DNA of 64,000 nucleotides, taken from NCBI RefSeq assembly GCF_027257935.1, contig NZ_JANZKW010000001.1:992001-1056000 (forward strand), in the 5' to 3' direction. A program made the position numbers and the translations under genes. This DNA is from Chitinimonas sp. BJYL2 (lineage in GTDB: Bacteria; Pseudomonadota; Gammaproteobacteria; Burkholderiales; Chitinimonadaceae). Below the pieces are notes generated by a model. That model had not been told where the DNA came from. It saw nothing but the letters and a program-made list of their open reading frames with translations, and did no database searches. Numbering within the stretch: the first letter of the stretch is position 1; every line of letters begins with the position of its first letter. Of this stretch, positions 1-64,000 are shown piece by piece.

Positions 1-1
1 C

Positions 2-646
2 CTCGATGCGGTGGTCGGCGCGGTCGATGTACCGGTCACGCTCAAGACGCGCCTGGGCTTCAAGAACGGCGAAGAGAACATCCTGCGTGTCGCCAAACTG
101 GCCGAGGATGCCGGGATCGCGGCACTGGCCCTGCATGGCCGCACGCGTGAAGACATGTACAACGGTGCTGCACGCTACGGCCTGATCGCCGAAGTAAAGC
201 GCATGCTGAAAATCCCGGTGATCGCCAACGGCGATATCACCACGCCGCAAAAGGCACAGCAGGTACTGCACGAGACCGGTGCCGACGCGATCATGATCGG
301 CCGCGCTGCGCAGGGCCGACCGTGGATCTTCCGCGAGATCAATCATTACCTCGATACCGGCACGCTGCTGGCCGCGCCACGCGTGAGTGAAATCCACGCG
401 ATCCTGATCGAGCATCTGCAAGACCATTACGATTTCCATGGCGAGTACTCGGGCTGCCGCATCGCCCGCAAACATATCGCCTGGTACACCAACGGCCTGC
501 ACGGCGCCAATGCCTTCCGCCAGCGCATGTATGTACTGGAAACCACGACCGAACAACTGGCGGCGGTGGATGCGTATTTCACCGAGCTGGCCCGGCAACA
601 CGAACGACTGACTTACCAAGACGAGACGGCCTTAGCGGCCGCTTAG
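2..646 (+). CDS. dusB: tRNA-dihydrouridine synthase B, 3' part
   Basis: FMN-dependent enzyme reducing uridines to dihydrouridine in the tRNA D-loop. The gene is open to the left edge, so the N-terminal FMN-barrel strands and probably the catalytic Cys are outside the window. Visible are the VTLKTRLGF strand, the LHGRTREDMYNG block with its substrate-binding His/Arg, the VIANGDI strand, and the FMN-phosphate loop GADAIMIGRAAQGRPWIF; the C-terminal helical tRNA-binding domain follows. It lies 25 bp before fis, the classical dusB-fis operon. The assignment as DusB rather than DusA or DusC rests on the Fis neighbour and the motif spelling. Confidence 0.93.
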   Translation, partial: LDAVVGAVDVPVTLKTRLGFKNGEENILRVAKLAEDAGIAALALHGRTREDMYNGAARYGLIAEVKRMLKIPVIANGDITTPQKAQQVLHETGADAIMIGRAAQGRPWIFREINHYLDTGTLLAAPRVSEIHAILIEHLQDHYDFHGEYSGCRIARKHIAWYTNGLHGANAFRQRMYVLETTTEQLAAVDAYFTELARQHERLTYQDETALAAA

Positions 647-671
647 CAGCCCCAGGGGAGAGAAAGACACC

Positions 672-908
672 ATGGCTCAGCATGATCAGATCTGTTTCGC
701 CGTACGCGACGCGCTGGAACAGTATTTCCGCGACCTCGACGGCGAAGCGCCCCAGGCCATCTACGACATGGTCTTGGCCAAGGTCGAAAAGCCCATGCTT
801 GAGGTGGTCCTCGGCAAGGCCCAGGGCAACCAGACCCGCGCCGCAGAGTTGCTGGGCATCAACCGCAATACCTTGCGCAAGAAGATGCAGGAACACGACC
901 TGCTCTGA
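672..908 (+). CDS. fis: Fis family nucleoid-associated DNA-binding protein
   Basis: 78-residue homodimeric nucleoid protein that bends DNA and tunes rRNA, replication and recombination sites. The C-terminal helix-turn-helix is clear ([20 protein letters not shown], about residues 52-71). The N-terminal half is shorter and more divergent than in the 98-residue enterobacterial Fis, as is usual in betaproteobacteria. A purine-rich ribosome-binding site (GGGGAGAGAAAG) lies just upstream of the ATG. It is the second gene of the dusB-fis operon. Confidence 0.93.
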
Positions 909-919
909 CCCCATACCTC

Positions 920-950
920 CGGCACGCCCGTGAGCATGCGGGTTGTGCCG
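920..950 (+). promoter_or_regulatory. Hairpin in the fis-purH gap
   Basis: CGGCAC and CCCG pair with CGGG and GTGCCG around an 8-nt loop. No uridine run follows, so it is not a standard intrinsic terminator. It may be the 3' end of the fis transcript or part of the purH leader. Function unknown. Confidence 0.35.
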
Positions 951-988
951 ACAGAACGATTTCATCCCTTCTTACTTCGGTACCCATC

Positions 989-2551
989 ATGGTCAACATC
1001 AAGCGTGCGCTGATCAGCGTTTCCGACAAAACCGGCGTTCTCGACTTCGCCCGTGCCCTCAGCGAATTCGGCGTGGACATCCTTTCGACCGGCGGCACCG
1101 CCAAGTTGCTGGCCGAGGCCGGTATCAAGGTCACCGAAGTGGCCGATTACACCGGCTTCCCGGAAATGCTCGACGGCCGCGTCAAAACCCTGCACCCGAA
1201 GATCCACGGCGGCATCCTGGGCCGTCGCGATCTGGCCAGCCATGTCAGCAAGATGGCCGAGCATGGCATTGGCGGCATCGATCTGGTCTGCGTGAATCTG
1301 TACCCGTTTGAAGCGACCATTGCCAATCCCGATTGCACCTTTGACGATGCCATCGAGAACATCGATATCGGCGGCCCGGCCATGGTGCGCTCCGCCGCCA
1401 AGAACCACGCCTTTGTCGCCATCGTCACCGATGCCACCGATTACGCCCCACTGATCAGCGAGATGAAGGCCAACGATGGCGCCCTCGGCATCAACACACG
1501 CCGCAAGCTGGCCAAGAAGGCCTTCAGCCATACCGCTGCCTACGATGGCGCGATCAGCAACTACCTGACTTCGCTGACCGAGAGCGGCGAGCAGCAGACC
1601 TACCCGCAGCGCCTGAACGTGTCGTTCGAAAAAGTGCAGGACATGCGCTACGGCGAAAACCCGCACCAGAGCGCCGCCTTCTACCGCGATCTGGACCCGG
1701 CCGCCGGCTCGCTGGCCAACTACCGCCAGCTGCAGGGCAAGGAACTGAGCTACAACAACATCGCCGATTCGGACGCCGCCTGGGAAGCCGTGAAGGCTTT
1801 TGACGAGCCGGCCTGCGTGATCGTCAAGCACGCCAACCCGTGTGGCGTGGCCATCGCGGCCGATACGCTCACGGCTTACAAGCTGGCGTTTGCGACTGAT
1901 ACCACCAGCGCTTTCGGCGGCATCATCGCCTTCAACCGCGTGGTTGACGCCGCGACCGTCGAGGCCGTGACCGGCCAGTTCCTCGAAGTGCTGATCGCCC
2001 CGGCGTTTACCGATGAGGCCAAAGTCATCATCGCTGCCAAGAAGAACGTGCGCGTGCTGGAAGTACCGCTGGAAAACGGTGCCAACCGCTTTGACCTGAA
2101 GCGCGTCGGTGGTGGCATTCTGGTGCAGACGCCCGATGTGCACCGCATCAGCGTGGAAGATTTCAAGGTCGTCACCAAGAAGGCCCCGACGGCCGAGCAG
2201 CTCAAGGACCTGCTGTTCGCCTGGCGCGTGGCCCAGTTCGTCAAATCCAACGCCATCGTGTTCTGCGGTGGCGGCCAGACGCTGGGCGTAGGCGCCGGCC
2301 AGATGAGCCGTGTGGATTCGACCAAGATCGCCGCCATCAAGGCCAAGGGTGCAGGGCTCGATCTCAAGGGTTCGGTCTGCGCGTCCGATGCCTTCTTCCC
2401 GTTCCGCGACGGCGTGGACGTGATCGCCGAAAACGGCGTCAGCGCCATCGTCCAGCCGGGCGGTTCGATGCGCGATGAAGAAGTGATCGCCGCGGCTGAC
2501 GAGCATGGCATTGCCATGGTGGTCACCGGCGTGCGCCACTTCCGCCACTAA
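989..2551 (+). CDS. purH: Bifunctional AICAR transformylase / IMP cyclohydrolase
   Basis: Catalyses the last two steps of de novo purine synthesis, AICAR to FAICAR using 10-formyl-THF and then FAICAR to IMP. At 520 residues it is full family length. The N-terminal MGS-like cyclohydrolase domain starts [18 protein letters not shown] and carries STGGTAKLL and [15 protein letters not shown]. The C-terminal transformylase domain includes the KHANPCGVA motif, which carries the Lys-His pair known in the family, and ends in [12 protein letters not shown] and QPGGSMRD. It heads a purine cluster with purD 650 bp downstream, a GNAT gene lying between them. Confidence 0.98.
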
Positions 2552-2620
2552 GCAGTAGCTTCTGCCGGGCATGGTCGCCAAGCCATGCCCGGCGTCGATC
2601 AGCCCATACCGAAACTGCCG

Positions 2621-3109
2621 ATGAACCAGCACTTCCAGATTCGCCCCGCCGTCGCGACCGATGTCAGCGCCATACTCGGCATGATCCGTGAGTTGGCGGA
2701 TTTCGAGCAGTTGTCGCACTTGGTGGTCGCCACGGAGCAGGATCTGCTGGACCACCTGTTTGGCGCGCAGGGCGGCGTGGAATGCCTGATGGGGCTGGAA
2801 AACGATCAGCCCGTGGCCTTCGCGCTGTACTTCTATAATTTCTCGACTTTTCTGGGCAAACGCGGCCTGTATCTGGAAGACCTGTATGTCAAACCCGTCG
2901 GGCGCGGCAAGGGCTATGGCAAGGCCTTGCTGGCGGCGCTGGCCAAACTCGCGACCGAACGGCAGTGCGCCCGCTTTGACTGGAGCGTGCTGGACTGGAA
3001 CGAGAACGCCATCCGCTTCTATCAAAGCCTGGGCGCAACCGTGATGCCGGATTGGCGTATCTGCCGGCTGACCGGTACCGAATTGCAGACACTGGCGGCG
3101 CAAGGCTGA
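2621..3109 (+). CDS. GNAT family N-acetyltransferase (diamine/thialysine acetyltransferase-like)
   Basis: A 162-residue single-domain Gcn5-related acetyltransferase. The sequence opens FQIRPAVATDVSAILGMIRELADFE, and the acetyl-CoA pyrophosphate loop is VGRGKGYGKALL. The central block GLYLEDLYVKP and the end FDWSVLDWNENAIRFYQSLGA resemble the spermidine/spermine and thialysine acetyltransferase branch, so a small amine is the likely acceptor. An ATG at 2585 is in frame, but the one at 2621 sits directly before the conserved domain and is preferred. The link to purine synthesis is only by position. Confidence 0.85.
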   Translation: MNQHFQIRPAVATDVSAILGMIRELADFEQLSHLVVATEQDLLDHLFGAQGGVECLMGLENDQPVAFALYFYNFSTFLGKRGLYLEDLYVKPVGRGKGYGKALLAALAKLATERQCARFDWSVLDWNENAIRFYQSLGATVMPDWRICRLTGTELQTLAAQG

Positions 3110-3119
3110 CGTTAGTGGG

Positions 3120-3133
3120 GTTTCATGTGAAAC
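3120..3133. promoter_or_regulatory. parS-like palindrome
   Basis: GTTTCATGTGAAAC differs at one position from the core of the widely conserved ParB site GTTTCACGTGAAAC. It sits inside a longer perfect 8+2+8 dyad in the intergenic gap before purD. The identical 14-mer occurs in opposite orientation at 36187-36200, on the other side of the origin. Confidence 0.5.
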
Positions 3134-3145
3134 CCGACGCAGTGA

Positions 3146-3190
3146 GGTGTCAGGACTGAGATGCAGCGCGCCTGCTGCTCAGTCCTCACC
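3146..3190 (+). promoter_or_regulatory. Structured leader of purD
   Basis: A nested hairpin: GGTG and AGGACTGAG pair with CTCAGTCCT and CACC, with an inner GCAG/CTGC stem. The right arm includes CCTC (3184-3187), which could instead pair with the purD Shine-Dalgarno GAGG (3198-3201). No uridine tract follows. It could affect purD translation; no known riboswitch class was recognised. Confidence 0.35.
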
Positions 3191-3207
3191 CCTTACCGAG
3201 GTAAACC

Positions 3208-4485
3208 ATGAACATTCTTGTCATCGGCTCTGGCGGCCGCGAACACGCGCTGGCCTGGAAAATTGCGCAATCCAAGCGCGTCGGCAAGGTCTTCGTCGCG
3301 CCGGGCAACCCCGGCACCGAACGCGAGGCCGGTCTGACCAATGTGCCCGTTACGGCAATTGCCGATCTGGTGGCTTTTGCCAAAAGCGAGAACGTGGCCC
3401 TCACGGTTGTGGGCCCCGAAGCCCCGCTGGCTGCAGGTGTCGTGGATGCTTTCCGCGCCGAGGGTCTGAAGATTTTCGGGCCGACCAAGGCCGCTGCCCA
3501 GCTCGAAAGCTCCAAGGATTTCGCCAAGGCCTTCATGGCTCGCCACGGCATCCCCACCGCCCAGTACCAGACCTTTGCCGATGCAGCGCAAGCCCATGCC
3601 TATGTGGCCCAGCGCGGTGCACCCATCGTCATCAAGGCCGATGGCCTCGCTGCCGGCAAGGGCGTGATCGTGGCCATGTCGCTCGACGAGGCCCACGCGG
3701 CTATCGATTTGATGCTGGTCGATAACAAGATGGGCGATGCCGGCGCGCGCGTGGTGATCGAGGATTTCCTCAAGGGCGAGGAAGCCAGCTTCATCGTGAT
3801 GGTTGATGGCAAGAATGTGTTGCCGTTCGCCTCAAGCCAGGATCACAAACGCCTGCTGGATAACGATGCCGGCCCCAACACCGGAGGGATGGGCGCGTAT
3901 TCGCCAGCCCCAGTCGTGACACCCGAAGTGCATGCCCGTGCCATGCGCGAGGTGATCCTGCCCACGGTGGCCGGCATGGCCAAGGACGGCATCCCGTACA
4001 CCGGTTTCCTGTATGCGGGCCTGATGGTGGACGACGACGGCAGCGTCAATGTCGTCGAGTTCAACTGCCGCATGGGCGATCCGGAAACCCAACCGATCAT
4101 GGCGCGGCTCAAGTCCGATATGGTGGGCTTGGTCGAACACGCAGTGAATGGCACGCTCGATCAGACCGAGGCCGAGTGGGACCGCCGCGTTGCCCTGGGT
4201 GTGGTACTCGCCGCCGCCGGCTACCCCGATGCCCCGCGCAAGGGCGATGTGATCCATGGCCTGCCGGCACAGCATGCCGACGATGCGCTGGTATTCCATG
4301 CCGGCACCGCCCGGCAGGGTGCGGATATCGTGACCAGCGGCGGGCGCGTGCTCTGCGTCACCGGCCTGGGCGATAGTGTGAAAGTCGCGCAGAAACGGGC
4401 CTATGATGTGATTGAGGGCATCCGGTTCGATGGCATGCAGTATCGCCGCGATATCGGCTTCCGCGCCTTGAGCCGCAAGGCGTAA
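3208..4485 (+). CDS. purD: Phosphoribosylamine-glycine ligase (GAR synthetase)
   Basis: ATP-grasp enzyme joining phosphoribosylamine and glycine to give GAR, the second committed step of purine synthesis. At 425 residues it has standard length. The N-terminal domain begins MNILVIGSGGREHALAWK. The ATP-grasp region contains VIKADGLAAGKGVIVA and the GEEASF segment. The signature DHKRLLDNDAGPNTGGMGAYSP and the metal-binding end VVEFNCRMGDPETQ are intact. A Shine-Dalgarno GAGG precedes the ATG by 6 nt. Confidence 0.98.
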   Translation: MNILVIGSGGREHALAWKIAQSKRVGKVFVAPGNPGTEREAGLTNVPVTAIADLVAFAKSENVALTVVGPEAPLAAGVVDAFRAEGLKIFGPTKAAAQLESSKDFAKAFMARHGIPTAQYQTFADAAQAHAYVAQRGAPIVIKADGLAAGKGVIVAMSLDEAHAAIDLMLVDNKMGDAGARVVIEDFLKGEEASFIVMVDGKNVLPFASSQDHKRLLDNDAGPNTGGMGAYSPAPVVTPEVHARAMREVILPTVAGMAKDGIPYTGFLYAGLMVDDDGSVNVVEFNCRMGDPETQPIMARLKSDMVGLVEHAVNGTLDQTEAEWDRRVALGVVLAAAGYPDAPRKGDVIHGLPAQHADDALVFHAGTARQGADIVTSGGRVLCVTGLGDSVKVAQKRAYDVIEGIRFDGMQYRRDIGFRALSRKA

Positions 4486-4511
4486 CCCATCAACTGACCA
4501 GGACGATCCCG

Positions 4512-4931
4512 ATGAGCTGGTTCTCCAATTTGCTCAATGCCTTTACCGGCCTGTTCGGGATCAAATCCGCCTCGGCCGAGGCAGAAAAATCTGCCCTGAC
4601 CGGCAGCCGCCAGTTCCGCCGCACGGCGGGTCACTGGCCGGTGTGGATCGAGCTGGGTAAAACCACGCGCGAGCAGACCCCGCCGCACGATGACTCCTGC
4701 TTCACCCTGCGCTTCTCGGCCAGCGATGCGCCCTTGCTGCGCTCACTGGGGATCCAGAGCCGGGATTTTGATGGCATCTACGTCAGCGACAAGCAATCGG
4801 CCGTGGTGCAACTGCCTGAGCGCTTGGTGGAAGAGCTGGGCAAGCATGTGGATCCGCCCGTTTATGTGGAGGCCTTTCTTGATGGCCAGCCGCTGGGCTC
4901 GCGCAAGTTCAGCCTGCCCCTGCGCTTCTAG
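4512..4931 (+). CDS. Small uncharacterised protein
   Basis: 139 residues, family not recognised. It starts with a short hydrophobic/amphipathic stretch (SWFSNLLNAFTGLFGI) and then has a charged, soluble-looking body with no obvious catalytic motif, ending KFSLPLRF. A good ribosome-binding site (AGGACGAT) supports the ATG. It lies 26 bp after purD and is probably co-transcribed with it. GC-rich codon use matches the neighbours, so it looks like a resident gene rather than an import. Confidence 0.7.
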   Translation: MSWFSNLLNAFTGLFGIKSASAEAEKSALTGSRQFRRTAGHWPVWIELGKTTREQTPPHDDSCFTLRFSASDAPLLRSLGIQSRDFDGIYVSDKQSAVVQLPERLVEELGKHVDPPVYVEAFLDGQPLGSRKFSLPLRF

Positions 4932-5063
4932 CCGCGCCGGCTTAGGCCGCTTGCGGGTCATGCTCGCAGCAAGGCCCGCCAAGTCCTTGTCGCATAAGCC
5001 TTTCTGGCCCTAAGGGGTGGGCTGGGGTAGAATTCAGCCCCTTTGCCGCTGCCTTCCCCACGC

Positions 5064-6317
5064 ATGTCGCTGTTTGCCCTTGGCCTCAATCATGAGACGG
5101 CACCCATCTCGGTGCGGGAGAAGCTCGCCTTCTCGCCAGAGGAATTGCGTGCGGCCGTGGCGGAACTCGTCGCCACCCATGGCGTACATGAAGCGGCCAT
5201 TGTCTCCACCTGCAACCGCACCGAGCTCTACGCCAGCGCACGGGACGAAGCGATCCTGCTCGACTGGCTGGCGCAATCTCGCCAGCTCGACCGCGCCACC
5301 ATCACCCCCTATCTATACCGCCTGCCCGAGCGCGATGCTGCCCGCCATGTGTTCCGCGTGGCCGCCGGTCTCGATTCCATGGTCTTGGGCGAAACGCAGA
5401 TCCTTGGCCAGCTCAAGGATGCGGTGCGCGAGGCGCAAGAAGCCGGGGGGCTCGGCGCCTCGCTGAACGGCCTGTTCCAGAAAGCCTTCGCGGTAGCCAA
5501 GGACGTGCGCACGCAGACCGCGATTGGTGCCAACTCGGTCTCGATGGCTGCCGCAGCCGTCAAACTGGCCGAGCGCCTTTTTCCCGATATTGCCGAACTC
5601 GATGTGCTGTTCATCGGTGCCGGCGAAATGATCGAGCTGTGCGCCACCCACTTTGCCGCCAAACGCCCGCGGCGCATGGCCGTGGCCAACCGCACGGTGG
5701 AACGGGGCCAGGCACTGGCGCAGCAATTCGGCGGTGAGGCCTTTGCCTTGGCCGAATTGCCGGACCGTCTGCCGCAGTTCGATATCGTCATCACCAGCAC
5801 CGCCAGCCAGCTGCCCATCATCGGCCTCGGTGCCGTCGAACGCGCGGTCAAGGCGCGCAAGCACCGGCCCATCTTCATGGTGGACTTGGCCGTACCGCGC
5901 GATGTGGAACCCGAAGTCGGTGCGTTGCCCGACGTGTATCTGTACTCGGTCGATGATCTGGCCGAAGTCGTCCGCCAGGGCCGCGCCGAGCGTGTGCAGG
6001 CGGTGGAAGCTGCCAGCGTGATCGTGGAGCAGGGTGCCGACGAGTTCATGCAATGGCTCGATAACCGTGCGCTCGTCCCCACCATCCGCGCGCTCAAGGA
6101 TCATGCCGAGCGCCTGCGTCGCCATGAGCTGGAACGCGCCAGCAAGCTGCTACAAAAGGGCGAGGACCCGGCGGCCGTGCTCGAATCGCTTTCGCTGTCG
6201 CTCAGCAACAAATTCCTGCATGCCCCACTGGCCGCGCTGAATCAAGCCGCCACCAGCCAGCACGGCGATCTGATCGACGCCGTCCGCCGCCTTTACCACC
6301 TGCACGACGAGGAATAG
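5064..6317 (+). CDS. hemA: Glutamyl-tRNA reductase
   Basis: NADPH-dependent reduction of glutamyl-tRNA(Glu) to glutamate-1-semialdehyde, the entry step of C5 tetrapyrrole synthesis. 417 residues. The catalytic domain shows [17 protein letters not shown] and the nucleophile motif [10 protein letters not shown]. The NADPH Rossmann fold has [12 protein letters not shown], and the C-terminal dimerisation helix follows. The ATG at 5064 gives the conserved [14 protein letters not shown] start and is preferred to the upstream TTG at 5043. A possible -10 element (TAGAAT) lies about 35 bp upstream. Confidence 0.97.
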
Positions 6318-6319
6318 CG

Positions 6320-6778
6320 ATGCGCGCCGCTCCAGTGACCTGGTCCCGGGGCGCGTATGAGGTCAGCACCGACCTTGCCCGCCTCGATCTGTCCGCCGCC
6401 CACCAGATGATTGCCGGCACCTACTGGGCCGCCGACATCCCGTTCGAGACCTTCCGCCGCTCGGTGGAAGGCGCGTATACCTTCGGCGTTTACCATGCGG
6501 GCGAGCTGATCGGCCTGGCCCGCGTGATCAGCGACGGTGCGACGATTGCCTATCTGGGCGATGTGTATATCACCGAGGCACACCGCGGCCAGGGTCTGGC
6601 GCGCTGGCTGCTCGACTGCATCGACGCCCACCCCGATCTGCAAGGCCTGCGCCGCTGGATACTGCTGACGCGCGACGCACACGCCCTTTATCAGCAAGCC
6701 GGCTACACCGCGCTTGCCGCCCCCGAGCGCTGGATGGAACGCGCCGTGCCCAATCCTTACCGGAAACCTGCTCCATGA
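6320..6778 (+). CDS. GNAT family N-acetyltransferase
   Basis: 152 residues. After the first strand come [29 protein letters not shown] and [20 protein letters not shown], the latter with the acetyl-CoA loop RGQGLA; it ends [16 protein letters not shown]. The pattern fits the common YhhY/ElaA-like bacterial GNAT group of unknown substrate. The gene is wedged between hemA (2-bp gap) and prfA (4-bp ATGA overlap), so it is translationally coupled to a core operon. Many proteobacteria have hemA directly followed by prfA here. Confidence 0.87.
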
Positions 6779-7866
6779 AGCCCAGCATCGCCCACAAGCT
6801 CGCCAATCTGGCCGACCGGCTCGAAGAAGTGAACCACTTGCTTGCCAGCGAGGAAGCCACGCGCGATATGGACCAGTTCCGCAAGCTCTCGCGCGAGCAT
6901 GCCGAAATCACGCCGATCGTGGCGCTGTTCCACACTTACCAGCAGACCGAACGCGATCTGGCCACCGCCCGCGAGCTGCTGGACGACCCGGACATGAAGG
7001 AACTCGCCGAAGCTGAGCTGGCCGATGGCGAAACGCGGCTGGCCACGCTTGATGCCGAGCTGCAAACAGCGCTGCTGCCGCGCGATCCCAACGACGAGCG
7101 CAATATCTATCTGGAAATCCGCGCCGGCACGGGTGGCGATGAATCGGCGCTGTTTGCCGGCGATCTGTTCCGCATGTACAGCCGCTACGCCGAACGCAAC
7201 CGCTGGCAGGTGGAAATCGTCTCGGCCAATGAATCGGATCTGGGCGGCTACAAGGAAGTGATTGCACGCATCGTGGGGCAGGGCGCGTATTCCAAGCTCA
7301 AGTTCGAGAGCGGTGGCCACCGCGTACAGCGCGTGCCGGCTACCGAATCGCAAGGCCGTATCCATACCTCGGCCTGCACCGTGGCGGTGATGCCCGAGGC
7401 CGACGAGCTCGAAGAAGTGAACATCAACCCGGCCGATATCCGTATCGACACCTTCCGCGCCAGCGGTGCCGGCGGTCAGCACATCAACAAGACCGACTCG
7501 GCCATCCGCATCACCCACTTCCCGACCGGGCTGGTGGTGGAGTGCCAGGACGGCCGTAGCCAGCATCAGAACAAGGCGCAGGCCCTGCGCGTGCTGGCCG
7601 CACGCATCAAGGACCAGCAGGAGCGTGACGCCCACGCCAAGGAAGCCGCCATGCGCAAGTCCCTGGTCGGCTCAGGTGATCGCAGCGAGCGCATCCGTAC
7701 TTACAACTTCCCGCAGGGGCGGATGACCGATCACCGCATCAACCTCACTTTGTACAAGCTCGACACCATCATGGATGGCGATCTGTTCGAGCTGACCCAG
7801 GCGCTGCAGACCGAACATCAGGCCGAACTGCTGGCCGCGATGGCCGAACAGGGCGAGGGCAGCTAA
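6775..7866 (+). CDS. prfA: Peptide chain release factor 1
   Basis: Recognises UAA and UAG stop codons and triggers peptidyl-tRNA hydrolysis. 363 residues, normal for RF1. The catalytic GGQ is in [18 protein letters not shown]; the codon-recognition region lies in the preceding segment around [19 protein letters not shown]. The start ATG overlaps the preceding acetyltransferase stop. The usual downstream partner prmC/hemK, which methylates this GGQ glutamine, is not next to it; the following gene is a GGDEF/EAL protein. Confidence 0.98.
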
Positions 7867-7911
7867 GCTACAGACAGCGCTGATCATCCCCTGTCTACTA
7901 CTGCTCCCTTT

Positions 7912-10401
7912 ATGCTCCGCCAAACGGCTCTACGCCTGCTGTTGACCCTGGCCATGCTGCTGTTGACCCTGGTCGGCAGCCACGCAGCCGATGCGCTCAC
8001 CGGGCAGGTTCAGTACCGCTGCGAGCCTGAGGGTCAGCGCCACACGCTCAGCAAGGCGGCGCCCTTCCGTATTGCGGAATCCGACTGGGCACGGGGCCGT
8101 CGCTGCGTGTTTGAGGCCCAGGTGCCCGAAGGTCATTGGCTGACCCTCTCGGCCATCGCCCAATCCCAGGTCCGCGTACTCAATGCCCCCTCCGGCCGGC
8201 CCAGTGCGGATCATGTCTGGCGCGATTCACGCAGCGCCGCCTTCGCGCCACGCGAGCAAGCGCGCGTCCAGATCGAGCTGATGGTGGTCCTCCCCATCGG
8301 CAGCGAGATCGGTATCCGCATCGAGCCACCCAGCGCGTTTCTGGCCCGCGAGAGCTTCAATAGCCAGTTCCGCAGTGCGCTGCTGATCTTGCTGAGCGCC
8401 ATGGGCATCGTCAGCTTCCTGTTTGCCCGGGCGCTCAAGGACCCGGCCGTCGGCTGGTATGCGGGACTGACGCTTGCGGTGACGCTGGTTTGGGCCTTCC
8501 TCAGCGGCTATGCCATCGAGCCCAGCGGGCTGGCACTCAGCCAACCCTTGTTGACCCTGTGGCTGCTGCTGGCGGCTTATGGTGCCGGGCTATTCTTCAG
8601 CCTCCAGTTTGCCCTCAGCTTCTGCCGCACCGATCTTTACGCACCCCGCCTCGCCAAAGTGCTGCGTTGGCTGGCTTGGGGGGTGCTGGCCTATTGCGTG
8701 CTGGGTCTGGTTCCCGGCTGGTATGGCCCCGTGGTTGCCTACTTCAATCTGCTTGCCCTGATCGCGTTTCCCGCCATGCTGCTGCCGGCCGCGGCGGCCG
8801 TGCTGTTCGGTTCCCGTCGCTCGGGTCTGATGTTCCTGATCGCCTGGTCGCCCGTGATCCTGAGCTGGACTGGCCTGCTGCTGTATTTCGTCCCCGTGAC
8901 CCCCGGTTACCCCGAGTGGCTCAAACTCATGGCACAAGGGCTGCGTGATATCGGCCTCTTGCCCGACTGGATCGCACAGGCACATACGCGCCAGGTTGCC
9001 TTGCTGGCTCAGGCTGCCATCTTTGCCATGGCACTGGCCTATCGCATTGCGCAGGGGCGCCAGGCCCGTGAGCACGAGGCCATGACGGACAAGGTCACCG
9101 GCCTCGTCAATCGCGCCTACTTCCTGCTCGAAGGGCAGCGCCAGCTGAATGCCGGCGGGCCGCAAGTCAAGACGTTGGCAGTGTTTGATATTGCCGACTT
9201 TGCCGCCATCAATGACACCCTGGGTTATGAATCCGGCGATGCCGTGCTCCGCGAAACCGCAGTGCGTCTGCGTCACCGTCTGGGCAAGGGGGCGCTGCTG
9301 GCACGGGTGGGCGGCAACGAGTTCGCAGTGTTGCTCAGCGACGGGAATGATCAGATTGCCTTGCAGATGCTGGGCAGTGCCATCAGCCGCCAGTCGCTCA
9401 ATATCGAAGACCAGACACTCGATATCCGCCTGCGCTGCGGCGCCGCGCTATACCCGCGCCACGCGCCCGATATCGATGTACTGATGCGCCGTGCCGAACT
9501 GGCGCTGCAGCACGCCAAGCAGGAAAAGCAATCGGCCTTGCTGTACCGCGATGCGCTCGAGCGCGATCAGCGATTCCAGCTGTCGCTGCTGTCGGCCTTG
9601 CGTACGGCCGTCGATGAAAGGCAGCTGCAACTGCATCTGCAGCCCAAGATCGCCATCCACAGCGGCATGGTGACGGGAGCCGAGGTCCTGCTGCGCTGGC
9701 AGCACCCCGAACTGGGTCTGGTGGCCCCGCGCGACTTCCTGCCCTTTGCCGAACGCACCGGCCTGATCGTGGAGCTGACACGCTGGCTGCTGCTCGAATC
9801 CTTCAAGCTGGCGCGCCAGTGGCAATTACAGGGGCGCGAGCTGCGTCTGTCAGTCAACCTGTCGGCCAGCGATCTGATGGACCCGAACCTGCCTGCGCAC
9901 ATCTCCGAGTTCCTGATGCACAGCCAGGCCAATGCCCGGATGCTGACGCTGGAAATCACCGAGAGTGAAATCGTCCGCGACCCCCAACTCGCGCTAGACA
10001 GCATGCAGGCCCTGCGCACCATGGGCTTTCAGCTGGCGTTGGATGATTTCGGCACAGGCAACTCCGCCTTGGCTTACCTGCAGGACATGCCCGTCAACGA
10101 GGTCAAGATTGATCGCTCCTTTGTCGCCACCGCCGGCAAGGCCGAGCGTGGCCGCGTGTTGATCGCTGCCATCGTCGCGCTGGCCAAGACCTTGGGCCTT
10201 CGCACCGTGGCCGAAGGCGTAGAGGATATTGATGACTGGCATCGTGTTGCCGCGGCCGGCTGCGACGAGATCCAGGGCTACCTGGTCTCGCGCCCCCTGC
10301 GCGTGGATCAATTCCAGGAATGGCTGGTGCTCAACCAGCCATTCCTGATTCCGGAGCCCCATGAAGAGGACTTGAAATCGTCCGGCACGATATCCATTTA
10401 G
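7912..10401 (+). CDS. Membrane-bound GGDEF/EAL protein (cyclic-di-GMP turnover)
   Basis: 829 residues. A signal/anchor (about 1-25) is followed by a periplasmic beta-rich domain (about 30-150), then seven or so hydrophobic helices (about 150-380), the 7TMR-DISM layout. Next come a GGDEF domain and an EAL domain. The GGDEF motif reads VGGNEF (about 467), an Asp-to-Asn change expected to weaken or abolish cyclase activity. The EAL domain keeps key acidic residues: GAEVLLRW (EVL for EAL), LEITESEIV, DDFGTGNSALAYL and EVKIDRSF. The likely output is c-di-GMP phosphodiesterase with a regulatory GGDEF domain. A heat-shock promoter for the next gene is embedded in its last codons. Confidence 0.9.
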   Translation: MLRQTALRLLLTLAMLLLTLVGSHAADALTGQVQYRCEPEGQRHTLSKAAPFRIAESDWARGRRCVFEAQVPEGHWLTLSAIAQSQVRVLNAPSGRPSADHVWRDSRSAAFAPREQARVQIELMVVLPIGSEIGIRIEPPSAFLARESFNSQFRSALLILLSAMGIVSFLFARALKDPAVGWYAGLTLAVTLVWAFLSGYAIEPSGLALSQPLLTLWLLLAAYGAGLFFSLQFALSFCRTDLYAPRLAKVLRWLAWGVLAYCVLGLVPGWYGPVVAYFNLLALIAFPAMLLPAAAAVLFGSRRSGLMFLIAWSPVILSWTGLLLYFVPVTPGYPEWLKLMAQGLRDIGLLPDWIAQAHTRQVALLAQAAIFAMALAYRIAQGRQAREHEAMTDKVTGLVNRAYFLLEGQRQLNAGGPQVKTLAVFDIADFAAINDTLGYESGDAVLRETAVRLRHRLGKGALLARVGGNEFAVLLSDGNDQIALQMLGSAISRQSLNIEDQTLDIRLRCGAALYPRHAPDIDVLMRRAELALQHAKQEKQSALLYRDALERDQRFQLSLLSALRTAVDERQLQLHLQPKIAIHSGMVTGAEVLLRWQHPELGLVAPRDFLPFAERTGLIVELTRWLLLESFKLARQWQLQGRELRLSVNLSASDLMDPNLPAHISEFLMHSQANARMLTLEITESEIVRDPQLALDSMQALRTMGFQLALDDFGTGNSALAYLQDMPVNEVKIDRSFVATAGKAERGRVLIAAIVALAKTLGLRTVAEGVEDIDDWHRVAAAGCDEIQGYLVSRPLRVDQFQEWLVLNQPFLIPEPHEEDLKSSGTISI
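10371..10400 (+). promoter_or_regulatory. Sigma-32 (heat-shock) promoter of hsp20
   Basis: CTTGAAA, a 14-nt spacer and ATCCATTTA match the sigma-32 consensus CTTGAAA / CCCCATnTA at 7 of 7 and 7 of 9 positions with an accepted spacer. The element overlaps the end of the GGDEF/EAL gene and lies 65 bp before the Hsp20 start codon. Predicted transcription start is near 10406. Confidence 0.75.
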
Positions 10402-10460
10402 GTTCACGAGACGGCAGGATCGTCCTGCCGTTGCTTACCCGTGAACCAACTGGAGGACGA
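10402..10460 (+). promoter_or_regulatory. Structured 5' leader of hsp20, candidate RNA thermometer
   Basis: Outer arms GTTCACG (10402-10408) and CGTGAAC (10440-10446) enclose a perfect 9-bp hairpin, ACGGCAGGA/TCCTGCCGT (10411-10431). TCGTCCT (10420-10426) can alternatively pair with AGGACGA (10454-10460), which covers the Shine-Dalgarno. A TTGCT (10431-10435), the short motif seen in ROSE thermometers, also occurs. Small heat-shock genes often carry such thermosensors. Confidence 0.45.
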
Positions 10461-10464
10461 AATC

Positions 10465-10917
10465 ATGCGCACTTACGACTTCACCCCCCTTTACCGGTCC
10501 GCGATCGGCTTTGACCGCCTCGCTCGTCTGGCCGACGATGCCTTGCGTGTGGATACCCAACCGAGCTACCCGCCCTACGATATCGAACTGGTCGAGGAAA
10601 ACGCCTACCGTATCCGCATGGTGGTAGCCGGTTTTGAACAAAACGAACTGGATATCGAAACAGAACGCGATACCCTGAAAATCAGCGGCCACAAGGCAAC
10701 GGCAACGCAAGGCAACTATCTGCACCGCGGCATCAGCACGCAGGATTTCGAACGCCGCTTCCAGCTCGCCGAGCATGTAAAGGTCGTATCGGCCGGCCTG
10801 CAGAATGGCATCCTGACCGTCGACCTGATCCGCGAGATTCCCGAAGCCATGCGCCCGCGCAAGGTGCTGATCAATAGCGGCGACAACGTCCAGCTGCTGG
10901 AGCGCCGCGCAGCGTGA
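10465..10917 (+). CDS. Small heat-shock protein, Hsp20/IbpA type
   Basis: ATP-independent holdase that binds unfolding proteins and hands them to DnaK/ClpB. 150 residues. The N-terminus MRTYDFTPLYRSAIGFDRL matches IbpA-like class A proteins. The alpha-crystallin domain runs from about 35 to 125 (YPPYDIELVEENAYRIRMVV through GLQNGILTVDL), with a short C-terminal tail containing a RKVLI-type I-x-I-like motif. The ATG at 10465 follows GGAGG by 8 nt and fits the family start; the GTG at 10441 lies inside the hairpin leader. It is followed by a strong terminator. Confidence 0.95.
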   Translation: MRTYDFTPLYRSAIGFDRLARLADDALRVDTQPSYPPYDIELVEENAYRIRMVVAGFEQNELDIETERDTLKISGHKATATQGNYLHRGISTQDFERRFQLAEHVKVVSAGLQNGILTVDLIREIPEAMRPRKVLINSGDNVQLLERRAA

Positions 10918-10934
10918 TGCGCTGGGCATGCATC

Positions 10935-10970
10935 AACAAAAAGGCCGGCAATCATGCCGGCCTTTTTGTT
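10935..10970. terminator. Bidirectional intrinsic terminator
   Basis: A perfect 15-bp stem (AACAAAAAGGCCGGC and its complement) with a 6-nt loop AATCAT. The A and T runs make it work for both hsp20 and the convergent helicase gene. Confidence 0.92.
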
Positions 10971-10981
10971 TCACGTGACAC
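10968..10981. promoter_or_regulatory. parS-like site
   Basis: GTTTCACGTGACAC matches the ParB core GTTTCACGTGAAAC at 13 of 14 positions. It is fused to the right arm of the terminator between convergent genes. Weaker than the pair at 3120 and 36187 because it is not fully palindromic. Confidence 0.35.
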
Positions 10982-12952
10982 TTAACGCCGACTGCGAAAA
11001 CCGCCGCTGCGGCCACCGCGCGGTTTTTCATGGCGCTCGCGCTGATCGCGGCGTTTCTGGTTGGTCATCGCCAGCTGGCGATCAATCTCTTCAGACGTAC
11101 TCTGCATGAGGCCCTGCGCTTTCTCCTGATCCGGGAACGTTTCCGCCATCCGGTATGAGAGCCAGGCATAGGCTGCATAGAGCTTGCAGCTGTCTTCCAG
11201 TGATTGCAGCGCAAACCGGCCGGTCTGCACACCCACCGGGTTCAAAGGCACGGTGCGCTTTTCGGCGCGCGCGCCGGCCCACTCCTGCAAGGCACGCTCC
11301 AGCAACGGCACCTTGGTCGAAATCGGGCACAGGCTGAAGGTAAAGCGATCGCCCAGACTCAGGTTCAGCATGTCCAGCCAGCGCGCCTTCTCGATCTGTT
11401 CACTGAGGTTGGCCGGCAGAAAGAACTCGTCATGCAGGTCGATATGCTTGGCAAACAGCTCCAGCAGCTTGTGCAACTTGGTCTGCCCGCTGGCTTCGCT
11501 GATCTGCTTGAGGTATTCGAGATTGGGTGCCACAAAGAAGCCCGTGTCCGGCAAGGGTTCCAGCTTCTGTCGCAGCAGGGCGGCAATCGTTTTGTGCGTC
11601 TGGGCATCGATACCGGCTACATGGCCGATCTCATGCTCGCCAAAGCGCCCAGCGCGGCCGGCAATCTGACGTGCCAGCGCGGCGTCGATGATGCCTTCGC
11701 TCTCGCCGTCGAACTTGCGTGCGGTCGTGAATACGATACGCCGCGCCGGTGTGTTCAGTCCCATGCCTATCGCATCGGTTGCCACCACGATCTGGGTTTC
11801 GCCACTGAGAAAGCGATCCGCCTGCGCTTGGCGTACCTCGGGCGAAAGGTTGCCGTAAATGGCCGACACCGGAAAACCGCGCGTCATTACCTGGTCGCGC
11901 CAGTTCAGCACCTCGCGGCGCGAGAACGCGATCAGCACATCACCTGCACGAAGATTGGCCAGCGAGCCCAATGGCTGCTTGTCCATCTCCAGCGGGGTCT
12001 TCCGCTTGAGCGTGCGGATCTCCAGCGTTCCGCCCACGCGGCGGATCAACGATTCAATCGCCTCCTGCGCCTCAGGTGCGCCAAGCAGATATACCGTCTC
12101 GGCTGGCACACCGCACACCGCCGCCGTCCACGCGGCGCCGCGATCCGGGTCATCCAGCAGCTGGATTTCGTCGATGATGGCCACTTCAAGCGGCCGGTTC
12201 GGATTGAGCATCTCCACCGTGCTGGCCGTATGCGTGGCTTCGGGGTGGATCTTGCGCTGCTCCCCCGTGATCAGGCTGACCGCCACACCGGCATCGAGCA
12301 AGCGGGTGTAGTTTTCAAGCGCCAGCAAACGCAGCGGCGCAAGATAAACACCGGTTTTGGCGCGGCTCAAATGTTCCATGGCCGCGTGCGTCTTGCCCGA
12401 ATTGGTCGGCCCCAGAATCGCAATGAAGTGACGCTTCATACTCTGCGCCAGCTTGAATGATTCGGGATACAGCGACAGGTTCACCGCGTCGCGCGCCAGA
12501 TCTGTCTGCTTGCTGGCCTGCTTCTTGGCCTTGGCGACTTCCACCCGGTCCAGCGCCACCTGGCAACGGAACCGTGCCAGCTCGTACTTGGCCACCAGAG
12601 CATGCAAGGAGCTGGATGGATCTGCGCCCAACTCCTGCGTACGCCGGAGAACTTCATCCACGCACTTGCGCAACTGCGCTTCAAGCCGCGCCCGTGCATC
12701 ATCATTCCAGCGCGCCTGTACCATGCCGTAACGCTCGGCCGCATCGAGCTTGCGCCACTTGCCGGTCTTGCCCAGAAAACCGTCGTCCGGCACCAGATGG
12801 TACGGAATGCGCTGCTCGCCCACTTGCAGCTCGCCATGGACCGATACCGCGTAACTGCCGTCCACCAGCACCAGTGCTGCGCCGTGCTTGTCGAGGTAAT
12901 GCGCCACCAGATCGGTGTCGAGCATATCCAGCAGTTTGGGGAGTTCGTTCAT
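10982..12952 (-). CDS. SUV3-like ATP-dependent RNA helicase
   Basis: 656 residues, related to the mitochondrial SUPV3L1 helicases of the Ski2-like group, which have homologues in some proteobacteria. After a helical N-terminal part (1-170) come motif I GPTNSGKT (181-188), motif II DEIQLLDD (261-268), a YLLGAPEA segment, RecA2 with VVATDAIGMGLNTPA, and motif VI QIAGRAGRFG. The C-terminal SUV3 domain is followed by an Arg/Gly-rich basic tail (RGGRSGGFRSRR) likely to bind RNA. RNA decay or ribosome-related unwinding is probable; the bacterial role is poorly known. It is a single gene convergent with hsp20. Confidence 0.88.
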   Translation of the reverse strand: MNELPKLLDMLDTDLVAHYLDKHGAALVLVDGSYAVSVHGELQVGEQRIPYHLVPDDGFLGKTGKWRKLDAAERYGMVQARWNDDARARLEAQLRKCVDEVLRRTQELGADPSSSLHALVAKYELARFRCQVALDRVEVAKAKKQASKQTDLARDAVNLSLYPESFKLAQSMKRHFIAILGPTNSGKTHAAMEHLSRAKTGVYLAPLRLLALENYTRLLDAGVAVSLITGEQRKIHPEATHTASTVEMLNPNRPLEVAIIDEIQLLDDPDRGAAWTAAVCGVPAETVYLLGAPEAQEAIESLIRRVGGTLEIRTLKRKTPLEMDKQPLGSLANLRAGDVLIAFSRREVLNWRDQVMTRGFPVSAIYGNLSPEVRQAQADRFLSGETQIVVATDAIGMGLNTPARRIVFTTARKFDGESEGIIDAALARQIAGRAGRFGEHEIGHVAGIDAQTHKTIAALLRQKLEPLPDTGFFVAPNLEYLKQISEASGQTKLHKLLELFAKHIDLHDEFFLPANLSEQIEKARWLDMLNLSLGDRFTFSLCPISTKVPLLERALQEWAGARAEKRTVPLNPVGVQTGRFALQSLEDSCKLYAAYAWLSYRMAETFPDQEKAQGLMQSTSEEIDRQLAMTNQKRRDQRERHEKPRGGRSGGFRSRR

Positions 12953-12986
12953 GCGTGCTTTCGTTCAGGCAGGGTTTGCGGGCATT

Positions 12987-13008
12987 GTACGGGATAGCTA
13001 TCGCGTAC
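12987..13008 (-). promoter_or_regulatory. 22-bp near-perfect palindrome upstream of the helicase
   Basis: GTACG and CGTAC flank the self-complementary GATAGCTATC; 20 of 22 positions are symmetric. On the minus strand it abuts a -10-like TACAAT (12985-12990), about 30 bp before the helicase ATG, so an operator overlapping the promoter is plausible. Regulator unknown. Confidence 0.4.
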
Positions 13009-13030
13009 AGCAGCCAGCGCGGCTATGCCA

Positions 13031-13792
13031 TCAGCCAAACAGGTCCGGCATGTCGTCAAACGGATCATGCTTGGGCTTTTTGATACGCGGCGGTAGCGGA
13101 TCGGGCGCGTGTTGCATCAAGTCTGCCGGGTAGAGCTTGAGAAACGTGCGTGCGATTTCCGGGTTTTTGCAGTCTAGCCAGTCATGCCATTCACCCTGCG
13201 GAATGATGACCACACTGCGTTTGTCCGGCGGCGAGTCCGGCTTGTGCATCTGCCTGAAGATCGCGTGGCTATCTGCGTTGATGGTAATCATGGTGAACGA
13301 CAACGAAGTCGACCCATCCGCTTCCTGCCATTCACGCCACAGGCCCGCTACGGCAAATGGCTGGCCATCTGCGGTGCAGATGCGATGACGGACAGATTTA
13401 CCGATCTCTTTCGCGTCGACCGGACGACCTTCACCCATGCCGTTTGCCCAGAGCACATCATTGCTGCCGTAAAACGGCTCCCAGAGCGAGTTCATGGGAA
13501 TCAGACACAGCTGACAGCTCTTCCAGGCCCGCGCGAAAGTAGGTTTGGTCGCGATGGTTTCAGCGCGTGCATTCATCGAGTCCCAAGGTTTCACGCCATC
13601 AGGAATATGCCGCTGCGGTGTAAAGCCGAAGCTGGCCATATCAGCGGTTAGCGTACCGTCCGGCAACTTGCGGATGATGGGGGCGGCGTAGTCCCTGTAC
13701 GACTGCGCGGGGTATCCCGGTAGATGCCCGACTTCCACGCCGAAGCGGGCTTGGAGTGCTGCAAGCGCGGGCGGGGTGTAGCTGGTGCACAT
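13031..13792 (-). CDS. SRAP domain protein (HMCES/YedK-like)
   Basis: SRAP proteins form a covalent thiazolidine link to abasic sites in single-stranded DNA through Cys2. The start MCTSY supplies Cys2 after Met removal, and SMNARAET carries the conserved Asn. In place of the usual GFYEW the sequence reads NSLWEPFYG, keeping a Glu; a His follows in RQMHKPDSPPDKRSVVI where most members have H-x-RMP. At 253 residues it is slightly long, with a basic C-terminal tail. It lies 66 bp after hipA in the same direction and may be co-transcribed with the hip module. Resembles a divergent branch of the family. Confidence 0.85.
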   Translation of the reverse strand: MCTSYTPPALAALQARFGVEVGHLPGYPAQSYRDYAAPIIRKLPDGTLTADMASFGFTPQRHIPDGVKPWDSMNARAETIATKPTFARAWKSCQLCLIPMNSLWEPFYGSNDVLWANGMGEGRPVDAKEIGKSVRHRICTADGQPFAVAGLWREWQEADGSTSLSFTMITINADSHAIFRQMHKPDSPPDKRSVVIIPQGEWHDWLDCKNPEIARTFLKLYPADLMQHAPDPLPPRIKKPKHDPFDDMPDLFG

Positions 13793-13858
13793 GTGGAACT
13801 CTCACAAAAACAGATTTGACGTGTTGATGCGGTTGATACCGGCACCCCAGCAGCAGCG

Positions 13859-15112
13859 CTATCCAGACTTGCGTGGTTTGAAGCCTTGTAACGCTTGCTC
13901 CATATGCTGCATGCCTAGCCAAATCTCGTGAGCCACATCCGGCACTTCGGCCGCCAAGTCGGCTCGCGCAAACATGATGTTCTGCGCTGCCGTGAGCAGG
14001 CCTTCGATTCTGTTTCGCACATGCGGAATCTGGAACTTTGCCGCAAACTCGAACAGATCCACATAGCCGGCAAAGAAGCCCTTCTGGCCACCGAGCGACA
14101 AGGCCAGGCTATCGGTCTGGATATAAGCCGTGGTATTGGTAATGTCGTACACCGGCGCTAGTCGGATGGAATCCTCACGCGATGGGTCGGCATAGAGCAC
14201 GCCAAAATTCTTGAGGTGCGCATCGCCATTCTTCACGATCAAGCTCAGCGCCAGCGCATCGAACAATTGTGCGCGGGCTTTCACTAGGTCTTGCGGCGGC
14301 AGGTAATAGCTCAGGGTTTCCATCAGCAGCTCATAGCTGCCGGTGTACTTGCCTGTGGGGGACAAACCCCGCAGCACGCAAAAATCCTCAAAGCCGAGCT
14401 GGGTGCCATCGGCCAGACGATCAAACCGCTCCATCACGAAGATATCGTGCTTGTCGGACAAGTAGAAGCTGGGCACCGCCAAGCCCGCTTCCTTCGCAAT
14501 CGACATGCAGAGGAACTCATTGATCGCGAGGCCCGGGTATTCGTCCCGCCCCGACTTCACGATCATGTCCCGGAACGGCAATGAGCTCCTTGGGCTACCT
14601 GGTTCAAGATCATCGGGCGACGTGGTTTCTACCGGCACCACCACCTTGGGCTGGACCCCCGATAGGCCCGAGTAGGCCATGTAACGATGCAGCAGCTCAT
14701 CAAACAAGGGCGCCTGGCCATCGTCATGGAGGATTTCGTCCAGAGACTCCCCCTTGCTTACCGCATCACCATCAATCCGGCCGTCGATTTCCTCACTGCG
14801 TAGCGCCACGCGGCCTATCGGGTGCCCCCGGCCTATCAGCGCCAGCAAGGCCAGCTCAGACCGATAGCCCAGCTTATTGAGCCGATCAGTTAGCTTGGCG
14901 AGCAGGTAGCCCTCTGGCAGATTCATGCCAAAGATCGGGTGCAGATCGGGCGAGGGGATCGGCTCCGCCTGAACCGGCATGGTCAGCGACACGCTGTGCG
15001 TACCCTGTGTACCGTGGCCGTAGTGCATGCCAAAGCCGCCATCTGTGCGGTACACACTGCCCGTCGCTTGCCCGGCAACGTAAACCCCCGCCGCCGTGAT
15101 ATCAACGGCCAT
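13859..15112 (-). CDS. HipA-like serine/threonine kinase toxin
   Basis: Toxin of a type II toxin-antitoxin pair; characterised HipA kinases phosphorylate aminoacyl-tRNA synthetases and induce dormancy. 417 residues. The N-terminal HipA subdomain 1 (about 5-105) is followed by the Gly-rich loop GLSGVQPK (149-156) where autophosphorylation occurs in homologues, the nucleotide-binding Lys in MIVKSG, the catalytic loop NGDAHLKNFG (295-304) and the metal site APVYDITNT. All key residues appear intact, so an active kinase is likely. The start overlaps hipB by 11 bp. No HipS-type small third gene was seen. Confidence 0.9.
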   Translation of the reverse strand: MAVDITAAGVYVAGQATGSVYRTDGGFGMHYGHGTQGTHSVSLTMPVQAEPIPSPDLHPIFGMNLPEGYLLAKLTDRLNKLGYRSELALLALIGRGHPIGRVALRSEEIDGRIDGDAVSKGESLDEILHDDGQAPLFDELLHRYMAYSGLSGVQPKVVVPVETTSPDDLEPGSPRSSLPFRDMIVKSGRDEYPGLAINEFLCMSIAKEAGLAVPSFYLSDKHDIFVMERFDRLADGTQLGFEDFCVLRGLSPTGKYTGSYELLMETLSYYLPPQDLVKARAQLFDALALSLIVKNGDAHLKNFGVLYADPSREDSIRLAPVYDITNTTAYIQTDSLALSLGGQKGFFAGYVDLFEFAAKFQIPHVRNRIEGLLTAAQNIMFARADLAAEVPDVAHEIWLGMQHMEQALQGFKPRKSG

Positions 15113-15383
15113 GATTCATCTTCTGCAACTCGGCCAGGGTTGGCATGCGCGCGGGTTCGGCTTTGATATTGATCTTCAATACATCGGCCACTTTAAGGTA
15201 GTAGCCAAAGGCTACCGTAGGCTCACCCCGCTCGATGGCGATTACCTTCTGCCGGCTGATACAGGCGGCCTCCGCCACCTGTTGCTGCGTCATGCCCAGG
15301 TTTTTTCGCCGGCTCTTTATATCGGTGGATAGGCTGTGCAGGGTGAACACGAAGTCACGCAAACGGAACAATAGTAAATTCAT
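15102..15383 (-). CDS. HipB-like XRE antitoxin
   Basis: Helix-turn-helix antitoxin expected to bind HipA and repress the operon. The HTH runs through TDIKSRRKNLGMTQQQVAEA and ISRQKVIAIERGEPTVAFGYYLKVADVL. From ATG 15383 the product has 93 residues. A promoter-like arrangement (TTGCCC, 17 nt, TAACAT) would put the transcript start at or after this ATG, so the GTG at 15350, which gives 82 residues, is a real alternative. The tandem operator at 15354-15401 overlaps the start. Confidence 0.88.
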   Translation of the reverse strand: MNLLLFRLRDFVFTLHSLSTDIKSRRKNLGMTQQQVAEAACISRQKVIAIERGEPTVAFGYYLKVADVLKINIKAEPARMPTLAELQKMNHGR

Positions 15384-15401
15384 GTTACGTCTACGGAACA
15401 A
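15354..15401 (-). promoter_or_regulatory. Tandem operator at the hipBA promoter
   Basis: Two 18-bp direct repeats (15354-15371 and 15384-15401), identical at 14 of 18 positions and spaced exactly 30 bp, about three helical turns. Each contains GT-Y-ACG and ACGGAAC, an imperfect dyad. One copy lies between candidate -35 and -10 elements. The best regulator candidate is HipB itself. Confidence 0.6.
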
Positions 15402-15553
15402 ATAGGGCAAGAAAAGAAGGCCGCCCGCCGTCAACACTGGTTACTAAATTGATACTGTGGTGCATGCTCGCTGAGCAACCGACTACTGCCGCAGGTTGCA
15501 GACGCTCACCGGCTATAGCAAGGCTTCACGGCTAAGCTCGCGGGATGAATGGC

Positions 15554-16441
15554 CTACCCTGCTTGGGCCGCAACAAATGCCGCGCGAATGTCAGCCCTGT
15601 CATAAGAGCCAACTTGCGGGTTCATAAAGCCTTGTGCGTCCAACTCCAACCACAGACCTAAAGCCGCCCGCACACCAAAGTTATCGCGCTCGGGATCAAC
15701 CCCTTCCAGAAAAACCTCGGGCTTGATGGCCATGTCTTCGGGATACCACTTCCTCCCGCCATAGCTGTAAATCCCTTGGTCCTGCTCCCCAATCAAACTT
15801 GAGCCATCGGCCAGCGCGGCAATATCGGCGCTAGCCAGATACTCGCCACGAAGATAGACACCATGCTTCCAGGCAATGGCCACGCACGCAGCCAGATAGG
15901 CTCTGGCCTTCCAGTAGCTGAACGTCCAGTTGTGCAGCAAGTGATACCGATAAATGGCTTTATCGCCAACCCACCCGACCGTCTCATAGAGCACGATCAA
16001 CGCCTCACCATCGGCTGATTCCGGCGCAAAAACAACGCCGTAAAGATCACCGTCGGGATTGGCTGCCCTGAGTGTTTCCAGAAAATCGCCTACCAACTCG
16101 GGCGACTTATAAAAGTCGTGACACGCATAAACCGCTGGCTCGGCGCCATCCAGCCACTCACGGCGTACTGCAAACAAATCGCACGCAGCTTGAAGTACCG
16201 CTTCATCAAGCTTAGCCATCAGCGCGGTATCGCTTTGCACATCTTGCAAGGTCAAGCCTTGACCAAAGAAACGTGGGATCTGGTTTCGATGGACGTTATG
16301 GCTTTCGAACAGTCGGATAAACCGCTCCGTAATCGTCTCGGTGCGAACCTGACGCTTGCCTTTTAGCCATGCCCATAGGCGGATTGCCTGTTCGGCAATC
16401 TTCAGCAATACAGAAAGCCATTCCACTAACAAGCTGCCCAT
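15554..16441 (-). CDS. Unknown protein translationally coupled to hsdR
   Basis: 295 residues, family not identified. A hydrophobic amphipathic N-terminus (about 1-27, MGSLLVEWLSVLLKIAEQAI) is followed by a helical block (about 36-98) reading ERFIRLFESHNVHRNQIPRFF then LTLQDVQSDTALMAKL and LFAVRREWLDG; this looks like a degenerate helix-turn-helix or adaptor. The rest (100-295) is a globular alpha/beta region rich in Trp and Tyr with no known catalytic motif. The ATG overlaps the hsdR coding end by 16 bp. It is the last gene of the hsd operon. Confidence 0.75.
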   Translation of the reverse strand: MGSLLVEWLSVLLKIAEQAIRLWAWLKGKRQVRTETITERFIRLFESHNVHRNQIPRFFGQGLTLQDVQSDTALMAKLDEAVLQAACDLFAVRREWLDGAEPAVYACHDFYKSPELVGDFLETLRAANPDGDLYGVVFAPESADGEALIVLYETVGWVGDKAIYRYHLLHNWTFSYWKARAYLAACVAIAWKHGVYLRGEYLASADIAALADGSSLIGEQDQGIYSYGGRKWYPEDMAIKPEVFLEGVDPERDNFGVRAALGLWLELDAQGFMNPQVGSYDRADIRAAFVAAQAG

Positions 16442-19400
16442 TTCCTGCCCCGAACGGCGTACTCAACCATCAGGTCGTAAACGTTGTCGCACTTCTGCTT
16501 GAACGTCGTCCGGTCGTAGGCATCTGGCAAATCCTTGTCCAATACTCGCTCGATTTCAGCACGGACTTGCTTCTGAGTTTGAGAACTCTGGTGCCAGTTT
16601 TGCACCAGCACCTTGGGTTGCTCTTCCACCAGCCTTTTCAGCAGGTGTTTAGCCGCCAGCTTCACACGCTGGGTCTCGTCCTGCGTCAGGGCATCCTTCT
16701 TCAACAAGTCGAACAGCTCCAGTTCGTCTTCGCTCAGGCCCTCGCGGATATGCCGCTCTGCCTCGTCCTTCAGCTCCTGAGCAAATGCCGTCAACTCGTC
16801 ATAGTAGTTCTCGGTGGACGTGGCGCCGGAGTTGTAGGCGTCGATCACCTTCTGCAGCCGCTGCAGGAAGTTTACCCGCGTCGTGTTCAGCGACAGCATC
16901 TCGGTCAGCTTGCGCTGCAGGAAGGCCTGAAGGTCGGCGATCTGGATATTCTTGAACGGCGCCTGCTGGAACTCCTCGCGCAGTTTCTGGACGTTGACCT
17001 TGCTCAGATCCCAGGCCTTGCCGCGCTGCACGATCTTGTACTGCGCCGCGAATTCCTTGGCCGAGAAGGCTTCGGCGTTATCCACCACCACGCTGGCATC
17101 CAGCAGCGCCTCGATACGCTGCACCGCGCTGTCGATGTCGGCCCCTTCGACGATGCTGTCCATCACGCCGCGCAGGTACTGGAAGGCCGAGACCACGCGG
17201 CCCTTTTTCTGGCCCAGCACCTCGGGCTTGCAGGCCTCGTACAGCGACGAGATCGTGTTCTCGTACACGTTGAACGACTTGCGCTGCTCCTCGCTGGCCA
17301 GCAGCGTGTCGGCAAAGCCGTTGAACTGGCCCAGCTTGGTGAACACGTCGCCGCGGTCCAGCGCCTCGTGCAGCGGCACGCCTTGGCTCTGGCAGTAGCC
17401 CAGGGCCTGCTCGATGGCCTCGTCCAGCAGCGTAAACAGGTGGCTCTTGTCCCGCACCGGCAGCTCGTCATCCTCGGGGCCGGCGGCGTAGTCCTTCAGC
17501 GCCTTTTTCATACGGCGGAAGACGTTGTAATAGTCCACGATCTCGCCGTGGCGCTTCTCGATGCCAAGGATCTTATGGCCGCTCACGCGGTTGGCCCGCG
17601 CGATGGTCTGCATCAGCGTGTGGCCCTGCATGGGCTTGTCTAGGTACAGCGTGCTCACCGTGGGCGCATCAAAGCCCGTCAGCCACATCGCGCAAACGAA
17701 GACCAGTTGCAGCGGGTGCTCGGGGTCCTTGAAGTTGAACTCGATGTCATGACCGTGACCGTCCAGCTCGTTCATGCGCTGGCGGTGCGGCTTGATGTCC
17801 AAAACCTTCTTGGCGAACTTCTCTTCCTCGCCGGCCTCCTCGCTGACGATCACAGCCATCTGCACGGCACTCATCCAGGCCTTGAGCTGCTTCAGCCGCT
17901 GGCGCTCCACGTCGTTGGCGGTCGCGGTGATGCGGCCGTTCAGCGCCTTGATCTCGGCCTTCCACAGCGCCTGCACCTTGTCGAACATCGTCACGGCGGT
18001 GAACTTGTCCACCGAGATGACGATGCCCTTGCCGAGGTAGCCGCGGCGGGGGAAGTGGTAGACGATGTCGCGCGCAATCGTGTCCAGCCGGTCCTCGCGC
18101 TTGACGACCTCCATCTCCTGCGCGAAGCGCTTCTCCAGCTTCTCCTGCGCTTGCGCGTCCAGGTTCTCGTCTTCCAGGATCGCGGCGAACTCCTCGCTCA
18201 GGTCGTCGTTTTGGATCAGCACCTCCGGCACGCGCTTCTCGTAGAACAGCGGCACCGTGGCGCCGTCCTCCACGCTCTGCTGAAAGTTGTACTCCGACAC
18301 GTAATCGCCGAACCAGGCATTCGTCTTGCGCTCCTGGCCCAGCAGCGGCGTGCCGGTGAAGGCCAGGAAGTTCGCATTCGGCAGGCCGGCGCGCATGTTC
18401 TCGGCCAGGCCGGCGTACTGGGTGCGGTGCGCCTCGTCCACGATGACGACGATGTCGTCGCGGTCGGACAGCAGCGGGTAGTCCTTGCCCTTCTCGAAGC
18501 GGAACTTCTGGATCAGCGTGAACACCACCCGCTTGTTCTTGCCCAGCATCTCGCGCAGTTGCGCGCTGCCCTTGGGCCGCACATCGTCCTTGGGCGCCAC
18601 CACGCCGGTATGCAGGAAGTTGCGATAAATCTGCCCGTCAAGGTCGTCCCGGTCCGTCACCACCACGAACGTGAAGTTGCCGGTGAGCTTGCGGAAGATC
18701 TTGCGCGTGTAGAACACCATCGAGAAGCTCTTGCCCGAGCCCTGGGTGTGCCAGAACACGCCCAGCTTGCCGCCCAGCTCGCGCCGGTGCCTGAACTGCT
18801 CGAAGGCGTTGTTCACGCCGATGAACTGGTGGTTCTGCGCGATGACCTTCTGCGTCTCTCGGTAGAACACGCAGAAGTTCTCCACGTAGTCCAGCAGCCG
18901 CTCAGGGCTAAGCAGGCCCAGCACCACCCGCTCCACGCTCAGGCCCTGGGCGGCGATGGCCGGGCGGTCCAGCTTTTCCTTCTCGTCGTCCACCCGCAGC
19001 CAGGTGAAGAAGTGCTCCCACTGCGCGGTGATGCTGCCCAGCCGCGTCTCGATGCCATTGCTCAGCAGGCACAGCGCATTGGCGGTGAAGAGCTGCGGGA
19101 TCTCGGCTTTGTAGGTGGTGAGGTTGTCGTCGAAGGCCGCGCGCAGCTTGACGTTGCTGTTCTTCAGCTCGATGAACACCAGCGGCAGGCCGTTCACGTA
19201 CAGCAGCACGTCGGGCCGGCGGTAGCCATGCTCGCCGCGCACCCAGAGCTGGCTCACCGCGAGGTAGTGGTTGCGGCCGGTGCGCGGGTCGTGCGCGTCG
19301 AAGTCAATCACCTTCAGCCGCTCGGTCACCGTCTGCCCCGCCTGCGGCCCGGCCTCGGGCTTGTAGGTCACCGGCACGCCGTCGCGGATCAGCGCGTCCA

Positions 19401-19689
19401 TCTCGCGGTTGGCTGCCGCCAGGCTCATCGCCGTTCGCGGTTGCACCAGTTGGGTCAGGGCTTGATCCACCACGTGGGCCGGGGCCTGCGGGTTCAGCCG
19501 CTCCAACGCGGCGCGCAGCCGGTCGGCCAGGATCACCTCGCGCTTGTCGGCGCGGCCGGAGCCGTCGTTCAGATCGTCGGGCTGGGCCGTGAAGCAGTTC
19601 AGCGCATCGAAGCCGCACAGGTGCTGCAGCCGCTGCAGCAGGGCCTGCTCGATGTCGTCCTCGCTGATGAAATTCTTCGCGGCGGCCAC
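16426..19689 (-). CDS. hsdR: Type I restriction endonuclease, R subunit
   Basis: Motor and nuclease subunit of the HsdR2M2S complex, cutting unmethylated DNA after translocation. 1087 residues. The N-terminal PD-(D/E)xK nuclease carries Asp160 in RRPDVLLY and the E-x-K in FIELKN (174-176). The SF2 motor has Walker A TQGSGKS (315-321), DEAH (418-421), FTGTPL and QTIARANR. The C-terminal helical region contacts the methylase core. The frame is intact and all catalytic motifs are present, so it is probably active. It starts 41 bp after hsdS. Confidence 0.95.
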   Translation of the reverse strand: MAAAKNFISEDDIEQALLQRLQHLCGFDALNCFTAQPDDLNDGSGRADKREVILADRLRAALERLNPQAPAHVVDQALTQLVQPRTAMSLAAANREMDALIRDGVPVTYKPEAGPQAGQTVTERLKVIDFDAHDPRTGRNHYLAVSQLWVRGEHGYRRPDVLLYVNGLPLVFIELKNSNVKLRAAFDDNLTTYKAEIPQLFTANALCLLSNGIETRLGSITAQWEHFFTWLRVDDEKEKLDRPAIAAQGLSVERVVLGLLSPERLLDYVENFCVFYRETQKVIAQNHQFIGVNNAFEQFRHRRELGGKLGVFWHTQGSGKSFSMVFYTRKIFRKLTGNFTFVVVTDRDDLDGQIYRNFLHTGVVAPKDDVRPKGSAQLREMLGKNKRVVFTLIQKFRFEKGKDYPLLSDRDDIVVIVDEAHRTQYAGLAENMRAGLPNANFLAFTGTPLLGQERKTNAWFGDYVSEYNFQQSVEDGATVPLFYEKRVPEVLIQNDDLSEEFAAILEDENLDAQAQEKLEKRFAQEMEVVKREDRLDTIARDIVYHFPRRGYLGKGIVISVDKFTAVTMFDKVQALWKAEIKALNGRITATANDVERQRLKQLKAWMSAVQMAVIVSEEAGEEEKFAKKVLDIKPHRQRMNELDGHGHDIEFNFKDPEHPLQLVFVCAMWLTGFDAPTVSTLYLDKPMQGHTLMQTIARANRVSGHKILGIEKRHGEIVDYYNVFRRMKKALKDYAAGPEDDELPVRDKSHLFTLLDEAIEQALGYCQSQGVPLHEALDRGDVFTKLGQFNGFADTLLASEEQRKSFNVYENTISSLYEACKPEVLGQKKGRVVSAFQYLRGVMDSIVEGADIDSAVQRIEALLDASVVVDNAEAFSAKEFAAQYKIVQRGKAWDLSKVNVQKLREEFQQAPFKNIQIADLQAFLQRKLTEMLSLNTTRVNFLQRLQKVIDAYNSGATSTENYYDELTAFAQELKDEAERHIREGLSEDELELFDLLKKDALTQDETQRVKLAAKHLLKRLVEEQPKVLVQNWHQSSQTQKQVRAEIERVLDKDLPDAYDRTTFKQKCDNVYDLMVEYAVRGRKWAAC

Positions 19690-19730
19690 GGCACCTCCCT
19701 GGTGTTGCCGGTTGTGGAGAAGAAGAGATG

Positions 19731-21047
19731 CTAAAGGGCTATCGCCTCACGCGGCGCGGCCTCTGCAGGCGGCGGCTGCATGCTGGGCGGGAACTGGATG
19801 TCTAACGCTTCGACGCGGAGTTTGCCGGAGATCAGGCGGGGGAGCAGGGCATCGCGCATATCGCTCAGCCTCCTGCAGCTTTGAGCTAGTTGCTCCGCCT
19901 GTTGAAGCATGGGCTCTGCAATCAGCGCTACGCGATCTTGCAAAGCACGAGGCGGCATCACCACGTCTTGCGCTGGGATGAGGTCTGGCTTCAAGTGAAG
20001 AACATTCGCCCCGTTTGCGAACTCCTTGATGTGGTTTGCGAACCCCGAGAAGCGCAGGAACAAGTAGAGATATGTCGGGTCAATCTCTTTCGGCACCAGC
20101 TTGACAACGTCCAGCGAAATGACAGCGCCCCCCTCGCCGAGGTCTGGCACCCGCGCGGCCCGCCCAACAACGACCCGGTCCTGCGTCATGTCGGTGACCG
20201 CCATGACAATGTCCCCCTGTTTGACCAACTGATCGCTCTTGAACTCGCCCTTGTAGTGTTTCAGACCGACAGCACGGTAGCCGCCACCTCGATTGAAAGA
20301 CTTGAGTGTCACGAAGGGCATGGCCGTCGGGTCATTGACCAGATCGTCCGAGGCGTAGGACTTGCCTTTAACGACATGGCAGTGTTGCCCAAGCGGCACC
20401 ACTTCCCAGCCTTCCGGAATACCTTTCGAGAAAGTGGCGGTCTCGCAACCCGGAAAACGCATCCGCACAAACCACTCGCGGTAGACCTCTTCGGCCATGG
20501 ACTCCAGCAAGGCGATGCGGCGCTGGTTGTTGGCGATCAGGTCGTCGTAGGCGGTGAGCAGAGCGGCAATCTTCTGCTGAAGCTCGTAGGCGGGGAACCA
20601 GAACCTCAACTTCAACAGCTTGTCCATGCTGAGGTTGTCCTGCGTCGTGCCCTTGGAGATTTGCTCCATGTGTGCACGGAACGCATCAAGGCAGTACTTC
20701 GTGTAACGAACGTCAGCTTGTAGCGGATGAGGCGTGAACCCCAAGATGCTGTCTGGAAAGCACGCAGGGATCGCAAGGATCGCCGTATCCGCGATGTTGG
20801 CCGCAATCGTGATGCACAAAGTTCCCGGCGGCCAAAGCTTGCTTTGCGCTAGGCCCTTGGCGTTGTAGGTCTGGGTGTACTCCGTCAGATAGAACGGTGC
20901 GTGCTTAACGTCACCCGTTTGGACGAACGGATATTCGCCGCCGTAGAGGTCAGGATCGTTGCGCGGTCGGTGCTTGGACTTACCTCTGCCCAAGGTTCCG
21001 ACTTCTGTGAGTGTTTTGAATTCGGACTCGCGGGAGGCCATGTTCAC
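19731..21047 (-). CDS. hsdS: Type I restriction-modification specificity subunit S
   Basis: Sets the bipartite DNA target of the type I system. 438 residues with two target-recognition domains: one at about 5-150 (LTEVGTLGRGKSKHR...) and one at about 200-360 (WEVVPLGQHCHVVKGK...). Each is followed by a conserved helical spacer, LQQKIAALLTAYDDLIANN and LAQSCRRLSDMRDALLPRL. The start ATG overlaps the hsdM stop (ATGA). The TRD regions are lower in GC than hsdM or hsdR, typical of frequently exchanged recognition domains. The recognition sequence cannot be deduced. Confidence 0.95.
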   Translation of the reverse strand: MNMASRESEFKTLTEVGTLGRGKSKHRPRNDPDLYGGEYPFVQTGDVKHAPFYLTEYTQTYNAKGLAQSKLWPPGTLCITIAANIADTAILAIPACFPDSILGFTPHPLQADVRYTKYCLDAFRAHMEQISKGTTQDNLSMDKLLKLRFWFPAYELQQKIAALLTAYDDLIANNQRRIALLESMAEEVYREWFVRMRFPGCETATFSKGIPEGWEVVPLGQHCHVVKGKSYASDDLVNDPTAMPFVTLKSFNRGGGYRAVGLKHYKGEFKSDQLVKQGDIVMAVTDMTQDRVVVGRAARVPDLGEGGAVISLDVVKLVPKEIDPTYLYLFLRFSGFANHIKEFANGANVLHLKPDLIPAQDVVMPPRALQDRVALIAEPMLQQAEQLAQSCRRLSDMRDALLPRLISGKLRVEALDIQFPPSMQPPPAEAAPREAIAL

Positions 21048-23152
21048 TCCACCAATGCGGCCAAGTTCTTCGCGATCACGTCTTGAAGCACCCCCGCCGA
21101 CCTGGTCAGTTGAAACAGCTCGTCGTGAGCCGACAGCAGCTCTTCGGCGAACTCCTCCTCCGTCTTCCCATCTTCCTCAATCACCACGCCCACATACCGC
21201 CCTGGGTTGAGCGACCAATCCTGCTCGGCAATCTCCTCGCGGCTGGCCAGCTTGCACAGGCCGGTGACGTCTTCGTAGGCGGCCTGGGGGAAGCGCTCCT
21301 GCAGCCAGCTCACATGCTGGTAGTACAGCTCGGCGGCCTTCAACTCGTCGTGCAGGGCCTGCACCGCCGCCTTCACGCCCTTGGTCTGGCGGTTGGCGGT
21401 GGCGCGTTTGCCGTCCGCCTTGGCGGCCTCGGCCTTGCGCTTGTCCATCTCGCGGATGGCCTTGTCCAGCGCCTTCACCGCCGCGTGCAGGCCGGCGAAG
21501 AAAGGCGTGAACTGGGCGCGCAGCAGGTGCTGTGCTTGGTTGCGGTCCTCCACGCTGTGCTTCTGGCCGCGGGTGCGTTCGTGCTGGTCCTGGGCCTGCG
21601 CCAGCGCGGCGAGCTGGCCCCACTGGGCCTGCAGCGCGGCGATGGCGTCGCGCGCGGCCTGGCTGGTCTGGGCATCGGCCGCTTCTTCAGCCAGCACGGC
21701 CAGCAGGCGGTCGCTCAGGGCCGGCAGGTGCTCGGCGGCGTCCTTGAGCTGCGCCATGCCTTGGTGCAGGTAGCGGTCCACCTGATCCACAAACTCCTGG
21801 TGGCGGCCCTTGTGCAGGCGGGGGATGAGGGCGATGTTCTGGATCTGCTCGTCGCTCAGCTCGCGGTGAGCGCGGTCCACCTGGGTGAAGATGTTGCGGG
21901 CGTCGATGAACAGCACCTTGTCATCGGTCTTGCCCTTGTCGAAGAACCACAGCGTGGCCGGCAGGGTGACGGTGTAGAACAGGTTGGACGGCAGCGTGAG
22001 CATGCCGTAGATGAGGTTCTGCTCGATGAGCGTCTTGCGAATGTCGGCCTCGGAGTGGCGGGCATCGCTGGCCGAGTTGGCCATCACTAGCGCGGCGCGG
22101 CCACCGGGCTTGAGCGACGTGGCGAAGAGGTTGATCCAGAGGTAGTTGCCGTTCGGCACGGTCTCGACGGCTTTCTCCTTGCCGTCCTTGCCGGCCGCGC
22201 CCTTGGCCTTGGTCTTGTTGCGCGGCACACCGTAGGTGTTGAAGCGGCGGTCCTTCTCCACGGCATCCAGCGTCACGTCGTCCACGTTGAACGGCGGGTT
22301 GGCCATCACGTAGTCGAAGGCGCCGAAGGCGTTGAAGGGGTCTTCGTAGTAGGTGTTGGCCTGCTTGATGTCGCCGCGCAGGTTGTTCACGGCGAGGTTC
22401 ATCTTGGCGAGCTTCACCGTCTCCAGCGTCTTCTCGGTGCCGCAGACGAACACGTCCAGGTCGGCGGCCTTGTCGGCCTGGTGCTGGTGGATGAAGTCCG
22501 CCGACTGCACGAACATGCCGCCGGAGCCGCAGGCGGGGTCGAAGACCTTGCCGCCGTGGGGCTCGATGATCTCGGTCATCAGCTTGACGACGGAGCGCGG
22601 CGTGAAGAACTCGCCGCCACCCTGGCCCTCGCTGAGCGCGAAGTTGGCGAGGAAGTACTCGTAGATTTGCCCGAACACGTCACCCGAGGCATCGACCGGG
22701 ATGTCGGAGAACAGCTTGAGCAGGTCCTTGGGGATGTGCTGGTTCTTGGGGCTGCGGGTGAAGCGGTCGTACTCCTCCTGCGGCAGCACGCCCAGAAGCT
22801 CGGGTTTGCTGAATTCAATGCTGGCCATGGCATCCCGAATTGCCTTGGCGATATTTTCTTTGTCCGGCAGGTTGAGCAAGTAGTCGTAACGAGCGTAGTC
22901 CCTCAAATAAAACCCGCACTTTTCGATGGCAATCTCATCCATCGACCTTTCGCGGCGCGTATCTTTGAGCTTCTCGTACTCTTGCTTAATCGCGGCCTCA
23001 TGTTGTCGGTATTTATTGTCGACAAACTTCAGAAAGATGAGTCCAAGCACGGGTGTGCTGTATTCACTGGCTTTGAGGTCGGAGTTTGCTCGCAGCTTAT
23101 CTGCGGCACTCCAAAGGTCATTTTCTAGTTTCTTTAGCTGGTCGCGGTTCAT
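21044..23152 (-). CDS. hsdM: Type I restriction-modification DNA methylase M
   Basis: N6-adenine methyltransferase subunit. 702 residues. An N-terminal helical HsdM_N domain (1-140) precedes the catalytic domain with AdoMet motif I DPACGSGG (205-212) and motif IV NPPF (about 285). A long charged C-terminal region (about 480-640, rich in Ala, Lys and Glu, coiled-coil-like) makes it larger than the typical 500-residue HsdM; such extensions occur in several subfamilies. First gene of the hsd operon, beginning 64 bp beyond the gyrB terminator hairpin. Confidence 0.95.
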   Translation of the reverse strand: MNRDQLKKLENDLWSAADKLRANSDLKASEYSTPVLGLIFLKFVDNKYRQHEAAIKQEYEKLKDTRRERSMDEIAIEKCGFYLRDYARYDYLLNLPDKENIAKAIRDAMASIEFSKPELLGVLPQEEYDRFTRSPKNQHIPKDLLKLFSDIPVDASGDVFGQIYEYFLANFALSEGQGGGEFFTPRSVVKLMTEIIEPHGGKVFDPACGSGGMFVQSADFIHQHQADKAADLDVFVCGTEKTLETVKLAKMNLAVNNLRGDIKQANTYYEDPFNAFGAFDYVMANPPFNVDDVTLDAVEKDRRFNTYGVPRNKTKAKGAAGKDGKEKAVETVPNGNYLWINLFATSLKPGGRAALVMANSASDARHSEADIRKTLIEQNLIYGMLTLPSNLFYTVTLPATLWFFDKGKTDDKVLFIDARNIFTQVDRAHRELSDEQIQNIALIPRLHKGRHQEFVDQVDRYLHQGMAQLKDAAEHLPALSDRLLAVLAEEAADAQTSQAARDAIAALQAQWGQLAALAQAQDQHERTRGQKHSVEDRNQAQHLLRAQFTPFFAGLHAAVKALDKAIREMDKRKAEAAKADGKRATANRQTKGVKAAVQALHDELKAAELYYQHVSWLQERFPQAAYEDVTGLCKLASREEIAEQDWSLNPGRYVGVVIEEDGKTEEEFAEELLSAHDELFQLTRSAGVLQDVIAKNLAALVE

Positions 23153-23215
23153 GAGTTCAATGGTATCTGATCAGCTTTGAAAGACAGATTATCTAGTCAG
23201 CTAATTAGCCAAAAA

Positions 23216-23247
23216 AAACAACGTTCACCTCTCGACGAACGTTGTTT
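23216..23247 (-). terminator. Intrinsic terminator after gyrB
   Basis: On the minus strand an 11-bp stem (AAACAACGTTC/GAACGTTGTTT) with a 10-nt loop is followed by eight T residues. It ends the gyrB transcript and marks the inner edge of the accessory island. Confidence 0.93.
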
Positions 23248-23322
23248 AGTTAGTTCTGATACTACGGAGGCACAGTTCAGTTGTTGACGATTAATCTCAA
23301 CGTTCCTTGCTTCCGAAACTCG

Positions 23323-26932
<3,610 letters not shown>

Positions 26933-26977
26933 GATTGATTGATTCCTGATAGTAGTTTGATAAAGCTGGCCATTTTC

Positions 26978-27109
26978 TGTGGATAAGCCAATTTACCGTT
27001 CGTTTTCAATTACTTGCAGCAAAATCTGGCTGTGGATAGTGTGCGCTGGCGCCTGTGCATGGTTTGTGTCCCGTTTTCGGGCCTGTGACTAACAGGGAGC
27101 TTATCCACA
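26978..27109. promoter_or_regulatory. DnaA-box cluster between dnaA and dnaN
   Basis: Two perfect TTATCCACA boxes at 26978-26986 (minus) and 27101-27109 (plus), and one single-mismatch box (CTATCCACA, minus) at 27031-27039. AT-rich stretches lie at 26933-27010. This could be a functional origin half or the dnaN regulatory region. Confidence 0.7.
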
Positions 27110-27135
27110 TTTCACACCGTCTTGTTCGGCCTGTT

Positions 27136-28512
27136 TCAATTGCGCAGTATCTGCGCGAGTACGTTGTAATCGTGATTCATATTGGCGTCAGATTGGCGCA
27201 GCGATGCGATGGTCTTGCAGGCGTGCAGTACGGTCGTGTGATCGCGTCCGCCAAAGGCTTCACCAATGGCGGGCAGGCTCATCTGGGTCAGGTCTTTGGT
27301 CAGGGCCATGGCGATCTGACGCGGGCGGGCGATATCGCGTGTGCGTTTCTTGGAGTGCATGTCGGCCACTTTGATCTTGTAGAAGTCGGCTACCGTCTTC
27401 TGGATGTTCTCCACCGAGATCAGCTTGTTGCCCGAGGCCAGAATATCTTTCAGTGCTTCCTTGGCCACATCGAGGGTGATCTGCTCACCGGTAAACCGTG
27501 AGTACGCGAGCACCCGCTTGAGCGCGCCTTCGAGTTCGCGGACATTGGAGCGGATGTGCTTGGCGATGAAGAAGCTCACCGTTGAATCGAGCTTGAAACC
27601 TTCAGATTCGGCCTTCTTGTGCAGGATGGCCACGCGCATTTCCAGCTCGGGCGGCTCGATGGCCACGGTCAGGCCCCAGCCAAAGCGCGAGATCAGCCGG
27701 TCTTCAATACCCTCGATTTCCTTGGGATAGCGATCCGAGGTAATGATGACCTGGCGGTGGCCTTCGATCAGGGCGTTGAACGCATAGAAAAACTCTTCCT
27801 GCGTACGGCTCTTGCCTGAGAAGAACTGGATATCGTCGATCAGCAGCAGATCCAGCGAATGGTAATAGCGTTTGAACTCGTCAAAGGCCTTGTGCTGGTA
27901 GGCGCGCACGACATCCGCCACATAGCGCTCGGCGTGGATATAGCGGATCTTGGCATCGGGGTTGTGCTGGTGCACCAGATTGCCGATGGCCTGGATCAGG
28001 TGAGTCTTGCCCAGGCCCACGCCCCCGTAAACGAACAGCGGGTTATAGGCAGAACCGGGGTTTTCGGCGATCTGGATGGCGGCGGCGCGGGCAAGCTGGT
28101 TGGCCTTGCCGGTGACCAAGGTTTCAAATGTGAAGTTCGGGTTCAGCCGCGTGGTTTCGTTGGCCATGGCCATCGAGCGTTGCGGCACGGGCTTGCTGGC
28201 AGCGACAGCCGGGCTGCCGGTAGTCTGGGCGGCACCATTGCTGGCCGGTTTGGCCACCCGGTTTTCCGCCACGCGCAGTTCCAGCGTGGGCTGATTGTTG
28301 CCGAAGAATTCGGTGGCGTATTTCTCGATACGCACCATGAACCGGTCGCGCACGAACTGGAGCGAGAACTGGTTGGGCGCGTACAGGTACACCGCCTCGC
28401 TATCCACAGCGCAGCTGATCGGTTTGATCCAGGTGTTGAACTGCTGTGCGGAAAGCTCCTCCGCAAACCGGGCAAGGCAGTTCGGCCAGAATTGTTCGGC
28501 GGGTGTCGTCAT
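27136..28512 (-). CDS. dnaA: Chromosomal replication initiator DnaA
   Basis: AAA+ initiator that binds DnaA boxes and melts the origin. 458 residues. Domain I ([22 protein letters not shown]), a variable domain II (about 85-130), domain III with Walker [10 protein letters not shown] and Walker [10 protein letters not shown], and domain IV with the helix-turn-helix signature [13 protein letters not shown]. The ATG at 28512 (MTTPAEQFW) is preferred to 28545 because domain I starts directly after it. Confidence 0.98.
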
Positions 28513-28667
28513 ATTATTGGAATCGTGTGGCGCAGCCGGCCTCAAGGTCTGGCGGCCGTGGGGAAATCCCGCGCCGGACGCAGCCGGGAAACGCTCGGAT
28601 TACCAGGCTGCGAAGACCCGCTGGAACGGGCATTTCAGGCGGCCAATTCTAGTCACTTTCAGGGGGC

Positions 28668-28688
28668 TTATCCACAGGCTGTGGAAAA
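28668..28688. other. Inverted DnaA-box pair, candidate oriC
   Basis: A perfect box TTATCCACA (28668-28676) faces TTTTCCACA on the other strand (28680-28688), separated by 3 bp. They sit in the 257-bp dnaA-rpmH gap next to an AT-rich stretch (28685-28745), directly upstream of the rpmH promoter. This is the usual oriC position in related bacteria. Only two boxes are clear, fewer than in many origins. Confidence 0.65.
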
Positions 28689-28696
28689 TAAGGTCA

Positions 28697-28725
28697 TTGA
28701 CAAATAGGGCTTTTTTCCGTTTAAT
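28697..28725 (+). promoter_or_regulatory. Sigma-70 promoter of rpmH-rnpA
   Basis: TTGACA (28697-28702), 17-nt spacer, TTTAAT (28720-28725): perfect -35, 5-of-6 -10 and optimal spacing, 45 bp before rpmH. The DnaA-box pair lies immediately upstream. Confidence 0.88.
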
Positions 28726-28769
28726 CGCACGTTTTCTAAAGAACACGAACCCAGTCTGGGGCTAATGCC

Positions 28770-28904
28770 ATGAAACGTACTTACCAACCTTCCGTCATTC
28801 GTCGCAAGCGTACCCACGGTTTCCTCGTGCGTAGCCGTACCCGCGGTGGTCGCGCTGTCCTGGCTGCCCGTCGCGCCAAGGGCCGCCATCGTCTGTCCGT
28901 CTAA
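28770..28904 (+). CDS. rpmH: 50S ribosomal protein L34
   Basis: 44 residues, highly basic, starting [18 protein letters not shown] and ending [10 protein letters not shown], the universal L34 pattern. It sits at the usual place, divergent from dnaA and 9 bp before rnpA. Strong promoter upstream at 28697-28725. Confidence 0.98.
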
Positions 28905-28913
28905 GGTCGACGG

Positions 28914-29252
28914 TTGACGCTACGCTTCACCAAGCAGCAACGCTTGTTAAAAACGGATGAATTTTCATCCGTTTTTAGTTTGCGCCGTATCCACACCAAT
29001 GCCTTCTTCCAGGCATGGTGCAAAACCAACACCCTGGGCCATCCGCGTCTGGGGGTGGTGGTGGCCAAGCGCGTCGAGCGCCGCGCCGTCGGGCGTAATT
29101 TCATCAAGCGCACCATCCGCGAAGTGTTCCGCCATGAGGCGGGCGGCCTGGCCAGCCTGGACCTGATCGTCCGTGCCAAACGCAGCTTCCGTGCTACCGA
29201 AGCGCAAGCCGCCAGGCAGGCGCTGCTGAAACTGCTGGAACGCTTCCGCTGA
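28914..29252 (+). CDS. rnpA: Ribonuclease P protein component
   Basis: Basic protein cofactor of RNase P, which trims tRNA 5' ends. 112 residues with LLKTDEFSSVF and the RNR-type motif KRVERRAVGRNFIKRTIREVFR. The rpmH stop TAA at 28902 is in the same frame, and the only possible start between it and the conserved sequence is TTG 28914, so a TTG start is almost forced. An AAGG (28903-28906) overlapping the rpmH stop is the likely ribosome-binding site. The rare start fits the low amount of this protein needed relative to L34. Confidence 0.95.
   Translation: MTLRFTKQQRLLKTDEFSSVFSLRRIHTNAFFQAWCKTNTLGHPRLGVVVAKRVERRAVGRNFIKRTIREVFRHEAGGLASLDLIVRAKRSFRATEAQAARQALLKLLERFR
28949..28976 (+). promoter_or_regulatory. 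Terminator-like hairpin inside rnpA
   Basis: A 13-bp perfect stem, AAAAACGGATGAA / TTCATCCGTTTTT with a 2-nt loop (or 12 bp with a 4-nt loop), ending in five T residues, lies within codons 12-21 of rnpA. It could act as a partial terminator lowering rnpA relative to rpmH. Confidence 0.5.
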
Positions 29253-29461
29253 TGTCGCGCCTGCTGGTCTGGCTCATTCTGGGCTACCGCTACTTGATTA
29301 GCCCGATCCTGGGCCCCAATTGCCGTTACACGCCCAGCTGTTCGGAGTACGCCGTCATGGCCGTGCGCCGTCATGGCGCTGCGCGTGGCGGATGGCTTAC
29401 AATCCGCCGGCTTTGCCGCTGTCACCCTTGGGGTGGCCACGGGCACGACCCTGTGCCCTGA
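29252..29461 (+). CDS. yidD: Membrane protein insertion efficiency factor YidD
   Basis: 69-residue peripheral membrane protein assisting YidC-dependent insertion. LILGYRYLISPILGPNCRYTPSCSEYAVMAV is the family signature with its conserved Cys residues, and CHPWGGHGHDPVP closes it. The ATG overlaps the rnpA stop by 1 bp, the standard rnpA-yidD-yidC arrangement. Confidence 0.97.
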   Translation: MSRLLVWLILGYRYLISPILGPNCRYTPSCSEYAVMAVRRHGAARGGWLTIRRLCRCHPWGGHGHDPVP

Positions 29462-29484
29462 TTCTTACGACGAGCTCCTGTCCC

Positions 29485-31161
29485 ATGGATATCAAACGTC
29501 TGGTTATTTTCGTGGTGCTGTCTGTGGCCATCCTGTTCGGCTGGCAGAAGTGGCTGGCGCCGCAACCCGTGGTTGCGCCGGTGGCCGATACGGCTAAGGC
29601 ACCTGCCGCCAATGCCGGTGCTGCAGCCGCGCCCGCTGGCCCCGCCGCAACCGCCAATGACGCTGCTAGCAAGCTGCAGCGTGGCAATCGCATCAAGGTG
29701 ACCACTGATCTGGTATCGGCTGAGATCGATACCATGGGGGGCGATCTGCGTCAGCTGAGCTTCCTCAAGCACGGTCAGGTTGAAGACCCCAGCAAGCCCT
29801 TCGTGCTGTTTGAAGAAGCTGGTAAGCACACCTATGTGGCGCAGACCGGCTTGATGGCATCGGGCATGCCCAATCTGCCCACGCACCGCACCGTGTTCAC
29901 CAGCGCAAGCAGTACCGCCACGCTCAAGGATGGTGAAGACAGTGTTTCGGTACGCCTCGACGCGCCTGAAGTCGGCGGCGTCAAAGTCGCCAAGATCTAC
30001 ACCTTCAAGCGCGGCAGCTATCTGATCGATGTGAAGTACGAGGTCAGCAACGGCAGCGCCGCACCGCTGAACCTCTCGGCTTACTACCGCCTGCTGCGCG
30101 ATGGCAAGGAACTCGAAGGCACGGGCGGTTTCTTCGGCGTGCACACCTTCACTGGTCCGGCGGTGTACAGCAGTGATGCTGGCAAGATGCAGACCGTGGC
30201 GTTCTCCGATATCGACAAGGGCAAGGCCGATTACCCCAAAGAAGGCAAGGACGGCTGGGTGGCCATGCTGCAGCACTACTTTGCCTCGGCTTGGCTGCTG
30301 AGCCCGAATCAGGGTAGCAATGTGTGCGCGGCCAAGGCCTGTCGCTTTGAAGTGAAGACCGCGGGTGAATACTACTCGGCTGGAGCGATTGTGGATCTGG
30401 CCCCGATTGCCGCCGGTGCTACCGGCCAGATCGCTGTGCCGCTCTACGCCGGTCCGCAGGAAACGCGCGCACTGGAAGCCGCTGCGCCACGTCTGGAACT
30501 GGTGAAGGACTATGGCATTTTCAAGGTGATTGCCGAGCCCATGTTCTGGGCGCTCGACAAGATCCACGGCCTGATCGGCAACTGGGGCTGGGCGATCGTC
30601 GTCTTTACCCTGTTGATCAAGATTGCCTTCTATCCGCTGTCGGCTGCCAGCGCGCGCTCGATGGCCAAGATGAAGAAGCTGGCTCCGCGCATGCAGCGCC
30701 TCAAGGAACAATACGGCGACGACCGCATGAAGTTCCAGCAGGCCGTGATGGAAATGTACAAGCAGGAAAAGGCCAACCCGTTGTCGGGCTGTCTGCCTAT
30801 CCTGATCCAGATTCCCGTATTCATGGGCCTGTACTGGATGCTGCTGGCTGCGGTGGAACTGCGCCAGGCACCTTGGGCATTCTGGATTCAGGATCTGTCG
30901 GTCGCTGACCCGTACTTCGTGCTGCCGGTGCTGATGGCGGCTTCCATGTACGTGCAAGCGCTGCTAAACCCGCCCTCGCCCGATCCGATGCAGGACAAGA
31001 TGATGAAGATCATGCCGTTGATCTTCTCGGTGTTCACGCTGTTCTTCCCGGCCGGTCTGGTGCTTTACTGGGTGGTCAACAACGTGTTCTCCATCGGTCA
31101 GCAGTGGTACATGAACCGCATGATCGAACGTGAAGACAGCCATAGCGCCAAGTCACACTGA
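29485..31161 (+). CDS. yidC: Membrane protein insertase YidC
   Basis: Inserts inner-membrane proteins alone or with SecYEG. 558 residues. N-terminal TM (MDIKRLVIFVVLSVAILFGW), an Ala/Pro-rich linker, the large periplasmic beta domain (about 60-340) and the conserved five-TM core, with IHGLIGNWGWAIVVFTLLIKIAFYPLS, the cytoplasmic coiled hairpin, and FPAGLVLYWVVNNVFSIGQQW. The ATG at 29485 gives the family N-terminus; upstream codons in frame overlap yidD and are not used. A terminator follows at 31184. Confidence 0.97.
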   Translation: MDIKRLVIFVVLSVAILFGWQKWLAPQPVVAPVADTAKAPAANAGAAAAPAGPAATANDAASKLQRGNRIKVTTDLVSAEIDTMGGDLRQLSFLKHGQVEDPSKPFVLFEEAGKHTYVAQTGLMASGMPNLPTHRTVFTSASSTATLKDGEDSVSVRLDAPEVGGVKVAKIYTFKRGSYLIDVKYEVSNGSAAPLNLSAYYRLLRDGKELEGTGGFFGVHTFTGPAVYSSDAGKMQTVAFSDIDKGKADYPKEGKDGWVAMLQHYFASAWLLSPNQGSNVCAAKACRFEVKTAGEYYSAGAIVDLAPIAAGATGQIAVPLYAGPQETRALEAAAPRLELVKDYGIFKVIAEPMFWALDKIHGLIGNWGWAIVVFTLLIKIAFYPLSAASARSMAKMKKLAPRMQRLKEQYGDDRMKFQQAVMEMYKQEKANPLSGCLPILIQIPVFMGLYWMLLAAVELRQAPWAFWIQDLSVADPYFVLPVLMAASMYVQALLNPPSPDPMQDKMMKIMPLIFSVFTLFFPAGLVLYWVVNNVFSIGQQWYMNRMIEREDSHSAKSH

Positions 31162-31183
31162 TCTGCGCGTCGCGTTGTTTTCT

Positions 31184-31210
31184 ACAAGGCCCGGTTCTGC
31201 CGGGCCTTGT
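31184..31210 (+). terminator. Hairpin between yidC and mnmE
   Basis: Perfect 11-bp stem ACAAGGCCCGG/CCGGGCCTTGT with a 5-nt loop, followed only by TTAC-type residues. A likely intrinsic terminator or processing hairpin; the short U tract suggests read-through into mnmE. Confidence 0.7.
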
Positions 31211-31244
31211 TACATCCAGCCCCTGAATGCCTAAACTGATCACC

Positions 31245-32597
31245 ATGCCCAAACCAACTGCCTACCGAGACACGATTGCTGCGATTGCCACCGCGCCCGG
31301 CCGCGGCGGAGTGGGGGTCGTGCGGGTGTCGGGCAGCGGTCTGGCCGCGTTTGCCCAGACGCTCACCGGCAAGACACTCAAACCGCGTCACGCCCACTAC
31401 GCCGAGGTACGCGATACCCACGGCGCTGTCATCGATCAGGGTCTGGCGCTGTTCTTCCCCGCGCCGCATTCATTCACGGGTGAGGATGTACTCGAAATTC
31501 AGGGCCATGGTGGTCCCGTGGTCATGCAGATGCTGCTGCGGCGCTGTCTGGAACTGGGTGCGCGCCTGGCTCAACCGGGCGAGTTCACCCGCCGCGCTTT
31601 TCTGAACGACAAGCTCGATCTGGCTCAGGCCGAGAGTGTGGCCGACCTGATCGACGCGGGTTCCGAAGCCGCAGCGCGTTCGGCACTGCGCTCGCTGGCG
31701 GGCGCCTTCTCGACCGAAATTCACGCCTTGGTCGACCGGCTGATCAATCTGCGCATGCTGGTCGAGGCCACCTTGGATTTCCCCGAAGAAGACATCGACT
31801 TCCTAGAGGCCGCCAATGCGCGGGGCAAGCTGGCTGATATATCGACCCAGCTTGCCAGAGTGATGGCCACCGCCAGCCAGGGGCGCCTGCTGCGTGAGGG
31901 CATGCATGTGGTGCTGATCGGTCAACCCAATGTGGGCAAGTCCAGCCTGATGAACGCACTGGCTGGCGAGGATGTGGCGATTGTGACCGATATTGCCGGC
32001 ACCACCCGCGATACCGTGCGGGAACTGATCCAGCTGGATGGTGTGCCCATGCATGTGATCGATACCGCGGGCTTGCGCGAGACCGAGGATGCGGTAGAAC
32101 GAATCGGCATTCAGCGCACCTGGGCGGCGGTGGAGAAGGCCGATCTGGCGCTATTGCTGATCGACAGTCGCGAGGGCATTACAGAGCACGATGCCGCGAT
32201 TCTGGCGCGCCTGCCGGATCGCTTGCCGCGCCTGCATGTGTTCAACAAGATAGACCTGACCGGCGAGCCCGAGGGGCGCGGCGAGGAGGCGGGACACCCG
32301 GTGGTCCGCCTGTCGGCCAAGGCCGGTGCCGGTCTCTCCGCCTTGCGCGCTACTTTGCTGGAGATGGTGGGCTGGGGCGGTGAGGATGCCGGGGTATTCC
32401 TGGCGCGCGAGCGCCATCTCGATGCCCTGCGCCATGCCAGCCAGCATCTGCAGACGGCGGCCGAGGTCTGGCAGCAGGTTGAACTGTTTGCTGAAGAGCT
32501 GAGGCTGGCGCAGCTGTCTTTATCCAGCATTACCGGCGAGTTCACGGCGGACGATCTGCTCGGTGAGATCTTCAGCCGCTTCTGCATCGGCAAGTAG
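31245..32597 (+). CDS. mnmE: tRNA modification GTPase MnmE
   Basis: With MnmG makes the cmnm5U34 wobble modification. 450 residues from ATG 31245. The N-terminal formyl-THF-binding domain has [22 protein letters not shown] and [14 protein letters not shown]. The G domain has [12 protein letters not shown] (G1), AGTTRD (G2), DTAGLRE (G3) and NKID (G4). The C-terminal CIGK carries the catalytic Cys. ATG 31227 is in frame but adds residues before the conserved start. mnmG is not adjacent in this window. Confidence 0.97.
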
Positions 32598-32648
32598 CGC
32601 GAGTCGCAACCTCATCCTTCCTTCTGGCCCTCACACATTTGGCAGGCA

Positions 32649-32739
32649 CCGCCATGGCTTGAGCCGCGGCCACGCCTTGTAGCGGTTTGCCAACAGCGGC
32701 AAACCCGGCCCGTGGTCCCCGCTAAGGTAGCCATGGCGG
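32649..32739. repeat. 91-bp nested palindrome
   Basis: Three concentric inverted arms: CCGCCATGGCT/AGCCATGGCGG (32649-32659 and 32729-32739), GGCCACG/CGTGGTC with one G-T (32668-32674 and 32711-32717), and GGTTTGCC/GGCAAACC (32684-32691 and 32698-32705) around AACAGC. No T run and no ORF. It could be a structured RNA, an extragenic palindromic element or a protein-binding site. A second small dyad (GACCGGC-C-GCCGGTC) lies at 32754-32768. Confidence 0.6.
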
Positions 32740-32833
32740 GGGATCAGGCGTCAGACCGGCCGCCGGTCCGTGGCATGCGCGCGACATTTGCGCCGCGCTT
32801 GCATCCAATCACCCGAACGGCCTTCCATTTCAA

Positions 32834-32878
32834 TCAAGCGCATGCTTGAATTGACAAACCGCTCAAACGCTTGTTTGA
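32834..32878 (+). promoter_or_regulatory. Two TCAARC-N4-GYTTGA operators upstream of pntAA
   Basis: TCAAGC-GCAT-GCTTGA (32834-32849) and TCAAAC-GCTT-GTTTGA (32863-32878), centres 29 bp apart. A TTGACA -35-like element (32851-32856) lies between them and the second palindrome occupies the following spacer. The form resembles operators of TetR-type fatty-acid regulators such as PsrA. The same motif precedes the acyl-CoA-binding-protein gene at 51292. Confidence 0.65.
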
Positions 32879-33105
32879 AACGGGTCGGGTCTTACTACCC
32901 GGCCTCGTTGGCGTCCTCCGGCCGGGCACAACCCGGCTGTCTTCTTCTGCCGTCACCGACGGCGATGTCTTGGTATGCCAAGCCTGATGACCCCAGGCGC
33001 GTACCTGTCCGTCCTCGCCCATGGCAGCGCAGGCCGTATGCCAGTTCCGGCAGATGGCGGACTCAGCAACTACAGTAAAACGCGGAGTCGCGTCCGTTTC
33101 GTTAA

Positions 33106-33134
33106 CAAACCCAAGGTGGGGCACTTTTGGTTTG
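33106..33134 (+). promoter_or_regulatory. Leader hairpin before pntAA
   Basis: Imperfect 13-bp arms (11 of 13 pairs; 33106-33118 and 33122-33134) around a GGG loop, ending 26 bp before the pntAA ATG. With the palindromes at 32649-32739 and 32834-32878 this accounts for the notable structure in the 563-bp mnmE-pntAA gap; no credible gene was seen there. Confidence 0.35.
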
Positions 33135-33160
33135 GTAATGAAATGAAGAGGTGCTATCCC

Positions 33161-34291
33161 ATGAAAATCGCCATTCCCAGGGAGTCGGCGCAACGCGAAA
33201 CCCGTGTTGCCGCTACGCCCGAGACGGTGAAGAAGTATCTGGCCCTGGGCCACACGGTGACCGTGCAAAGCGGTGCCGGCACACACAGTGCGCAACCGGA
33301 TTCGGCGTATGCCGACGCCGGCGCCAGCATTGCGCCGGATTACGCCGCCACGGTGGCGGGTGCCGGCCTGATCCTGAAGGTGCGTGCACCATCAGGTGAA
33401 GAACTGGCTGCCCTTGATGATGGCGCGGCGGTGGTGGCCCTGTGTGACCCGTATCGGAACGCCGATCTGCCCGCCTATGCGGCCAAGCGGCTCGATATGT
33501 ACGCCATGGAACTGGTCCCGCGCACCACGCGCGCGCAGGCCATGGATGTGCTGTCGAGCCAGGCCAATATCGCCGGCTACAAGGCGGTACTGCTGGCCAC
33601 CGAGTTCTATCCGCGCTTCATGCCCATGATGATGACGGCCGCCGGCACGGTCAAACCCGCGCGCGTGCTGATTCTGGGTGCGGGCGTGGCCGGTTTGCAG
33701 GCAATTGCCACGGCCAAGCGGCTCGGTGCGGTGGTCGAAGCCTTCGATGTGCGGCCGGCCGCCAAGGAACAGGTCGAATCGCTGGGTGGCAAGTTCGTGG
33801 AAGTGGCGCTGACCGATGAGGAAAAGCAGCAGGCCGAAACGGCGGGCGGCTATGCGCGGGAGATGTCGGACGACTACAAGCAGCGTCAGGCCGCGCTCGT
33901 GGACAAGCATGCCCGCAATGCCGATATCGTCATCACCACGGCGCTGATTCCAGGCCGGCCAGCGCCGGTGCTGATCCAGCCCGAAACGGTGGCTGCCATG
34001 AAGCCCGGTGCGGTACTGGTGGATCTGGCCGTGGAAAACGGTGGCAACTGCCCACTATCCAAGCTCAATGAGGTGGTGACCACCGAGGGCGGCGTAAAGC
34101 TCGTCGGCTACGGCAATCTGCCGGGCTTGGTGGCGTGTGATGCCTCGGCACTCTACGCGCGCAACCTGCTCAATTTTGCCGCGCTGATCCTTGACAAGGA
34201 CAAGGGCTACCACGTGAACCGCGAGGACGACATTGTCGCCGCCAGCCTGATTACGCATGGCGGTGAAGTCCTGTTCGGCAAAAAGGCTTGA
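33161..34291 (+). CDS. pntAA: NAD(P) transhydrogenase alpha subunit part 1 (NAD-binding)
   Basis: Soluble NAD(H)-binding domain I of proton-translocating transhydrogenase, which makes NADPH from NADH using the proton gradient. 376 residues. Starts MKIAIPRESAQRETRVAATPETVKKYLALGH; Rossmann segment VLILGAGVAGLQAIATAKRLGAVVEAFDVRP; closes with VKLVGYGNLPGLVACDAS. The three-gene split form is common in alpha- and betaproteobacteria. ATG 33161 gives the alanine-dehydrogenase-like start of the family. Confidence 0.95.
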   Translation: MKIAIPRESAQRETRVAATPETVKKYLALGHTVTVQSGAGTHSAQPDSAYADAGASIAPDYAATVAGAGLILKVRAPSGEELAALDDGAAVVALCDPYRNADLPAYAAKRLDMYAMELVPRTTRAQAMDVLSSQANIAGYKAVLLATEFYPRFMPMMMTAAGTVKPARVLILGAGVAGLQAIATAKRLGAVVEAFDVRPAAKEQVESLGGKFVEVALTDEEKQQAETAGGYAREMSDDYKQRQAALVDKHARNADIVITTALIPGRPAPVLIQPETVAAMKPGAVLVDLAVENGGNCPLSKLNEVVTTEGGVKLVGYGNLPGLVACDASALYARNLLNFAALILDKDKGYHVNREDDIVAASLITHGGEVLFGKKA

Positions 34292-34339
34292 TCCGGGCCG
34301 CATTCCTGCGCCGCCCCAACCAGAATCCGGGAGACTCCC

Positions 34340-34714
34340 ATGAGCAGCACAGAAACCGTCGCGCAAGCCGCGACCCAGGCCGCCCAGGCGGCTGCCAGCT
34401 TGCCGGTCGAGCAGCTGGTGCAAACCCCGTTCGTGTCCACCTTCACGATTTTCATCCTCGCCATCTTCATCGGCTACCACGTGGTCTGGAGCGTCACGCC
34501 GGCGCTGCACACGCCGCTGATGGCGGTGACCAATGCGCTGTCGAGCATCATCATCGTCGGTGCGGTGTTGCAGACGGTCGATATCGGCGGTCAGAGCATC
34601 ACGCTGACCTCCGTACTCGGTGCCGTGGCGGTGTTCCTGGCCAGCGTGAACATCTTCGGCGGCTTCGCGGTTACATCGCGCATGCTCGACATGTTCAAGA
34701 AGAAGAAAAAGTGA
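34340..34714 (+). CDS. pntAB: NAD(P) transhydrogenase alpha subunit part 2 (membrane)
   Basis: 124-residue membrane subunit of the transhydrogenase. A low-complexity Ala/Gln N-terminus is followed by three hydrophobic helices: [20 protein letters not shown], the [18 protein letters not shown] region and [20 protein letters not shown]. The basic end FKKKKK is cytoplasmic by the positive-inside rule. It lies 48 bp after pntAA and 10 bp before pntB. Confidence 0.95.
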
Positions 34715-34724
34715 GGGGCATGCC

Positions 34725-36104
34725 ATGAATCTGATCACTCAACACGCAGACTGGCTGTACCTGATCGCCGCCATCCTGTTCATCTTTACCCTCAAGGGCC
34801 TGTCTAGCCCGACCGGCGCGATTGCCGGTAACCGTTACGGCATGGTCGGCATGGCGCTGGCCGTGCTGGTGACCTTGGTGATTGCACCCAGCCCGAATCT
34901 GGCGCTGATTGCGATTGCCATGCTGGCCGGTGCCGGTATCGGCATCTACCGCGCCAAGACGGTGCCGATGACACAAATGCCCGAAACCGTGGCGCTGATG
35001 CATTCGCTGGTCGGTCTGGCCGCCGTGCTGATCGCGCTGGCCGCTGTGCACAACCCCGAGCAGGCTCATAGCACCGTGCAGCGCGTGGAGCTGTTCATCG
35101 GCTGCTTTATCGGCGGGCTCACGTTTACCGCATCGATCATTGCCTGGGGCAAGCTCAGCGCCAAGCTCGCGGCCAAGCCCTTGCGCGGTGGCTGGGTAAA
35201 GCCGGCGCAGATCCTTGTTGCGGCCAGCATGCTGGGCTTTGGCGCGCATTACTTCGTGACCGAATCGCTGACCTCGTTCTGGATCATGACCGGTTTGTCG
35301 CTGGTGCTCGGCTATTTCCTGATCGCCCCGATCGGTGGCGGCGACATGCCAGTGGTCGTGTCCATGCTCAACAGCTATTCGGGCTGGGCCGCGGCCGGTA
35401 TCGGCTTCACGCTGGGCAACTCGGTGCTGATCATTGCCGGCTCGCTGGTGGGTTCCAGCGGTGCGATCCTCAGCTACATCATGTGCAAGGCCATGAACCG
35501 CTCTTTCATCAGCGTGATCTTTGGCGGCAGCATGGGTGGCGACGAAGCAGCGGCAGTCGGTGAGGTGGTGCAGAAGCCCTACAAGTCGGGTAGTGCCGAC
35601 GATGCCGCCTTCATGATGGGCAATGCCGACTCGGTGATCATTGTTCCCGGCTACGGCCTGGCGGTATCGCGCGCCCAGCATGCACTGCAGGAATACGCCC
35701 GCGCGCTGATCGACAAGGGCGTGAACGTGCGCTACGCGATTCACCCGGTTGCAGGCCGCATGCCCGGCCATATGAACGTGCTGCTGGCCGAGGCCGAAGT
35801 GCCGTACGAGCAGGTGCAGGAAATGGAAGAGATCAATGCCGACTTCAGCAATACCGATGTCGTGCTGGTCATCGGCGCCAACGATGTGGTCAACCCGGCC
35901 GCACTCAAGGACAAGTCCAGCCCCATTTACGGCATGCCGATCCTCGAAGCGCACAAGGCGCGCACGGTGATCGTGGTCAAACGCTCAATGAGCGCGGGCT
36001 ATGCCGGCCTCGACAACGACCTGTTCTATATGGACAAGACCATGATGGTGTTCGGTGATGCCAAGAAGGTGGTCGAAGATATGATCAAGGCCGTGGGGCA
36101 CTGA
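34725..36104 (+). CDS. pntB: NAD(P) transhydrogenase beta subunit
   Basis: 459 residues: an N-terminal membrane part of about eight helices (1-260), including the GSLVGSSGAILSYIMCKAMNRS segment, then the NADP(H)-binding domain III with IIVPGYGLAVSRAQHALQEY, HPVAGRMPGHMNVLLAEA, VIGANDVVNPAA and SMSAGYAGLDNDLFY. All NADP-binding signatures look intact. A strong terminator follows, so pntAA-pntAB-pntB form one unit. Confidence 0.96.
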   Translation: MNLITQHADWLYLIAAILFIFTLKGLSSPTGAIAGNRYGMVGMALAVLVTLVIAPSPNLALIAIAMLAGAGIGIYRAKTVPMTQMPETVALMHSLVGLAAVLIALAAVHNPEQAHSTVQRVELFIGCFIGGLTFTASIIAWGKLSAKLAAKPLRGGWVKPAQILVAASMLGFGAHYFVTESLTSFWIMTGLSLVLGYFLIAPIGGGDMPVVVSMLNSYSGWAAAGIGFTLGNSVLIIAGSLVGSSGAILSYIMCKAMNRSFISVIFGGSMGGDEAAAVGEVVQKPYKSGSADDAAFMMGNADSVIIVPGYGLAVSRAQHALQEYARALIDKGVNVRYAIHPVAGRMPGHMNVLLAEAEVPYEQVQEMEEINADFSNTDVVLVIGANDVVNPAALKDKSSPIYGMPILEAHKARTVIVVKRSMSAGYAGLDNDLFYMDKTMMVFGDAKKVVEDMIKAVGH

Positions 36105-36151
36105 TCGACCCCTTACAAGCTGTTTTTCGAGAGACGTCTACGCAGACGATT

Positions 36152-36181
36152 GCGCCGCCCTGATGGGGCGGCGCTTTTTTT
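36152..36181 (+). terminator. Terminator of the pnt operon
   Basis: Perfect 9-bp GC stem GCGCCGCCC/GGGCGGCGC, loop TGATG, then seven T residues: a textbook intrinsic terminator. Confidence 0.95.
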
Positions 36182-36186
36182 GGGGC

Positions 36187-36200
36187 GTTTCACATGAAAC
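36187..36200. promoter_or_regulatory. parS-like palindrome
   Basis: GTTTCACATGAAAC, one base from the ParB core, is the exact reverse complement of the 14-mer at 3120-3133. It lies in the convergent pntB-cobW gap just after the terminator. Confidence 0.5.
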
Positions 36201-36241
36201 AGTATGGCTTCACTGACTTGGAGCCGGCTGTTCTCCGGCGC

Positions 36242-37279
36242 CTATGCCTTGATCAGGCAGTCTAACAACGATGCCTCAGCCACGGACCAATCGGGCTTAT
36301 CACTGGCCACGATCAGCTCGCAGCGTGAATCGCGCCGCCACGCGATCTCGACGGCCGAAACCTCGCCACTAACCCAGTTGAATAGCAGCCAGCCATGATC
36401 GGTATGGAACACGCCTTTACCGCGTTGCAGTTGCGGGAGTTTGCGTTCTGCGAGGTGGAGCTGCTGAAACCATTGAGCAAGGGTTTCTGCGAAGAAACGT
36501 TGCTCAGGAGGCCAGAGCCACCCACGGCTGGATTGACCGGGCTCTTGGTGCTCCTTGGTGACCGGCGCGCTAACGGTTGTCGCAGCGTCGCCGTTGGAGG
36601 CACGGCGGCTCGGCCGCGTTGGGTGCGCTGCGCTGGCGCGAAAGGCGGGGGTAGATTCAGTTGCAGGTGCATCGTCACCCAAATCCAGCAACTCGCGTGC
36701 AATCCCCCCCATGCTCGTCGTCCGCACCGCCAGCTTGGGCGGATACAGGGCCCCAGCCATCGCCAGAAAGCGATCCACGTCCTCGGCGTCCGTCCGGTCG
36801 CACTTGTTGGCAATCAGCACATCCGCCAGCGCAATCTGGTCGCGCCAGATCGCATGTGTCGTATAGCGGCTGTCGTTCAGTTGCCTCGGGTCGACCAGCG
36901 TGATCGTGGCGCGCACGTCCAGCGCGGCTTGCAGGTAAGGGTCGCGTAATACGTCGATGATGCCGGCCGGGTGGCCGAGGCCGCTGGGTTCGATCAGCAG
37001 GCGGTCGGGGCGGCGTTGGCGCAGGAGCTTGGTGAGGCTCACGCGCAGCATGGGGCTGGTGGTGCAGCAGATGCAGCCACCAGGGACTTCAACCACATTG
37101 AGCTGATCGCTGGCCGATTCAATCGCTGCACCGTCTATGCCCACTTCGCCGAACTCGTTGACCAGCACGGCCCAGAACTCGTCGGCCGGTTTCTCGGCCA
37201 GCAGCCGGCGGATGGCGGTGGTTTTGCCTACGCCCAGAAAGCCGGTGATCAGGTTCACCGGAACGCGCTGGGGGTTCAT
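36242..37279 (-). CDS. CobW/ZNG-type G3E GTPase
   Basis: Metal-chaperone GTPase of the COG0523 group; characterised relatives insert zinc or cobalt into client enzymes. 345 residues from ATG 37279. Walker A GFLGVGKTT, the NEFGE motif, the metal-binding GGCICC and ANKCD for guanine specificity. A variable linker (about 215-260) precedes the C-terminal CobW domain. No zinc-regulator site was noticed upstream. The start overlaps the stop of the ParA-like gene by 4 bp, so the two are coupled. Confidence 0.9.
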   Translation of the reverse strand: MNPQRVPVNLITGFLGVGKTTAIRRLLAEKPADEFWAVLVNEFGEVGIDGAAIESASDQLNVVEVPGGCICCTTSPMLRVSLTKLLRQRRPDRLLIEPSGLGHPAGIIDVLRDPYLQAALDVRATITLVDPRQLNDSRYTTHAIWRDQIALADVLIANKCDRTDAEDVDRFLAMAGALYPPKLAVRTTSMGGIARELLDLGDDAPATESTPAFRASAAHPTRPSRRASNGDAATTVSAPVTKEHQEPGQSSRGWLWPPEQRFFAETLAQWFQQLHLAERKLPQLQRGKGVFHTDHGWLLFNWVSGEVSAVEIAWRRDSRCELIVASDKPDWSVAEASLLDCLIKA

Positions 37280-37899
37280 GCGTCCAGCCAGTCGAGTATC
37301 GGCTGCCATTGTTCAAGATCGCGCGCCACACGCGGGGCGGGCAGGTCGAATATGCCAAGGCCGCGTGGCAGCGTCTGCACGTAGAACTGGGTATCGCGCA
37401 GGCAGCTGAGTACGGGCAGATCAAAGCGGTCGAGAAAGTCGACCAGTTGCTGGCTGGCGCGCGTATTGGCCTTGACGCGCATGCCCACGACGCCGATCTG
37501 CACCTTGCCTTTGCGCACCTGCCTTTCCTCGGCCAAGCGGGTGAAGAAATCTTCGCTGGCCCACATATCGAAGCTCGATGGCTGCACGGGTACCAGCACC
37601 TGATCAGCGAGCTTGAGCGCGGCTTCCAGCCGCTTGCCGCGCAGGCCTGCTGCGGTGTCGAGGATGGCGATATCGCTGCCTTTGGGCGGCTTGGCGATGT
37701 CGTCCTCGTCGCAATCCCAGTGCGTAATCACGGGGAAGTGCGGCGAGCGCAGGCTCAGCCAGTGGCGAGTTGATTGCTGGCGGTCGATATCGCCCAGCAG
37801 CACCCGCTGGCGTTGCCATGCGTAGCGCACGGCCAGATTCGTGGCCAGCGTGGATTTACCCGCGCCGCCTTTGGGATTGGCGATCAGGATGGTTTTCAT
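37276..37899 (-). CDS. ParA/MinD-family ATPase
   Basis: 207 residues. Deviant Walker A KGGAGKST near the N-terminus (KTILIANPKGGAGKSTLATN), a switch I-like GDIDRQQSTRHW and Walker B-like DIAILDTAAGL. It is shorter than chromosomal ParA (about 260) and no ParB is adjacent, so it is likely a solo ParA-like positioning ATPase. It sits between a thiolase and a CobW GTPase, and its partner is unknown. Confidence 0.85.
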   Translation of the reverse strand: MKTILIANPKGGAGKSTLATNLAVRYAWQRQRVLLGDIDRQQSTRHWLSLRSPHFPVITHWDCDEDDIAKPPKGSDIAILDTAAGLRGKRLEAALKLADQVLVPVQPSSFDMWASEDFFTRLAEERQVRKGKVQIGVVGMRVKANTRASQQLVDFLDRFDLPVLSCLRDTQFYVQTLPRGLGIFDLPAPRVARDLEQWQPILDWLDA

Positions 37900-37905
37900 C
37901 GGGGA

Positions 37906-39192
37906 TCAGGGGCGTTCGACGATGGCGGCAATGCCCATGCCGCCTGCGGTGCAGATCGAGATCAGCACGCGGCCGCTACCCTTTTGCGCCAGCAGTTTGG
38001 CGGCCACGCCGAGGATGCGTGTGCCGGTGGCAGCAAACGGATGGCCCACGGCCAGCGAGCTGCCCATCACATTGGTCTTGGCTGGGTCGATGCTGCCCAG
38101 CGGGGCAGAGAGGCCGAGGCGTTTCTGGCAGTAGTCGGCAGATTCCCAGGCGCGCAGCGTACACAGCACCTGGGCGGCGAAGGCTTCGTGGATTTCGTAG
38201 TAGTCGAAGTCTTGCAGGCTCAGGCCTGTGTCGGCCAGCAGGCGGGCGACGGCCACCGTCGGGGCCATCAGCAGGCCTTCGCCGGCGATGAAGTCGACCG
38301 AGGCTGTGCGCACATGGGTCAGGTAGGCCTGCACGGGCAGGCCGCGCTCGGCGGCCCAGGCGTCCGAGCCCAGCAGCACGGCCGATGCGCCATCGGTCAG
38401 CGGCGTGCTGTTGCCGGCCGTAAGTGTGCCCTGGCCCGAATCGCGGTCGAACGCGGGCTTGAGCGTGGCCAGCTTTTCGAGCGTGGAATCGGCGCGCAGA
38501 TGGTTGTCGCGGTTCACGCCGGCGAACGGCACGATCAGATCGTTGAAAAAGCCGCTTTCATAGGCCTTGGCGGCCTTCATGTGGCTGTCGAAGGCGAGCT
38601 TGTCCTGATCGGCGCGGGCGATGCCCCATTGCTTGGCCATGATCTCGGTATGCTGGCCCATCGACATTTTCGTGCGCGGTTCCCCGGCGTTCGGTGCAAA
38701 TGGCTTCAGTTCACCGAGGCCAAAGCCCTTGAAGGCAGCAAGCCGCTGGCCCAGGGTCTTGGCTTGCGAGAGTTTGACCAGGCGCTGCGCAAAGCGGCGC
38801 TGGAACACGATGGGTGCGTCGGAGGTGGTGTCGGTCCCGGCGGCGATGGCGCTGTCGATCTGCCCCAGCGCGATCTTGCCGGCCAGTTGCGCGGCGGCTT
38901 GCAGGCTGGTGCCGCAGGCCATCTGCACGGTGTAGGCGGTGCTCAGTGGCGACAGCTTGGTCGACAGCACGGCTTCACGCGTGAGGTTCCAGTCCTTGCT
39001 GTGCGAGATGACCGCCCCCGCGCCGACTTCGCCGATTTCCACGCCGGCCAGATTGCAGCGATCAGCCAGACCGTTGATGGCCCCGGCCAGCATGTCCAGA
39101 TTGGTCTGCTCGGCATACAGGGTATTGGAACGGCAAAACGGAATGCGGCTGGCGCCGAGGATGGCGACGCGGCGTGCGTTGGCTTGGTACAT
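37906..39192 (-). CDS. Thiolase (acetyl-CoA C-acyltransferase, FadI-like)
   Basis: Condenses or cleaves acyl-CoA with CoA. 428 residues from ATG 39192. The catalytic nucleophile lies in MACGTSLQAA, the base His in IHEAFAAQ, and the second Cys in CTAGGMGIA. The length of about 430 and the start RRVAILGASRIPF suit the FadI (anaerobic beta-oxidation type) branch rather than the 390-residue AtoB type. No paired FadJ/FadB lies in this window. Confidence 0.93.
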   Translation of the reverse strand: MYQANARRVAILGASRIPFCRSNTLYAEQTNLDMLAGAINGLADRCNLAGVEIGEVGAGAVISHSKDWNLTREAVLSTKLSPLSTAYTVQMACGTSLQAAAQLAGKIALGQIDSAIAAGTDTTSDAPIVFQRRFAQRLVKLSQAKTLGQRLAAFKGFGLGELKPFAPNAGEPRTKMSMGQHTEIMAKQWGIARADQDKLAFDSHMKAAKAYESGFFNDLIVPFAGVNRDNHLRADSTLEKLATLKPAFDRDSGQGTLTAGNSTPLTDGASAVLLGSDAWAAERGLPVQAYLTHVRTASVDFIAGEGLLMAPTVAVARLLADTGLSLQDFDYYEIHEAFAAQVLCTLRAWESADYCQKRLGLSAPLGSIDPAKTNVMGSSLAVGHPFAATGTRILGVAAKLLAQKGSGRVLISICTAGGMGIAAIVERP

Positions 39193-39258
39193 GGAAGTCT
39201 CCCGGCGCAAAGTCGCAGTGTAGCGTGAAGCCGTCGGGGTGGTGTTACAGCGGGAGAG

Positions 39259-39332
39259 TGGAGCGGGCGATGGGAATCGAACCCACGGCTCTAGCTTGGG
39301 AAGCTAGGGTATTGCCATTATACGACGCCCGC
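39259..39332 (-). tRNA. tRNA-Gly (anticodon CCC)
   Basis: Cloverleaf on the minus strand: acceptor GCGGGCG/CGCCCGC with discriminator T, D arm GTAT/ATAC, anticodon stem CTAGC/GCTAG with loop TTCCCAA, T arm GTGGG-TTCGATT-CCCAT, and genome-encoded CCA. 74 nt including CCA. The loop position places CCC as anticodon, reading GGG codons. Confidence 0.96.
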
Positions 39333-39384
39333 TCGGACGTCCAGATTCTAGTCCAGATGGCCGCTCGGGGCCAAGCGCCAGCGC

Positions 39385-40875
39385 TCAGAGTGCACGGCGG
39401 TACTGGATGGCTTCGGCCAGATGCGAGGCGAGGATCAGCTCGCTATCGGCCAGATCGGCAATCGTGCGGGCTACGCGCAGGATGCGGTGGTAAGCGCGGG
39501 CTGAGAGATCCAGCCGGGTCATGGCCGTGTGCATCAGCTGCTGGCCGGCGCTGTCGAGGTATGCATGGCTATCAAGATCACGGCTGCCAAGGCGGGCGTT
39601 GTCGCAGCCTTGCCGGGCCAGCTGGCGTGCGCGTGCGGTGGTGGTACGGGCGCGGATGGCGGCACTGGATTCGCTCTGAACCGGAGTGCTCAGTTCGAGT
39701 TGCGAGACGGCGGGCACCTCGATGATCAGGTCGATGCGATCCAGAAACGGCCCCGACAGCTTGCCCTTGTAGCGGCTCACCTGATCGGGCGTGCAGCGGC
39801 AGCGGCCGTTGGGGTGGCCGGCATAGCCGCAGGGGCACGGGTTCATCGCAGCGACGAGCTGGAAGGCGGCCGGGAACTCCGCCTGACGTGCCGCGCGCGA
39901 GATGGTGATGCGGCGGTTTTCCAGCGGTTCGCGCAGCACTTCGAGCACTTTTCTGTCGAATTCGGGCAGCTCGTCCAGAAACAGCACGCCGCCGTGGGCG
40001 AGGCTGATCTCGCCGGGTCGCGGGTCGGAGCCGCCACCCACTAGCGCGACCGACGAAGCGGTGTGATGCGGCTGTCGATAAGGGCGTTGGCCGAATCGTG
40101 CCGGGTCAAACCCTTGCGAGCCCAGCGATTGCAAGGCCGCGGCTTCGAGCGCTTCGGCTTGCGCCATGGGCGGCAGCAAGCCGGGCAGACGGCTGGCCAG
40201 CATGGATTTACCGGTGCCTGGCGGGCCCACCATCAACAGCGAGTGCGCGCCCGCTGCGGCGATTTCGAGCGCGCGTTTGGCGGGGAGCTGGCCTTTGACA
40301 TCGGCCAGATCGGGGTAGCCGGCAGGGGCATCGCAGGGTGGGGCCTCGGCCCTCGCCAGTGCGGTGTGACCAGCCAGATGGGCACAGACGGCGTTGAGAC
40401 TGTCGGCGCCATATACGGCGGTCTCGGCAATCAATGCGGCTTCAGCTGCATTGGCGCTGGGCACGATGAAGGCGCGGCCCGCCCGGCTGGCGGCCAGCGA
40501 CATGGCCAGCGCGCCACGTACCGGGCGTAGCTCGCCGGTCAGTGCCAGCTCGCCCGCAAATTCATAGTCTGCCAATGCCGCCATCGGCAGCTGATCGCTG
40601 GCCGCGAGGATGCCCAGCGCAATCGCCAGATCGAAGCGGCCGCTCTCCTTGGGCAGGTCGGCCGGGGCCAGATTCACCGTGATGCGTCGTGCCGGGAAAT
40701 CGTAGCGCGCCGTCTGGATCGCCGCGCGGACACGGTCGCGGGCTTCCTTGACCTCGGTATCGGGCAGGCCAACGATGTTGAACGCCGGCAGGCCATTGGC
40801 AAGGTGCGCTTCGACGACGACTTCGGGTGCGGCAACGCCGTTCAGTGCGCGGCTGTAGAGCACGGCCAGCGACAT
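39385..40875 (-). CDS. comM: YifB/ComM family Mg-chelatase-like ATPase
   Basis: AAA+ helicase that promotes branch migration during natural transformation in Vibrio and Haemophilus homologues. 496 residues. The N-terminal ChlI-like domain begins MSLAVLYSRALNGVAAPEVVVEAHL and has GLPDTEVKEARDRVRAA. Walker A is GPPGTGKSMLASRLPGL, Walker B is GGVLFLDELPEF, and a four-Cys region CPCGYAGHPNGRCRC lies between. The C-terminal helical domain has the conserved LSARAYHRILRVARTIADL. Intact, so natural competence is possible. Confidence 0.94.
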   Translation of the reverse strand: MSLAVLYSRALNGVAAPEVVVEAHLANGLPAFNIVGLPDTEVKEARDRVRAAIQTARYDFPARRITVNLAPADLPKESGRFDLAIALGILAASDQLPMAALADYEFAGELALTGELRPVRGALAMSLAASRAGRAFIVPSANAAEAALIAETAVYGADSLNAVCAHLAGHTALARAEAPPCDAPAGYPDLADVKGQLPAKRALEIAAAGAHSLLMVGPPGTGKSMLASRLPGLLPPMAQAEALEAAALQSLGSQGFDPARFGQRPYRQPHHTASSVALVGGGSDPRPGEISLAHGGVLFLDELPEFDRKVLEVLREPLENRRITISRAARQAEFPAAFQLVAAMNPCPCGYAGHPNGRCRCTPDQVSRYKGKLSGPFLDRIDLIIEVPAVSQLELSTPVQSESSAAIRARTTTARARQLARQGCDNARLGSRDLDSHAYLDSAGQQLMHTAMTRLDLSARAYHRILRVARTIADLADSELILASHLAEAIQYRRAL

Positions 40876-41003
40876 GCGGATTCCTTGTTCAGGGCGAGTT
40901 GCGGCGGATTACAGCACGCGTACTGGACGGCGGCATCGTCAGTCCGGCGCGGCCGGGGTTGGTAAAGGCCGGTCTTGCCGCTATGTTGGTAAGCCCGACA
41001 TGG

Positions 41004-42062
41004 ATGGTTTCACGTGTTACCCACTACGCCACTCAAGATAACCCTGTGAATAGTCCCTTAGCCCCCACCATTCCTGATCGCCTGCCCGATTTCCGTAATC
41101 TGGGCGTGGTGTTGCGCGTGCTGGTGGGTGTCAACCTGATTGCACTGGCGGTAAGCCTGGCTGGGTCGGATACCTTGCCGGATGGCGGCTCGCGTTTCAT
41201 GGCGGGCGCAGCCCTGCTCGAACCAGCCTTGTTGGTCCTGATGGCGATGCTGGCCGGCCTGCGCGACACCCTGCGCGCGTTGCCCTACACGGCGGGGGCC
41301 TTGCTGGTGCTACTGCTAGCCATGGGTACGGCAGGATTAAGCCACTGGGCGCTGGCCATGCTGTTTCCCACCAATGCTGCAGCCTATGGCCGCACCCTGG
41401 TGATAGCGGCGGCACTGACACTGGTGCTGCTGGGGTATTTCCGCCTGCGCGGCCGGGCGCTCTCGCCCCTGCTCACCGAAGCGCGTTTGCAGGCGCTGCA
41501 GGCTCGCATCCGCCCGCACTTCCTGTTCAACAGCCTCAACGCGGTGCTGAGCCTGATCCGCAGCGAACCGCGCAAGGCCGAGCGCGCACTGGAAGACTTG
41601 GCCGATCTGTTCCGCGTGTTCATGGCCGAGAACCGCGATCTGGTACCGCTGAAGCGCGAGGTGGAACTGGCGCGCCAGTATCTGGGTCTGGAGTCCTTAA
41701 GGCTGGGCGAACGCCTGCGGACCGAATGGCACCTGGAGAACATGCCCGGCGATGCGGCGGTGCCGCCACTGATTCTTCAGCCGTTGCTCGAAAACGCGGT
41801 CTACCATGGAATCGAGCCCTCGATACAGCCGGGGGTGATCGCAATTAATGTGTTTCGCGCAAGGAATGAGTTGCATATCGATATCCGTAACCCCTATTAC
41901 AAAGAGGGGGGACGGCACCACGCCGGCAACAAGATGGCGATGGGCAATATCCGCGAGCGGCTGAGTCTGCACTTTGATGCGGAAGCCAGCCTGAAAACCA
42001 CCGTAGGCAGCGACTATTATCAAGTGCATATCATCGTGCCTTACCGACCAGCGAAATCATGA
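41004..42062 (+). CDS. algZ: Sensor histidine kinase AlgZ/FimS (LytS type)
   Basis: Membrane kinase without a classical H box. 352 residues from ATG 41004. Four hydrophobic helices (about 30-150), then the His_kinase domain RIRPHFLFNSLNAVLSLIRSEPRKAE with the phospho-accepting His in RPHFLFN, and an ATPase part PPLILQPLLENAVYHGIEP. The GTG at 41046 is a possible shorter start. It overlaps algR by ATGA (42059-42062), the fixed AlgZ/AlgR pairing, which in Pseudomonas controls twitching motility and exopolysaccharide. Confidence 0.9.
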   Translation: MVSRVTHYATQDNPVNSPLAPTIPDRLPDFRNLGVVLRVLVGVNLIALAVSLAGSDTLPDGGSRFMAGAALLEPALLVLMAMLAGLRDTLRALPYTAGALLVLLLAMGTAGLSHWALAMLFPTNAAAYGRTLVIAAALTLVLLGYFRLRGRALSPLLTEARLQALQARIRPHFLFNSLNAVLSLIRSEPRKAERALEDLADLFRVFMAENRDLVPLKREVELARQYLGLESLRLGERLRTEWHLENMPGDAAVPPLILQPLLENAVYHGIEPSIQPGVIAINVFRARNELHIDIRNPYYKEGGRHHAGNKMAMGNIRERLSLHFDAEASLKTTVGSDYYQVHIIVPYRPAKS

Positions 42063-42817
42063 CCGCCACGCTCAGACTCTTTCTGGTTGACGACGAGCCG
42101 CTCGCTTTGAGCCGGCTACAGGATCTGCTGGCCGAGTGCCGCCCCAACTATCCGCATGAGGTGGTGGGTACGGCGCAGACCGGCACCGAGGCGGTGGAGA
42201 AGCTGGTGCAGCACCCTGCCGATCTGGTGCTCACCGATATCAACATGCCGGGCATGAACGGGCTGGAGCTGGCGCGCCATCTGGGCCGCCTGCATCACCG
42301 CCCGGCCGTGGTGTTCTGCACGGCGCATGATGAGTTCGCCGTGCAGGCGTTTGAAGTGCACGCGCTCGATTACCTGCTCAAGCCCATCCGTATCGAGCGC
42401 CTGGCTGCCGCGCTGGCACGGGCACGCGAGATGCCCCATGCCAACCACGACACGCTGGCGGCGCTATCGACCAGTGCACGGCGATACTTCAGTGTGGCCG
42501 AGCGTGGCCGGGTGCGGCTGGTGCCGGTGGACGCGGTGCTCTATCTCAAGGCCGAGCTCAAGTATGTGACCCTGAAAACGCGTGAGGCGGAGTTCCTGCT
42601 CGAAGAATCACTGACCCAGCTCGAAACCGAATTCGGCGAGCGCTTCCTGCGTATCCACCGCAACTGCCTGGTGGCCCGCGAGAAGCTGCTGGGCTTTGAA
42701 CGCGACCATGATGAGGGTGAAGGCCACTGGGTGGCCGTGCTGGATGGCTGCGCCGACAAGTTGCCGGTCAGTCGCCGTCAGGCCCATGTGGTGCGCGAGT
42801 TCCGGCGCGCCGGTTAA
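42059..42817 (+). CDS. algR: LytTR response regulator AlgR
   Basis: 252 residues. The receiver domain has the acidic pair in FLVDDEPLAL, the phospho-acceptor Asp in LVLTDINMPGMNGLELA, and YLLKPI with the conserved Lys. The C-terminal LytTR DNA-binding domain starts at about 135 (YFSVAERGRVRLVPVDAVLYLKAELKYV) and has ERFLRIHRNCLV. Translationally coupled to algZ. Confidence 0.94.
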   Translation: MTATLRLFLVDDEPLALSRLQDLLAECRPNYPHEVVGTAQTGTEAVEKLVQHPADLVLTDINMPGMNGLELARHLGRLHHRPAVVFCTAHDEFAVQAFEVHALDYLLKPIRIERLAAALARAREMPHANHDTLAALSTSARRYFSVAERGRVRLVPVDAVLYLKAELKYVTLKTREAEFLLEESLTQLETEFGERFLRIHRNCLVAREKLLGFERDHDEGEGHWVAVLDGCADKLPVSRRQAHVVREFRRAG

Positions 42818-42827
42818 GACGGGTGCA

Positions 42828-43259
42828 TCAAGCGGGGGGGCTCAGCACCTCTGCTGTCAGCCGATCCAGATTCTGTTCATTGGCCGGGGCCACGATATGC
42901 GCGACGCCGCTGGCGACGCGTGGGTCGTCGAATACCTGCACCCAGCGAACCTGTGTACCTGTGCCGCCATCTATCGGAGCCAGTGAGATGGTGAGCCGGT
43001 AGCGCGGCTGCGATACATGCTGGATCACCAAGCGTTCGTTGAGGACGATCTCGGCAAAGCGGCTTTCGTTGGGATAGTGCTTGTTGTCCGGACCGTGCAT
43101 CACATATACCCAGGCGCCTCCGGGCTCGAATTCACAGTGGCTGAACGTGTTGCTGAACCCGGCAGGCCCCCACCAGCGCGCCAGACGTGCAGGGTCGGTA
43201 AAGGCGGCAAACACGGTAGCGGGCGAGGCAGGAATGTCGCGGCGGGTGTCGAAGTGCAT
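42828..43259 (-). CDS. SRPBCC (AHSA1-like) protein
   Basis: 143 residues, START/Bet v1-like fold: TRRDIPASPATVFAAFTDPARLARWWGPAGF at the N-terminus and a terminal RWVQVFDDPRVA segment. The group includes Aha1-like proteins and many small ligand-binding members; no ligand can be assigned. Convergent with algR and 19 bp after an alpha/beta hydrolase gene in the same direction, so probably co-transcribed with it. Confidence 0.85.
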   Translation of the reverse strand: MHFDTRRDIPASPATVFAAFTDPARLARWWGPAGFSNTFSHCEFEPGGAWVYVMHGPDNKHYPNESRFAEIVLNERLVIQHVSQPRYRLTISLAPIDGGTGTQVRWVQVFDDPRVASGVAHIVAPANEQNLDRLTAEVLSPPA

Positions 43260-43278
43260 GGGGGCCTCGCCGCGAGCT

Positions 43279-44253
43279 TCAGTGGCCGCTGACGGCCTCG
43301 GCCGCTTGCAGTGAGTCCAGCGCGGGGGCAGTTTGTGTCAGCCCGGCCAGAAAACGCAGATAAACACGCGCCGTCGCCTCGGGCTTCTCCATCATCGGTA
43401 CATGGCCGCAGGCAGGAATGATGGCAGCCTGCGCGTTGGCAATGCCGGCCTGGAACAGCTTGATCGAGGAGATATCCAGGACACGGTCGTCGTCGCCCCA
43501 AAGAATCAGCGTCGGAGCGCTGATCTGGGGCATGCGCTGATCCAGCCACACACGTTCGGTGAAGATCTCGTGGAACACCGCGTCCTGGTCATCCGATGCG
43601 AGTACGCGCTGGTCGATCTGGTAATCGCGCAGAAAGCCCGGCAGCCAGGGTGGGCGGTGGTAAACGAGCTTGAGCACCCGGTCGAAATCCGCCTCGTTGC
43701 GCACCAGCAGCCAGTTTTCACCGGCCATCGCGGCTTCGTAGAACGGGCTGCGCTTGGGCATATCCACACCCGCCGCGTTGAACAGGGCCAGCGAGGCAAT
43801 CCGCTGCGGATAGGCCGCCGCAAAGGCCGCCGCAAAATAGCCGCCCAGTGAGTTACCGCACAGATGCACCTGTTCCAGATGCAGCATGTCGAAGAAGTCC
43901 TTGAGCCGCGCCACCTGGCGATCCAGCGAATACGATTGGCCCGGCAGGTAGCCGGTCTCGCCGAAACCGGGCAGATCGGGAATCAGGATGCGGAAATCCT
44001 TGCCCAGATGGGGTGTCATCAGCACCCAGTTGTCGCCGTCACCAGCAAAGCCGTGCAGCAACACCATGGGCGGCGCATCACGCCGTCCGGCTTCGTGGTA
44101 GACCAGCTCGAAGCCATCCACGCCGATGGTGTGACGCACATAGCCGGCGCGCTTGCGCAGCAGCGTGATTGTCAGCGTGGCCCAGTGGCGCCAGGTCAGG
44201 CCAATGCCGACGAGGACAACGCCAGCAAGGCCGACGACGAGCCACGGGTTCAT
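43279..44253 (-). CDS. Membrane-anchored alpha/beta hydrolase
   Basis: 324 residues. An N-terminal helix (MNPWLVVGLAGVVLVGIGL) anchors it, then an alpha/beta hydrolase fold: oxyanion loop LLHGFAGDGDNW, nucleophile elbow CGNSLGGYFAAAFAAAYP with Ser, acidic residue in LWGDDDRVLD and the final His in ACGHVPMMEKPE. Esterase or lipase activity is likely; substrate unknown. It diverges from a second hydrolase gene 46 bp away. Confidence 0.88.
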   Translation of the reverse strand: MNPWLVVGLAGVVLVGIGLTWRHWATLTITLLRKRAGYVRHTIGVDGFELVYHEAGRRDAPPMVLLHGFAGDGDNWVLMTPHLGKDFRILIPDLPGFGETGYLPGQSYSLDRQVARLKDFFDMLHLEQVHLCGNSLGGYFAAAFAAAYPQRIASLALFNAAGVDMPKRSPFYEAAMAGENWLLVRNEADFDRVLKLVYHRPPWLPGFLRDYQIDQRVLASDDQDAVFHEIFTERVWLDQRMPQISAPTLILWGDDDRVLDISSIKLFQAGIANAQAAIIPACGHVPMMEKPEATARVYLRFLAGLTQTAPALDSLQAAEAVSGH

Positions 44254-44299
44254 GGTTTACTCTCCACTTCGTTCATTTCCGTATTCTAGCCACGTCCCC

Positions 44300-45238
44300 A
44301 TGCAGATCGATACTTTCACAGCAAGTGATGGTGTGCGTATCACGCGCTACCACTGGCCGGTTGCTGCGCCTCGCCGGCTTGTCGTCATTGCCCATGGCAT
44401 GGCCGAACACGCCGCCCGTTATGATGCGCTGGCCCGCCATCTGAACACGCATGGCTGCAGCGTGTGGGCGCTGGATCACCGGGGCCACGGTGGCAGCGCC
44501 CATGGGCGACCGGGACACTTTGCCGATGCGTCGGGCTGGGACGCCGTGGTGGGCGATCTGATCCGCTTGCTGGAGAACGTCCGCGCCAGCCATCCCGGTG
44601 TGCCCTTGGCCTTGCTGGGCCACAGCATGGGCGCCTTTGTGGCGCGCTCGCTGGTTCTGCAGCGTCCCGGCCTGATGGATGGTTTGATCCTCTCCGCGCC
44701 GGGCTTCCGCCAGGCCAGACTGGCCCGCTGGATGGGGCGCATTGCGGCCTGGGATGCTGGCCGACGCGGTGCGGACCAGCCCTCGTCCTTCTTGCGCAAG
44801 CTGGTGTTCGGCACCTTCAATCTGCGCTTTTTGCCAGCCCGCACCCCATTTGACTGGCTCAGCCGAGATCCGGCCACGGTGGATGCGTATATCGCCGATC
44901 CGCAATGCGGTTTCGATTGCACGCCGCGGCTCTGGCAGGACCTGTTCGAGGCGATTGTGGCCATGGAGGCGCGGGAAGGCAGCTTGGCCACTCTGCTGCC
45001 CGCGAGACTGTCGGTCTGGTTGATGGCCGGCTCGCACGATCCGGTCAGCATGGGTGGCAAGGGCTGCAAACAGCTGGCACAGCACTATGTCGCGCGCGGT
45101 GTGCGCGATGTGTACACCACCATCTACCCCGGCGGCCGCCACGAAATGTTCAACGAAACCAACCGCGACGAGGTCTGGCAGGCGCTGGTGCAATGGCTGG
45201 ATCGGCGCTTTGATGGCAAGGCAGAGGCCGCACCATGA
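44300..45238 (+). CDS. Alpha/beta hydrolase, monoacylglycerol lipase-like
   Basis: 312 residues of the lysophospholipase/MGL group (COG2267). AHGMAEHAARYDALA is the oxyanion block, LGHSMGAFVARSLVL the nucleophile elbow with Ser, AGSHDPVS the Asp region and GGRHEMFNE the terminal His. ATG 44300 gives MQIDTFTASDGVRI and is preferred to longer starts. It overlaps the next acetyltransferase by 4 bp. Confidence 0.9.
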   Translation: MQIDTFTASDGVRITRYHWPVAAPRRLVVIAHGMAEHAARYDALARHLNTHGCSVWALDHRGHGGSAHGRPGHFADASGWDAVVGDLIRLLENVRASHPGVPLALLGHSMGAFVARSLVLQRPGLMDGLILSAPGFRQARLARWMGRIAAWDAGRRGADQPSSFLRKLVFGTFNLRFLPARTPFDWLSRDPATVDAYIADPQCGFDCTPRLWQDLFEAIVAMEAREGSLATLLPARLSVWLMAGSHDPVSMGGKGCKQLAQHYVARGVRDVYTTIYPGGRHEMFNETNRDEVWQALVQWLDRRFDGKAEAAP

Positions 45239-46089
45239 GCGCGCCCAGCCTGCGCACGCTGGAAGGCGTGCCCCTTGCCCAGTTGCACGAGGCCTTCATG
45301 GCCGCGTTCGCCGATTACAGCGAGCCGATACGGATGGATCAGGCCGGTTTTGCCACCTTGCTCCAACGGCGCGGCTTTGACGCGGCCTTGTCGGCCGGTG
45401 CGTTTGCAGGCGAGACGCTGGTGGCGTTCCACCTGATCTGCAAGGGCGAACACGGTGGCCGGCCCTCGGCCTACGACACCGGCACCGGTGTATTGCCGGC
45501 TTGGCGCGGCCAGCGCTTGAGCCAAGCCCTGTTCACCCAACTTCTACCGATCTGGCAAGCCGCGGGTCTCACGCAATGCGTGCTGGAAGTCATCGATACC
45601 AACACGCCGGCACGGCGCAGTTACGAAGCCTGCGGTTTTGCACCCGTGCGCCGCTTTGATTGCTTGACCCTGCCCATCCTGCCACCCGATGCACTGCCTG
45701 CCGGCGTGCAGCTGCGCGAAGTCAGTGCCGCCGCTGTGCCGGCGGCATGCCTGGCTTGGCTGGCGGAAGCCCCTAGCTGGCAGAACAGCCCGGCCTCGCT
45801 GGCGCGCAGCCCGCGACCCTTTGTGCAGCTGCGACAGGAGAGCGACGGCCGGCCGCTGGCCATCGGCGTACTCCATCCCGATACCGGCGATGTGCCGCTG
45901 TTTGCCGTGCGTCCTGAAGCCCGCCGCCTGGGGTTGGGCACCGCCCTGATTGCCAGCCTGCGGGGTCGCTCTACCAAGCCGCTGCGTTTCATCAATCTGA
46001 CCGAGGGCAGCGCTTCGGTGGCTTTGCTGCAAAGGCTCGGGGCGGAAATCAATGCGCGCCAGTTCGAGATGATCTGGCGCTGGGATTGA
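45235..46089 (+). CDS. Double-domain GNAT acetyltransferase
   Basis: 284 residues, two GNAT-like halves. The first (1-150) contains TGVLPAWRGQRLSQALF and YEACGFAPVRRFD; the second (about 150-284) has FAVRPEARRLGLGTALIASL and ends RQFEMIWRWD. The acetyl-CoA loop is present in both halves. Substrate unknown. Overlaps the hydrolase upstream by 4 bp, and its stop meets the convergent photolyase gene. Confidence 0.85.
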   Translation: MSAPSLRTLEGVPLAQLHEAFMAAFADYSEPIRMDQAGFATLLQRRGFDAALSAGAFAGETLVAFHLICKGEHGGRPSAYDTGTGVLPAWRGQRLSQALFTQLLPIWQAAGLTQCVLEVIDTNTPARRSYEACGFAPVRRFDCLTLPILPPDALPAGVQLREVSAAAVPAACLAWLAEAPSWQNSPASLARSPRPFVQLRQESDGRPLAIGVLHPDTGDVPLFAVRPEARRLGLGTALIASLRGRSTKPLRFINLTEGSASVALLQRLGAEINARQFEMIWRWD

Positions 46090-46090
46090 A

Positions 46091-47506
46091 TCAGCCGCGC
46101 TTGAACAACGCCAGCGCCAGCTCGCGCTGCACGGCGTGGTCCACTACCGGCTCGGGATAGTCCACCCCCAGCCGCACGCCGGCGCCGGCCAGCTCGATCG
46201 GTCGGGCCAGCCATGGCGCATGCAGCGCCTTGGTGGGCAGCTTGGCCAGTTCGGGCACATAGCGGCGGATGAACTTGCCCTCGGCGTCGAACTTTTCACT
46301 CTGGCTGACCGGGTTGAAGATGCGGAAGTACGGCTGTGCATCGCAACCTGTGCTCGCGGCCCATTGCCAGCCGCCGTTGTTGGCGGCTAGATCAAAGTCG
46401 ATCAGCTTTTCGGCAAAGTAGCGCTCGCCCCAGCGCCAATCAATCAGCAGATCCTTGACCAGAAAACTCGCCGCCACCATGCGCAGGCGGTTGTGCATGA
46501 AGCCGGTCTGGTTCATCTGCCGCATGGCGGCATCGACGATCGGGTAACCCGTGCGGCCCTCGCACCAGGCGGCGAAGAGGTCCTCGTTGTTGGGGAAGGG
46601 CAGTGCCTCGTATTCGGGCTTGAAGGCGTGTTCGACCACATCGGGCCGGTGGTAAAGGATCTGGTGATAGAAGTCGCGCCAGATCAGCTCGCCCAGCCAG
46701 CCCAGGCTCCCGGCAGTCTGACGATCCCAAGCCGCACTGGCCAGCTGGCGGATCGAGGTCGTACCAAAACGCAGATGTACCGAGAGATACGACACGCCCT
46801 TGATTGCCGGGTAGTCGCGTGCGTCCTTGTAGCGGTCGATGCGATCGCAAAAGTCTTCGAAAAGCGCCGATGCACCTTCCGGCCCCGGCTGCACGCCCAG
46901 CGCCAGCAGATTGGTGCGTGCAAAGCCCAGTGCTTCCAGGCTGGGCAGAGGTTCGGGCACGCGCTTGGCTAAAGCGTCCAGATAGCGCTCCACCGGGTAG
47001 CTGCGCAGATAGAACGGGCTCAGCTGCTTGTACCAGGCGTTCTTGTACGGCGTGTACACGCTGAAATAGCGGCCGGCCTGGGTCAGCACCTCGTCGCGCT
47101 CGAAGATGACCTGGTCTTTGAAGGTGTGGAAATCGATACCCTGTGCTGCCAGTGCGGCTTGGACCTGTGCATCGCGCGCGATGGCGGCGGGCTCGTAATC
47201 GTGATTGGTGTACACCGCCTGCGCGCCCAGTTCGCGCGCCAGTTGCGGCAAGGCCTCGGCCGCCACGGCGTGGCGCACGAGCAGATCGCTGCCGCGAGCC
47301 TGCAACTGTCGCTTGAGCGCGTCTATCGTTTCCCAGATGAACTCCACGCGCCGGTCGGCACGCGGCAAGGCATCGAGAATGGCACGATCAAACACGAAGA
47401 CCGGGATGACGGCAGCAGACTGCTTGAGCGCATGAAACAGCGCAGCATGGTCGTGCAGGCGCAGGTCGCGGCGCAGCCAGACCAGGGCAGTGGTGTAATG
47501 CGGCAT
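46091..47506 (-). CDS. phrB: Deoxyribodipyrimidine photolyase
   Basis: Blue-light repair of cyclobutane pyrimidine dimers. 471 residues from ATG 47506. The N-terminal antenna-binding domain begins TALVWLRRDLRLHDHAAL; the FAD domain has TGYPIVDAAMRQMNQTGFMHNRLRM, WRWGERYFAEKLIDFDLAANNGGWQW and ASTGCDAQPYFRIFNP. The upstream ATG 47533 is possible, but the family start fits 47506. Divergent from yqgE. Confidence 0.95.
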   Translation of the reverse strand: MPHYTTALVWLRRDLRLHDHAALFHALKQSAAVIPVFVFDRAILDALPRADRRVEFIWETIDALKRQLQARGSDLLVRHAVAAEALPQLARELGAQAVYTNHDYEPAAIARDAQVQAALAAQGIDFHTFKDQVIFERDEVLTQAGRYFSVYTPYKNAWYKQLSPFYLRSYPVERYLDALAKRVPEPLPSLEALGFARTNLLALGVQPGPEGASALFEDFCDRIDRYKDARDYPAIKGVSYLSVHLRFGTTSIRQLASAAWDRQTAGSLGWLGELIWRDFYHQILYHRPDVVEHAFKPEYEALPFPNNEDLFAAWCEGRTGYPIVDAAMRQMNQTGFMHNRLRMVAASFLVKDLLIDWRWGERYFAEKLIDFDLAANNGGWQWAASTGCDAQPYFRIFNPVSQSEKFDAEGKFIRRYVPELAKLPTKALHAPWLARPIELAGAGVRLGVDYPEPVVDHAVQRELALALFKRG

Positions 47507-47607
47507 GGTGTGTCCATGTTTTGTACGGTTCATTTAGTTTAACCCGCCCGGGTCGGTCGCGCAGCACAGCCCGGCAGGCGGCAAACACGTATGCGATAAT
47601 TCCCCTT

Positions 47608-48168
47608 ATGGAAACCATCAACCTGAGTCGCCAGTTCCTGATTGCCATGCCGGCCATGGCCGACCCGCTGTTTGCGCGGGCGCTCGTGTTCGTCTGCGAT
47701 CACAGCGATCAGGGCGCGATGGGCGTGATCGTCAATCGCCCACTGGGCATGGATGTGCGTACCCTGTTCGAGCAGGTCGATATCGAGCTCAAGCGCGAAG
47801 ACGTGGCCGGGCAGGAAGTCCACTTCGGCGGCCCGGTGCAGACCGACCGTGGCTTTGTGCTGCACCAGCCGCTGGGTAACTGGCAATCCACGCTGGCCGT
47901 AGAAGATGATCTGGGTCTCACCACGTCCAAGGATGTGTTGTTGGCCGTGGGTGATGGCGAAGGCCCGGACCGCATGTTCATCACGCTGGGCTACGCAGGC
48001 TGGGAAGCCGGCCAGCTCGAAGGCGAGCTCGCACAGAACGCCTGGCTGACCGTGGAAGCCGATATCGAACTGATCTTCCAGCTGCCCGCCGAAAAGCGCT
48101 ACGACGCGGCGCTGGGTTTGCTGGGCATCGATATGGCCATGCTGTCGGATACGGCGGGGCACGCTTGA
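47608..48168 (+). CDS. YqgE/AlgH family protein
   Basis: 186 residues, UPF0301. It begins [32 protein letters not shown] with [11 protein letters not shown] and [15 protein letters not shown], the family signature. Function is not established; in Pseudomonas it was named for alginate regulation. First gene of a conserved yqgE-yqgF-pyrB operon; overlaps yqgF by 4 bp. ATG 47608 is the family start. Confidence 0.94.
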
Positions 48169-48584
48169 GCGGCTACGTGCTGGCCTTCGACTTCGGCGAG
48201 GTCCGCATCGGCGTGGCCGGCGGCAGCATGGAACTCGGTATCGCCACCCCGTTGGCTACGGTAACGGGGGCCGGCAATGATGAAAAATTTGCGGCCATCG
48301 GCAAGCTGATCCAGGAGTGGCAGCCGACTCAGCTGGTCGTTGGCCTGCCCAGCCATCTTGATGGCACGGAACACGAACTGAGCCGCCTCAGCCGCACCTT
48401 CGCCAATCGCCTCAACGGCCGCTTCGGCCTGCCGGTGGCACTGGTGGACGAGCGGCTGACCTCGGTCGAAGCCGACAGCCTGCTGAGCGAGGCGCAGACC
48501 TTCGGCAAAAAGCGCAAGGCGGCGCTTGATCAGGTGGCGGCGATGCGGATTTTGCAGTGCTGGTTTGACCAGCCTGCGTCGTAA
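48165..48584 (+). CDS. yqgF: Putative Holliday junction resolvase RuvX/YqgF
   Basis: 139 residues, RNase H-like fold, also implicated in 16S rRNA 5' processing. [15 protein letters not shown] supplies the first catalytic Asp; [11 protein letters not shown] and [12 protein letters not shown] the other acidic positions. The start is either TTG 48165, overlapping the yqgE stop, or GTG 48177; there is no ATG before the conserved strand. Confidence 0.93.
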
Positions 48585-48587
48585 GCC

Positions 48588-49040
48588 ATGCAGACCTGCC
48601 TAGCAACGCGCCCGTTTGCCCAGGCTGATGCAAAGGCTGTGTCTGGCCTGCTCGACCAGCTCGGCTACCCGGTCGAAAGCGAATCGCAGGTACTGGCACG
48701 TTACGCCGACCTCGCCGGTGATGATAAACAGGCCGTGCTGGTCGCCGAATGCGCAGGCAAGGTCGTTGGACTGATCCACATGGCACGGGTGTACCTGCTG
48801 GCCTCCGACGGTTATGTGGAAGTGCATGCGCTGGTGGTAGACGAAGCCGCGCGCGGCATGGGCGTGGGTGCCCGGCTGCTGGACGCGGCAGAGGTCTGGA
48901 CCCAGCGCTTCGGCAATTTGCGCGTGCGTCTCGGTTCGGGTGTGCATCGCCTAGAGGCACACCGGTTTTACGAACACCTAGGGTATACAAAGCGGCCCGG
49001 CTTCACGTTTGAGAAGCGCCTGACGGCCGCGGCAATCTGA
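48588..49040 (+). CDS. GNAT acetyltransferase in the pyrimidine operon
   Basis: 150 residues. Starts with [23 protein letters not shown]; the acetyl-CoA loop is in [21 protein letters not shown]; ends [21 protein letters not shown], a common bacterial GNAT pattern. It occupies the position taken by pyrR in many proteobacterial yqgE-yqgF-pyrR-pyrB-pyrC' operons. No PyrR-like gene is present here. Confidence 0.88.
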
Positions 49041-49053
49041 AAGGCATCGGACG

Positions 49054-50007
49054 ATGTACAACCCCCAACTCAACCGCCACGGCGAGCTGATCCACCTGCT
49101 CAGCACCGAAGGCCTGCCTGCCGCGATCCTGCGGCGCATACTCGACCGCGCGGCGACCTATGTGGCCGCCGGCGAGCAGGGCGAGAAGAAGCACGGCGAT
49201 CTGGCCGGCAAGAGCGTGTTCAATCTGTTCTTCGAGAACTCCACGCGCACCCGCACGACTTTCGAGATTGCCCAGAAGCGCCTCAGCGCCGATGTGCACA
49301 GCCTCAATATCCAGGCCAGTTCCACGGCCAAGGGTGAGACGCTGCTCGATACGATTCACAACCTCGAAGCGATGGGCGCGGACATGTTTGTGGTGCGCCA
49401 CGCCGAATCGGGCGCGCCCTTCCTGATCGCCAAGCATGTGCAGCCCGGTGTGGCCGTGGTCAACGCCGGTGACGGCCGCCACGCGCACCCGACGCAGGCG
49501 CTGCTCGATATGTACACGATCCGCCACTACAAGGGCGATTTCCAGAACCTGACCGTGGCGATTGTCGGTGACATCCTGCACAGCCGCGTGGCGCGCTCGC
49601 AGATTCATGCGCTGACCACGCTGGGCGTGCCCGAAGTGCGCGTGATCGGCCCCAAGACGCTGCTGCCGCGCGATGTCGAACAACTCGGCGTGCGCGTGTT
49701 CCATGATCTGCGCGAGGGCCTCAAGGGCGTGGACGTGATCATCGCCCTGCGTCTGCAGAACGAGCGCATGCACGGCGCGCTGCTGCCCAGCGCCAACGAA
49801 TTCAACCAGTGCTACGGCCTGAGCCGCGACACGGTGGCACTGGCCAAGCCTGACGCCATCGTCATGCACCCCGGCCCGATGAACCGCGGGGTGGAAATCG
49901 ACTCCGCGGTGGCCGACGGCCCGCAATCAGTCATCCTCAACCAAGTCACTTTCGGCATTGCGGTACGCATGGCCGTGATGAGCCTGCTTTCGGAGGCCCG
50001 CGCATGA
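49054..50007 (+). CDS. pyrB: Aspartate carbamoyltransferase catalytic subunit
   Basis: Makes N-carbamoylaspartate, the first committed pyrimidine step. 317 residues. Carbamoyl-phosphate site [37 protein letters not shown]; aspartate loop region [29 protein letters not shown]. No pyrI regulatory subunit is adjacent; instead it overlaps a PyrC'-type gene by 4 bp, the class A (dodecameric) arrangement. Confidence 0.97.
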
Positions 50008-51290
50008 CCACGTCCCTGCACCTCAAGAACGGCCGCGTGATCGACCCGGCCAGCGGCCTCGATACGGTCGCCGATGTCTTCATTGCCGACGGCAAGATCG
50101 CCGCCATTGGCACTGCCCCGGCCGGCTTTGCCGCCGGCAGCGCCATCGATGCCTCGGGCCTGACCGTGATGCCGGGTCTGGTCGATCTGGCTGCGCGCCT
50201 TGGCGAGCCCGGTGGCGAACACAAGCACAAGCTGCGCTCCGAGCTGCAAGCAGCCGTGGCCGGCGGCGTGACCACGCTGTGCGCCATGCCCGACACCAAG
50301 CCCGCGCTTGATCAGCCCAGCCTCGTGCAGATGCTGCGCCAGAAGGCCGATGCGCTGGGTCTGGCGCGTGTGCTCCCCGTAGGTGCATTGACGCGTGGCC
50401 TCGACGGCAAGGAACTGACCGAATTCGCCAAGCTAGCCGGCGCCGGCTGCGTGGCGTTTACCCAGGCCGACAAGCCGCTGCCCGACCACCGCGTCCTGCT
50501 GCGTGCCATGCAATACGCGGCCACCTTCGGCCATACGCTGCGCCTGCGTCCGCAGGATGTGAGCCTGGCCGAAGGCGGCGTGGCCCACGAAGGCCAGGTC
50601 GCCACGCGGCTTGGTTTGCCACCGGTGCCGGCTGTGGCCGAAACCGTGGCGATCTCGACCATCGTGATTCTGATGAAGGACAGCGGTGCCCGCGTGCATC
50701 TGGAGCGCGTGTCCACGCGTGAAGGCCTGGAAATGATTGCTGCGGCACGCGCCTACGGTTTGCCGCTGAGCTGCGATGTGAGCATCAACCATGTGCATCT
50801 GGCCGATATCGACATCGGCTATTTCGACAGCAATATGCGCCTGAGCCCGCCGCTGCGCGGCGTGAGCGACCGCGATGCGATCCAGCACGGCCTGCTCGAC
50901 GGCACGATTGCCGCGATCTGTTCTGACCACAACCCGGTCGGCAACGACGACAAGCTGGTCCCGTTTGGCGAAGCCAAGCCGGGCGCCACCGGTCTGGAAC
51001 TGCTGCTGTCGATGACGCTGGCCTGGGCCGAGCAAAAACATGTGCCGCTGCCGCAGGCGCTGGCCAAGATCAGCAGCGCGCCGGCCGCGTTGATGGGTCT
51101 GCCTGCAGGCCAACTGGCGGTGGGTGCGCCGGCGGATATCTGCGTGTTCGATCCCTACGCCAACTGGCGCGCCACGCCGGAGAATTTGCGTTCGAGTGGC
51201 AAGCACACCCCGTTTGCAGGGATGGAATTGCGTGGCAAAGTTCGCTACACCTTAGTGGGTGGCGAGGTGGTTTATCGTCAGGATGCTTGA
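50004..51290 (+). CDS. Inactive dihydroorotase homologue PyrC' (PyrX type)
   Basis: 428 residues, dihydroorotase fold, but the metal ligands are missing. Where active enzymes have a D-x-H-x-H in the first strand this reads [10 protein letters not shown] (61-70), and the later His of the H-V-S-T region is Arg in VHLERVST (about 231). Only the late SDHNP Asp is kept. In Pseudomonas such proteins are structural partners that stabilise PyrB without catalysis. It overlaps pyrB by ATGA. Confidence 0.9.
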
Positions 51291-51291
51291 C

Positions 51292-51307
51292 TCAAGCAAA
51301 CGCTTGA
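51292..51307 (+). promoter_or_regulatory. TCAAGC-N4-GCTTGA operator upstream of the ACBP gene
   Basis: TCAAGC-AAAC-GCTTGA, a perfect-arm dyad starting 1 bp after the pyrC' stop. TTGACT (51287-51292) could serve as a -35 with the operator in the spacer. Same motif as the two sites before pntAA. Confidence 0.65.
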
Positions 51308-51354
51308 TTGAAATTGCGGTTTGTCCGCTCTCCAACCGATACAAGGAACGTCTC

Positions 51355-51618
51355 ATGTCCGATCTCGACGCCAAGTTCAAAACCGCTGCTGAAGATGTCA
51401 CCAAACTGTCCGAAGCGCCCGACAACTCGGTCAAGCTCAAGCTCTACGCGTTGTTCAAGCAGGCTTCCGAGGGCGACGTGAAGGGCGACAAGCCCGGCAT
51501 GTTCGACTTCGTGGCCGGCGCCAAGTACAACGCCTGGGCCGAGCTGGCCGGTACCGATTCCGATACCGCCAAGCAGAAGTACATCGACCTGGTCGAAGCG
51601 CTGAAGGCCAAGGAATAA
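51355..51618 (+). CDS. Acyl-CoA-binding protein
   Basis: 87 residues, the four-helix ACBP fold: KFKTAAEDVTKL, NSVKLKLYALFKQASEGDV, KYNAWAELAGTDSDTAKQKYIDLVEAL. Binds long-chain acyl-CoA and buffers its pool. The Y-x-x-x-K pattern and the K-P-G-x-x-D-x-x-x-x-x-K-x-x-A-W block are intact. ATG 51355 follows AAGGAA. Bacterial ACBP genes are sporadic. Own promoter/operator upstream and terminator downstream. Confidence 0.93.
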   Translation: MSDLDAKFKTAAEDVTKLSEAPDNSVKLKLYALFKQASEGDVKGDKPGMFDFVAGAKYNAWAELAGTDSDTAKQKYIDLVEALKAKE

Positions 51619-51637
51619 GCGTTTCACCACGCCATTA

Positions 51638-51661
51638 AAAGCCGACCTCCGGGTCGGCTTT
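51638..51661 (+). terminator. Terminator after the ACBP gene
   Basis: 10-bp stem AAAGCCGACC/GGTCGGCTTT with loop TCCG and trailing T residues. Confidence 0.88.
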
Positions 51662-51689
51662 GTGCTTTCTGGCGCAGACGGATCTCGTG

Positions 51690-51772
51690 GTAGGGTGCAA
51701 TAAGGCGTAGCCGCATTGCTCCGCTTCATGGCCGAGGATTAGGTGCAATACGCTGCGCTTATTGCACCCTAC
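51690..51772. repeat. 83-bp miniature inverted-repeat element
   Basis: Perfect 15-bp terminal inverted repeats GTAGGGTGCAATAAG (51690-51704 and complement 51758-51772). The right half holds a second hairpin with a 9-bp stem, GGTGCAATA/TATTGCACC. No coding capacity. The ends resemble a short dispersed repeat often seen in bacterial intergenic DNA. Only one copy was noticed in this window. Confidence 0.7.
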
Positions 51773-51851
51773 GCTTCACGTACGGGTCGGGATTTGATAC
51801 CCGGCCTGCCGCCATGCCATCATCCGCGCCAGCTTCCCCTTGTTTGCCACC

Positions 51852-54239
51852 ATGACCGACCAGACTGATCTCCCGCTAGACGACGAACTGCCCGAGGAAA
51901 CCGAGGCCGAGGCACCTGCCACGGCAGGCGGTAATGGCGAGCACCTGCCGCCGCCACCGAGCCTCAGCGACTTTGCCGGGGCCGATACGGTGCCGCTGGG
52001 CCGCTATGCGGAGCGTGCCTATCTGGAATACGCGGTCTCTGTGGTCAAGGGCCGGGCGCTGCCCGAAGTGGCTGACGGCCAGAAGCCCGTGCAGCGGCGC
52101 ATCCTTTACGCGATGCACGAGATGGGCCTGGGCGCGGTGGCCAAGCCGGTCAAATCGGCGCGTGTGGTCGGTGAGGTGCTGGGTAAATTCCACCCGCACG
52201 GTGATAGCTCGGCCTACGAGGCCATGGTGCGCATGGCGCAGGACTTTTCCCTGCGCTATCCGCTAGTGGATGGCCACGGCAACTTCGGCTCGCGCGATGG
52301 TGACGGCGCGGCGGCCATGCGCTACACCGAAGCGCGGCTGACCAAGATTGCCGAGCTGCTGATGTCGGAAATTGACATGGGCACCTCGGACTTCGTCCCC
52401 AACTACGATGGTGCGTTCCAAGAGCCCAAGCTGCTGCCGGCGCGTCTGCCCATGCTGCTGCTCAATGGCGCATCGGGCATTGCCGTGGGCATGGCGACGG
52501 AGATGCCGCCGCACAATCTGGCCGAAGTAGCCGAAGCCGCGGTGGCGCTGATCAAGCAGCCCAAGCTGGAAATTGCCGACCTGCTCGATATTGTCCGCGG
52601 CCCGGATTTCCCCGGTGGCGGGCAGATCATCTCCAGCCGCGAGCAGATCTTGGCGGCCTACGAGAGTGGTCGCGGTTCGCTGGCTGTGCGTGCGCGCTGG
52701 AAGATCGAGGATCTGGCACGCGGCCAGTGGCAGCTGGTGATTACCGAACTGCCGCCCAATACATCGAGCCAGCGCGTCCTCGAAGAGATCGAAGATCTCA
52801 CCAACCCCAAGATCAAGAAGGGCAAGAAGGCGCTCACGCAGGAACAGGTGCAGCTCAAGCAGCTGTTGCTGAGCCAGCTCGACACGGTGCGCGACGAATC
52901 GGGCAAGGATGTCACGGTGCGTCTGGTGTTCGAGCCCAAGAGCCGTACCCAGAACCCCGAAGAATTCGCCAATCTGCTGCTCACGCACACCAGCCTGGAA
53001 GGCAGCGCCAGCATCAATATGGTGGCGATCGGTCTGGATGGCCGGCCGCAGCAAAAGAACCTCAAGCAGCTGCTCAGCGAGTGGATCGCGTATCGCTTTG
53101 CCACCGTGACGCGCCGCACCCGGCACCGGTTGGGTCAGGTGGACGACCGCATCCATATTCTTGAAGGCCGGATGGTGGTGTACCTCAATATCGACGAGGT
53201 GATCCGCATCATCCGCGAGAGCGACGAGCCCAAATCGGCTTTGATGGCGCGCTTCAACCTGAGCGAGCGTCAGGCCGATGATATCCTCGAGATCCGCTTG
53301 CGCCAGCTGGCCCGGCTCGAAGGCATCAAGATCGAGCAGGAACTGGCCAAGTTGCGCGAAGAAAAGGCCGAACTCGAACACCTGCTGGCCGATGGCAACG
53401 CCATGCAGCGGCTCATCATCAAGGAAATCCAGGGCGATGCCAAAACCTTTGGCGACGCGCGCCGTACCCTGATCGAGGCCAAGGAGCGGGCGACGGTCAC
53501 GGCCACCGTGGTGGATGAGCCGCTGACGGTGATTCTCTCGGAAAAGGGCTGGATACGTGCCCGCAGTGGCCACGGTGTCGATACGCAGAACCTCGGTTTC
53601 AAGGAAGGCGACAAGCTGATGGCGGCGCTGGAGTGTCGCTCGGTCGATACGGTGGTGCTGTTCGGCTCCGATGGCCGCATCTACAACGTGGCCGCCGCCA
53701 GCCTGCCTGGCGGGCGTGGCGATGGCGTCCCGGTGGCAACGCTGATCGAACTGGCTGCCAAGAGCCGCGTGGTGCAGCTATTGGTCGCCAAACCCGATGC
53801 CGGCGTGCTGATTGCCGGTGCTTCGGGTTATGCCTTCCACTGCGAATTCAAGGACCTGATGACACGCCAGAAGGCCGGCAAGGCTTTTGTCTCGCTCGAC
53901 GAGGGCGAAGAGCTGGTCAAGGTGACCACGTTTGCGCCACGTGAAACCAATCTCGTCTGCTGTCTCTCCATGTCGGGCCGCCTGCATGCGTTTGCGCTCA
54001 GCGAACTCAAGGCCTTGGGCGGCGGTGGTCGCGGCATGATCGCCATGGCGCTCGACGAGGGCGATATGCTGTCCGCTATCACCATCAGTGATGGAGAAAC
54101 CTTGGTGCTCAACGGCACTGGCCGCGGTGGCAAGCCGATGAGCCTGACCTTTGATGCGAATGATCTGGCGCCCTATATCGGCAAGCGGGCCAAGAAGGGC
54201 AAGCCGCTGGTCAGCGGGCTCAAGCTGGCGGGCTTCTAG
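51852..54239 (+). CDS. parC: DNA topoisomerase IV subunit A
   Basis: Decatenates replicated chromosomes with ParE. 795 residues. After an acidic N-terminal tail (about 1-45) comes [18 protein letters not shown], the quinolone-region [20 protein letters not shown] with wild-type-like Ser and Glu, and the catalytic Tyr in [10 protein letters not shown]. The C-terminal beta-pinwheel has the degenerate repeats GGRGDG and GGGGRG expected of ParC rather than GyrA. ATG 51852 chosen. parE is not in the window. Confidence 0.95.
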
Positions 54240-54367
54240 CACGCATCCCTGCGCGCATCGCGGCGAGCCGCATTTCATCGCGGCCAGCTGCGCTGTGTCG
54301 CAGGCAGGCTGTCCGGCGCAGGGCGCTTGGCCACAATGGCCTCATCACGAACCCGAGGAATTCCAGC

Positions 54368-55024
54368 ATGCGCTCCATTCTGATTGCCAGCCTGATGTTA
54401 GGCGCCACGGTATGTACCCAGGCCGAGACGGTGAAGGGCAACGGCAAGGTCAAGGAAGAAGTCCGCGAAGTGGCCGATTTCCAGAGTATCCGCAGCGAGG
54501 GTGCCTGGAGCTTGGATGTGCGGGTCGGCCCGGCACCCTCCATCCGGATCAAGGCTGATGACAATCTCTTGCCGCTGATCCAGACGGTGGTCGAAAAGAA
54601 TGAGCTCACCATCCGCCTCAAGGAGGATGTCGGTGTGCGTTTGCGCGATGGCAGCAGTCTGCGCATCGAAGTGACCGTGCCCAAGCTCTCGGCTTACACC
54701 CATGAAGGCGCGGGCAAGACGGCATTCCACGACCTTCACGGTGAAGGATTTGCCCTGAAGTACGAGGGTGCCGGCCTGATCACCGCAACCGGCAAGGTCG
54801 ATAACGTGGATATCAATGCAGAAGGCGCCGGCGCGATCGATTTCGATGCGCTCAAGGCCCGCAACGTCACGGTCAAGCTCGAGGGCATCGGTTCCGTGAG
54901 CGTGTATGCCAGCGAGGCGCTGCGCGCCGACGTGGAAGGCATCGGATCGCTAACCTACTACGGCAAGCCCGCCAAGGTCAGCAAGAGCGTATCGGGCATC
55001 GGTACTGTCCGCGCAGGCGACTGA
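54368..55024 (+). CDS. Secreted DUF2807 (head-GIN) protein
   Basis: 218 residues. Signal peptide MRSILIASLMLGATVCTQA, then a right-handed beta-solenoid-like domain with repeats of the type VDINAEGAGAIDF, VKLEGIGSVSVY and ADVEGIGSLTYYG. DUF2807 proteins are envelope-associated with unknown function. Stand-alone between parC and a binding-protein gene. The 128 bp before it hold no further gene. Confidence 0.88.
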   Translation: MRSILIASLMLGATVCTQAETVKGNGKVKEEVREVADFQSIRSEGAWSLDVRVGPAPSIRIKADDNLLPLIQTVVEKNELTIRLKEDVGVRLRDGSSLRIEVTVPKLSAYTHEGAGKTAFHDLHGEGFALKYEGAGLITATGKVDNVDINAEGAGAIDFDALKARNVTVKLEGIGSVSVYASEALRADVEGIGSLTYYGKPAKVSKSVSGIGTVRAGD

Positions 55025-55142
55025 GCCGCACCGGGAACACCGTATCGAGCACACCGGCCACCCTTTGCCCGGCGCAATGGGTGGCCTGCGCCCCTGGCAG
55101 GCCCGGCTATAGTGACTGGGCAAGCCAATGCGGGAGTGGGCA

Positions 55143-56267
55143 ATGCCGTGGATGCGGGTTTTCTTGCTATGCCTGTTGCTGGGTCAGCCTGTCTGTGCCC
55201 AAGAGGTGCTGCGCATCTTCTCGTGGCCGGGCTATGTCACCCCCGCTGATCTGGAGCAGGTGAACCGTCTGTATGCCGCGCGCGGACTGGCGGTGCGGGC
55301 CGAGCTGATTACGCCGTATGCGGAGGGGCCGGAACAGATGTTCAAGGTCATGCGCGAAGGCCGGGCCGATGTCAGCTTCCTCACCCTCAATTACCTGCAG
55401 ATGCAGCAGGGCCGCACGGCACGACTACTGCAGCCGATCAATCCGCGACGGTTGAGCAACTATGCCCGTTTGCGCCCTGAGCTGACGCGCCTCCCCATGG
55501 GCATGACCGGGGATCGGCCGCTGTACGTCCCGTTTGGTGGTGGTGCCTACGGCATCTGGGCCAATATGGACCAACTTCGGCCAGAGGCCCTGCCACGACG
55601 TCTCACGGATCTGCTGGAACCGCGCTGGACGGGCAAGCTTTCCCTGACCAGCGGCCAGGTGCAACCCAATGTCGCGCTCGCGTTCTTGGCCGTGGGTTTG
55701 CCGCCTTTCGAGCTGGACAATCTGGTCCAGCGCGGCCAGCGGGTGTCTGCCCGCCAGTATCTGCTCAGCGGCGAACCGCGCCGCTTCCTGCATGCGCTTT
55801 ATCGTCAGGTCGGGCAGTTCTGGGTCAGCGAGCCGCGCTTTGATCAGGGCGCCCTGCTGGTGGCGAGCTATGGGCCGGAGATTGCCGGCTTGCGCGCACG
55901 AGGGCAGCACTGGGCGCTGGTCCGCTTTGCCGAGGGGCATACCGTGTGGCTGGATACCATGAACATCCTTGCGCGCGTGCGCGGTGCCAAGCTCGATGCC
56001 GCCTACCTGTTTATCGACCACATGCTCTCCGACCCGGTCCAGCGGCGCGTTGTTGAAGGCCTCAGCATGGTGGCCGTCACCACCTCGGTGAAAAATCCTC
56101 TGCTGGAGGCCGATCCGTCGTTCTTCCGCGCAGACCACTTCTGGCCGCCCTACGACTCGCTGGCGGATAACCTGATGCGCACTTTGTCGGACGAGGCCAT
56201 GCGCAAGCGGGCCAGCGAGCCGGCGCCTGCCGGGGTAATCCCCTCCACGCCTTCGCGTAGCCGCTGA
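55143..56267 (+). CDS. Periplasmic solute-binding protein (polyamine-type)
   Basis: 374 residues from ATG 55143. Signal peptide MPWMRVFLLCLLLGQPVCAQ; then a PotD/PotF-like fold with VLRIFSWPGYVTPADL, FLTLNYLQM, VPFGGGAYGIWANMDQLRP and the late VWLDTMNILARV. No permease or ATPase genes are beside it, so it is an orphan binding protein, or a sensor input. ATG 55128 is an alternative; 55143 has a GGAG-rich upstream sequence. Confidence 0.82.
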   Translation: MPWMRVFLLCLLLGQPVCAQEVLRIFSWPGYVTPADLEQVNRLYAARGLAVRAELITPYAEGPEQMFKVMREGRADVSFLTLNYLQMQQGRTARLLQPINPRRLSNYARLRPELTRLPMGMTGDRPLYVPFGGGAYGIWANMDQLRPEALPRRLTDLLEPRWTGKLSLTSGQVQPNVALAFLAVGLPPFELDNLVQRGQRVSARQYLLSGEPRRFLHALYRQVGQFWVSEPRFDQGALLVASYGPEIAGLRARGQHWALVRFAEGHTVWLDTMNILARVRGAKLDAAYLFIDHMLSDPVQRRVVEGLSMVAVTTSVKNPLLEADPSFFRADHFWPPYDSLADNLMRTLSDEAMRKRASEPAPAGVIPSTPSRSR

Positions 56268-56337
56268 TTTCTGAGACAATTCAAGCCTTTGCATGCGGCA
56301 TGGGGGTTTCCCATGCCGTTCTGTTTTCCGGGCCACC

Positions 56338-56982
56338 ATGAGTACTTCGCTGCGCATCACTGAAATCTTCCATTCGCTGCAAGGCGAGACCAGCCGGCTG
56401 GGCCTGCCGACGGTGTTCGTGCGGCTCACTGGTTGTCCGCTGCGCTGCGGTTATTGCGATAGCGCCTACGCGTTTCATGGCGGCGAGCGGATGAGCATCG
56501 CCGCCATCGTCGAGGCCGTAGCACAGTACGGCACGCCCTATGTGTGTGTGACCGGCGGCGAGCCGCTGGCACAGGCGGGTTGCCTGGACTTGCTGACCCG
56601 GCTCTGTGATGACGGCTATTCGGTGAGCCTGGAAACCAGCGGCCATCTGCCCATCGAGGTGGTGGACCCGCGGGTATCGCGGATTGTCGATATCAAGACC
56701 CCCGGTTCGGGCGAGGTCGACAAGAACCTGTGGGCCAATCTCCAGCACCTGAACGGCAACGACGAACTCAAGTTCGTGCTGGTGCATCGCCATGATTACG
56801 AATGGGCGCGAGATCTGCTGCTGGACAACCAGCTGCACCGGCTTTGTCCGGTGATATTCAGCCCGGTATGGGAGTCGCTGCCACCGCGTGAATTGGCGGA
56901 GTGGGTGTTGGCAGACCGATTGCCCGTGCGTGTGCAGGTGCAGCTGCACAAGATCCTGTGGGGCGATAAGCCCGGCGTGTGA
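56338..56982 (+). CDS. queE: 7-carboxy-7-deazaguanine synthase
   Basis: Radical SAM enzyme converting CPH4 to CDG in queuosine synthesis. 214 residues. The cluster motif is C-x3-C-x2-C in GCPLRCGYCDSAYAF; start RITEIFHSLQGETSRLG is the family signature, and VTGGEPLAQAG and ETSGHLPIE follow. queC lies 1 kb downstream, separated by a binding-protein gene on the other strand. Confidence 0.95.
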   Translation: MSTSLRITEIFHSLQGETSRLGLPTVFVRLTGCPLRCGYCDSAYAFHGGERMSIAAIVEAVAQYGTPYVCVTGGEPLAQAGCLDLLTRLCDDGYSVSLETSGHLPIEVVDPRVSRIVDIKTPGSGEVDKNLWANLQHLNGNDELKFVLVHRHDYEWARDLLLDNQLHRLCPVIFSPVWESLPPRELAEWVLADRLPVRVQVQLHKILWGDKPGV

Positions 56983-57010
56983 ACGGGGCGCCCCGCACGC
57001 GGGTCGGGCT

Positions 57011-57922
57011 TTAGCGTGGTTTCAGCTGCGTGCGATCAGTGCGAGTCGCGGGCCTGAACCAGAGTTCCGGCCGGTGCATGGGTGCGGCTTCGGCAGGGAA
57101 GTCCGGGTTCTCCAGCTCGATGATGCGGCGCTTGGGTATCTCCAGCCGCTTGAGTGTTTCGCCGTATTGTTGCTGGAAGAGGCGTTCGAAGCTGCCATCG
57201 GCAATGGCGAGATTGAGCCCCTTCTCGATCCGCTGAGCCAGCGCCACGTTATCGCGGTGGACAAAGAAGTACATCGCACCGGGGTAATAGATGGCGATGT
57301 GCGGGTCGAGCATGATGCCCTCGTGCCCGTGGTCCTTGATTTCCCAGAACACTTCGCTGGCCGCACGCGGGAAATAATCGATGCGGCCCAGTTTCAGCAT
57401 CTTGAACAGGCCGGGATAGTGCGAGACGGCCTCCACCTCAAGCCGGTTGGCCCGGAGTATTGCGGTATCCGGCCAATCGTGACCCTGGCCTGCCCTAAGC
57501 GCAGCCAGATCGGCCGCGCGGCGGACATCGCGCAGCAGGTCGGGTTTTTGTTCGCTGACCAGTGCAAAGCGCCAGCCGTTAAGACCTTTGGTGATCGGAA
57601 TCCGGATGGGCAGCAACTGTTTCTCGCGCTCGCGCGAGGTGACGGTCCAGACCACATCAATATCGCGGCCTGCCTGTAGCTGCGCCAGCAAGCGCGCCTG
57701 CGGCATCCACAGGCTTGCAGCTTGCAGCGTATCCCCGGCCCCTGCCTTCTGCAGTGCCAACGTCAGCAGGCGCAGATGGTACTGCCGCGCATTGTCGTCA
57801 TTGGGCGGCGGCTTGGGGTAGCGAACCGTAGCGCATACGGCCTCACCCCCCAGCATCAGCATCAGGCTGAGCAGGAAGGGGCGGACCCGGCTGGCGGCGT
57901 GGTGGATTCGTAATCGGGACAT
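57011..57922 (-). CDS. Periplasmic amino-acid-type substrate-binding protein
   Basis: 303 residues from ATG 57922. Signal peptide [19 protein letters not shown]_bac_3-like fold with [50 protein letters not shown] and [19 protein letters not shown]. Many relatives are orphan binding proteins with unknown ligand. It sits on the opposite strand between queE and queC. Confidence 0.8.
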
Positions 57923-57990
57923 GGTTTGCTTTACGATACCGGGTCGCCGCGACCTTGTCGTTTCGCGGCGCAACAAATGATCGGGGTTTG

Positions 57991-58671
57991 ATGATGAATG
58001 CTAAAGCAGTGATCCTGCTCTCGGGCGGGCTGGACTCCGCCACCGTGCTGGCGATGGCCCGTAGCCAGGGCTTTGAGACCTACTGCCTGAGTTTCGATTA
58101 TGGCCAGCGTCATAATGCCGAGCTGGCCGCTGCGCGCCGTGTGGCCACGTCCCTCGGCGCTGCCGCGCACCATGTGGCCAAGATCGATCTGGCCGCGTTT
58201 GGCGGTTCGGCACTGACTGATGCGACCATCGCTGTACCCGTCGATGGCGTGGTGGAAGGCGAAATCCCGGTCACCTACGTCCCGGCCCGCAACACCATCA
58301 TGCTGAGCTTTGCACTGGGTTGGGCCGAGGTGCTGGGCGCCCGCGACATTTTCATCGGCGTGAATGCGGTGGATTACTCGGGCTACCCCGATTGTCGGCC
58401 TGAGTACATTTCCGCCTTCGAAGCCATGGCCCGTCTGGCCACCAAGGCCGGGGTCGAGGGTGAGGAGCTGCATGTCCGTACACCCTTGATCCGTCTGAGC
58501 AAGGCCGAGATCATCCAGGCCGGCACGGCACTGGGGGTGGATTATGCACAGACCGTATCGTGCTATCAGGCTGATACGGCAGGCCACGCCTGCGGTGTGT
58601 GTGATGCCTGTCGTCTACGCCAGGCAGGCTTTGCTGCCGCAGGCATCGTCGACCCAACCCGCTACGCCTGA
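57991..58671 (+). CDS. queC: 7-cyano-7-deazaguanine synthase
   Basis: ATP-dependent conversion of CDG to preQ0. 226 residues. PP-loop [44 protein letters not shown]; zinc site [21 protein letters not shown]. Start is ATG 57991 or 57994 (tandem ATGs). The 3' end overlaps the convergent STAS-like gene by 10 bp. Confidence 0.97.
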
Positions 58672-59072
58672 TTCTGTGCCTGCAACGTGATGGTTTCGGG
58701 TGGGCGCAGGAAACCACGCAGCCAGGCCAAGGCCTCGGCCTCTCGCGAGAAGGCTTGGCAGGGATAGGGTGGATGACGAAAGCGCAGGTACAGTTTGGCG
58801 GCTTGCATGGCCAAGGCATTGCTCATGACCATGCCCACCGCCAGTGTGACTTCGCAGATTTCCGGCCCGCTGCCGAAGACCTCGGCTTCGGTGGTGCCGG
58901 CCATCACACCCTGCCCGAAGATCATCACCGGCACCGGATACACCCCGATGGCCAGATGCTGTTCCAGCGCCGAGCGCATCGATGCCTCATCGATACGGGG
59001 GCGATAACCGTAGTCCACGCGCAGGATGCCGTCGTCGCCGAGCCAGACTTTGGGAGGAATGATGCGTTGCAT
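58662..59072 (-). CDS. STAS-like protein downstream of msrQ
   Basis: 136 residues from ATG 59072, preceded by TGAGGTG and 14 bp after the msrQ stop. It reads [20 protein letters not shown] then [12 protein letters not shown], ending [29 protein letters not shown]. The pattern resembles the small SpoIIAA/STAS-like DUF7793 proteins. Its frame stays open far upstream through msrQ, but that part is spurious. Function unknown. Confidence 0.7.
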
Positions 59073-59086
59073 CACCTCATTGAAGT

Positions 59087-59677
59087 TCAAGCCGGCCGTT
59101 GCCACAAGCGCCAATAGATACGCAGCCCCAGCAAAAGCGCCAGCACGGCACCGTAAAGCAGCGGTTCGCTCAGGTCGCGTTTCACCAGCCACAGGTAGTG
59201 CAGCACGCCCAGCACCCCCACCACATAAACCAGCCGATGCAGCAACCCCCAGCGTCGCTTGAGCCGCCGCATCATGGCGTCGGTCGAGGTCAAGGCCAGC
59301 GGAATCAGCAGCAGGAAGGCCGCAAAACCCAAGGTGATGAAGGGCCGCTTGAACACATCGCGCACGATGGCTGCAGCGTCGAAGAACTGGTCGAGCCAGA
59401 TATACGTTGTGAAATGCAGGCAGGCGTAGAAGAACGCAAACAGCCCCAGCATGCGGCGCAGGCGGATCAGCGCGTTGTGGCCCGTCAGCCGCCTTAGCGG
59501 GGTGATGGCGAGTGTCAGCAGCAGCATCACCAGCGTCCAGGTGCCGGTGGAGCGCGTGATGAATTCGATCGGGTTCACGGCCATGCCGCTGAGCACGATC
59601 CAGCTGGCGCGGGCCAGCGGCAGCAGGCAGGCAATGAACAGGGTGGCTTTGATATAAGCGAGCGTACGGTTGGTCAT
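59087..59677 (-). CDS. msrQ: Haem-binding membrane subunit MsrQ (YedZ)
   Basis: 196 residues, about six helices, ferric-reductase-like. It passes electrons to periplasmic methionine sulfoxide reductase Msr[20 protein letters not shown] and [24 protein letters not shown] hold the haem-ligand His residues. The partner gene msrP is not upstream; proB diverges there. MsrP may lie elsewhere or the protein may act alone. Confidence 0.93.
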
Positions 59678-59756
59678 GCTGCTTTGGTCGTTCGACGAAG
59701 ACACGTCTGACGGCATAATGCCCCATTTGTTGCCTCGTCTCGCTTCCGGGTTCCCC

Positions 59757-60875
59757 ATGCAAAGCTGTATCGCCTCTGCCTCGCGTCTGGTCGTCAAAGT
59801 CGGCTCGTCCCTGGTCACCAATGATGGTCGCGGTCTGGATCACGCCGCACTGAGCCGTTGGGCGGCCGAAATCGCGCCGCTGGTGCGCAGTGGCAAGCAG
59901 GTGGTGCTGGTCAGTTCGGGCGCGATTGCCGAAGGCGTGGCCCGGCTGGGCTGGCCCAAGCGGCCCAAGGCGTTGCACGAGCTGCAAGCCGCCGCCGCTG
60001 TGGGGCAGATGGGTCTGGTCGAAGCCTACGAGCGCTGCTTCCGTGCCCATGGTCTCAAGACCGCGCAGATTCTGCTCACGCACGAAGACCTGGCCGACCG
60101 CACGCGCTACCTGAATGCGCGCTCCACGCTGCTGACCCTGCTGGTGCTGGGTGTGATTCCCATCATCAACGAGAACGACACGGTCTCCACCGACGAGATC
60201 AAGGTCGGTGACAACGACACGCTGGGTGCGCTGGTCACCAATCTGATCGATGCCGACGCACTGGTGATCCTCACCGACCAGCGCGGCCTCTACGACAGTG
60301 ACCCGCGCAAGAACCCGGATGCGCGCTTCATTAGCGAGTACCAAGCCGGCAAGCCCGAACTGGAAGCCATGGCTGGTGGCGCAGGTTCCAGCGTAGGTAC
60401 CGGCGGCATGTACACCAAGATCATCGCCGCCAAGCGCGCCGCCCGCAGCGGCGCGAGCACGGTGATTGCCTCAGGCCGTGAAGACAAGGTGCTGACGCGC
60501 CTGGCCGCCGGTGAAGCCATCGGCACCCAGCTGACGGCACCCGAAAGCCGTCTGGCCGCACGCAAGCAGTGGCTGGCCGATCATTTGCAGGTACGCGGCG
60601 AGCTGAGGCTGGATGCCGGCGCGGTGCGGGCGCTGCGCGAGCAGGGCACCAGCCTGCTGCCAATCGGCGTGGTGGCGGTGGAGGGCGAGTTCCTGCGCGG
60701 CGAGATCGTCCGCTGTGTGGGGCCGGACAGCGCGGAAGTGGCGCGGGGGCTGGTCAACTACGCGGCGACCGATGCGCGGCGCATCCTCAAGTTGCCGACC
60801 AGCCAGATCGAGGCGGTGCTCGGGTTCATTGATGAGCCTGAGTTGATCCACCGCGATAATCTGGTGCTGCGCTGA
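59757..60875 (+). CDS. proB: Glutamate 5-kinase
   Basis: First step of proline synthesis. 372 residues. Kinase domain with [36 protein letters not shown] and [18 protein letters not shown]-terminal PUA domain (about 275-372). ATG 59757. In many betaproteobacteria proB follows rplU-rpmA-obgE; those genes are not here. A GGCATAATGCC dyad with a -10-like CATAAT lies 38 bp upstream. Confidence 0.97.
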
Positions 60876-60953
60876 GCGGCTACCTTGCGCTGTATCAAGC
60901 GCGGTGCACGACTTGATGCTGTAAATCGCTGTTTCTTCGAGTAAAATCGCCAT

Positions 60954-60988
60954 CGCGCTGACCGGTATCGGTCGGCGCGTTGTTTTTA
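60954..60988 (+). terminator. Hairpin between proB and trhO
   Basis: An 11-bp stem with one G-T pair (CGCGCTGACCG/CGGTCGGCGCG), loop GTAT, then TTGTTTTTA. A good proB terminator. A -10-like TAAAAT at 60942-60947 lies before it, so it could instead be a trhO leader attenuator. Confidence 0.7.
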
Positions 60989-61006
60989 GCCTCTCAGGAA
61001 TTCAGC

Positions 61007-61948
61007 ATGTCCGGTCCCATCGTTGTTGCCGCGCTTTACCAGTTTGTCACCCTGTCCGATTACGTCGAGCTGCGCACACCGCTGCGCGATGCGATGGTCG
61101 AGTTCGGTATCAAGGGCACGCTCTTGCTAGCGCAGGAAGGCATCAACGGCACCGTGTCGGGCACGCGTGAGGGCATCGACAGCCTGCTGGGCTGGCTCAA
61201 GCGCGATGCGCGTTTTGCCGGGCTCGATCACAAGGAAAGCTACTGTGACGCGCATCCGTTCTACCGCACCAAGGTCAAGCTCAAGAAAGAGATCGTGACG
61301 CTGGGCGTGGACGGCGTAGACCCCAACAAGGCGGTGGGTACCTATGTGGAGCCCGAAGACTGGAACGCGCTGATCAGCGATCCGGAAGTGCTCTTGATCG
61401 ATACGCGCAATGATTACGAGGTGGCCATCGGCACCTTCAAGGGCGCGATCGACCCAAAAACCACCACGTTCCGCGAATTCCCCGAATACGTGAAGCAACA
61501 CTTCGACCCCAAGCGGCACAAAAAGGTCGCCATGTTCTGCACTGGCGGCATCCGCTGCGAAAAGGCGTCGAGCTATATGCTGGGCGAGGGTTATGCCGAG
61601 GTATTCCACCTCAAGGGCGGCATCCTCAAGTATCTGGAAACCATGCCCAAGGAGCAGAGCCTGTGGGAAGGCGACTGCTTTGTGTTCGATCAGCGCGTCA
61701 GCGTGGGCCACGATCTGGAGCCCGGTGAATACACGCTGTGCTACGGCTGCGGCGAGCCCGTGTCAGCGGCTGACCGTGCGGGTGACAAGTTCGAGAACGG
61801 CGTGCGCTGCCCGCGGTGCTGGGACAGTCTCAGCGAAGAGACCTTGAAGAGCGCGCGTGAACGCCAACATCAGATCGATCTGGCCAAGGCGCGCGGCGAA
61901 CCGCATCCATTGGGTTTTGATGCGCGGCAGGCACGGCGCGAGGGCTGA
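61007..61948 (+). CDS. trhO: tRNA uridine(34) hydroxylase (rhodanese family, YceA)
   Basis: O2-dependent formation of ho5U34 in tRNA. 313 residues. N-terminal ferredoxin-like region with [19 protein letters not shown]; rhodanese domain with [15 protein letters not shown] and active-site loop [18 protein letters not shown]-terminal zinc-like pair [13 protein letters not shown] and [12 protein letters not shown] 61007 after AGGAATTC. Confidence 0.95.
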
Positions 61949-61957
61949 ACCCGACGC

Positions 61958-62314
61958 CTAGCGTACAGGCAGCAGCGGGCAAGCTTGGTTCAGCCGGATT
62001 TGCAGATCGGCGCGCAGCGCTGCCAGTTCGGCCATCTTTGCCTCCACCACGGCGAGCTTGCTGCGCAACAGCGCCGCAATCGCCGCCGCCTGATCGTCGG
62101 CCTGGCGCAGCGCCAGCAGGTTTTCGCCGATTTCCGCCAGGCTGAAACCGAGTTTCTGCGCGGTCTTGATATACAGCAGGTACTGCACCGTGTCGGGCGC
62201 GTACTCCCGGTAGCCGTTGTCGCGGCGGCGCGCAGCAATCAAACCCTGTTGCTCATAGAAGCGCAGGCTGTCGCGGCTCAGTCCGCTGGCGCTGGCCAAT
62301 TCTCCGATGCGCAT
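61958..62314 (-). CDS. MerR family transcriptional regulator
   Basis: 118 residues. Winged HTH MRIGELASASGLSRDSLRFYEQQGLIAARRRDNGYREY, then a coiled dimer helix (about 75-110). The C-terminus has a single Cys (QACPLLPVR), unlike metal sensors with paired Cys. It is divergent from a membrane-protein gene, and the promoter between them has a typical 19-bp MerR spacer. Confidence 0.92.
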   Translation of the reverse strand: MRIGELASASGLSRDSLRFYEQQGLIAARRRDNGYREYAPDTVQYLLYIKTAQKLGFSLAEIGENLLALRQADDQAAAIAALLRSKLAVVEAKMAELAALRADLQIRLNQACPLLPVR

Positions 62315-62332
62315 GGTGCCTCCTCTCCTTGC

Positions 62333-62363
62333 TTGACCTTGGAGCATACTCCACGGTTTAGAT
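62333..62363 (+). promoter_or_regulatory. MerR-type promoter with 19-bp spacer
   Basis: -35 TTGACC (62333-62338), 19-bp spacer, -10 TTAGAT (62358-62363). The spacer is centred on a dyad TGGAG-CATA-CTCCA; extended arms start ACC and end GGT. Overlong spacing plus a central dyad is the MerR-family signature. It faces the membrane-protein gene at 62397. Confidence 0.82.
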
Positions 62364-62396
62364 TGGCGGTCCTTCTTCATTACCCCCGAGGACGCC

Positions 62397-62825
62397 ATGT
62401 GGACACTCCGGCAGTATCGCCAGATCGTGCGCGCCAGCGCAGCCTATGACCTGATCGTCACCGCACCCTTTGCTACCCCATGGACCTTTGCGCTGGTACA
62501 CCAAGGCTTGGTCTGGCTGGATACCACCCTGGGTTTGCCAGGCCATATGCCGGCATTCGACCCGATTCATATCCTGATGGCCAATCTGCTGGGGTCCGTG
62601 GTGTGTGTGTGGTCGGTATTGCGTCTGCGCTCGCCACAACGCCGCTATGGCCGCTACGATGCCTACGCCCGGGCGTTGTTTTCGGCCTGGCAAATTTATG
62701 CACTGGCCCACGGTGCCAGCGCCATCATCGTCGTCTTTCTGGTCATTGAGATGGCTTTCGGGCTGGCGCAGGCCCTGCCTGTGACTACGCGGCAGCGCTA
62801 CATGCCCGGCTTGGTCAGCAGCTAG
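62397..62825 (+). CDS. Four-helix membrane protein controlled by the MerR regulator
   Basis: 142 residues with about three to four hydrophobic segments (around 20-40, 55-75, 90-120) and basic loops (RLRSPQRRYGRYDAYARALF). No enzyme motif recognised. It lies 33 bp after the MerR promoter, so it is the likely target gene; the dienelactone hydrolase 35 bp downstream may be co-induced. Confidence 0.75.
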   Translation: MWTLRQYRQIVRASAAYDLIVTAPFATPWTFALVHQGLVWLDTTLGLPGHMPAFDPIHILMANLLGSVVCVWSVLRLRSPQRRYGRYDAYARALFSAWQIYALAHGASAIIVVFLVIEMAFGLAQALPVTTRQRYMPGLVSS

Positions 62826-62860
62826 AATCGCGATCTGATCCACTGTCCACCCAGGCCGCC

Positions 62861-63598
62861 ATGCTGATCCAGTCCCACGCCGTTGACCTTGCCACGCCCA
62901 CGGGCACCATGCGCACCTATGTGCACCGCCCGGCGGGCGAGGGCCGCTACCCGGCCATCCTGTTCTATTCAGAGATTTTCCAGCAGACCGGGCCGATCGA
63001 GCGCGCGGCCAAGATCATGGCCGGCCACGGCTATGTGGTGCTGGTGCCCGAGGTCTTCCACGAACTGAACCCCATCGGTACTGTGCTGGGCTACGACGAT
63101 GCGGGTCGCGATAAAGGCAACGCCGACAAGGCCGCCAAGCCGGTCATGGCCTACGACGACGACAATGCGGCCATGCTGGCCTGGCTGGATACGCAGCCCT
63201 TTTTCAGCGGCAAGGTCGGGGCGATGGGCTTTTGCCTCGGCGGGCATCTTGCCTTCCGGGCGGCGCTCCACCCGCGTGTAGCTGCGACGGCTTGTTTCTA
63301 TGCCACCGATCTGCACACGCATGTCATCCCCGATGCGCCGGGCCAGCACAGCATGGATCGCCTCGCCGAGATCGGTGGCGAGCTGCTGATGATCTGGGGC
63401 AAGCAGGACCCGCATATTCCGGCTGCCGGCCGGGCCGAGGTGTACGCCAGACTCAGTGCCGCTGGCCTGTGTTTCACGTGGCACGAATTCAACGGCCAGC
63501 ACGCCTTCATGCGCGACGAGGGCGAGCGATATGACCCCGAGCTGGCCATGCTGGGCTATCAGCTGGCGCTGGGCTTGTTTCGGCGCGTGCTGGGCTAG
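62861..63598 (+). CDS. Dienelactone hydrolase family protein
   Basis: 245 residues. Nucleophile elbow GAMGFCLGGHLAFRAAL with Cys as in dienelactone hydrolases, Asp in GKQDPHIPAAGR and His in FNGQHAFMRDEGERYDP. The group cleaves dienelactones or related small esters. It follows the MerR-controlled membrane gene and may belong to the same response. Confidence 0.9.
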   Translation: MLIQSHAVDLATPTGTMRTYVHRPAGEGRYPAILFYSEIFQQTGPIERAAKIMAGHGYVVLVPEVFHELNPIGTVLGYDDAGRDKGNADKAAKPVMAYDDDNAAMLAWLDTQPFFSGKVGAMGFCLGGHLAFRAALHPRVAATACFYATDLHTHVIPDAPGQHSMDRLAEIGGELLMIWGKQDPHIPAAGRAEVYARLSAAGLCFTWHEFNGQHAFMRDEGERYDPELAMLGYQLALGLFRRVLG

Positions 63599-63706
63599 TT
63601 CGGGTCCAGGCGGGCACTCGGCGGTTGCGGGCGATGCCGACGCGGCGGCCTGCAAGCCTTACAATACGCATCCAAGCTTAGAGCCGTTGCGGCCAGACCG
63701 GAACCC

Positions 63707-64000
63707 ATGCCCAAAAAACCGACCTCGCCGCGCCCGCCCGTTACAGAGAAAGCCGGCCTGCATCCACGCAATGCGCATCGCAGCCGCTACGACTTCCCGG
63801 CCCTGATGGCTGCCAGCCCCGAGCTGGCGGGTTTTGTCGCCATCAATGCCTATGGCGATGACTCGATCGACTTCTCCAACCCCGCAGCGGTCAAGGCCCT
63901 GAACCGTGCCTTGCTGGTGCAGTTTTACGGGGTGCAAGGCTGGGACATCCCCGCCGACTACCTGTGCCCGCCCATCCCTGGTCGTGCCGACTACCTGCAC
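63707..64000 (+). CDS. rlmF: 23S rRNA m6A1618 methyltransferase, 5' part
   Basis: The first 98 codons run off the window end. A basic start ([11 protein letters not shown]) is followed by [40 protein letters not shown] and [20 protein letters not shown], characteristic of RlmF. The methyltransferase NPPF motif would lie downstream. The preceding 108 bp contain a -10-like TACAAT at about 63660. Confidence 0.88.

Follow-up and report, generated by a model that had tools for sequence, protein, structure and literature searches.

A sigma-32-type promoter and a possible, divergent ROSE-like RNA thermometer upstream of hsp20 in Chitinimonas sp. BJYL2

The hsp20 gene of Chitinimonas sp. BJYL2 is preceded by a sigma-32-type promoter and by a short leader that is best explained, at about even confidence, as a lineage-specific, rewritten short ROSE-like thermometer. 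Compared with the relatives, which seem to sense temperature with leaders of this sort, almost all of the leader sequence has been rewritten, so that the switch belongs to a type already described, not to a new one, and has either taken an unusual shape or been lost. Recognition of ROSE-like thermometers depends mostly on a conserved motif and fold; this species appears to retain the thermometer plan although the sequence common to its congeners is gone. A plan kept without its sequence would be a clean test of sequence against shape in a thermometer; the alternative is a clean case of loss. The features of the locus are given in Table 1, numbered within the window (the whole 64-kb stretch of DNA analysed).

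Table 1. Coordinates of the hsp20 leader, its promoter and the flanking genes
Feature	Position	Strand	Remarks
GGDEF/EAL gene	7912..10401	+	Pfam 7TMR-DISM_7TM, GGDEF, EAL; last codons traverse the hsp20 promoter
-35 element CTTGAA	10371..10376	+	6/6 against consensus; distance to ATG nearly constant among relatives
-10-like element ATCCATTT	10392..10399	+	5/7 specified positions of CNCCATAT
8-bp stem, 5' arm GGTTCACG	10401..10408	+	mostly 5' of the predicted transcript start
Hairpin I, 9 bp, GC-rich, 3-nt loop	10411..10431	+	arms ACGGCAGGA/TCCTGCCGT at 10411-10419/10423-10431
Long imperfect Shine-Dalgarno (SD) hairpin, 5' arm	10420..10436	+	exclusive with hairpin I; contains TCGTCCT
UUGCU, ROSE-type motif (TTGCT in DNA)	10431..10435	+	G10433 unpaired; overlaps hairpin I
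Hairpin II	10434..10456	+	CUUACC:GGAGG; predicted minimum-energy fold, leader alone, 25 °C
8-bp stem, 3' arm CGTGAACC	10440..10447	+	between UUGCU and SD
SD GGAGGA	10452..10457	+	AGGA-ATG distance 7 nt
hsp20 (small heat-shock protein)	10465..10917	+	PF00011, 67 bits against a cut-off of 20.8; ATG at 10465

The promoter spans 10371-10399 with a spacer of 15 nt, compared with the sigma-32 consensus CTTGAA-N(13-18)-CNCCATAT, spacing 13-18, given in PMC3669281. The fit to consensus (only 5/7 at the -10) is accompanied by a gene for the heat-shock sigma factor, rpoH, in the same genome (TIGR02392, 399.8 bits against a cut-off of 323.1). CTTGAA lies at -94 before hsp20, and 24 of 25 aligned relatives have CTTGAA at -93 to -100, the 25th having ATTGAA at -97. 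The kept distance and the presence of rpoH support the initial annotation, which had placed a near-consensus heat-shock promoter inside the end of the GGDEF/EAL gene; the frame of that gene, read from the sequence, stops with TAG at 10399-10401. Transcription of hsp20 is predicted from this promoter to start at about 10406. A scan of the genome for the promoter pattern allowed 12-16 bases before CCATNT, and the hsp20 site has 17 by that definition; because this spacing was excluded, the six places in the scan are uninformative on the hsp20 site.

Alignment A1 of relatives' leaders comprised 25 loci, 21 from the 30 rows of an order search and four named loci (L002-L005); by way of the named loci the order relatives are betaproteobacteria, presumably including the remainder. 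Left out were the BJYL2 leader itself (L082), L085 (a near copy of L084) and L089 (contig starting within the leader), and L092, L096 and L111 (longer inter-hairpin spacer), L109 and L110 (more distant) and L108 also lay outside A1. Across the 25 aligned relatives the promoter distance is nearly equal, and the leader downstream has two covarying hairpins, in which 96.2% of 424 cells were paired, against 87.9% in shuffles and 34-49% in slid controls. Both sides had changed in 7 of 17 pairs (as many in 1/500 shuffles) and in 42 cells (0/500), and the count of further pair types was not above shuffles (470/500). The AGGA-ATG distance is 7-8 nt in 21/25. A conserved two-hairpin plan like that of published short ROSE-like thermometers is thus well supported for the relatives, which share CGGGUGCUC..GAGGCCCG-like and AUAUCGCUU..AGGAUAU-like hairpins, neither of which is found in the BJYL2 leader. 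BJYL2 has the motif U(U/C)GCU before the SD. Of 33 relatives, drawn from the order or from the named betaproteobacteria, 32 carry it, as do 75 of 76 further hsp20 leaders, whereas single-base shuffles with the last 16 nt fixed gave it in 223 of 5450. The two leaders scored as lacking it, L096 and L046, show the motif by eye, with a different SD or offset.

Covariance model R1 of the relatives' leaders was run over 59 loci with matches up to E 10, and 27 leaders, including those of the six other species of the genus, scored 46.8-66.5 bits. The loci outside A1 scored 62.2 (L108), 61.5 (L085), 31.4 (L092), 22.3 (L111), 18.1 (L089, partial), 13.3 (L110) and 13.2 bits (L096), and the distant relative L109, in which the motif is present, gave no match up to E 10. 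At its own position the BJYL2 leader reached only 2.0 bits (E 0.12 over 101 bases), and R1 searches up to E 10 of the whole window, its own genome and the 59 loci gave no match there; by these scores it is the sole exception in its genus, yet not the sole R1 miss in the order. Its R1 alignment, though weak, is in the canonical register, with 7/8 hairpin II pairs standard. Sequence similarity to relatives' leaders was not beyond shuffles (98/500 as good by mean, 111/500 by best), whereas the first eight relatives in the identical test were far above their own shuffles, and the motif-to-SD spacing is 16 nt against 3-11 in 107 measured leaders. Common to BJYL2 and the betaproteobacterial leaders are promoter distance, leader length, the order of two hairpins (the first, hairpin I, being GC-rich), UUGCU and SD-ATG distance, together with an SD that can be covered; the earlier proposal of a ROSE-type thermometer is well supported for the relatives, and for BJYL2 is supported by architecture only.

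All the leader elements initially described were found, namely the 9-bp hairpin, the pairing of TCGTCCT (10420-10426) with AGGACGA (10454-10460) and TTGCT before the hsp20 ATG; to these are added the perfect 8-bp stem and a longer SD pairing, with 14 of 17 positions (82%) paired between 10420-10436 and 10444-10460. The exact stem-plus-hairpin pattern occurred in 3 of 126 loci, every one from the BJYL2 genome, and a search of that genome for extra copies of the leader gave none besides itself except one 19-base stretch at E 2.8. In dinucleotide shuffles of 10400-10464, used for the helix and hairpin tests, a perfect helix of at least 9 bp arose in 10/2000 and a 7-bp Watson-Crick helix with the SD segment in 20/2000. 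A UYGCU hairpin with a bulged G and at least seven pairs over the SD arose in 65/5000, and a bulged-G hairpin of equal size lacking the motif in 971/5000, so that only the version with the motif is unusual. Among 54 mechanical gene starts of the window (any with less than 60 nt upstream being skipped, and one being an antisense frame of hsp20 that displaces hsp20 itself) such a UYGCU hairpin was found at none and a perfect hairpin of at least 9 bp at two. Covering GGAGG was cost-free, as it was in 200/1000 shuffles; for AGGA the penalty was 4.0 kcal/mol, a value that 433/1000 shuffles matched.

The gene overlapped by the promoter differs in place among related genomes, the GGDEF/EAL gene and hsp20 being on separate contigs in all four that have a close orthologue, and its product has a C-terminus 10 residues longer than the orthologues at L129 and L130, 8 longer than at L128 and about equal to that at L131. 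The separate contigs, and a fold z-score of only -1.33 for the likelier transcript (10407-10480), would fit functionless chance pairings in GC-rich DNA at the joint of a rearrangement, an explanation we regard as improbable, given that the 9-bp and 8-bp helices occurred jointly in 0/2000 shuffles and that the z-score is -2.70 for 10402-10480.

Under the preferred reading, a rewritten thermometer, the promoter would give a transcript with a leader of about 58-60 nt followed by hsp20, in which the stable GC-rich hairpin I would be followed directly, at low temperature, by a weak hairpin II over the SD; hairpin II would melt with rising temperature and free the SD, so that transcription and translation are both proposed to be heat-responsive. 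The predicted energy of hairpin II is -7.1 kcal/mol at 20 °C, -3.7 at 37 °C and -0.6 at 52 °C, and in the 25 °C minimum-energy fold of the leader alone it accompanies hairpin I. For the leader alone, predicted SD exposure is 0.29 at 25 °C and 0.48 at 47 °C; adding 16 or 26 nt of coding sequence leaves almost no increase, and with 36 nt exposure is flat (0.33 to 0.34). The predicted melting vanishes when more coding sequence is folded, exposure depending on the coding length included. The motif can also pair with the SD around a bulged G10433 (CGUU(G)CUU at 10429-10436 with GAGGACG at 10453-10459, seven pairs), which is not the predicted minimum, and this canonical ROSE register costs hairpin I three pairs (-10.5 against -15.5 kcal/mol for the full hairpin I alone at 37 °C).

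The main rival is that thermosensing has been lost, the canonical leader having been replaced and sigma-32 alone giving heat control, with a 9-10 bp hairpin that merely shields the mRNA 5' end and an SD that is largely open. It is less probable, though a real possibility, being favoured by a leader sequence unlike the relatives' and unmatched by R1, by the dominance of hairpin I in the ensembles, and by a predicted SD whose openness at 25 °C exceeds that of three quarters of relatives and does not respond with 36 nt of coding sequence. Against it, leader length, hairpin I, UUGCU and a coverable SD co-occur, and UYGCU hairpins this good are as rare in shuffles and at other gene starts as stated above.

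The initial annotation had instead proposed two exclusive folds, and these are geometrically exclusive. In a longer version, the 14-pair hairpin would cover the SD below about 37 °C and hairpin I would free it above. The bare folds do cross at 37 °C (hairpin I -15.5, SD hairpin -15.4 kcal/mol), the SD hairpin being better below (-22.1 against -19.7 at 20 °C) and worse at 47 °C (-11.3 against -13.0), and the rarity of the 7-bp SD pairing in shuffles points the same way. Every computed ensemble, however, favoured hairpin I, by 0.5-12.5 kcal/mol according to transcript ends and temperature (0.5-6.9 for transcripts from 10406, 7.0-12.5 from 10401), so the modelled energies are ambiguous, and hairpin I would be the first to form during transcription. 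By the test set in the initial annotation, conservation in related genomes, the switch pairing between hairpin I and the SD is moreover not kept, at least six contiguous Watson-Crick pairs being found in 0/25 relatives (3/25 reach seven with G-U allowed), where the two-hairpin plan is conserved instead. Such a switch is accordingly judged unlikely. Least probable of all is that the transcription start site governs the setting of the thermometer. The 8-bp stem is complete only in longer transcripts, because its 5' arm lies mostly upstream of the predicted start: from about 10406 the stem would be incomplete and the SD coverable and freed by heat, and in read-through from the GGDEF/EAL gene it would form, occupy the loop of hairpin II and leave the SD accessible, and translation of read-through mRNA would then be independent of temperature.

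With respect to known systems, the proposed check against the Rfam ROSE covariance models gave no ROSE match to the BJYL2 leader. At the gathering score Rfam returned a single tRNA and nothing else in the whole window and no match in 14 loci; up to E 10, 19 loci gave 14 weak matches, none to ROSE families. Two far-subthreshold matches up to E 10 within 10250-10650 fell on an inverted repeat in the coding region and were taken as chance. RF00435 matched neither BJYL2 nor the supplied betaproteobacterial leaders, and matched three of four Bradyrhizobium loci (71.8-82 bits). The ROSE models thus also miss the typical betaproteobacterial leaders supplied to them, and the betaproteobacterial hsp20 leaders are a coherent two-hairpin family undetected by Rfam 15 in the loci given. 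For ROSE-like membership, BJYL2 has the small heat-shock leader and U(U/C)GCU and lacks a covariance-model match.

In PMC3669281, short ROSE-like elements have a sigma-32 promoter, a 61-62 nt leader, a stable hairpin I and a melting hairpin II. Like the Pseudomonas ibpA thermometer described there, the BJYL2 leader follows a sigma-32 promoter, measures about 60 nt, has a GC-rich hairpin I and U(U/C)GCU, and precedes a small heat-shock gene whose SD a 3' hairpin can cover; it differs in that UUGCU overlaps hairpin I, the motif stands 16 nt from the SD, the minimum-energy pairing of hairpin II is non-canonical and the element is a prediction from sequence. In RF00435, by the same source, a U(U/C)GCU hairpin covers the SD of a small heat-shock gene, as one may do in BJYL2; that model has 94 positions and its classical members three to four hairpins. 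The hsp20 product is probably of the IbpA type, judged by likeness, and is the sole HSP20 match found in its own genome. A plasmid search with hsp20 gave 135 records, the best 20 of the 135 carrying rhizobial or other alphaproteobacterial names at 66-74% identity.

The hsp20 gene is the sole HSP20 match detected in the window's genome, and the elements of its leader are listed in the table. The promoter, the 9-bp hairpin, the TCGTCCT/AGGACGA pairing and the TTGCT motif described in the initial annotation were all located and correctly observed. The two long helices together are not readily a product of chance (0 of 2000 shuffles). RNA of 10402-10480 folds more stably than its shuffles do (z -2.70), but for the likelier transcript, which begins at 10407, no clear excess in stability was seen (z -1.33).

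The hsp20 gene and its leader elements in the window
Feature	Position	Remarks
-35 CTTGAA	10371-10376	perfect; directly upstream of hsp20
-10-like ATCCATTT	10392-10399	matches the sigma-32 consensus CNCCATAT (quoted in PMC3669281) at 5/7 specified positions
8-bp perfect stem GGTTCACG/CGTGAACC	10401-10408/10440-10447	overlooked initially
9-bp hairpin (hairpin I)	10411-10431	read from sequence
Extended Shine-Dalgarno (SD) pairing	10420-10436/10444-10460	14/17 positions paired; TCGTCCT/AGGACGA extension overlooked initially
TTGCT (UUGCU)	10431-10435	read from sequence
SD GGAGGA	10452-10457	read from sequence
hsp20	10465-10917	PF00011, 67 bits

An hsp20 relative is present in all seven genomes of the genus, the window's included, and in 29 of 399 genomes of the order (E up to 1e-30); 80 of 98 loci were kept from a named genome collection. 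Twenty-five relatives' leaders were aligned (A1). Two hairpins are common to them, hairpin I of the CGGGU(G)CUC..GAGGCCCG type and hairpin II, AUAUC(G)CUU..AGGAUAU; a single G is left unpaired in each. Pairing was kept in 96.2 % of 424 cells (shuffles 87.9, slid controls 34-49). Both sides had changed in 7 of 17 pairs (42 cells), six of the seven lying in hairpin I, and 4 of the 8 hairpin II pairs were invariant. The count of further pair types in A1 was not above shuffles (470/500). A covariance model built from A1, designated R1, scored 46.8-66.5 bits in 27 leaders drawn from the order or from the named betaproteobacteria L002-L005, two of these leaders being outside the training set. Six further order relatives with longer or more distant leaders gave 13.2-31.4 bits, except L109, which had no match. 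Among the alpha-/gammaproteobacterial or unassigned loci given, 12 of 25 had a match (12.0-29.1 bits) ending at, or at most 6 nt from, the hsp20 start. The motif U(U/C)GCU precedes the SD in 32 of 33 order relatives or L002-L005 and in 75 of 76 others, versus 223 of 5450 shuffles.

The betaproteobacterial leaders have the same layout as the short ROSE-like thermometers of Pseudomonas ibpA, which have been studied by experiment and comprise a sigma-32 promoter, a 61-62 nt leader, a stable hairpin I and a melting hairpin II (PMC3669281). The bulged G and U(U/C)GCU are given as ROSE hallmarks in PMC11342760 also, where ROSE-like elements of ABC-transporter genes, betaproteobacteria among them, are reported. 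Searches of an open-access library turned up no paper describing these betaproteobacterial hsp20 leaders as a family. In the canonical leaders of A1 (L083-L107, L002-L005) the unpaired-G motif of hairpin II recurs in hairpin I as UGCUC/GAGG, which gives the look of a tandem pair of ROSE-like motifs. Three leaders from two genomes of one genus (L092, L096, L111) have longer spacers between the hairpins, that of L096 with a repeated ATTAACC.

The window leader is an exception within its genus. The six other species (L083-L088) have a canonical leader (R1 57.1-64.5 bits), whereas the window leader scored 2.0 bits in its own place, and R1 matched nothing at that position, at E values up to 10, when run on the whole window, its genome and 59 loci. 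Its sequence alignment to the 25 relatives was not beyond shuffles (98/500 as good). The plan itself survives: the promoter lies at the usual distance, the leader has the usual length, its first hairpin is GC-rich, UUGCU is present and 7 nt separate the SD from the ATG. The leader failed both the covariance and the sequence test, so a ROSE-like plan is supported as a likeness and not as family membership. When R1 aligns the window, the register is the expected one and 7 of the 8 pairs of hairpin II are standard; on our reading of it, two of these differ on both sides from the relatives' commonest (A-U to G-C, U-A to C-G), which is suggestive only, because two such cases would arise by chance about one time in five by our estimate. 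Rfam 15, whose ROSE models the initial annotation had proposed as a check, found ROSE in 3 of 12 alpha-/gammaproteobacterial loci given (Bradyrhizobium L039, L060 and L072). It matched none of the betaproteobacterial loci given, so its silence on the window says little.

Three candidate SD-covering pairings were compared. In the first, the ROSE register, CGUU(G)CUU pairs with GAGGACG at a cost of three hairpin I pairs; at 37 °C it scores -10.5 kcal/mol, and complete hairpin I by itself -15.5. In the second, complete hairpin I is followed by a small hairpin II, CUUACC with GGAGG, whose energy goes from -7.1 kcal/mol at 20 °C through -3.7 at 37 °C to -0.6 at 52 °C; when only the leader is folded at 25 °C, this is the fold of minimum energy. 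The third is the long hairpin 10420-10436/10444-10460, exclusive with hairpin I, which equals bare hairpin I at 37 °C, is better below and worse above, and fell behind hairpin I in every ensemble computed. The exact two-state switch proposed initially, hairpin I against TCGTCCT/AGGACGA, is unsupported by relatives, as at least six contiguous Watson-Crick pairs between hairpin I and the SD occur in 0 of 25; three reach seven with G-U. We prefer the small hairpin II as the predicted SD-covering fold because hairpin I is kept and the stable-then-melting order is that of known short elements. Hairpin I would form first and stay stable, and hairpin II over the SD would melt with heat.

Predicted SD exposure of the leader alone rises from 0.29 at 25 °C to 0.48 at 47 °C, a rise inside the spread seen in relatives (their median is 0.11 and their upper quartile 0.21), with the SD more open at the start. 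When 36 nt of coding sequence are folded as well, exposure stays level (0.33 to 0.34), a change smaller than the relatives' lower quartile of 0.05; predictions also look flat in some canonical relatives, e.g. L084, L091 and L105. For ROSE elements, in which the SD is paired through non-canonical pairs (PMC3669281), predictions of this kind carry little weight. Retention of thermosensing in whatever form is rated slightly above an even chance, and its loss from the window leader at about one chance in three.

The sigma-32 promoter is taken as real, its -35 position being kept in relatives and a sigma-32 gene being present in the window's genome. CTTGAA lies at -94 from the ATG in the window and at -93 to -100 in 24 of 25 relatives, the remaining one having ATTGAA at -97. 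We infer a transcript start at about 10405-10407. The promoter overlaps the 3' end of the GGDEF/EAL gene, of which 4 of the 6 other genomes of the genus have a close orthologue (50-56 % identity). In all four the orthologue and hsp20 are on different contigs, and the overlap is therefore a local arrangement of the lineage and not conserved. A C-terminal extension of the protein over the promoter is possible, not certain, because the window's C-terminus exceeds orthologues L129 and L130 by 10 residues and L128 by 8, but is about equal to L131. Just upstream of the promoter, in the EAL coding region, is a perfect inverted repeat of 14 bp around a 5-nt loop (10315-10347), with no T run after it; a 5-bp core was seen by eye at that place in L129 and L130. 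Past the end of hsp20, before the convergent gene on the minus strand (10982-12952), a strong hairpin with A and T runs on its flanks (10935-10970) is probably a terminator that acts on both strands.
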